Below, in pieces: positions 1-38,231 of a DNA stretch of 38,231 nucleotides. Source of the stretch: Microcella sp. Its GTDB lineage: Bacteria > Actinomycetota > Actinomycetes > Actinomycetales > Microbacteriaceae. The notes beneath the pieces were generated by a model. That model saw only the letters and a program-made list of their open reading frames with translations. It was not told where the DNA came from and made no database searches. Made by a program: the position numbers and the translations under genes. The stretch is from positions 1 through 38,231 of the forward strand of contig NZ_JAUSMI010000070.1 of assembly GCF_030645145.1 (NCBI RefSeq), in the 5' to 3' direction. Numbering within the stretch: position 1 is the stretch's first letter; each line of letters opens with the position of its first letter.

Positions 1-56
1 ACGATCCAGATGATCCAGAGGTACTGAACGATGTCGGGCAACGGCGCCTCTTCCAC
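1..56 (-). CDS. N-terminal fragment of a membrane protein (NfeD-like?), truncated by the window edge
   Basis: Minus-strand reading from GTG at 56..54 gives VEEAPLPDIVQYLWIIWI with no stop. It has a GAGGAA Shine-Dalgarno-like sequence upstream and a hydrophobic start resembling NfeD-family N-termini. Only about 18 residues are visible. Confidence 0.4.
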   Translation of the reverse strand, partial: MEEAPLPDIVQYLWIIWI

Positions 57-141
57 GGTCGATTGTTCCTCACGCTATCACCGCCCTCCGACGCTCCTCC
101 GGGCCCGACACGGCGCGGGAAGACCGGTAGTGTCGAGACTC

Positions 142-924
142 GTGAACAGCCCCCTCGCCGCCGGCTCGCTCGCCGGCATGACCGCTCTCGTCACCGGCTC
201 CTCCCGCGGCATCGGCGCCGACACCGTGCGCTACTTCGCCGCCGCCGGCGCGAACGTCATCATCAACTACCGCTCGAAGGCGCCGCGCGCCGAGAAGCTG
301 CTCGCCGAGCTCGAGGCCGGCGGCACGCAGGGCCTCGCGGTGGGCGCCGACCTCACCGATCCGGCCTCCGTCGAGGCGATGATGCAGCAGGTGCAGGATC
401 GCTTCGGGCGGATCGACATCCTCGTGCTCAACGCCTCCGGCGGCATGGAGGCCGGCATGGGCGAGGACTACGCGCTGCGCCTCAACCGCGACGCGCAGGT
501 CAACGTGCTGACGAAGGCCCTCCCGCTGCTCCACGAGGGTGCGCGCATCGTGTTCGTCACGAGCCACCAGGCGCACTTCATCCGCACGGTGCCGACGATG
601 CCCGAGTACGAGCCCGTCGCCCTGTCGAAGAGAGCAGGTGAGGATGCTCTGCGCGAGTTCATCCCGCAGCTCGAGGCCGCGGGCATCGGCTTCACGGTCG
701 TCTCCGGCGACATGATCGAGGGCACGGTCACCGCGACGCTCCTCGATCGCGCCAACCCCGGGGCGATCGAGGCCCGCAAGGAGGCCGTCGGCAAGCTCTA
801 CAACGTGAGCGAGTTCGCCGCCGAGGTCGCTCAGGCCGCCGTCGACCCGGTCCCCGCGGACAACACGCGGCTCGTCGGCGACGTCGCCTACTTCACCGAG
901 TACGCGCCGACCGCGGGCGAGTAG
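142..924 (+). CDS. SDR family oxidoreductase
   Basis: Rossmann motif TALVTGSSRGIGADTVRYFAAAGANVIINY and NASGG. Start could be GTG 130 or GTG 142. Confidence 0.85.
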   Translation: MNSPLAAGSLAGMTALVTGSSRGIGADTVRYFAAAGANVIINYRSKAPRAEKLLAELEAGGTQGLAVGADLTDPASVEAMMQQVQDRFGRIDILVLNASGGMEAGMGEDYALRLNRDAQVNVLTKALPLLHEGARIVFVTSHQAHFIRTVPTMPEYEPVALSKRAGEDALREFIPQLEAAGIGFTVVSGDMIEGTVTATLLDRANPGAIEARKEAVGKLYNVSEFAAEVAQAAVDPVPADNTRLVGDVAYFTEYAPTAGE

Positions 925-928
925 CACC

Positions 929-1384
929 GTGGCCCCGACGCCGGGCCTGCGCCGGACATCCCGGATTCTGCTCGTCGACCCGTCGGGAGCGGCGCTCCTG
1001 TTCTTCACGGCCTCGCCCGACACGACGCGCTTCGCCCGCTGGATCACGCCGGGCGGGGGAGTGGACCCGGGGGAGTCGCACGAGCAGGCTGCGATCCGAG
1101 AGCTGTTCGAGGAGACCGGGCTCGTGGTCGAGAGCGTCGGCGATCCGGTGTGGAGCCTCGACTTCGAGGTGACGTGGGATGCCGCGGATCACGACCGCGG
1201 TCACGCCGAGTACTACCTGGTGCGCTGCGAGCGCTTCGAGGCGGTGTCGACGAACTGGACCGATGACGAGCACGTCGACGTGACCGCCCACGGGTGGTTC
1301 ACCGCGGACGAGCTGCTCGCCACCGGCCAGCCCTTCGAGCCCTACGACCTGCCGCGACTGCTGCGTTCGATCTCCGCGTCCTGA
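929..1384 (+). CDS. NUDIX hydrolase
   Basis: Nudix box GGGVDPGESHEQAAIRELFEETGLVVE. Confidence 0.9.
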   Translation: MAPTPGLRRTSRILLVDPSGAALLFFTASPDTTRFARWITPGGGVDPGESHEQAAIRELFEETGLVVESVGDPVWSLDFEVTWDAADHDRGHAEYYLVRCERFEAVSTNWTDDEHVDVTAHGWFTADELLATGQPFEPYDLPRLLRSISAS

Positions 1385-2397
1385 TCGACGCGGGCCGATC
1401 GCCGCCATACCGGCTCGGCCTCCGCCATCTCCTCCTCGGTCGCGATGCGGAACGGGGGAGCGTTCTCCACGACGATCTCGTGCCGGCTCTGCCCGCGCGT
1501 CGCCCGGAGGCTCGCGACGATCGAGACCGTGATGATGAGCGCGACGACCGCGAGCGAGACGCTCGTGGGGATCTTGTAAACGTCGAGCAGCAGCATCTTG
1601 ATGCCGACCCAGATGAGCACGAACGCGAGGCCGAGCTTCAGGTAGATGAATCGGTGCATGAGGTCGGCGAGCAGGAAGTACATCGCGCGCAGACCCAGGA
1701 TCGCGAAGGCGTTCGCGGTGAAGACGATGAACGGCTCGCTCGTGACGCCGAAGATGGCCGGGATGGAGTCGACGGCGAAGATGATGTCGGTCACCTCGAC
1801 GAGCACGAGCACCGCGAGCAGGGGAGTGGCGACGAGGACGCCGGCCTTGCGGATGAGGAACTTCTGCCCGTGGTACGCGTCGGTCATCGGGATGACGCGC
1901 TTGAAGGCCTTGAGGATCTTCGAGTTCGCGACGTCCATGTGCTCGTTGCGCTTCCGGATCATCATCCAGCCCGTGTAGAGCAGGAACGCCGCGAACAGGT
2001 AGAGGATCCAAGAGAACTGATCGATCAGCACGGCGCCGAGGGCGATGAAGATGCCGCGGAACACGAGCGCACCGAGCACGCCGAGGAAGAGCACGCGGTG
2101 CTGGTACTCGCGGGGCACGTGGAAGAAGGCGAAGATGATCGCCCACACGAAGACGTTGTCGACCGCGAGCGACTTCTCGATGAGGTAGCCGGCGTAGTAC
2201 TGCTGGCCCAGCTCGGCGCCGTACTCGGCCCAGATGTAGCCGCCGAAGGCGACGCCGAGCGTCACCCAGATGATCGACCACACGGCGGCCTCGCGCACGC
2301 CGATGACGTGGGCCTTCCGGTGGGCGAAGAGATCGATCGCGAGCATGGCGATGATGACGCCGAGAACGGCGAACCACAGCCAGAGGGGTACGTCCAT
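1342..2397 (-). CDS. TerC family integral membrane protein (probable Mn2+ exporter)
   Basis: TerC signatures: SLAVDNVFVWAIIFAFFHVP, VEVTDIIFAVDSIPAIFGVT, FIVFTANAFAILGLRAMYFLL. Preceded by a yybP-ykoY riboswitch. Confidence 0.95.
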   Translation of the reverse strand: MDVPLWLWFAVLGVIIAMLAIDLFAHRKAHVIGVREAAVWSIIWVTLGVAFGGYIWAEYGAELGQQYYAGYLIEKSLAVDNVFVWAIIFAFFHVPREYQHRVLFLGVLGALVFRGIFIALGAVLIDQFSWILYLFAAFLLYTGWMMIRKRNEHMDVANSKILKAFKRVIPMTDAYHGQKFLIRKAGVLVATPLLAVLVLVEVTDIIFAVDSIPAIFGVTSEPFIVFTANAFAILGLRAMYFLLADLMHRFIYLKLGLAFVLIWVGIKMLLLDVYKIPTSVSLAVVALIITVSIVASLRATRGQSRHEIVVENAPPFRIATEEEMAEAEPVWRRSARVDQDAEIERSSRGRS

Positions 2398-2404
2398 GAC
2401 GGAG

Positions 2405-2435
2405 CTCCTGAATGGTCGATGAGGTTATTCAGGAG
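2405..2435 (-). promoter_or_regulatory. Anti-Shine-Dalgarno hairpin (riboswitch expression platform)
   Basis: Perfect 9-bp inverted repeat CTCCTGAAT (2405-2413) / ATTCAGGAG (2427-2435) with a 13-nt loop. On the transcript, ATTCAGGAG contains the terC SD and its partner overlaps the 3' strand of aptamer P1. Confidence 0.8.
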
Positions 2436-2534
2436 GTCTTTCCCGGCCGGAACGGTCAGATTCGGCCCGTGGCGCCGGATCTGCATGAGCGGATCGAAAT
2501 GACGACGCGACGCGGGTCGGGGATACTCCCCTCC
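2432..2534 (-). promoter_or_regulatory. yybP-ykoY (Mn2+) riboswitch aptamer upstream of terC
   Basis: Minus-strand RNA GGAGGGGAGUAUCCCC...GUCGUCAUUUCG...AUCCGGC...GGGAAAGACCUCC contains the family's conserved blocks GGGGAGUA, GUCGUCA-UUCG, CCGGC and AAGACC. P1 closes as GGAGG/CCUCC. Confidence 0.92.
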
Positions 2535-2647
2535 GCGGACAAGTAAACCACACTTCATGCTTCTCGCGCGCTCGGCCCGGGGATCTTCTCGGCGGATTCT
2601 CGTGCGGGGCCCGCCCGGCCGAGCACGACCAGTGATGTGATGGGCGG

Positions 2648-2920
2648 ATGACCGGCCAGGGCACGCAGTACGACCTCGAGCCGACCGTCCCGGCGTTCTT
2701 CGATTCGCCGCTCTCGGTCGTCCTCATCGTCTGGTTCGTCATGCTCGCGATCGGCATCCGGTCGATCCAGCTCCAGGAGGAGCGACTGGGCGTCGGGGGA
2801 GCCACGGCCTGGATCGTCGTCGTCATCATCGGCGGTCCGCTCGGCGTCCTGGCGTGGTTCTCGCTCGGGCACCGGCCGGGATCCCCGCCGGCCCCGCACG
2901 GGCCGTCGCCGTTCTCCTGA
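2648..2920 (+). CDS. Small two-TM membrane protein, PLDc_N-like
   Basis: 90 aa: hydrophobic segment, RSIQLQEERLGVGGATAW, then IVVVIIGGPLGVLAWFSLG, resembling PLDc N-terminal domain small proteins. Confidence 0.65.
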   Translation: MTGQGTQYDLEPTVPAFFDSPLSVVLIVWFVMLAIGIRSIQLQEERLGVGGATAWIVVVIIGGPLGVLAWFSLGHRPGSPPAPHGPSPFS

Positions 2921-2923
2921 AAA

Positions 2924-2939
2924 GAGCAAATATTTGCTC
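2924..2939. promoter_or_regulatory. Perfect 16-bp palindrome, candidate operator
   Basis: GAGCAAATATTTGCTC, AT-rich against a GC-rich background, between two small membrane-protein ORFs. Confidence 0.55.
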
Positions 2940-2994
2940 GCTTTTCTCGGAGGAGCGGCGCGCGCTCGTGTCGATCCATCGGCGCCGGGTGGCG

Positions 2995-3147
2995 ATGACC
3001 GGCCTGGAAGAGCTCGGCTGGTACGCCTTCGTCGTGTTCGCGCAGCTCATCGGGCCGCTCGTCTGGTTCCTGCTCGCGCGCGACGGCTACGAGAGCCTCA
3101 GCCCGGCGCCGCGGCCCTTCCTGCCGGACGACTCCCGTATCCGATAA
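2995..3147 (+). CDS. Very small membrane protein, PLDc_N-like
   Basis: 50 aa MTGLEELGWYAFVVFAQLIGPLVWFLLARDGYES...; alternative GTG start at 2968. Confidence 0.5.
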   Translation: MTGLEELGWYAFVVFAQLIGPLVWFLLARDGYESLSPAPRPFLPDDSRIR

Positions 3148-3186
3148 TCATCATTATGTCAGCTCGCCATCGAAGCGCAGAGGAAC

Positions 3187-3828
3187 TCAGCGCGCGATCG
3201 TGACGTGGATGACGCCGCTCTCGGCGACCTCGGTCGTCACCGTGCGGCCCTCCTCGAGCCTGCGCAGGTCATCCCAGAGCCGCCCGCCGCGGCCGAGCAC
3301 GATCGGCGCGATGCCGACGTGCAGTCGGTCGATGAGATCCGCGGCGAGGAACGCGCGGGCGACGCCGAGCCCTCCGCCGATCCGGATGTCGGCGTCTCCC
3401 GCGAGCTCCCGCGTTCGGGCGAGCGCGTCCCCCGGGCTCGCCGCCAGGAACTCGAACCGCGTCCCGTTCTCGAACTCGATCGGCGCGCGCTCGCGATGCG
3501 TCAGCACGAGCACGGGAACGCGGAACGGCGGCTCGTCGCCCCACCATCCGCGCCAGTCCGGGTCGTCCGGGAAGGCGTGGAGGCCGAACATGCCCGCGCC
3601 CATGATCTCGGCGCCGACCTCCTCGAAGTAGGCGGACGCGTAGCGGTCGTCGACTCCGGTCGTGCCCTCGCCCGAGGTGTCGTGCAGGACCCGTTCGCGG
3701 AAGGTCCGGGTGGCGGCGTAGTCCGCGACGAGCCTCCCCCAATCCTCGCCCATCGGGTTCTCCGGGCTCGGGTCGGCGGGCATCGCGACGCCGTCGAGCG
3801 AGACGTTCAGATCGAGTCGGACCACCAT
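3187..3828 (-). CDS. Dihydrofolate reductase / RibD C-terminal domain family protein
   Basis: LNVSLDGVAMP at the N-terminus and GGGLGVARAFLAADLIDRLHVGIAPIVLGRGGRLWDDL at the C-terminus. Confidence 0.9.
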   Translation of the reverse strand: MVVRLDLNVSLDGVAMPADPSPENPMGEDWGRLVADYAATRTFRERVLHDTSGEGTTGVDDRYASAYFEEVGAEIMGAGMFGLHAFPDDPDWRGWWGDEPPFRVPVLVLTHRERAPIEFENGTRFEFLAASPGDALARTRELAGDADIRIGGGLGVARAFLAADLIDRLHVGIAPIVLGRGGRLWDDLRRLEEGRTVTTEVAESGVIHVTIAR

Positions 3829-3845
3829 GACGCTGCTCCCCTCCC

Positions 3846-4181
3846 TCAGCGAGCGAGCCCGAGAAGCGGCCGCAGCTCCACGCGCCGATTGCACGCGCGG
3901 GATCCCCTGGTCGCGAGCGCGAGAGCGGCATCCCGGTCCCGCGCCTCGATGATCCAGAATCCGGCGACGTAGTCGCGCGTGTCGTGGAGCGGCCCGGGCC
4001 GGACCTCCGCCACTCCCCCGCGCCCGTCGATGACGACCGCCTCCGCGGGCGCGGTGATCCCGCCGGCGACGACCCAGTGGCCGCCTGCCTCGAGCGCCTC
4101 GTTGAAGGCGTCGATCGCCGCGGCCTCGTCGCCGGTGGCCGATCCACTCGTGTCGTCGATGACCGAGATCAGGAAGTGCAC
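3846..4181 (-). CDS. YciI family (DGPF/YCII) protein
   Basis: MHFLISVIDDTSG...FNEALEAGGHWVVAGGITAP...EVRPGPLHDTRDYVAGFWIIEARDRDAALALA. Confidence 0.85.
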   Translation of the reverse strand: MHFLISVIDDTSGSATGDEAAAIDAFNEALEAGGHWVVAGGITAPAEAVVIDGRGGVAEVRPGPLHDTRDYVAGFWIIEARDRDAALALATRGSRACNRRVELRPLLGLAR

Positions 4182-4182
4182 G

Positions 4183-4410
4183 TCAGACTCCTTCGTCGTC
4201 GCGCTCGTCGGGCTCCCAGCGAAGCAGATCCCCCGGCTGGCAGTCGAGCACCGCGCACAGGGCGTCGAGCGTGCTGAACCGCACGGCCTTGGCGCGCCCG
4301 TTCTTGAGCACCGCGAGGTTGGCGGGCGTGATCCCGACGCGCTCCGCGAGCGCTCCGACGGGCATCTTGCGCCGCGCGAGCATGACATCGATGTCGACGA
4401 TGATCGCCAT
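4183..4410 (-). CDS. XRE-type helix-turn-helix regulator (YozG-like)
   Basis: 75 aa IIVDIDVMLARRKMPVGALAERVGITPANLAVLKNGRAKAVRFSTLDALCAVLDCQPGDLL. Confidence 0.93.
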   Translation of the reverse strand: MAIIVDIDVMLARRKMPVGALAERVGITPANLAVLKNGRAKAVRFSTLDALCAVLDCQPGDLLRWEPDERDDEGV

Positions 4411-4895
4411 CAGATCACCTCGTCGAGCTCGGAGCGCAGCTCGCGCGCCTCCCGCTCCCGAGCGATCGCCTGGGCGAGCAGGGCTCGCATGACGACGACG
4501 ACGAGCGCAACGCCCGCGATCACGAGCGACGCCCCGCACAGCAGCGCGACGACCCCCGGCGCGACCTCCCCCGGGGCGAGGGCGACCGCGAGCACGAGCA
4601 CGAGCGCCGAGAGCATGACGATCGCGCCGATGATCAGGTCGACCCACCGGAAGGCCGCGTCGCTGAAGACGGAGCCGCGGCGCACGAGGCCCAGCAGTCG
4701 CCAGACCCCGATCGCACCTACCTGCAGGCACAGGATGCTCAGCGCGGCGATCGCGACGAGCAGGATCCTCCCCCACAGCGCCTCCCCCTCGAGATCGATC
4801 CAGACCAGCGGCAGGATGACGACCTGCACGAGGACGGACCCGAGCAGGGACAGCGCGATGATCACGCGGGTCACGACGATCAGTGCCGGGCTCAT
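4410..4895 (-). CDS. DUF2975 domain-containing membrane protein
   Basis: Four-TM protein with LVQVVILPLVWIDLEGE...LLRRGSVFSDAAFRWVD-type motifs; its stop overlaps the XRE start. Confidence 0.85.
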   Translation of the reverse strand: MSPALIVVTRVIIALSLLGSVLVQVVILPLVWIDLEGEALWGRILLVAIAALSILCLQVGAIGVWRLLGLVRRGSVFSDAAFRWVDLIIGAIVMLSALVLVLAVALAPGEVAPGVVALLCGASLVIAGVALVVVVMRALLAQAIAREREARELRSELDEVI

Positions 4896-4922
4896 GAGTG
4901 CTCCTATCGATCAACATCCGTA

Positions 4923-4943
4923 ATCTATTGTTTTTCGATAGAT
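4923..4943. promoter_or_regulatory. Inverted-repeat candidate operator upstream of DUF2975-XRE
   Basis: ATCTATTG-TTTTT-CGATAGAT: 8-bp arms with one mismatch, starting 28 nt upstream of the DUF2975 start codon. Confidence 0.6.
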
Positions 4944-5009
4944 CAGTCAAGCCCCAGCTCGCGCCGCTCCCCCGGCGGCGACATCCGGATGAGCTTCTAG
5001 GCTCGAAGC

Positions 5010-5402
5010 GTGCCCGCCGACCCGACCCCGCCGCGCCGCTGCCCCTGCACCTCGGGCCTGCTCTACGACGAGTGCTGCGGCCCGCTCCATCGAGGCGAGC
5101 GCGCCGCACCCACCGCTGAGCAGCTCATGCGCTCGCGGTTCTCCGCGTTCGCGCTCGCCGACGCCGCCTACCTCCTCGCGACGTGGCATCCCTCGACGAG
5201 GCCCGAGTCGCTCGAGCTCGACGCGTCGACGCGCTGGTACCGCCTCGACGTCCTGCGCACCGAGCGCGGTGGCCCGCTCGATCGCGACGGCGTCGTCGCC
5301 TTCGACGCCTACTACCGCTCCCCCGACGGCGCCGGCGTCCAGCACGAGGTGAGCGCCTTCCGTCGCGACGACGGCCGCTGGTTCTACGTCGCCGAGAACT
5401 GA
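5010..5402 (+). CDS. YchJ family protein (SEC-C-type zinc motif)
   Basis: CPCTSGLLYDECCGPLHRGERAAPTAEQLMRSRFSAFALADAAYLLATWHPSTRP. Confidence 0.92.
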   Translation: MPADPTPPRRCPCTSGLLYDECCGPLHRGERAAPTAEQLMRSRFSAFALADAAYLLATWHPSTRPESLELDASTRWYRLDVLRTERGGPLDRDGVVAFDAYYRSPDGAGVQHEVSAFRRDDGRWFYVAEN

Positions 5403-5476
5403 CCCCCATCCGGGGGCCCGACCGCTCCGAAGAGAGGGAGCCAGCACCATCCGCTCCCCCACTCTCGGAGGTTTCA

Positions 5477-5734
5477 ATGAAGAAGGTCCTCTCCACCGCG
5501 TTCGCGACGGCCCTCGTCGCGACCGGGCTCGTCCTCGGCGGCGCGAGCGCCGCATCCGCCGCCCACTGCATCGACTCGACCGGCACCTCGCCCGGGTTCT
5601 CCTGGTTCGGCGACCACGCCCGCGCCACGACCGACGCCGAGGGCAGCAAGGCCGGCCCGCACATGGGAACTTCGGGCGCCTCGAACTGCAACGAGACGAC
5701 CGGCAACCCGTCCGAGCGGTCCTCGAACCGCTAG
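5477..5734 (+). CDS. Small secreted protein of unknown function
   Basis: 85 aa with Sec signal peptide MKKVLSTAFATALVATGLVLGGASAASAA and a short mature region with two Cys; SD GGAGG before ATG. Confidence 0.75.
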   Translation: MKKVLSTAFATALVATGLVLGGASAASAAHCIDSTGTSPGFSWFGDHARATTDAEGSKAGPHMGTSGASNCNETTGNPSERSSNR

Positions 5735-5780
5735 CGGCACCGACTGCTCGCGCGGCCTCGACGACCGGCAGCGAGCGGAG

Positions 5781-5813
5781 CGACGCCCCGACCGTCCGGT
5801 GGTCGGGGCGTCG
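5781..5813. terminator. Strong bidirectional hairpin (terminator-like)
   Basis: Perfect 13-bp stem CGACGCCCCGACC / GGTCGGGGCGTCG with a 7-nt loop, between convergent genes. Confidence 0.8.
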
Positions 5814-5857
5814 TCGCGTCCGGGCCCGCGGTCAGGTCGGGCGTCAGAGTGCTCCGG

Positions 5858-7096
5858 TCAGCGGGCTCCGGCCCCCACCGAGGCACCGTCGACACGGATG
5901 CCCGCGGCCGCCGACCCCGCCCCGTGCGCCGTCGAGAGCGCGCGATCGAGGTCGAGCCAGAGGTCCTCGACGTTCTCGAGCCCGATCGAGAGGCGCAGGA
6001 TGCCCGCGCCGGGTCGGGCCTCCGGCGCGACGGGCCGGTGGGTGAGCGAGGCCGGGTGCTGCACGAGCGAGTCGACGCCGCCGAGCGAGACGGCGTGGGT
6101 GAAGAGCCCGAGGCCCGCGATGGTCGACTCCGCTGCGGCGAGCCCGCCGGCGAGCTCGATCGCGAGCATCGCACCCGGGCCGCGCATCTGGCGCCCGATG
6201 AGGCCGGTCGGGTCGCTGTCACCGAGGCCGGGGTAGTGGACGCGCGCGACCGCGCCGTGGTCGACGAGGCGATCGGCGAGGATGCGGGCCGAGTCCTGCT
6301 GCGCGCGCACGCGCAGCGCGAGGGTCGGAAGCCCGCGGTGGAGCAGGTACCCGCCGAGCGGGTGCAGCAGCCCGCCCGTGATCGCGCGCACGGGGCGGAT
6401 CGCCGTGGCCCACTCCTCCGAGCACGCGATGACGCCGCCGATGACGTCGCCGTGCCCGCCGAGGTACTTCGTCGCGCTGTGCAGCACGAGCGCGGCGCCC
6501 TGGTCGGCGGGGTTCTGCAGCACGGGGGTCGCGAAGGTGTTGTCCACGAGCACGGGAGCCTCGCCCGCGGCCGCGACGACCGCGGCGATGTCGACGAGCT
6601 CGAGGGTGGGGTTCGCGGGGGTCTCGACGACCACGAGGCACGTGTCGGGGCGCATCGCGGCGGCGACCCCATCGGCGGTCGTGAACGTCGTCTCGACGTT
6701 CAGCAGGCCCGAGGCGAGCAGGTGGTCGGTGCCGCCGTAGAGGGGCCGCACGGCAACCACGTGGCGACCGCGCCCGCGGTTGGCGGCGGCCATGACAGCC
6801 GCGGTGAACGCCGCCATGCCCGAGGCGAACGCCACGGAGGCGTCCGTCCGCTCGAGCTGCGCGAGCGCTTCCTCGAAGCGCGCGACGGTGGGGTTCCACA
6901 GTCGGGCGTAGACGTTGCCGCCCTCCGTGGGGTGATGCCCGGTCGCCATCGACTCGTACGAACCGCCGCCGAGCTCGACGTCGGGCAGCGGATTCGTGGT
7001 CGAGAGGTCGATCGGCAGGGCGTGGACGCCCATCGCGGCGAGGTCCTCCCGCCCGGCGTGCACGGCAAGGGTCTCGAAAGCGACAGCATCGTCCAT
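5858..7096 (-). CDS. Trans-sulfuration enzyme family PLP-dependent protein (cystathionine gamma-synthase / methionine gamma-lyase type)
   Basis: LVVVETPANPTLELVDI, VLVDNTFATPVLQNPADQGAALVLHSATKYLGGHGDVIGG. Confidence 0.92.
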   Translation of the reverse strand: MDDAVAFETLAVHAGREDLAAMGVHALPIDLSTTNPLPDVELGGGSYESMATGHHPTEGGNVYARLWNPTVARFEEALAQLERTDASVAFASGMAAFTAAVMAAANRGRGRHVVAVRPLYGGTDHLLASGLLNVETTFTTADGVAAAMRPDTCLVVVETPANPTLELVDIAAVVAAAGEAPVLVDNTFATPVLQNPADQGAALVLHSATKYLGGHGDVIGGVIACSEEWATAIRPVRAITGGLLHPLGGYLLHRGLPTLALRVRAQQDSARILADRLVDHGAVARVHYPGLGDSDPTGLIGRQMRGPGAMLAIELAGGLAAAESTIAGLGLFTHAVSLGGVDSLVQHPASLTHRPVAPEARPGAGILRLSIGLENVEDLWLDLDRALSTAHGAGSAAAGIRVDGASVGAGAR

Positions 7097-7129
7097 GGCC
7101 TCAGCGTTCCCCCTTCTGCGGCGAGAAGC

Positions 7130-7175
7130 AAGATCGCCCGAATCTTCCGCGGAGCATCCGCCTTTTGTCGAATCT
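7130..7175. promoter_or_regulatory. Candidate Lrp/AsnC-type binding region in a divergent promoter
   Basis: Inverted repeat AAGAT-N7-ATCTT (7130-7146), plus CGAATCT direct repeats at 7139 and 7169 spaced 30 bp. Confidence 0.4.
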
Positions 7176-7191
7176 CCTGCATGATGGGGGC

Positions 7192-7689
7192 ATGGATGCT
7201 CCTCCCGCGCCGAAGTTCCCGCGAGCCGCGCCGCTCGATGCGATCGACCTCGCGATGCTCGCCGAGCTCGATGCGAACGGGCGCCTCACGAACGCCGCGC
7301 TCGCCGAGCGCGTCGGGGTCGCCGAGTCGACCTGCAGTCAGCGCCTGCGCGCCCTCCGCGAGTCGGGCGCCATCCGCCGCTTCCGCGCCGAGATCGATCC
7401 GGCCGCTCTGGGCCTGGGGCTCGAGGCCGTCATCACGGTCCGCCTCGCGAGCCACTCGCGCGACCAGGTCCAGGCGTTCCAGTCACGACTGCGCGACATC
7501 CCCAACGTCGTGCGCATCTTCCACGTCGCCGGAGCCGACGACTACCTCCTGCACGTCGCCGTCGAGTCGGCCGCGGCGCTGCGCGACCTCGTGCTCGAGC
7601 ACCTGCAGGTGCACCCGGGCGTGCGGCACACCGAGACGCAGCTGATCTTCGAGGTCATCGATGGGGCCGGGCTGCTCCCGCGGGCGTGA
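7192..7689 (+). CDS. Lrp/AsnC family transcriptional regulator
   Basis: DAIDLAMLAELDANGRLTNAALAERVGVAESTCSQRLRALRESGAIRRFRAEIDPAALG and a RAM-like C-terminus. Confidence 0.95.
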   Translation: MDAPPAPKFPRAAPLDAIDLAMLAELDANGRLTNAALAERVGVAESTCSQRLRALRESGAIRRFRAEIDPAALGLGLEAVITVRLASHSRDQVQAFQSRLRDIPNVVRIFHVAGADDYLLHVAVESAAALRDLVLEHLQVHPGVRHTETQLIFEVIDGAGLLPRA

Positions 7690-7710
7690 CCCCTCGGTGC
7701 GAGCCCGCCG

Positions 7711-8781
7711 TCAGGAGCGACCGGCGGCAGCCTGCGTCGCCGCGGCCCACTCCTCGAGCTTGCGCGCGGCGCGACCCGAGTCGATGAGGTCCGCCGCGAC
7801 CTCCAGCTGCTCGCCGAGCCGTTCGACGATCGGCCGGGTGATCTGCGCCGGATCCTGCGCGAGCCGGAACGAGACGAGGCCCGCAGCGGCGTTGAGCAGG
7901 ACGATGTCGCGCACGGGGCCCTCGTCGCCGGCGAGGACGCCGCGGGCGAGGCTCGCGTTGTGCTCCGGGCCCGCCCCGAGGATGCCCTCGATCGCGCTGT
8001 AGGAGATCCCCAGTTCGCGCGGATCGATATCGTGCTCCGTCACCGAGCCGCGCGAGACCTCCCACATGTGCGAGTGGCCCGTCGTCGTGAGCTTGTCGAT
8101 GCCGTCGTCGCCTCTGTAGACGAGCGCGGTCGCGCCGCGGGTCCGGAACACGCCGACCACGAGCGGGACTCGGTCGAGGTTCGCGACCCCGACGGCGGAC
8201 GCCTCGGGGCGCGCCGGGTTCACGAGCGGCCCGAGGATGTTGAAGAGCGTCGCCACTCCGAGCTCCCGGCGCACGGGGCCGGCGTGCCGGAACCCGGGAT
8301 GGAAGGTCTGCGCGTGGAGGAAGGTGAGACCCACCTCCCGGAACACCCGCGCCACCTCCTCGGGGGTGAGGTCGAGAGAGATCCCGAGCTCGCTCAGCAC
8401 GTCGGAGGCGCCCGAGGCGCTGCTCGCGCCGCGGTTGCCGTGCTTGGCGACGGGCACGCCGCCCGCCGCGACGACGATCGACGCGATCGACGACACGTTG
8501 ACGACGGCGCCGAACGGGTCGCCACCGGTGCCGACGATGTCGAGCGCCATGGGGTCGATGTCGATCGGGCGCGCGTGCGCGAGCGCCGCATCGCGGAATC
8601 CGACGAACTCGTCGACGGTCTCGCCCTTCGCCCGCAGCGCCATCAGGAAGCCCGCGAGCTGCGCGGACGTCGCCTCCCCCGCCATGACCTGCTCCATGGC
8701 CCACGCGGCCTCCGCGATGCTGAGGTCCTGCCCCTCGAGCAGGCGGGTGAGCAGGGCGGGCCAGGTGGGGGCTGCGGACAT
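7711..8781 (-). CDS. trpD: Anthranilate phosphoribosyltransferase
   Basis: ALDIVGTGGDPFGAVVNVSSIASIVVAAGGVPVAKHGNRGASSASGASDVLSELG; TLFNILGPLVNPARP. Confidence 0.97.
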   Translation of the reverse strand: MSAAPTWPALLTRLLEGQDLSIAEAAWAMEQVMAGEATSAQLAGFLMALRAKGETVDEFVGFRDAALAHARPIDIDPMALDIVGTGGDPFGAVVNVSSIASIVVAAGGVPVAKHGNRGASSASGASDVLSELGISLDLTPEEVARVFREVGLTFLHAQTFHPGFRHAGPVRRELGVATLFNILGPLVNPARPEASAVGVANLDRVPLVVGVFRTRGATALVYRGDDGIDKLTTTGHSHMWEVSRGSVTEHDIDPRELGISYSAIEGILGAGPEHNASLARGVLAGDEGPVRDIVLLNAAAGLVSFRLAQDPAQITRPIVERLGEQLEVAADLIDSGRAARKLEEWAAATQAAAGRS

Positions 8782-8859
8782 GGGTAAAGGCTAGTGAATC
8801 GCCGCGAGAAGGCATGTCGACGGGCAAGAAGTGCCCTGGGCATCCGTCATAATGAATGA

Positions 8860-9489
8860 GTGACCAGCACCTCTCTGTCGAGATCTCTCACCGCCCCCAC
8901 GGTCAACCGGCCCAACATCGTTGCTGTCGGCACGATCGTCTGGCTCGGCAGCGAAGTCATGTTCTTCGCCGGCCTCTTCGCGATCTACTTCACGCTCCGG
9001 TCGACGTCGCCCGAGCTGTGGGAGGCCGGGACCGAGGTGTTCAACGTCCCGTTCGCGGCGGTCAACACCACGATCCTCGTCCTCTCGAGCGTCACCGCCC
9101 AGTTCGGCGTGTTCGCGGCCGAGCGCCTGCAGGCCCGCCGCACCGGCTGGAAGCCGACGCAGTGGGGCATGATCGAGTGGTTCTTCCTCACCTACGTGAT
9201 GGGCGCGATCTTCGTGGTGGGCCAGGTCTACGAGTACGCCATCCTCGTCAGCGAGCACGTCTCGCTCACCTCGGACGCCTTCGGCTCGGCGTTCTACCTC
9301 ACGACCGGCTTCCATGGCCTCCACGTCACGGGCGGCCTCATCGCCTTCCTCCTCGTCATCGGGCGCGCCTACGCGGTGAAGGTCTTCACCCACCGCGACG
9401 CCACGAGCGCGATCGTCGTGTCGTACTACTGGCACTTCGTCGACGTGGTCTGGATCGGCCTCTTCCTCGTCATCTACGTCCTCCAATGA
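8860..9489 (+). CDS. ctaE: Cytochrome c oxidase subunit III
   Basis: [57 protein letters not shown]. Confidence 0.97.
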
Positions 9490-10316
9490 GCAATCGAATC
9501 GAGACGCAGCACACCATGGCATCCACCTCCCCCGCTCCCGCACGTCGCTCCGGCCGCCGGCACCCGCTGGCGACAGCCGCTCTGCTGGTCGTCGGCCTCC
9601 TCGCGACCGGCGGCGCGTACGCGCTCGCCACGACCTCGGCCACGGCAGAGACGACGGTCGCGAACGAGCAGCTCGTCGAGGATGGCGGCAAGCTCTTCGC
9701 CGCGAACTGCGCGAGCTGCCACGGCCTCCAGGGCGCGGGCACCGAGGCCGGCCCGTCGGTGATCGGCGTCGGCGCTCTCGCCGTCGACTTCCAGGTCGGC
9801 ACGGGCCGCATGCCCATGGCCGCCTCCGGTCCGCAGGCCGAGGTCAAGCCCGTCCAGTTCACGCAGGAGCAGATCGACGCGATGGGCGCCTGGGTCGCCT
9901 CGCTCGCCCCCGGCCCCGCGGTGCCGCCGGAGCGCTACCTCGCCGGCGACGGCGACGCGGCGATCGGCGCCGAGCTCTTCCGCATCAACTGCGCGATGTG
10001 CCACAACGTCGCCGGAGCCGGTGGCGCCCTCACCGAGGGCAAGTACGCCCCAGGCCTCGCGGGCGTCGACCCCGTCCACGTCTACGGCGCGATGTCGACC
10101 GGCCCGCAGAACATGCCCGTGTTCAGCGACCTCAACCTCACTCCCGAAGAGAAGAACGACATCATCACCTATCTGCAGTACATCGAGGAGAACCCGTCGG
10201 TCGGCGGCTTCGACCTGGGGTCGCTCGGTCCGGTGTCGGAGGGGCTCTTCATCTGGATCTTCGGCCTCGGCGGACTCGTCGCGGTGACCATCTGGCTCAC
10301 CGCGAAGTCCAACTGA
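9486..10316 (+). CDS. qcrC: Cytochrome bc1 complex diheme cytochrome c subunit
   Basis: Two CXXCH motifs (CASCH, CAMCH), N- and C-terminal TM segments, between ctaE and qcrA; ATGA overlap with ctaE. Confidence 0.96.
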
Positions 10317-10345
10317 CGGCCCGTGCAGCAGCTTAGGAAAGGACG

Positions 10346-11425
10346 ATGATGGCGGACGACCACGACGGCACGACGAGCGGCGAGGCCGCGGAGACGGCTG
10401 TCGAGAAGCACGCGAGCAGCGCCTCTCCGGGAGTCGCCGTCGAGCGCGCCGATCGCATCCCGAACCCGGGCTTCCCGCCCGAGCGTCTGCGCGTCACCGA
10501 CACCGACCCCGCGAAGGAGCGCGCCGCCGAGCGGACCGTCTCGGGCCTCTTCCTGCTCTCGGTCGTCGGCAGCGTCCTCGCCGTCGTCGCCTACTTCGCC
10601 TTCCCCATCGTCGAGGGCGACCCGAGCACGATCCGCCTCAACAACCTCTTCCTCGGCCTCGGCATCACACTCGGCCTGCTCGGCATCGGCATCGGCGCGG
10701 TCCACTGGTCGAAGGCGCTCATGCACGGGCACGAGCTCGTGGAGGAGCGCCACGGGACGCGCGGCTCCGACGAGACGCGCGCCAAGGCCGTCGAGATCTT
10801 CCAGGCCGGCAACGCCGAGTCGGGCTTCACGCGCCGCAGCCTCGTCCGCAACACCCTCATCGGCGCGCTCGTCGCGACTCCCATCCCGGCCATCGCGATC
10901 TTCCGCGACCTCGCGCCGGCGGAGGACCCGATCGCCCTGCTCAAGCACACCATGTGGGAGGAGGGCGTCCGCCTCACCCGCGACCCCTCCGGCACCCCGA
11001 TCAAGGCCTCCGAGGTCACGATCGGCTCCGCGTTCCACGTCATCCCCGAGGGGCTCACCGAGCTCGAGTCGCACAAGCTGGAGGAGAAGGCCAAGGCCGC
11101 CGTCCTTCTCATGCGCCTCCCCCTCGATCGGCTCAACGAGCGCGAGGACCGCCAGGGCTGGTCCTACGACGGCATCGTGGCCTACTCCAAGATCTGTACG
11201 CACGTCGGCTGCCCCGTCGCGCTGTACGAGCAGCAGACCCACCACCTGCTGTGCCCCTGCCACCAGTCCGAATTCGACGTGGCCAACCACGCCGAGGTCA
11301 TCTTCGGACCGGCGGCGCGCCCGCTTCCCCAGCTCCCGATCACTGTGGATGAAGAGGGTTACCTCGTCGCGAAGAGCGACTTCACCGAACCTGTGGGTCC
11401 GAGCTTCTGGGAGCGTGCACTGTGA
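10346..11425 (+). CDS. qcrA: Cytochrome bc1 complex Rieske iron-sulfur subunit
   Basis: Rieske motifs CTHVGCPVALYE and CPCHQSEFD. Confidence 0.97.
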   Translation: MMADDHDGTTSGEAAETAVEKHASSASPGVAVERADRIPNPGFPPERLRVTDTDPAKERAAERTVSGLFLLSVVGSVLAVVAYFAFPIVEGDPSTIRLNNLFLGLGITLGLLGIGIGAVHWSKALMHGHELVEERHGTRGSDETRAKAVEIFQAGNAESGFTRRSLVRNTLIGALVATPIPAIAIFRDLAPAEDPIALLKHTMWEEGVRLTRDPSGTPIKASEVTIGSAFHVIPEGLTELESHKLEEKAKAAVLLMRLPLDRLNEREDRQGWSYDGIVAYSKICTHVGCPVALYEQQTHHLLCPCHQSEFDVANHAEVIFGPAARPLPQLPITVDEEGYLVAKSDFTEPVGPSFWERAL

Positions 11426-13038
11426 GTACCGCAACTGAGCCCGTCGCCCCGGCCGCTGCCGCGCCGTCGCGCGGCATGCGTTTCACCGGGTGGGCGGCGA
11501 ACTACATCGACGAGCGCACGAGCGCCTCGACGGCCGTCAAGACGCTGGGTCGCAAGATCTTCCCCGACCACTGGTCGTTCATGCTCGGTGAGGTGGCGCT
11601 CTACAGCTTCGTCGTCATCCTGCTCAGCGGCACGTTCCTGACCTTCTTCTTCGACCCGTCGATGACCGAGGTCGAGTACGAGGGCTCGTACGTCCCCCTC
11701 CAGGGCATCCCGATGTCGGTCGCGTACCACTCGTCGCTCGACATCTCGTTCGAGATCCGCGGCGGCCTGCTCATGCGCCAGGTCCACCACTGGGCGGCGC
11801 TGCTGTTCGTCGCCTCGATCGGCCTGCACATGCTCCGCGTGTTCTTCACGGGCGCGTTCCGCAAGCCGCGCGAGCTCAACTGGGTCATCGGCTTCCTGCT
11901 CTTCGTCCTCGCGATGGCGCTCGGCTTCACCGGCTACTCGCTCCCCGACGACCTCCTCTCGGGCAACGGCCTCCGCATCATCGACGGCATGATCAAGGCC
12001 GTCCCGCTCGCCGGCGGCTGGATCTCCTACCTGCTCTTCGGCGACGAGTTCCCGGGAACCGACATCATCCCGCGTCTCTACGTGCTGCACATCCTGCTGC
12101 TGCCGGCGATCCTCGTCGCCCTCATCGGCGCGCACATGGTGCTGCTGATCGTCAACAAGCACACGCAGTTCGCCGGCCCCGGCCGCACGAACGACAACGT
12201 CGTCGGCGCGCCGGTCATGCCCGTGTTCGCCGCGAAGGCCGGTGGCTTCTTCTTCATCGTCTTCGGCGTCATCGTCCTCATCGCGTCGCTCTTCACGATC
12301 AACCCGATCTGGAACTACGGCCCCTACGACCCCTCCCCGGTGTCCGCGGGAACGCAGCCGGACTGGTACATCGGCTTCGCCGACGGCGCGCTGCGCCTCA
12401 TCCCGCCGCATCTCGAGACGGTCATCTTCGGCTACACGTGGTCGTGGAACGTCCTCATCCCGCTCGTCGGCCTCCTGGTGTTCCTCGCGGCAGCCGCTCT
12501 GTACCCGTTCCTCGAGGCGTGGGTCACGGGCGACAAGCGCGAGCACCACATCGCCGAGCGTCCTCGCAACAACCCGACCCGCACCGCGATCGGCGCGGCC
12601 GGCGTGACGTTCTACGCGGGCCTGTGGGCCGCGGCGAGCTCCGACCTCATCGCGACGCACTTCCGCCTGTCGATCGAGGGCGTCATCCACGCCCTGCAGT
12701 TCGTCACGGTCGTCGGCCCGTTCATCGCTTACTTCGTCACGAAGCGCGTCTGCCTCGCGCTCATGAGGAAGGACCGCGAGATCGCGCTGCACGGCTTCGA
12801 GTCGGGTCGCATCGTGCGCCTCCCGGGCGGCGAGTACATCGAGGTCCACGAGCAGCTCGACGACTACGAGCGCTGGAAGCTCGTGAGCTACGAGGAGTAC
12901 CAGCCGCTCATGGTGCGCCCCGACGCCCGCGGCCGCATCACGGCCCGTCAGCGCGTGCGCGCGAGCATGTCGCGCTGGTTCTTCGAGGACCGCATCTCGC
13001 CCGTGACGCAGCGCGAGCTCGAGTCGCAGCGCCACTAG
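11422..13038 (+). CDS. qcrB: Cytochrome bc1 complex cytochrome b subunit
   Basis: RQVHHWAALLFVASIGLHMLRVFFTGAFRKPRELNW; GTGA overlap with the qcrA stop. Confidence 0.97.
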   Translation: MSTATEPVAPAAAAPSRGMRFTGWAANYIDERTSASTAVKTLGRKIFPDHWSFMLGEVALYSFVVILLSGTFLTFFFDPSMTEVEYEGSYVPLQGIPMSVAYHSSLDISFEIRGGLLMRQVHHWAALLFVASIGLHMLRVFFTGAFRKPRELNWVIGFLLFVLAMALGFTGYSLPDDLLSGNGLRIIDGMIKAVPLAGGWISYLLFGDEFPGTDIIPRLYVLHILLLPAILVALIGAHMVLLIVNKHTQFAGPGRTNDNVVGAPVMPVFAAKAGGFFFIVFGVIVLIASLFTINPIWNYGPYDPSPVSAGTQPDWYIGFADGALRLIPPHLETVIFGYTWSWNVLIPLVGLLVFLAAAALYPFLEAWVTGDKREHHIAERPRNNPTRTAIGAAGVTFYAGLWAAASSDLIATHFRLSIEGVIHALQFVTVVGPFIAYFVTKRVCLALMRKDREIALHGFESGRIVRLPGGEYIEVHEQLDDYERWKLVSYEEYQPLMVRPDARGRITARQRVRASMSRWFFEDRISPVTQRELESQRH

Positions 13039-13050
13039 CACCGCACCATC

Positions 13051-13087
13051 GACGGCCCCGCTTCTCCTCCGGGAGGGCGGGGCCGTC
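13051..13087 (+). terminator. Terminator hairpin after qcrB
   Basis: 11-bp perfect stem GACGGCCCCGC / GCGGGGCCGTC, 12 nt after the qcrB stop. Confidence 0.8.
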
Positions 13088-13121
13088 GCGGTTCCCGCCG
13101 CCGACCGCGTAGCGTGTGAGC

Positions 13122-13805
13122 ATGACCGGCGCGCCCATCACCACCGTCCTGCTCGACGTCAACGAGACCCTCACCGACCTCGGCCCCCTCGAGGGGTGGA
13201 TGCGCGAGCGCGGTCTCCCCGCCGGCTCCGCGAGCGCGTGGCTCGCGGCCGTCCTCCGCGACGGCTTCGCGGCGTCGCTCGTCGGGCTGCCCATCGGCTT
13301 CGGCGCGCTCGGCGCGACGGCGCTGCGGGATCTCGCCGCGAGCGTCCACGACCCCGCGCCTCTCGACGAGCCCGCGGTCGACGCGATGCTCGAGCAGCTC
13401 CCGGCGGCGGTCGGCGCACTGCCCGCCCACGACGACGTCGCGCCGGGCATCCGCCGCATGATCGACGAGGGGCTGGGCGTCTCGACGCTCACGAACGGCT
13501 CGTCGCGCGTCGCGCAGGGGCTCCTCGAGCGGCTCGGCCTCACCGGCGAGGGCATCGCGACGCTGAGCGTCGACGGGACCCGCACGTGGAAGCCCCACCC
13601 CGAGTCATACCTCGGCGCGTGCGATCGCCTCGGCTCGATGCCCGAGCAGACCGCGCTCGTCGCCTGCCACCCGTGGGACATCCTCGGAGCGCAGCGCGCA
13701 GGGCTCGTGGGCGTGTGGATCCCGCGCGGCCGCCAGTGGCCGTCGGGATACCCCGAGCCCGACCGCACGATCACCGCGCTCACCGAGCTCGTCGACGTCC
13801 TCTGA
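13122..13805 (+). CDS. HAD family hydrolase (haloacid dehalogenase-like)
   Basis: VLLDVNETLTDL nucleophile motif, STLTNGSSRVAQGLLERLG, WDILGAQRAGLVGVWIPR. Confidence 0.9.
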   Translation: MTGAPITTVLLDVNETLTDLGPLEGWMRERGLPAGSASAWLAAVLRDGFAASLVGLPIGFGALGATALRDLAASVHDPAPLDEPAVDAMLEQLPAAVGALPAHDDVAPGIRRMIDEGLGVSTLTNGSSRVAQGLLERLGLTGEGIATLSVDGTRTWKPHPESYLGACDRLGSMPEQTALVACHPWDILGAQRAGLVGVWIPRGRQWPSGYPEPDRTITALTELVDVL

Positions 13806-13833
13806 GCGGGCGCCCGCGACCCCGACGGCTCAG

Positions 13834-13859
13834 GCCACCGCGGCCCGGCTCACGGTGGC
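13834..13859. terminator. Terminator-like inverted repeat between convergent genes
   Basis: GCCACCG...CGGTGGC, 7-bp arms and 12-nt loop, between HAD and GNAT ends. Confidence 0.45.
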
Positions 13860-14408
13860 TCAGCGCACGCGCCACTCGCGGTCGAGGAGGGCGAAGCGCT
13901 CCAGGGCCGTCCACTCCCCCTTGAACCAGTCCCCCTCGAGGATCGTCCCCTCGTGGCGGAGGCCGAGGCGGCGCATGAGCGCGAGCACCGGGGCGTTGCG
14001 CGCATCGCCCTGCATGACGACGCGATGCGCGCCCCGCTCGTCCATGAGCTCGGCGAGGACCGCCTCGAGAGCCTCGCGCGCGAACCCCCGACCCTGGTGC
14101 GCCGGTGCGAGGGTCACGCCGAGCTCGAAGGTGTCGGGCTGCTCGGCGTCGGCTCCCACCGCGACGTCGCCGATGAGCCCCGTGGGGCCGTCGGCGAGGT
14201 GCAGGCCGAGCTGGACCCACTCCCCCGCGTCCGGCCATCCCGAGGCGGGCTGACCGTCGACGAGGGCGCGCGCATCCGCCGCGGAGTAGTCCGTGCTCCA
14301 CGACTGGTAGCGCGCGACCTCGGGCTCACGGCGATACGCGACGAACGCCGGGATGTCCGCGGACGCGATCGGGCGGATCAGAAGTCGTGCGCTCCGCAAC
14401 TCCGTCAT
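13860..14408 (-). CDS. GNAT family N-acetyltransferase (RimJ/RimL-like)
   Basis: TELRSARLLIRPIASADIPAFVAYRREPEVARYQSW; GVTLAPAHQGRGFAREALEAVLAELM. ORF-track start is 14414. Confidence 0.92.
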   Translation of the reverse strand: MTELRSARLLIRPIASADIPAFVAYRREPEVARYQSWSTDYSAADARALVDGQPASGWPDAGEWVQLGLHLADGPTGLIGDVAVGADAEQPDTFELGVTLAPAHQGRGFAREALEAVLAELMDERGAHRVVMQGDARNAPVLALMRRLGLRHEGTILEGDWFKGEWTALERFALLDREWRVR

Positions 14409-14447
14409 CGTCACGACCCCGTCAGCGATCGACCCGAGCGACTCGGC

Positions 14448-14876
14448 TCAGAACACCCGACGCATGTACTCGGCGTTCTGGCTGTAGCCGAGACGGTCGT
14501 AGAAGCCGCCGGCGCGGCGACTCGCGACGGTGATCTGACGCACGCCGCGGCGGATGCACTCGCGCTCGACGGCGTGGACGAGCTCGGTGCCGAGATCCTG
14601 CCCGCGAGCGTCCTCGTCCACCGCGATCTCCTGAAGCTGCGCCGAGGCGCCGTTGGTGGAGAGCAGGCGCGCGATCGTCGTGAACGCGTACCCGCGAACG
14701 ACGCCCTGGTCGTCCTCGGCGACGAGCAGCAGCAGACCCGAGTCCTCGTCCGCCGCGATCGCCTCGGCGAAGCTCACGTCGAAGGCGCTGCGGACGGGGA
14801 TGAAGGCCGCACCGAGCTGCTGGACGAGCGCGAAGACCGCGTCCGCGTCCTCAGCGCGCGCCCGACGGACCGTCAC
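14448..14876 (-). CDS. GNAT family N-acetyltransferase
   Basis: TVRRARAEDADAVFALVQQLG; LQEIAVDEDARGQDLGTELVHAVERECIRRGVRQITVAS. GTG start lies 1 nt after the ctaF stop. Confidence 0.92.
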   Translation of the reverse strand: MTVRRARAEDADAVFALVQQLGAAFIPVRSAFDVSFAEAIAADEDSGLLLLVAEDDQGVVRGYAFTTIARLLSTNGASAQLQEIAVDEDARGQDLGTELVHAVERECIRRGVRQITVASRRAGGFYDRLGYSQNAEYMRRVF

Positions 14877-14877
14877 G

Positions 14878-15294
14878 TCAGCGACCGAAGTTGCCGCGGT
14901 AGTACTCGTAGACCCAGCCGACGAGTCCGAGCATCGCAAGCGGGATCGCGTAGAACATGATCCAGATGCCCGCGGCCAGGCCGAGGAACGTGAACGTCAC
15001 GCCGCCGGCGAGGAAGACGGGCCACCAGCTCCACGGGGAGAAGTAACCGAGCTCCGGGTCGCCGTCGTCGATGTCCGCATCGAGGCGGTCCTCCGGGAGG
15101 ATGCCGCCGGTCGAGCGGTTCACGAGCTGCAGGTAGAAGGCGATGAACGCCGAGAGCACCGCGCAGAGACCGAGTCCCACGGATCCGACCCACTCCACCT
15201 GACCGGTGTCGATGATCGCCCAGGCCACGTAGATGACGGTGAGGAGGATGAAGAACGCGAGGAGGATCCAGAAGAGATTGACGTTGGTCTTCAT
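14878..15294 (-). CDS. ctaF: Cytochrome c oxidase subunit 4
   Basis: Actinobacterial subunit IV: MKTNVNLFWILLAFFILLTVIYVAW...DIDDGDPELGYFSPWSWWPVFLAGG...YEYYRGNFGR. Confidence 0.94.
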   Translation of the reverse strand: MKTNVNLFWILLAFFILLTVIYVAWAIIDTGQVEWVGSVGLGLCAVLSAFIAFYLQLVNRSTGGILPEDRLDADIDDGDPELGYFSPWSWWPVFLAGGVTFTFLGLAAGIWIMFYAIPLAMLGLVGWVYEYYRGNFGR

Positions 15295-15301
15295 GCGCGG
15301 A

Positions 15302-17038
15302 CTACTTCACCTTCTCGTCGCCGAGGTCGTACGTGGGGGCGTCGGGCGCGTCCTTCGCCGGGCCGATGCCGACCGGGATGCCCGCCTCGGGGTGGTTGAG
15401 GTCGAACGCCGGCGACTCGGAGCGGATGCGCGGGATGGAGGTGAAGTTGTGACGCGGCGGGGGGCACGAGGTGGCCCACTCGAGCGAGCGGCCGTAGCCC
15501 CACGGGTCGTTGACGGTCACCTTGGGAGCGCGGCGCGCCGTGATGTACACGTTCAGCAGGAACGGGATCATCGACGCGGCCAGCAGGAACGACCCGAGGG
15601 TCGACAGCTGGTTCATCCACGTGAAGCCGTCCTCCACGAGGTACGTGGCGTAGCGGCGGGGCATGCCCACGACGCCGAGCCAGTGCTGCACGAGGAAGGT
15701 CGTGTGGAAGCCGACGAAGAGGGTCCAGAAGTGGATCTGGCCGAGGCTCTCGTTGAGCATCTTGCCCGTCCACTTCGGCCACCAGAAGTAGAACCCGGCG
15801 AACATCGCGAACACGACCGTGCCGAACACGACGTAGTGGAAGTGGGCGACGACGAAGTAGGAGTCGGAGACGTGGAAGTCGAGCGGCGGCGAGGCGAGGA
15901 TGACGCCCGTGAGCCCGCCGAAGACGAAGGTGATGAGGAAGCCGATCGTCCAGATCATCGGCGTCTCGAACGTCACCGAGCCGCGCCACATCGTGCCGAT
16001 CCAGTTGAAGATCTTCACGCCCGTCGGGACGGCGATGAGCATCGTCATGAGCGCGAAGAACGGCAGCAGGACCGAGCCGGTGACGTACATGTGGTGAGCC
16101 CACACCGTCATGGACAGCGCGGCGATGGCGATCGTCGCGTAGACGAGCGTCTTGTAGCCGAAGATCGGCTTCCGGCTGAAGACGGGCAGGATCTCCGAGA
16201 CGATGCCGAAGAACGGCAGGGCCAGGATGTACACCTCGGGGTGGCCGAAGAACCAGAAGAGGTGCTGCCAGAGGATGGCGCCGCCCGTGGCGGCGTCGAA
16301 GAAGTGCGACCCGAAGACCCGGTCGGAGCCGAGCGCGAAGAGCGCGGCGGCGAGGACGGGGAAGGCCATGAGCACGAGCAGCGAGGTCACGAGGGTGTTC
16401 CACGTGAAGATCGGCATGCGCCACATCGTCATGCCGGGGGCGCGCATCGTGATGATCGTCGTGATGAAGTTGACGGCGCCGAGGATGGTGCCGAATCCGC
16501 TCATCGCGAGACCGAAGACCCACAGGTTGCCGCCGACTCCGGGCGAGAAGGTCTGGCTCGAGAGCGGCGCGTAGGCGAACCAGCCGAACGAGGCGGCACC
16601 CTGCGGCGTGAAGAAGCCCGCGACCGCCATGAGCGAGCCGAAGGAGTAGAGCCAGTAGGCGAAGGCGTTCAGTCGCGGGAACGCGACGTCGGGGGCGCCG
16701 ATCTGCAGCGGCATGATGACGTTCGCGAAGCCCGCGAAGAGCGGAGTCGCGAACATCAGCAGCATGATCGTGCCGTGCATCGTGAAGAGCTGGTTGTACT
16801 GCTCGTTCGTCGACACGACCTCGAGGCCCGGCGCGAAGAGCTGGGCGCGGATGACGAGCGCCATGACGCCGCCGACGAGGAAGTAGATGAACGAGGTGAT
16901 CAGGTACATGTACCCGATGGTCTTGTGGTCGGTCGACGTGACCCAGCCGACGAAGACGTTGCCCTTGCGGGCGATCCCGGGGTTGCTGTAGCCGGGCTCG
17001 GCGGTGCCGATGGAGGGACGCGGTGCGGTCGTCGTCAT
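15302..17038 (-). CDS. ctaD: Cytochrome c oxidase subunit I
   Basis: [64 protein letters not shown]. Start set at [11 protein letters not shown]. Confidence 0.97.
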
Positions 17039-17046
17039 GATGCCGC

Positions 17047-17907
17047 TTACTCCTCTTCGCTGGAGCCGGTCGTGCCCGGCAGGTTCGCGTTCGTGTTGAA
17101 GGTCTCGTCGACCTGGCCCTCGAAGCCGGCGGCGCGGAGCGACTCGATGTACGCGTCGTACTCGTCCTGCGAGACGACCTCGACGTTGAAGAGCATGAGC
17201 GCGTGGTACTCGCCGCAGAGCTCGGCGCACTTGCCGACGTACGAGCCCTCCTTCTCCGGGATGAAGTACCAGTAGTTGGACTTCGCGGGGATCATGTCCT
17301 TCTTGTAGAGGAAGTCGACGATCCAGAAGGAGTGCAGCACGTCGCGCGACTCGATCTGCACCTCGACCTTCTGCCCCACGGGGAGGTAGAGGGTCGGGAG
17401 GGTCGAGGAGTCGATCTGGCCGTCGGCCGTCTTCTGCGCCTGGATGCCCTGGTAGTAGACGTCCTCGTTGACGTAGTTGAAGTCCCACGCCCAGCGCTTG
17501 CCGTAGACCTCGATCGTGACGTCGGGGTCGGCGAGGGGCTCCTCGATCGCGGTCTGGTCGCGCGCCGTGAAGGCGAAGAATCCGAGGACGAGGATGAGCG
17601 GCACGACCGTGTAGAGGATCTCGATCGGCATGTTGTAGCGGAGCTGGACGGGAAGGCCCGTCTGCCCCTTGCGGCGGCGGTAGACGACCGCGGCCCAGAT
17701 GATGAGGCCCCACGTGATGATGCCGACGCCGAGCAGGACGATCCACGACGTCACCCACAGGCCGATCACGCGGTCGACCTGGTTGGTCGTTCCGGGCTCG
17801 GTGGGCAGCCAGCCCAGCTGCTGCTGGGGGGTGCATGCCGCGAGGACGAGCGAGGTGACGACGGCGAGGGGGATCGCCGCCAATCGAAGACGTCGGTTGG
17901 AACGCAC
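17047..17907 (-). CDS. ctaC: Cytochrome c oxidase subunit II (lipoprotein)
   Basis: Lipobox LVLAAC, CuA motif [19 protein letters not shown]. Confidence 0.96.
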
Positions 17908-18056
17908 CGGTGGCCTCTCGAAAGGAGTGAAGGAAGGACGTGGAACGACTGCCAGTCTATGTCACCGCGGTCTGCCGGAACGCCCTCCGACGCTCCGAGA
18001 ACCCGGCGAGAACCCTGCTGAGCCGCCGGTCGCACGGCCCGTCGCGGCGCGAATGA

Positions 18057-18098
18057 CGACGGCGCGGGCATCCATGCAGAAGGATGCCCGCGCCGTCG
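18057..18098 (-). terminator. Terminator hairpin downstream of erpA
   Basis: 17-bp perfect stem CGACGGCGCGGGCATCC / GGATGCCCGCGCCGTCG with an 8-nt loop. Confidence 0.8.
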
Positions 18099-18152
18099 AT
18101 CACGCGGGTGCGGGAGCGCGGGCGGCGGCCCGCCTCCCCGCTCGAGCTCGGC

Positions 18153-18500
18153 TCAGTGGAAGCTGTCGCCGCACGCGCAGGAGCCCTGCGCTTGCGGGTT
18201 GTCGATCGTGAAGCCCTGCTTCTGGATGGTGTCCTCGAAGTCGATCGAGGCGCCGTCGAGGTAGGGCACGCTCATCTTGTCGACGACGACCTCGACGCCC
18301 TCGAAGTCGCGCGTGACGTCGCCGTCGAGGAGGCGCTCGTCGAAGTAGAGCTGATAGATCAGGCCGGAGCAGCCGCCCGGCTGCACCGCGAGGCGGAGGC
18401 GCAGATCATCGCGGCCCTCCTGCTCGAGGAGCGACTTGACCTTGGCGGCGGCGGCATCTGTCAGGGCGACGCCGTGCGTCTCGAGAGCGGTGTCGGTCAT
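18153..18500 (-). CDS. erpA: Iron-sulfur cluster insertion protein (A-type)
   Basis: VQPGGCSGLIYQLYFDE...VVVDKMSVPYLDGASIDFEDTIQKQGFTIDNPQAQGSCACGDSF. Confidence 0.94.
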   Translation of the reverse strand: MTDTALETHGVALTDAAAAKVKSLLEQEGRDDLRLRLAVQPGGCSGLIYQLYFDERLLDGDVTRDFEGVEVVVDKMSVPYLDGASIDFEDTIQKQGFTIDNPQAQGSCACGDSFH

Positions 18501-18544
18501 GGGGTTCCTCCCGGAATCGATGGGGCTTCTGCCAGTGTACGTCG

Positions 18545-19972
18545 CTACGCCGTGAGGTCGACCGCACCGCCGAGCCGGGCGAGCAGGACGGCCTCGGTGA
18601 GGATCGCGCGGTGGAGCACGCCGAGGTGCAGCGACTCGTTCGGGCTGTGGGCGCGGGTGTCCGGGTCCTCCACGCCCGTCACGAGGACGTGCGCGTCGGG
18701 GAAGGTCTCCATGAGCTCGGCGATGAACGGGATCGAGCCGCCGACGCCGACCATGACGGGGTCGGCCTCCCACGCCTCGCGCATCGAGGTGAGGGCCTCG
18801 TCGACCGCCCACGCGCTCGTGTCGACGAGGAACGGATTGCCGAGGTCGACGGCGCCGAAGGTGAGCCGCGCGCCGAAGGGCGCGTGCGCCTCGAGGTGCG
18901 CGCGGAGGGCGGCGAAGGCCTCGGCCGCCGACTGCCCGGGGGCGACGCGCGCGCTGATCTTGACCGAGACGCTCGGCAGGAGCGTGTTGGACGCGTTCTG
19001 CACGCTCGGCGCGTCGATGCCCGTGACGGTGATCGAGGGCTGGGCCCACAGTCGGTGCAGCACGGGGCCGCGGCCGATCGGCGTCACGCCGTCGAGCAGA
19101 GCCGCCTCCTCGCGGAGCCGCTCGTCCGTGTACTCGGGGACATCCTGGTGGTGCGCGCGCAGCCCCTCGACCGCGACGGACCCGTCGGCGTCGTGGAGCG
19201 TCGACAGGAGGCGGACGGTCGCGAGCATCGCGTCGGGCGCGGCGCCGCCGAACATCCCCGAGTGGGAGGCGTGGCCGAGGGTGGAGACGGTGAGCGTGAA
19301 GGCGGCGTTGCCGCGCAGGCCGACCGTGAGCGAGGGGGTGCGGACATCCCAGTTGTCGGAATCGGCGACGACGATGACGTCGGCGGCGAGCAGGGCGCGG
19401 TGCTTGTCGAGCAGGGCGGTGAAGGAACGGGAGCCGAACTCCTCCTCCCCCTCGATGAAGAGCACGAGACCGAGCTCGGGGTCGCCGACCGACTCGACGA
19501 GCGCGCGGATCGCGGCGACGTGCGCGATCACGCCGGCCTTGTCGTCGGCGGCACCGCGACCGTATAGCCGATCGCCGATGACGGTGGGCTCGAACGGCGA
19601 CGTCTCCCAGTCCTCGTCGCGGCCCGGGGGCTGCACGTCGTGGTGCGCGTAGAGGAGGACGGTCGGGCGGCCATTGCGGGGCTCGCGGCGGGCGAGGACG
19701 GCGGGTTGGCCAAGGGTGGCAGTGCCGGGGATCTCGGCGCGGTCGACGATGACCTCGTCGAAGACGCCGAGCTCACGGACGAGGCGGGCGACCTCGTCGG
19801 CGGAGGCCTGCACGTGCGCCGGGTCGAAGCCGTCCCACGACACCGAGGGGATGCGCACGAGCGTCGAGAGGTCGGCGATCGCCGCCGGGAGCCCGTCTCT
19901 CACGCTCCCCCGCAGCTGCTCGATCAGATCGGTCGGGGTGGCGGGCCTCGTGGGCCGGTCGTGGAGCGTCAT
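18545..19972 (-). CDS. M20 family dipeptidase
   Basis: VLLYAHHDVQPPG, RGAADDKAGVIAH, IEGEEEFGSRSF, HASHSGMFGGAAPDA. Confidence 0.94.
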   Translation of the reverse strand: MTLHDRPTRPATPTDLIEQLRGSVRDGLPAAIADLSTLVRIPSVSWDGFDPAHVQASADEVARLVRELGVFDEVIVDRAEIPGTATLGQPAVLARREPRNGRPTVLLYAHHDVQPPGRDEDWETSPFEPTVIGDRLYGRGAADDKAGVIAHVAAIRALVESVGDPELGLVLFIEGEEEFGSRSFTALLDKHRALLAADVIVVADSDNWDVRTPSLTVGLRGNAAFTLTVSTLGHASHSGMFGGAAPDAMLATVRLLSTLHDADGSVAVEGLRAHHQDVPEYTDERLREEAALLDGVTPIGRGPVLHRLWAQPSITVTGIDAPSVQNASNTLLPSVSVKISARVAPGQSAAEAFAALRAHLEAHAPFGARLTFGAVDLGNPFLVDTSAWAVDEALTSMREAWEADPVMVGVGGSIPFIAELMETFPDAHVLVTGVEDPDTRAHSPNESLHLGVLHRAILTEAVLLARLGGAVDLTA

Positions 19973-20015
19973 GCCGGTAATCTAGTGGGCGACTCCACCG
20001 GAAGGATGTGCCGCC

Positions 20016-20624
20016 GTGGCCACCCGAGACAACGCTGACGCCGCCGCTGCGAAGGCGGGCACAACCGCGTCGACCGCCCCGACCGCCTCGAGCGAGGAGG
20101 CCGCCGCGATCGCCGCCGGCAAGGGCCGCCCGACCCCGAGCCGCCGCGAGCGGGAGGCCGCGCGCAAGCGCCCGCTCGTGCCGAACGACCGCAAGGAGGC
20201 CGCGAAGGCCGCCCGAGCGAAGATGAACGAGGCGCGCGATCGCGCCCGCATCGGCATGGCCAACGGCGAGGAGCGCTACCTCCCGACCCGCGACAAGGGC
20301 CCGCAGAAGCGGTTCGTGCGCGACTACGTCGACGCGCGCTGGGGCGTCGGCGAGTTCATGATCCCGGTGATGTTCGCGGTCATCCTGCTCAGCTTCGTGC
20401 CGACGCTCGACATCTACGCGATCCTCGCGCTCTGGGCGTTCTTCCTCGTCGCCGTGCTCGACGCGACGATCCTCGGCTTCCTCGTCAAGCGTCGCCTCGC
20501 CGAGAAGTTCGGCGCCGACCGCGTGGAGAAGGGCGTGAAGTGGTACGCGGCGATGCGCTCGCTGCAGCTACGCGTGCTGCGCCTGCCGAAGCCGCAGGTG
20601 AGCCGCGGGCAGTTCCCCGCCTGA
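20016..20624 (+). CDS. DUF3043 domain-containing membrane protein
   Basis: KRPLVPNDRKEAAKAARAKMNEARDRARIGMANGEERYLPTRDKGPQKRFVRDYVDARWGVGEFMIPVM. Confidence 0.92.
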   Translation: MATRDNADAAAAKAGTTASTAPTASSEEAAAIAAGKGRPTPSRREREAARKRPLVPNDRKEAAKAARAKMNEARDRARIGMANGEERYLPTRDKGPQKRFVRDYVDARWGVGEFMIPVMFAVILLSFVPTLDIYAILALWAFFLVAVLDATILGFLVKRRLAEKFGADRVEKGVKWYAAMRSLQLRVLRLPKPQVSRGQFPA

Positions 20625-20636
20625 CCCGCCGTCGGC

Positions 20637-21686
20637 TCAGCGCACGGCTGTCGTCGCGCGGATTCGCGCGAGACCGCGCGTGACCTGGCGGGCCCAGCCC
20701 GGCCCGCGGTAGAGGAACGCCGTGTAGCCCTGCACGAGCGTCGCGCCCGCGGCGAGCCGCTCGGCCGCGTCCTCCGCGGTGTCGATCCCGCCGACCGCGA
20801 TGACGCAGTAGTCGGCCGGCACGGCGGCCCGCACGCGACGGAGCACCTCGAGCGAGCGCTCCTTCAGCGGCGCCCCGCTCAGGCCGCCGGCGCCCGCGGC
20901 CTCGACGATCGCGGGGTCGGTCGCGAGGCCCCCGCGCCCGATGGTCGTGTTGGTCGCGATGATGCCGCTCAGGCCCTTGCCGACGGCGAGGCGCGCGACC
21001 GCGTCGATGGACTCGTCGTCGAGATCGGGGGCGATCTTCACGAGGACGGGAGTCGACCCGGCCTCCTCGAGCACGGCATCCAGCAGCGGCCCCAGGAGCG
21101 CCTCGTCCTGCAGGCCGCGGAGCCCCGGGGTGTTGGGCGACGAGACGTTGACGGCGAGATAGTCGGCGACCGGCGCGAGGAGGCGGGCCGATTCGCGGTA
21201 GTCGGCCACGGCATCCTCGACCGCGACGACGCGGCTCTTGCCGATGTTCGCGCCGATGATGGGGCGCGGGCGGCGGGCAGCCTCACGACGGACGTTCTCG
21301 GCGGCGTGCGCGGCGCCGCGGTTGTTGAAGCCCATGCGGTTGATCACCGCGCGATCGGCGAGGAGGCGGAACAGGCGCGGGCGCGGGTTGCCCTCCTGCG
21401 CGATCGCGGTGACGGTGCCGATCTCGACGTGGCCGAATCCGAGCGCCCAGAGCCCGCGGATGCTCTCCGCATCCTTGTCGAAGCCCGCGGCCATGCCGAA
21501 CGGCGACTCGAAGCGCAGCCCCATCGCCTCGACCGCGAGGCTCGGGTCGGGCGCGGTGAACCGGCGCACCAGCCCCGTCAGGCCGAGCCTCGGGATCGCG
21601 CGGATGACGGAGACTGCGAGGTGGTGGGCCCGCTCGGGGTCCATCCGAGCGAAGACCTGCCGGAAGACGACGTCGTACGCGCCCAC
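20637..21686 (-). CDS. pyrD: Quinone-dependent dihydroorotate dehydrogenase
   Basis: FGMAAGFDKDAESIRGLWALGFGHVEIGTVT, NRMGFNNRG, LAVNVSSPNTPGLRGLQ. Confidence 0.96.
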   Translation of the reverse strand: MGAYDVVFRQVFARMDPERAHHLAVSVIRAIPRLGLTGLVRRFTAPDPSLAVEAMGLRFESPFGMAAGFDKDAESIRGLWALGFGHVEIGTVTAIAQEGNPRPRLFRLLADRAVINRMGFNNRGAAHAAENVRREAARRPRPIIGANIGKSRVVAVEDAVADYRESARLLAPVADYLAVNVSSPNTPGLRGLQDEALLGPLLDAVLEEAGSTPVLVKIAPDLDDESIDAVARLAVGKGLSGIIATNTTIGRGGLATDPAIVEAAGAGGLSGAPLKERSLEVLRRVRAAVPADYCVIAVGGIDTAEDAAERLAAGATLVQGYTAFLYRGPGWARQVTRGLARIRATTAVR

Positions 21687-21690
21687 GCGG

Positions 21691-22158
21691 TCAGGCCTCG
21701 GTCGCGCGCTGCGCGTCCTCGATGCGCAGCTGGCGGATGGCCGACTCGAAGTCGTCGAGGTTCTCGAACGCCTGGTAGACGCTCGCGAAGCGGAGGAACG
21801 CGACCTCGTCGAGCTGACGGAGCTCGGGCAGGATCGCGAGGCCGATGTCGTTCGCCTCGAGCTGCGAGGCGCCCGTGGCGCGGAGGTTCTCCTCCACCTT
21901 CTGGGCGAGCAGGGCGAGGTCGGTGTCGGTGACTGGGCGGCCCTGGCACGCCTTGCGGACGCCCGCGACGATCTTCTCGCGCGAGAAGGGCTCGACCACG
22001 CCGTTGCGCTTGATCACCGAGAGGCTCGCGGTCTCGGTCGTCGAGAAGCGGCGGCCGCACTCGGGGCACTGCCGACGTCGCCGGATCGAGAGCCCGTCGT
22101 CGCTCGTGCGGGAGTCGATGACGCGGCTGTCGGGGTACCGGCAGAAGGGGCAGTGCAT
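21691..22158 (-). CDS. nrdR: Transcriptional repressor NrdR
   Basis: [43 protein letters not shown] zinc ribbon and ATP-cone. Confidence 0.97.
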
Positions 22159-22169
22159 GGTGACTGAGC

Positions 22170-23486
22170 CTAGTCGCCGGCGTCGCGGAAGCGCGCGCGG
22201 ACGGCCTCGCCGTGGGCGGGGAGCTGCTCCGCATCGCTCAGCACGCCGACGCGCTCGGCGACCTCGCGCAGGGCCGCGCGGTCGTACTCGACGACCTGCT
22301 GCGGGCGCAGGAAGCTGTACGCGCCGAGGCCCGAGGCGAAACGGGCCTGACCGCCCGTCGGGAGGACGTGGTTCGACCCCGCGATGTAGTCGCCGAGGCT
22401 CACGGGCGTGTGATCGCCGACGAAGATCGCGCCCGCGCTCGTCAGCCGCGGCAGGAGCGCGTGCGGGTCGCGCACCTGCACCTCGAGGTGCTCGGGCGCG
22501 TAGGCGTTGCTGAATCGCGCGGCCTGCTCGAGGTCGTCGACGAGAACGAGGGCCGACTGGGGCCCGGCGAGGGCGATCTCGACGCGCTCGCGGTGGCGGG
22601 TCGCGGCGACGGCGGCGGGGAGGGCGGCCTCGACCGCGGCGGCGAGAGCGGGCGAGTCGGTCACGAGGACGGCGCCCGCGAGCTCGTCGTGCTCGGCCTG
22701 GCTCACGAGGTCGGCGACGACGAGCGCGGGCGAGGCCGACTCGTCGGCGATCACGAGGATCTCGGTCGGCCCGGCCTCGGAGTCGATGCCGACGACGCCC
22801 GTGACGGCGCGCTTCGCGGTCGCGACGAAGAGATTGCCGGGACCCGTGATGACCTGCACCGGCTCGAGCCCGAGGTCGGGGACGCCGTAGGCGAGGGCGC
22901 CGATCGCGCCGGCGCCGCCCATCGCGTAGACCTCGTCGACACCGAGCAGGTGCGCGGCGCCGAGGATCGTCGGGTGGACGCTGCCGCCGAACGCGGCCTG
23001 CGGGGGGCTCGCGAGCGCGATCGACGGCACGCCCGCGACCTGCGCCGCGACGACGTTCATGACGACGCTCGAGGGGTAGACGGCCTTCCCGCCGGGCACG
23101 TACAGGCCGACGCGGTCGACTGGCTGCCAGCGCTGCACGATGCGGGCGCCCGGGGCGATCTCGGTCGTGACCGTCGGCGGAACCTGCGCGGCCGTGCCGC
23201 GGCGCACGCGGTCGATCGCCTCGACGAGGGCTTCGCGCACCGCGGGGTCGAGCGCGGCCTCGGCCTCGCGCAGCGCGTCGAGCGGCACGCGGACGTGCGG
23301 CGGGCGGACGCGATCGAAGCGCTCGGCCTGATCGATGAGGGCGGCGGCGCCACGGGCGCGGACATCCGCGATGAGGGCGTCGACCGCCTCGACGGCGGAG
23401 CCGACGTCGCTCGCGGAGCGCGGGACGAGGGCGAGGAGATCGGCCGTGGAGAGTTCACGGCCGCGGAGATCGAGGGTCTGGATCAT
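22170..23486 (-). CDS. hisD: Histidinol dehydrogenase
   Basis: [76 protein letters not shown]. Confidence 0.97.
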
Positions 23487-23551
23487 GGCGCGATCAGCCT
23501 AATCGCGGCCAGCCTCGGGAATACCCCGCGCGCTCGGGTGTTGGATCGTGC

Positions 23552-24055
23552 GTGATGACCACGACAGCCGACGCCACCGGATTCGACGCCTTCGCCCAGG
23601 CCTTCCGCCGCCACGCGGCGGGCGTCGCGGTGATCACGGCGCGCACCGCCGCTGGCGAGCCGGTCGGGTTCACGGCGACCTCGCTCGCGTCGCTCGCCGC
23701 CGCTCCCCCGCTCGCGACCTTCAATATGGCGCGCACGGCGAGCAGCTGGCCGGCGATCGCCGAGACCGACCACGTGGCGATCCACATGCTCGGCCTCGAC
23801 GACTTCGCGGTCGCCGGCATCATGGCGGGCGATCACGACCACCGCTTCGACGGCGACCATTGGGAGCCGGGCCCGCACGGCCTGCCCATCCTGAAGGGCG
23901 TCACCGCGTGGATGGTCGGGCGCATCGTCGCCCGCACGCACGTCGCCGAGAACGCGATGATCGCGGTGCAGATCGAGGAGGGCGCGCTCGGCGAGCCCGA
24001 CGAGCCGCTGCTCTACCACGAGCGCCGGTACCGCGCGCTCGGCGCCGAGCTCTAG
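23552..24055 (+). CDS. Flavin reductase family protein
   Basis: FRRHAAGVAVITARTAAGEPVGFTATSLASLAAAPPLATFNMARTASSWPAI...LLYHERRYRAL. Confidence 0.93.
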   Translation: MMTTTADATGFDAFAQAFRRHAAGVAVITARTAAGEPVGFTATSLASLAAAPPLATFNMARTASSWPAIAETDHVAIHMLGLDDFAVAGIMAGDHDHRFDGDHWEPGPHGLPILKGVTAWMVGRIVARTHVAENAMIAVQIEEGALGEPDEPLLYHERRYRALGAEL

Positions 24056-24085
24056 CGCTCCGGCCTCGGCCCGCCGGGGCGACCG

Positions 24086-24301
24086 CTACGGGCGGTCGGT
24101 GCCGATCGCGCCGTCGATGTTCGACTTGACGTCCTCGATCTGGTCCGAGAACTTCCCGCCGGTGACCTTGTCGGCGGCGTCGGCCACGGCGTCGAGGACC
24201 TTGTCGCTGATGTCCTCCGCCTGCTCGCTCTCGAGCATGCCCTTGACCTGGTCGCTCTCGAGGAACTCCTTGGCCTTGCCGGTGATGTCGTCGATGCCCA
24301 T
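24086..24301 (-). CDS. Rv0909/MT0933-like 'antitoxin' family small protein
   Basis: 71 aa MGIDDITGKAKEFLESDQ...ADAADKVTGGKFSDQIEDVKSNIDGAIG; SD GAAGGAGG before ATG. Confidence 0.65.
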   Translation of the reverse strand: MGIDDITGKAKEFLESDQVKGMLESEQAEDISDKVLDAVADAADKVTGGKFSDQIEDVKSNIDGAIGTDRP

Positions 24302-24411
24302 GACGTCCTCCTTCTCGCGCCGACGGCGCTGTCGTGCGCGCCGCGGGGCGCGTCGGCACGATTATGCTCGCCCGGTCGGCCTCGCGGGCCGTCTCTCAGC
24401 GGATGCCCGGC

Positions 24412-27921
<3,510 letters not shown>

Positions 27922-28053
27922 GGCACCTCCGGGTGCGGTTCTGGGGCGGGGTCCGCGGCGTGCGGGGTCACCAGTCTAGGTCGCGCCGGAGGGCCGTTCG
28001 GCGTGTCGCGGGTGCGTCGCGCGAGCCGCGCATCCGTCGCCGTGAACCGCCGG

Positions 28054-28977
28054 TCAGGATGCTCGGAGCACGTCGAGCGCGTGCTGGAGATCGTCGGGGT
28101 AGACCGACGAGAACTCGACCTCGGCGCCCGTGGCGGGGTGCCGGAAACCGAGTCGCATGGCGTGGAGCCACTGGCGGCTGAGCCCGAGCCGGGCGCTCAG
28201 GGTCGGGTCGGCGCCGTACATCGCGTCGCCGACGCAGGGGTGGCGCTGCGCGGCCATGTGGACGCGGATCTGGTGGGTGCGGCCCGTCTCGAGGTGGATC
28301 TCCAGGAGCGTCGCGGAGGGGAACGCCTCGAGCGTGTCGTAGTGCGTGACGGAGGGCTTGCCGTCGGCGACGACGGCGAACCTCCAGGCCGAGCCGGGGT
28401 GCCGGCCGATGGGCGCGTCGATCGTGCCCGAGAAGGGGTCGGGGTGGCCCTGCACGATCGCGTGGTAGATCTTCGAGACCTCGCGGTCGTGGAAGAGGCG
28501 CTTGAGCTCGCGGTATGCCGACTCGGTCTTCGCGACGACCATGAGGCCGCTCGTGCCGGCGTCGAGGCGGTGCACGATGCCCGCGCGCTCGGCCGGGCCG
28601 GAGGTCGCGATGCGGAAGCCCGCGGCGGCGAGGGCTCCGAGCACGGTCGGGCCGTCCCAGCCGACGCTCGGGTGCGCGGCGACCCCCACGGGCTTGTCGA
28701 TCACGACGAGGTCGTCGTCGTCGTGGACGATGCGGAGGTTCTCGACGGCGATCGGCTCGATCGAGGGCTCGCGGCGGGGCTCCCACGAGACCTCGAGCCA
28801 GGCGTCGCGGGGCAGCCGGTCGGACTTCCCGAGCGTGCGGCCGTCGACCGTGACTCCCCCGGCCTCGGCGACCTCGGCGGCGAAGGTGCGCGAGAAGCCG
28901 AGGAGCTTGGCGAGAGCGGCGTCGACGCGCTCGCCGGAAAGCCCGTCGGGGACGGGGAGAGCGCGTGACTCGGTCAC
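28054..28977 (-). CDS. RluA/RluD family pseudouridine synthase
   Basis: S4-like N-terminus; [57 protein letters not shown]. Confidence 0.95.
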
Positions 28978-29011
28978 GACGTCCCTCCCCGTCCCCGACG
29001 GAGGGTGCTGC

Positions 29012-29791
29012 TCAGGAGCCGTAGCCCGGGTACTGGCCCGGCGTCTGCTGCGGCTGGCCGAAGCTCGGTGCGGAGCCCGGGAACTGGGCCGAACCGGGAG
29101 CGCCGACGGGCGCCGAGCCGACGGGTGCGGCGGCGGAGCCGGGCGCGGCGGACTCGGGCTGACCGGACGCGGCGCTCGAGCCCTCGAGCTCGCGCAGCTG
29201 GCCCTGGATGTAGGTGCGGAGCTGGTTGCGGTACTCGCGCTCGAACACGCGGAGCTCCTCCACGCGGGCCTCGAGCGTCGTCTTCTCGGCCTGGAGCTGG
29301 TCGACGATCTGACGCTGCTGGCCCTCGGCCTCGGAGACGAGGCGCTGGGCGGTCGCCTGGCCCTCGGCGATGAGCTCGTCGCGCTTGGCGATGCCCTCGC
29401 GCACGTGCTCCTCGTGGAGGCGACGGGCGAGCTGGAGCAGATTGTTCGTGCTCGTGGTCTCGAGCGACGCGTCCGTTGCGGCGGGCGCCGAGGCCGGGGC
29501 CGGAGCGGCGGGCGCCGAGTAGGCGGGGGCCGACGCGGCGGGGACCGAGGCGACGGGCTGCGGAGCGGGCTGCTCGGCGGCCGGGGCCGCGCCTCCGCTG
29601 CGCTGCAGCTCGGCGATGCGGGCATCGGCGGCGACGAGGCGCTGCTTGAGCTCGTCGTTCTCCTGGTTCAGGCGACGGAACTCGACGACGATCTCGTCGA
29701 GGAAGTCATCGACCTCGTCCTGGTCGTATCCCTCGCGGAACTTGGTCGACTGGAAGCGCTTGTTGACGACGTCTTCGGGAGTGAGGGCCAT
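29012..29791 (-). CDS. DivIVA domain-containing protein (Wag31-like)
   Basis: [49 protein letters not shown]; coiled coil and low-complexity Ala/Pro linker. Confidence 0.95.
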
Positions 29792-29825
29792 TCCGTGCTA
29801 CCTCGGAACTTTCTGGAGAGCGGTC

Positions 29826-29844
29826 GGATAACGATGGGATAACG
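29826..29844. repeat. Short tandem direct repeat upstream of divIVA
   Basis: GGATAACG at 29826 and 29837 (11-bp period), 35-53 nt upstream of the divIVA start. Confidence 0.5.
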
Positions 29845-29935
29845 CTAGCAACAGCGAACCACACGCGTCACATCGGTTACCCCACCCTACCCACTCGTGG
29901 CTCGACGCGTCAGAGTCGAATCGTGCGCGAGGGAC

Positions 29936-30232
29936 TCAGCGCGGGCCGACGATCGACATGAGGATGAAGATGCCGATCATGACGATCGTCCAGGCCAGAT
30001 CGAGCTGGATCATTCCCAGCCGGATGGGCGGGATGACGCGGCGGACGGCCTTGATCGGCGGGTCGGTGAGCGTGTAGCTGACCTCGGCGGCGATGACGAC
30101 GGCGCCCGTCGGCCGCCAACCGCGATTCAGCGCCTGGATCCAGTCGAAGACGAATCGCGCCCACATGGCGAGGAAGACGATGAGCAGCGCGACGTAGATC
30201 ACGCCGAACACGATGGAGAGGACGGCCTGCAC
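29936..30232 (-). CDS. YggT family membrane protein
   Basis: Two hydrophobic halves with TDPPIKAVRRVIPPIRLGMIQLDLAW. Confidence 0.92.
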   Translation of the reverse strand: MQAVLSIVFGVIYVALLIVFLAMWARFVFDWIQALNRGWRPTGAVVIAAEVSYTLTDPPIKAVRRVIPPIRLGMIQLDLAWTIVMIGIFILMSIVGPR

Positions 30233-30305
30233 GGGGTTCAGTCTGTCAGGTCACGCTGGGAGCGGCCGCGCGCGGCGCGCGGCGCCGGGCCGCGGCGGGG
30301 CGGGA

Positions 30306-30785
30306 TCAGGAGAGGAACGAGGCGTCGACGTCCGGCTCGGACTCGGCCTGCTCGCCGCTCACGGCGACGTGCGACGGCGAGAGCAGGAACACCTTGCTCG
30401 TGACGCGCTCGATCTTCCCGTAGAGGCCCTGCGACAGGCCGCTCGCGAAGTCGACGAGACGGCGGGCCTCGGACTCGGTCATCTGCGAGAGGTTGATGAT
30501 GACGGGGATGCCCTCGCGGAAGCTCTCGGCGATGACCTGCGCGTCCTTGTAGTGACGCGGGTGGACGGTGAGGATCTCGTTCATGTCGGAGGGTGCGGCA
30601 TTCCGTGTCGGGGCGGAGCGACGCAGAGGCGTCACGGGGGCGCGCTGCGGACCCGGAGCGGGCACCGCGGCGACGGAGGGCGCGGGCTGCGCACGGTGGT
30701 CGCGCTGCTCGGCGGGAGCGTCGTACTCGACCTCTTCATCGGCGAGGCCGAGGTAGACCATGGTCTTGCGAAGCGGGTTCGTCAT
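30306..30785 (-). CDS. sepF: Cell division protein SepF
   Basis: [57 protein letters not shown]. Confidence 0.95.
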
Positions 30786-30818
30786 GAGGCGTCCTTCGAG
30801 TCGTGGTGCTCTTGCAGG

Positions 30819-31499
30819 CTATTGGGGCGCCGGACGTTTTCCGGTGATTGCGGTCCCGATCCGAAGGTGTGTCGCCCCCTCGGCGATGGCCTCGGCGTAG
30901 TCGCCCGACATGCCGGCGGAGAGGTCCGTCGCCTCGGGCGCGATCGTGCGCACGCGGTCGCCGATCGCGCGCAGTCGCGCGAACGCGCCCCGGGCATCCT
31001 CATCGAGGGGCGCGACTCCCATGACGCCGCGCAGGCGCAGGCGCTCAGTCGCGAGGACCGCCTCGGCGAGCTCCTCGACGCGATCGGGCGCGACTCCCCC
31101 GCGGCCGGGGTCGTCGGTGAGATTGATCTCGAGGAACACGTCGAGCGCGCGCTCGACGCCTGCGAGCGACGTGATGAGGGATGCGCGGTCGACCGAGTGG
31201 ATGACGTCCGCGTAGCGCGCGACCGCCTTCGCCTTGTTCGACTGCAGCTGCCCGACGAAGTGCCACGTGAGCGGCAGCCCCTCGAGCTCGGCGGCCTTCG
31301 GCGCGGCGTCCTGGTGGCGGTTCTCGCCGACGTGCCGCACGCCGAGGTCGACGAGGTCGCGGACGAGCTGCGCGGGGTGGAACTTCGTCACGACCACGAG
31401 CGTGAGCTCATCGGGCGACCGCCCCGCTCGCGCGCACGCGTCGGCGATGCCCGCCGTGACCGCGGCGTAGCGATCGGCGAGCTCGGGCGGGGCCGTCAC
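30819..31499 (-). CDS. YggS family pyridoxal phosphate-dependent protein
   Basis: LVVVTKFHPAQLVRDLVDLGVRHVGENRHQDAAPK; WHFVGQLQSNKAKAVARYADVIHSVDR; LSAGMSGDYAEAIAEGATHLRIGTAI. Confidence 0.95.
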   Translation of the reverse strand: MTAPPELADRYAAVTAGIADACARAGRSPDELTLVVVTKFHPAQLVRDLVDLGVRHVGENRHQDAAPKAAELEGLPLTWHFVGQLQSNKAKAVARYADVIHSVDRASLITSLAGVERALDVFLEINLTDDPGRGGVAPDRVEELAEAVLATERLRLRGVMGVAPLDEDARGAFARLRAIGDRVRTIAPEATDLSAGMSGDYAEAIAEGATHLRIGTAITGKRPAPQ

Positions 31500-31503
31500 C
31501 GGG

Positions 31504-32646
31504 TCAGCGGAGGAACTCGGGGATGTCGAGGTCGTCGTCGCTGTCGGCCTCGACCTCGAGCGGGTCGATGGGCGCGGTCGCGGCGAGCACGGGGGTCTGG
31601 CCCGGCTCGGGGGCCGACTCGCCCGGCTGCGCGGTGACGCGCTCACCGGGAGCGGCCGGTACGAAGCTGGAGCGGCGATCCTTGTGCACCGTCGTCGGCT
31701 CGCCGCCGTCGAAGCCCGCGGCGATGACGGTGACGCGCACCTCGTCGCCGAGCGTGTCGTCGATGACGGCGCCGAAGATGATGTTCGCCTCGGGGTGCAC
31801 GGCCTCCTGGACGAGCCTCGCGGCGTCGTTGATCTCGAAGATGCCGAGGTTCGATCCGCCCTGGATCGACAGGAGCACGCCGTGCGCGCCGTCGATGCTC
31901 GCCTCGAGCAGCGGGCTCGCGACGGCGAGCTCGGCGGCCTTGATGGCGCGATCGGCTCCGCGACTCGAGCCGATGCCCATGAGCGCGCTACCGGCCCCCT
32001 GCATGACGCTCTTGACATCGGCGAAGTCGAGATTGATGAGGCCGGGGGTCGTGATGAGGTCGGTGATGCCCTGGACGCCCGCGAGGAGCACCTGGTCGGC
32101 GGTCGCGAAGGCCTCGAGCATGCTGATGCCGCGGTCGCTGATCTCGAGCAGGCGGTCGTTCGGGACGACGATGAGGGTGTCGACCTCGTTCTTGAGGGCC
32201 GCGACGCCGTCCTCCGCCTGCGCCTGGCGGCGCTTGCCCTCGAAGCTGAACGGCTTCGTGACGACGCCGATCGTGAGCGCGCCGATCGACTTCGCGATGC
32301 GCGCGACCACGGGAGCGCCGCCGGTGCCCGTGCCGCCGCCCTCGCCCGCGGTGACGAAGACCATGTCGGCGCCCGCGAGCGCCTCCTCGATCTCCTCCGC
32401 GTGGTCCTCCGCCGCACGGCGGCCGACCTCGGGGTCGGCGCCCGCGCCGAGGCCGCGCGTGAGCTCGCGGCCGACGTCGAGCTTGACGTCGGCGTCGCTC
32501 ATGAGCAGCGCCTGGGCGTCGGTGTTGATGGCGATGAACTCCACCCCGCGCAGGCCGAGCTCGATCATGCGGTTCACCGCGTTGACTCCGCCGCCGCCGA
32601 TGCCGACGACCTTGATCACGGCGAGGTAGTTCTGGTTGCTGGTCAC
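31504..32646 (-). CDS. ftsZ: Cell division protein FtsZ
   Basis: [39 protein letters not shown]-terminal [11 protein letters not shown]. Confidence 0.98.
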
Positions 32647-32671
32647 GTCCGGCCTCCGCGTCTAACCCTAA

Positions 32672-32686
32672 ACCTCCAGTTGAGGT
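32672..32686 (-). promoter_or_regulatory. 5' leader hairpin of ftsZ mRNA
   Basis: ACCTC-AACTG-GAGGT on the transcript, just after a TAACTT -10-like hexamer (32690-32695). Confidence 0.5.
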
Positions 32687-32856
32687 ATAAAGTTATGCTC
32701 AGTATGTACTCCTGAGTCCTGACGGTAGGGGGGCGAGGGGCGCAGAGCTCTCAAGCGCGCCGCGTGTCGGGTCGATTGCGCGCAAGACTCGTGCTCGGGG
32801 GTGCGACCGGGCGTACCGGCGGCGGCTGAGAGGGGTCGGCACGGAGGGGGGTCGGA

Positions 32857-33936
32857 TCAGAGCCGGCGGACGATGACGCTGTCGGGCGCCGAGACGTCGA
32901 ACTGCCAGGCCACGGCGGGGTCGTTGACCGCGATCGCCGTCTCGAGCACGCGCGTCTTGAAGGCCGACCGCTCGGCGCTCCCCCACACGACCCGGTGCCC
33001 GAGGTCGCGGATGGTGAACGCGACGTCGTCGCGCGTCGACGCCGTGACGACGTCGACGCGGGTCGCGAGCTCGTCGGGCAGCGCGTCGAGCACCTCGGCG
33101 ACCGAGCGGAACGCCGCCTCGTCGGGGTCGGCCTCCCCCGCCCGGATGAGCGGGACGCCCGTGGGTCGCTGGGGGGTCGACTCGACGACGACCCCCGCCG
33201 CGTCGACGAGCTCGAACTCGGATCCGCTCTCGATGGCGCCGATCGGCGCGCGCTCGATGACCCGCACGACGAGCGAGTGCGGCGGCACGACCTCGAGCGA
33301 GTAGGAGCGGATGAGCGCGAAGCCCTCCAGATCGGATCGGATGCCGCCCTGGTCGAGCAGCGCGAGGGGCGTGTCGCGGTGCCGATCGAGGGCTCCGCCG
33401 ATCTCGGCCGGGTCGAGCCGCACCGTGCCGGTGACGCGGATGTCCGTGAGGGCCATGAGCGGAGAGAGCGTGACCGCGACGACCGTCGCGAGCAGCGCCG
33501 TGAGCACCGCGACCGACCCCCACGTGATCAGCCGGCGCCGTCGCGAGCGGCGCGTGAACCGCCGCGCCTCGGCCCGCTCGGCACGTCGTGCGGCGCGGGC
33601 GGCGGAGCGCTCGAGGTGATCGGCGCGACGCCGCGCCTGCTCGGCCGGGTCGATCGACCGGGCGGGGAGCAGTCGAGGGCGCGGACCGCTGCGCGGGACG
33701 GGGACGGCGTCGGAGGCCGACCCGGGTGCGGCGCCCTCGGGCTCGGGAGCCGAGGGGCGCGATCGCTGACGGGAGGGGCGCGATGCGCGCGGCGCGGGCC
33801 CGGTCGAGGGGCTCGGGGGTGCGGCGGGGCCCGTCGCGCCTCCGCGGCCCGCGGGCCGGGAGGCCGCGGAGCCGGAGCCCGAGGGCGAGCCCGACCCGGG
33901 CTGGCGCCCGCGATCGAAGCCCTCGGGGCGCTTCAC
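32857..33936 (-). CDS. ftsQ: Cell division protein FtsQ (FtsQ/DivIB)
   Basis: Single TM and POTRA-like [39 protein letters not shown] overlap with murC stop; position between murC and ftsZ. Confidence 0.94.
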
Positions 33937-35402
33937 CGGGCGGGCTCCTCGGCGGGGCCGGCGGGGGCATCCCCCGCTTGGCCGCTCGCGGCGACGATCG
34001 CGTCGTGGACGCTCGGGAGGATCCGGTAGACGTCGCCGCAGGAGAGCGTCATGACGATGTCGCCCGGGCGGGCGATCTCGGCGACGCGCGCGGCGGCCGC
34101 GCTCCAGTCGGGGCGGTAGTCGACGACGGAGGGGTCGCCGAAGGCGTCGCTCACGAGGGCGCCCGTGACGCCCGGGATCGGGTCCTCGCGCGCGCCGTAG
34201 ACGTCGAGCACGACGGTGTGGTCGGCGAGTCGCTCGTAGGCCTCCGCGAAGTCGCCCGCCATCGCCTGCGTGCGGCTGAAGAGGTGCGGCTGGTGGATCG
34301 CGATGACGCGGTGGTCGCCCACGACGGAGCGCGCCGTCTGGAGCGCCGCGGCGACCTCGGTCGGGTGGTGCGCGTAGTCGTCGTAGAGGCGCACTCCCGC
34401 GGCCTCGCCGTGCGACTCGAAGCGGCGCAGCGTGCCCGCGAAGCCGTCGAGCGCGGCGACCGCCTCGGCGAGCGCGATGCCGAGACCGACGAGCACCGCC
34501 ACCGAGCCGGCGGCATTGAGCGCATTATGGCGGCCGGGCACGCCGAGCTGCCCGTGCGCCTCGGTGCCGTCGGCGGCGATCGTGAACGCGATCGGCCCCG
34601 TCTCGCTCACCGCGGTGAGGCGCACGTCGGCGTCGGCCGCCTCGCCGAAGGTCAGGATGCGCGGGGCGGCCCCGCGGGCGACGAGCGCGTCGCGCAGGGC
34701 GCGCGTGCCCGCGTCGTCGGCCGAGAGCACGACGAGCTCGCTCGCCGCAGCGGCGAAGCGCTCGAACGCATCCGCGATCGCCTCGGCCGAGCCGTAGTGG
34801 TCGAGGTGATCGGTGTCGATGTTGGTGACGAGCGCGATCGCGGTGTCGTACAGGAGGAACGACCCGTCGGACTCGTCGGCCTCGACCACGAAGAGATCCC
34901 CCTCGCCCCAGGCGGAGGAGGTGTTCGCGCCCTGGATCACGGCGCCGTTGACGAAGGAGGGATCGCGGTCGAGGGCGCGCAAGGCCGTCACGAGCATCCC
35001 CGTCGACGTCGACTTGCCGTGGGCGCCCGCGACGGCCAGCAGCCGCTCGCCGCGCACGAGCCAGGCGAGAGCCTGCGAGCGGTGCAGAACGGGGAGGCCG
35101 CGGCGCAGGGCCTCCTGGTACTCGGGGTTCTCGACCCACAGCGCGCCGGTCACGACGAGCGTGTCGGCGTCGCCCACGTGGGCCGCGTCGTGCCCGATCG
35201 AGACGGGGATGCCCAGCTCGCGCAGCGCCTGGACGGTCGCGGAGTCGGAGCGGTCGCTCCCGGTCACGGCGAAGCCCCGCTCGTGGAACAGGCGGGCGAT
35301 GCCGCTCATGCCGGAGCCGCCGATTCCGACGAAGTGGAGGCGGCCGAGGTCATCGGGGAGGACGAGGGTGGGGTCGGGCTTGATCGTCATATCGCCGTTC
35401 AC
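33933..35402 (-). CDS. murC: UDP-N-acetylmuramate--L-alanine ligase
   Basis: [66 protein letters not shown]. Start GTG 35402 or ATG 35390. Confidence 0.97.
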
Positions 35403-35403
35403 C

Positions 35404-36486
35404 CTACGGGGTCGAGGAGGCCAGGGCTTCGCGCACGAGGGCCAGGAGCGCGGCGCTGCCGTCGCGCTGGCCGACCGACCGGGCGGCCGCCGCCATGCGG
35501 GCGATCTCGGCGCGCCCGGTCAGGAGCGGGACGAGCTCGCCCGTCACGAACGCGGGGGTGAAGGCGGCGTCGTCGACGAGGCGGGCGCCCCCGGCCGCGA
35601 CGAGCTCGCCCGCGTTGAGCCGCTGCTCGCCGTTGCCGACGGGGTACGGCACGAGGATCGACGGCAGGCCCACGGCGGCGAGCTCGCTCACGGTCGCCGA
35701 GCCCGAGCGGCAGACGACGAGGTCGGCGGCGGCGAAGGCGAGATCCATGCGGTCGCAGTACTCCAGGACGCGGTAGCCGGGCAGGCCCGGGTCGGCGCCG
35801 CCGCGATCGCGGCCCGTGATGTGGACGACGTTCCAGCCCGAGCCGAGGATGTGCGCGATCGCGTCGCCGATCGTCTCGTTGAGCCGCTTCGCGCCCGTCG
35901 AGCCGCCCGTGACGAGGAGGGTCGGCCTCTCGGGGTCGAGCCCGAAGTGCGCGATGGCCTGCGGGCGGAGCCCGACGCGGTCGAGCTCGACGATCTCGCG
36001 GCGCAGGGGCATGCCGACGACGCGCGCGCCCCGCAGCGGGGTGCCGGGGAAGGTGGTGCCGACGCGACCGCCGAGCCAGCCGGCGAGCCGGTTGGCGATG
36101 CCGGGGCGGGCGTTCGCCTCGTGGGCGACGAGCGGCACGCGCTCGAGGCGTGCGGCGACGTACGCGGGGGCCGAGGCGTACCCGCCGAAGCCGACCACGA
36201 CATCCGCCCCCCGCTCGCGGATGATCGCGCGCGTCTGATCGACGGCGTCGCGGAAGTCGCGCGGGAACCGCACCGCCGCCCCGTTCGGGCGGCGCGGGAA
36301 CGGCACGCGCGGGATGGTCAGGAGCTCGTAGCCGCGCTCGGGGACGAGGCGCTCCTCGAGGCCGCCGGCGGTGCCGAGGGCGAGGATGCCCACCTCGGGC
36401 TCGACGGCCCGCCAGTGGTCGGCGAGAGCGAGCAGGGGGTTCACGTGGCCGGCGGTGCCGCCGCCGGCGAGCAGCGCGGTCGTCAT
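35404..36486 (-). CDS. murG: UDP-N-acetylglucosamine--N-acetylmuramyl-(pentapeptide) pyrophosphoryl-undecaprenol N-acetylglucosamine transferase
   Basis: [57 protein letters not shown] overlap with ftsW. Confidence 0.97.
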
Positions 36487-37688
36487 GCCCGCAGCCCGGG
36501 GCGGACGTCGCGGGCGAGCGAGAGGACGACGCCGATCGCGATGAGGGTCGCGACGAGCGCGGTGCCGCCCGCCGACATGAGAGGAAGCGGGACGCCGAGG
36601 ACGGGGAGCATGCCGAGGACGACGGCGACGTTGACGAAGGCCTGTCCGACGATCCAGACGAGGACGGCGCCCGTCGCGATCCGGCGGAACGGGTCGGTGT
36701 GCGCGCGCATGAGTCGGATCATGCCGACCGCGAGGACGGCGAAGAGGATGAGGACGAGCATCGCTCCGATGAGGCCGAGCTCCTCGCCGACGATCGCGAA
36801 GATGTAGTCGCTCTCGGCGTGCGGCAGCCACGACCACTTGAGCGCCGAGTTGCCGAGGCCGACGCCGAAGACGCCGCCCGAGCCGAGCGCCCACATGCCG
36901 TGCATGGGCTGCCAGCAGACGTCCTCGAGCTGCTCGGGCGTGCAGCCGTTGAGCCACGCGCTGATGCGATCGGAGCGCGACGCGCCGGAGAGCGCGAACA
37001 GCACGGCGCCGCCGACGCCCACGGCGACGAGGCCGAGGAGGTGGCGCATGGGCGCGCCCGCGAAGAAGAGGGCGGCGAGCACGATCGACGCCATGATCGT
37101 GACGGTGCCGAGGTCCTGTCCGAGCAGGACGAGGCCGATCGCGACCGCCGAGACGGGCAGCGCGGGCATGGCGACGCTCCGCCAGTCGGTGAAGGCGTCG
37201 GCGCGGGGCGCGAGCACCGTCGCGAGCCACACCACGAGGGCGAGCTTGAGGAACTCGCTCGGCTGGGCGCTCACGCCGCCGATGTTGATCCAGTTCTGGT
37301 TGCCGCCGTAGCCCCAGCCGATGCCGGGCACGAAGACGAGCAGCTGGAGGCCGAGCCCGAGCAGGACGGCGTTCCGCGCCCAGCGCCGCCAGAAGACCGC
37401 GGGCAGCTGGGAGACGAGGAGCATGAGGGGGATGCCCATAAGGGCGAACAGGCCCTGCCGCAGGAAGATGCCGAAGAAGTCGCCGTCGCCCTTGCCGGAC
37501 TGCACGAAAGAGCTCGAGAGCACCATGACGAGGCCCAGCAGCACGAGGAAGATCGTCGTGCCGAGCACGAGCATCCAGTCGGCGCTCTGCGCGGTGAACA
37601 GGCGGCGGACGGCGACGATCGCGGCGCCGCCGTGGACGGTCGGAGCGGTCTCGGGTGCCGCGCTGTGCGGCGGTCGCGTCGCGGTCAC
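36483..37688 (-). CDS. ftsW: Lipid II flippase/polymerase FtsW (SEDS family)
   Basis: LVMVLSSSFVQS, GGVSAQPSEFLKLALVVWLA, ALGSGGVFGVGLGNSALKWSWLPHAESDYIFAIVGEELGLIG. Confidence 0.96.
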   Translation of the reverse strand: MTATRPPHSAAPETAPTVHGGAAIVAVRRLFTAQSADWMLVLGTTIFLVLLGLVMVLSSSFVQSGKGDGDFFGIFLRQGLFALMGIPLMLLVSQLPAVFWRRWARNAVLLGLGLQLLVFVPGIGWGYGGNQNWINIGGVSAQPSEFLKLALVVWLATVLAPRADAFTDWRSVAMPALPVSAVAIGLVLLGQDLGTVTIMASIVLAALFFAGAPMRHLLGLVAVGVGGAVLFALSGASRSDRISAWLNGCTPEQLEDVCWQPMHGMWALGSGGVFGVGLGNSALKWSWLPHAESDYIFAIVGEELGLIGAMLVLILFAVLAVGMIRLMRAHTDPFRRIATGAVLVWIVGQAFVNVAVVLGMLPVLGVPLPLMSAGGTALVATLIAIGVVLSLARDVRPGLRA

Positions 37689-37725
37689 GCGATCCCCCTT
37701 CCCCCGGTCGAGGCCTCTGTCGGAT

Positions 37726-38231
37726 TCAGCTCGGGCCGTGGTGCTCGCGCACCGCGGCCTGGAACCGACGGCCGCGATCGGCGTAGTCGGCGAACTGGTC
37801 CATGGATGCCGCGGCGGGCGCGAGGAGCACGGTGTCGCCATCGTGCGCCGCTGCGGCCGCCAGTCGCACGGCGACCGGCATCACCTGCTCAGTGTCGTCG
37901 GCTTCGACCTCGAACACGGGCAGCCCGGGCGCGTGTCGCCCGAACGCCGCGACGACGGCCGCGCGATCGACGCCGACGACGACCGCGGCGCGCAGGCGCT
38001 CGCGGTGGGTCTCGACGAGCGCATCGATCTCGACGCCCTTGAGGAGCCCGCCGACGATCCAGACGACGGAGCGGAAGGCGCTGAGCGCGGAGTTCGCCGC
38101 GTGGGGGTTGGTGGCCTTGGAGTCGTCGACCCACATTATGCCGCCCTCGTCGCGGACGATCTCGGTGCGGTGGTGGTCGACGCGGAAGGCGCGCAGCCCG
38201 TCGCGGACGGCGAGCGGCGGGGCGCCGGCGG
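37726..38231 (-). CDS. murD: UDP-N-acetylmuramoylalanine--D-glutamate ligase, C-terminal part (truncated at window edge)
   Basis: MWVDDSKATNPHAANSALSAFRSVVWIVGGLLKGVEIDALVE; LLAPAAASMDQFADYADRGRRFQAAVREH. Frame stays open to 38231. Confidence 0.95.
   Translation of the reverse strand, partial: AGAPPLAVRDGLRAFRVDHHRTEIVRDEGGIMWVDDSKATNPHAANSALSAFRSVVWIVGGLLKGVEIDALVETHRERLRAAVVVGVDRAAVVAAFGRHAPGLPVFEVEADDTEQVMPVAVRLAAAAAHDGDTVLLAPAAASMDQFADYADRGRRFQAAVREHHGPS

Follow-up and report, generated by a model that had tools for sequence, protein, structure and literature searches.

A compact yybP-ykoY-type leader of terC in Microcella and other Actinomycetota: a probable translational Mn2+ riboswitch

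The terC locus and the elements of its leader

The window, that is, the whole 38,231-nucleotide stretch of DNA analysed here, belongs to a Microcella genome of 2.4 Mb in 176 contigs, and among named relatives Microcella and Yonghaparkia are the nearest. On its minus strand, the terC gene encodes a protein that is recognised as TerC (PF03741, E 6.5e-55) and also matches the NCBIfam model TIGR03718 R_switched_Alx, with 417.6 bits against a cut-off of 246.4 (E 3.3e-125). The TerC/Alx gene family is tied to Mn export (PMC13274385).

The initial annotation had placed a yybP-ykoY riboswitch in the leader of this gene, and had described a set of conserved blocks, a P1 helix of GGAGG and CCUCC, and a perfect 9-bp repeat overlapping the Shine-Dalgarno (SD) sequence. 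All of the blocks were found on the minus strand: GGGGAGUA at 2531-2524, GUCGUCAUUUCG at 2506-2495, CCGGC at 2478-2474 and GGGAAAGACCUCC at 2444-2432. The helix, P1.1 in the following, pairs GGAGG 2534-2530 with CCUCC 2436-2432, and the repeat pairs CTCCTGAAT (2435-2427) with ATTCAGGAG (2413-2405) over all nine positions. The comparative evidence comes mainly from A2, an alignment of 19 sequences, and from two models. R1 was derived from A2 and thus represents 19 relatives, including the window sequence itself; R2 rests on 71 copies taken from named TerC loci of Actinomycetota other than that of the window. Neither model contains an E. coli sequence. The features of the locus, from terC to its promoter, are as follows.

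1342..2397 (-): terC, coding for a 351-aa membrane protein of the TerC/Alx metal homeostasis family; ATG at 2397
2405..2413 (-): SD arm AUUCAGGAG; the SD is AGGAG at 2409-2405, with a spacing of 7 nt to the start codon
2427..2435 (-): anti-SD arm CUCCUGAAU, pairing with 2405-2413 at 9 of 9 positions; the pairing is kept with other sequence in other genera
2428..2537 (-): whole aptamer, matched by models R1 and R2
2432..2436 (-): shared strand CCUCC, the 3' strand of P1.1; 2435-2432 also opens the anti-SD arm
2441..2444 (-): P1.2 3' strand GGGA, from covariation in A2 and RNAalifold
2445..2467 (-): P4 hairpin, GGCCG 2467-2463 with CGGCC 2449-2445, from RNAalifold and covariation
2468..2512 (-): P3 arm, 2512-2510 with 2470-2468, 2508-2506 with 2474-2472, and P3.2 2495-2490 with 2483-2478, from RNAalifold on A2 and covariation counts
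2475..2478 (-): CCGG, the 3' side of L3; in A2, CGG is invariant and the first C is present in >90%
2500..2505 (-): L3 motif UCGUCA; UCGNCA in 113 of 117 distinct leaders, UCGUCA in 108 of 117
2520..2523 (-): P1.2 5' strand UCCC, partner GGGA 2441-2444, with covariation in the wider sets
2524..2529 (-): L1 loop GGAGUA, the metal-site loop; GGAGUA in 115 of 117 distinct leaders
2530..2534 (-): P1.1 5' strand GGAGG of the switch helix, partner 2432-2436; invariant in A2, covarying in other genera
2544..2557 (-): degenerate copy of TGAAN6TTCA in the terC promoter, TGAAGTGTGGTTTA, with one mismatch; candidate operator of a MarR-like regulator

Aptamer architecture and family membership

RNAalifold, run unaided on A2, recovered P1.1, P1.2, P3 and P4. 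These helices lie in the order of the yybP-ykoY family, L1 forming an internal loop within P1 and L3 lying in P3, and the leader carries the family's L1 (GGGGAGUA) and L3 (UCGUCA..CCGG) together with the invariant adenosine. Eleven pairs in A2 are altered on both sides; none of 500 shuffles matched the observed values, and structures slid along the alignment showed far lower covariation than the true one. Both-side changes occur at 23 of 25 pairs in the wider set A3 and at 21 of 25 in A4 (0 of 500 shuffles each), in alignments that were fitted to the model and are therefore biased towards its structure. P1.1, which does not vary in A2, takes the forms GAAGG/CCUUC, CGAGG/CCUCG, CAAGG/CCUUG, UGAGG/CCUCA and GAAAG/CUUUC in these wider sets. 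The fold energy of the window leader by itself is unexceptional (z = -1.25). For the outer part of P3, the pairing proposed by RNAalifold (A2 columns 28-30 with 70-72) was better than the one tried first (24-27 with 71-74). The latter was kept out of the parts list; the models were nevertheless built with it. The element as a whole lies beyond chance: R1 matches it in every genome of the genus (26 of 26), its covariation is unmatched by shuffles, and its hairpin pairing survives replacement of the sequence.

A search with the Rfam family RF00080 had been put forward as a test of the assignment, with the lack of a hit at normal thresholds counting against it. Formally, this adverse outcome was obtained. 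Rfam-15 RF00080 had no match at its gathering score in the whole window and none in the 401 bases around the leader at E up to 10; in 40 relatives it gave scattered matches of 8-16 bits, none above the cut-off, and in 20 further actinobacterial loci it likewise gave none above the cut-off. As positive controls, however, the E. coli alx leader was not matched at all, and E. coli mntP reached 41.6 bits, below the threshold of 45. The silence of RF00080 on the window thus reflects a limit of the model and is uninformative, and we dropped it as a deciding test; its gathering score is a database criterion rather than a biological one and does not define the family. The printed RF00080 consensus has an L3 of the CGUCAACAUACU type and leaves the GACC strand unmodelled. 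The window and alx share an L3 of the UCGUCAUU-CGAU ... AUCCGG type.

DNA similarity located the leader in 18 of the 40 genomes searched, and the TerC leaders of Kocuria and Nocardia plasmids have the same layout. With E-values that are rough owing to shortened calibrations, the window scored 124.4 bits (E 2.8e-25) with R1, of which its sequence is a part, and 90.1 bits (E 5.1e-20) with R2; alx was found by both R1 (33.8 bits, E 1.6e-5) and R2 (45.8 bits, E 3.5e-9), and mntP was found weakly by R2 (22.3 bits, E 0.002) and had no match with R1. Two extra matches in the window, at 24087-24163 and 19519-19612 (13.9 and 15.4 bits), were taken as noise. This homology to experimentally validated members, together with the covariation, supports the assignment to the yybP-ykoY family.

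The alx leader is a literature-accepted translational Mn2+ riboswitch, the reporter expression of which is raised by Mn2+ (PMC9603457). Like alx, the terC leader has the L1 GGGGAGUA, an L3 of UCGUCAUUACG...CCGG, a GAGACC strand and a target of the TerC/Alx family, and it shares with alx a compact distance from GAGUA to L3, without a P2 hairpin. Measured to UCGUCA, it spans 17 nt in alx and 14-21 nt in those leaders that allow the measurement. Since 14-21 nt cannot accommodate a P2 hairpin in addition to P1.2 and the P3 5' strand, the terC leader lacks the P2 helix and the four-way junction of the published structures (PMC6754395, PMC11087558). On our reading of the sequences, it and alx would both form a three-way junction, and P2 was not taken as defining for the family, as the accepted member alx would also lack room for it. 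On the other hand, the sequences of P1.1 and the anti-SD hairpin differ between the two leaders, and in alx P4 is much longer and the 3' leader is extended as well.

In mntP, the translation initiation of which is switched on by Mn2+ (PMC9603457), the L1, P1.2 and GAGACC strand align with those of the terC leader (the 22.3-bit R2 match), but there is room for a P2 hairpin, L3 is of the CGUCAACAUACU type and the exporter belongs to another family. The crystallised aptamers of X. oryzae and L. lactis likewise resemble the terC leader in the P1.1 switch helix, which is Mn2+-stabilised there, in the L1-L3 docking and in the invariant adenosine (PMC6754395), whereas they form a four-way junction with P2, and X. 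oryzae has been discussed in terms of transcription antitermination. The L3 adenosine (A41 in L. lactis, A48 in X. oryzae) discriminates Mn2+ (PMC6754395), and we read A2500 as its probable counterpart from the motif. Another actinobacterial terC leader, that of Corynebacterium glutamicum cg2157, was assigned to RF00080 with an older Rfam, at 49.13 bits (PMC3890552), and is likened to ours by annotation rather than by alignment; unlike that call, the current RF00080 matches none of the tested actinobacterial loci.

The anti-SD hairpin and the level of control

The strand CUCC 2435-2432 is common to P1.1 and to the 9-bp hairpin, so that the two are mutually exclusive, as had been proposed, and the comparison of native with swapped pairings supports this competition. 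The extensions that follow CCUCC vary by genus (UGAAU, AGUUGG, GAUC, GGUAC, GGUGC and others), and most of them are matched by the pre-SD sequence. With one leader for each of 23 distinct extensions, the native pairings averaged -14.8 kcal/mol as compared to -10.6 (sd 0.47) for permuted ones, and none of 100,000 permutations matched the native mean. The native pairing was better than the swap mean in 61 of 69 leaders, and no better in the other 8. Among 49 named leaders, the SD lies at a median of 7 nt before the start codon, as placed by homology, and is paired with the 3' arm of P1.1 with a mean probability of 0.83; forcing P1.1 raised the freedom of the SD from 0.15 to 0.49. In a minority of relatives, the SD was not freed by a forced P1.1. 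Overall, the helix that masks the SD is in competition with a helix of the aptamer and is kept by covariation. An intrinsic terminator was rejected for lack of a U tract 3' of the hairpin, which makes translation the likely level of control in the window.

We consider it very probable that the terC leader is a compact yybP-ykoY Mn2+ riboswitch, P2-less and alx-like, that acts as a translational ON switch. At the level of sequence comparison, the evidence shows the predicted aptamer structure, the competing hairpin, the sequestration of the SD and the link to TerC; Mn2+ as the ligand and the ON direction of switching are what we infer from the family. The aptamer (P1.1, L1, P1.2, P3 with L3, and P4) would be transcribed first. 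Bound Mn2+ would dock L1 on L3 and lock P1.1, holding CCUCC and leaving the SD free. Without Mn2+, CUCCUGAAU would pair with AUUCAGGAG, and the SD would be buried and no TerC made. In X. oryzae, P1.1 is stabilised by Mn2+ via the L3 adenosine (PMC6754395).

Folding the leader with and without a P1 constraint, as the initial annotation had advised, gave -62.7 kcal/mol for the unconstrained ensemble and -50.0 kcal/mol with P1 forced, in which case the SD was only partly free. In the metal-free fold, the anti-SD state is therefore favoured by about 12.7 kcal/mol (mean of the other leaders, 11.8), a gap that is probably overestimated, since the energy model ignores the non-canonical pairs of L1 and the L1-L3 docking. 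A Kd of about 50 uM has been reported for mntP and its relatives (PMC9603457), which by our arithmetic corresponds to about 6 kcal/mol. Given that an OFF preference of about 12 kcal/mol exceeds the roughly 6 kcal/mol from Mn2+, equilibrium binding alone would be insufficient, and the mechanism would require that control be kinetic or that tertiary contacts absent from the model add stability. Control is probably kinetic rather than at equilibrium, in that Mn2+ would keep P1.1 closed beyond the emergence of the SD arm.

The same aptamer might instead act mainly on transcription, by Rho-dependent termination in an untranslated or poorly translated leader or by termination at the hairpin. Blocking of ribosomes can open an mRNA to Rho, and Rho- and riboswitch-dependent control is reported for E. 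coli mntP (PMC11647493), so that a Rho contribution could be added to translational control. As the main mechanism it seems unlikely, because the SD is part of the 3' arm of the hairpin, after which comes CUCCGUCAUG without a U tract, and because the same arm stands at the SD spacing in the relatives (median 7 nt). It is also conceivable that the fold responds chiefly to another signal, either a different metal or alkaline pH, to which alx is reported to respond. The conservation of L1, L3 and the discriminating adenosine, as well as a target gene in a family tied to Mn export (PMC13274385), makes this quite improbable, even though alx, the closest validated relative, answers to alkaline pH as well as to Mn2+ (PMC9603457). 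That the hairpin simply sequesters the SD, for example as an RNA thermometer, with the aptamer-like blocks arising by coincidence, can hardly be sustained in view of the covariation of the aptamer in 117 distinct leaders and its homology to alx. The FourU thermometer (RF01795) did give a sub-threshold match (15.1 bits against a gathering score of 60, E 2.5), but this was rejected, since it is far below threshold and, being on the plus strand, runs antisense to terC. The translational Mn2+ riboswitch therefore remains our preferred reading.

Distribution and promoter palindromes

Beyond the genus, R1 matches were found in 140 of 297 genomes of the order and in 58 of 297 genomes drawn from the phylum. 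TerC lies directly downstream of 71 of the 74 copies inspected, an association with Mn export and TerC-family genes that is typical of yybP-ykoY. None of the phage records searched carries the leader. The riboswitch class is a known one; its compact form occurs widely among Actinobacteria and escapes the current RF00080. Mn2+ export would thus be controlled by a riboswitch in much of Actinomycetota, overlooked when genomes are annotated with the present Rfam model. Because the 3' strand of P1.1 must fit both its 5' partner and the SD, covariation by itself reveals the two competing states, which are directly testable.

Of the 117 distinct leaders, 35 have the palindrome GAAN6TTC upstream of P1.1, where shuffled sequences would give 1.4, and 20 have its extended form TGAAN6TTCA (0.06 expected); nearly all copies lie 22-32 nt from P1.1. 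For 22 of these leaders, a small gene for a MarR-like winged-helix protein is located near terC; the palindrome is present in every one of the 22, as compared to 13 of the 95 without the gene (Fisher p 4e-15, uncorrected for kinship). In the genome of the window, a MarR-like homologue on contig C40 (G000:C40:29027-29287) faces an Sbt-type transporter (PF05982), and two of the four TGAAN6TTCA sites in this genome are just upstream of that gene (G000:C40:29361-29406). We take GAAN6TTC as a putative operator of the MarR-like regulator, and its co-occurrence with the regulator in many relatives suggests dual control of terC. If confirmed, the operator would add a transcriptional layer on top of the riboswitch, both acting on one exporter. 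We offer the complete picture tentatively, with doubt slightly outweighing acceptance: Mn2+ riboswitches without P2 would make up an alx-like branch, common across Actinomycetota and overlooked by RF00080, in which TerC translation is controlled kinetically and, in part of the branch, terC is also controlled by a MarR-like winged-helix regulator at GAAN6TTC promoters.

Several further loci deserve mention. The palindrome and the MarR-like gene are also associated at L142:1029-1322 and L115:25-670. The genome of the window has a second riboswitch copy on a second TerC gene (G000:C9:12426-12526, equal to L086:3427-3527), with weak anti-SD pairing, and three loci (L093, L094 and L095) contain two co-oriented copies about 1.1 kb apart, each preceding a TerC gene. 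Two genomes of the same family have the riboswitch in front of a non-TerC gene (L087:1696-2571 (-) and L102:871-1734 (+)) without a Pfam or NCBIfam match, which is possibly a new Mn2+-regulated protein; L115:3586-3849 (+) begins similarly. Finally, the riboswitch and terC match scores are identical or nearly so across Amycolatopsis, Pseudonocardia, Prauserella, Saccharopolyspora and Saccharomonospora (L168-L175 and L177), a likeness that suggests recent horizontal transfer.
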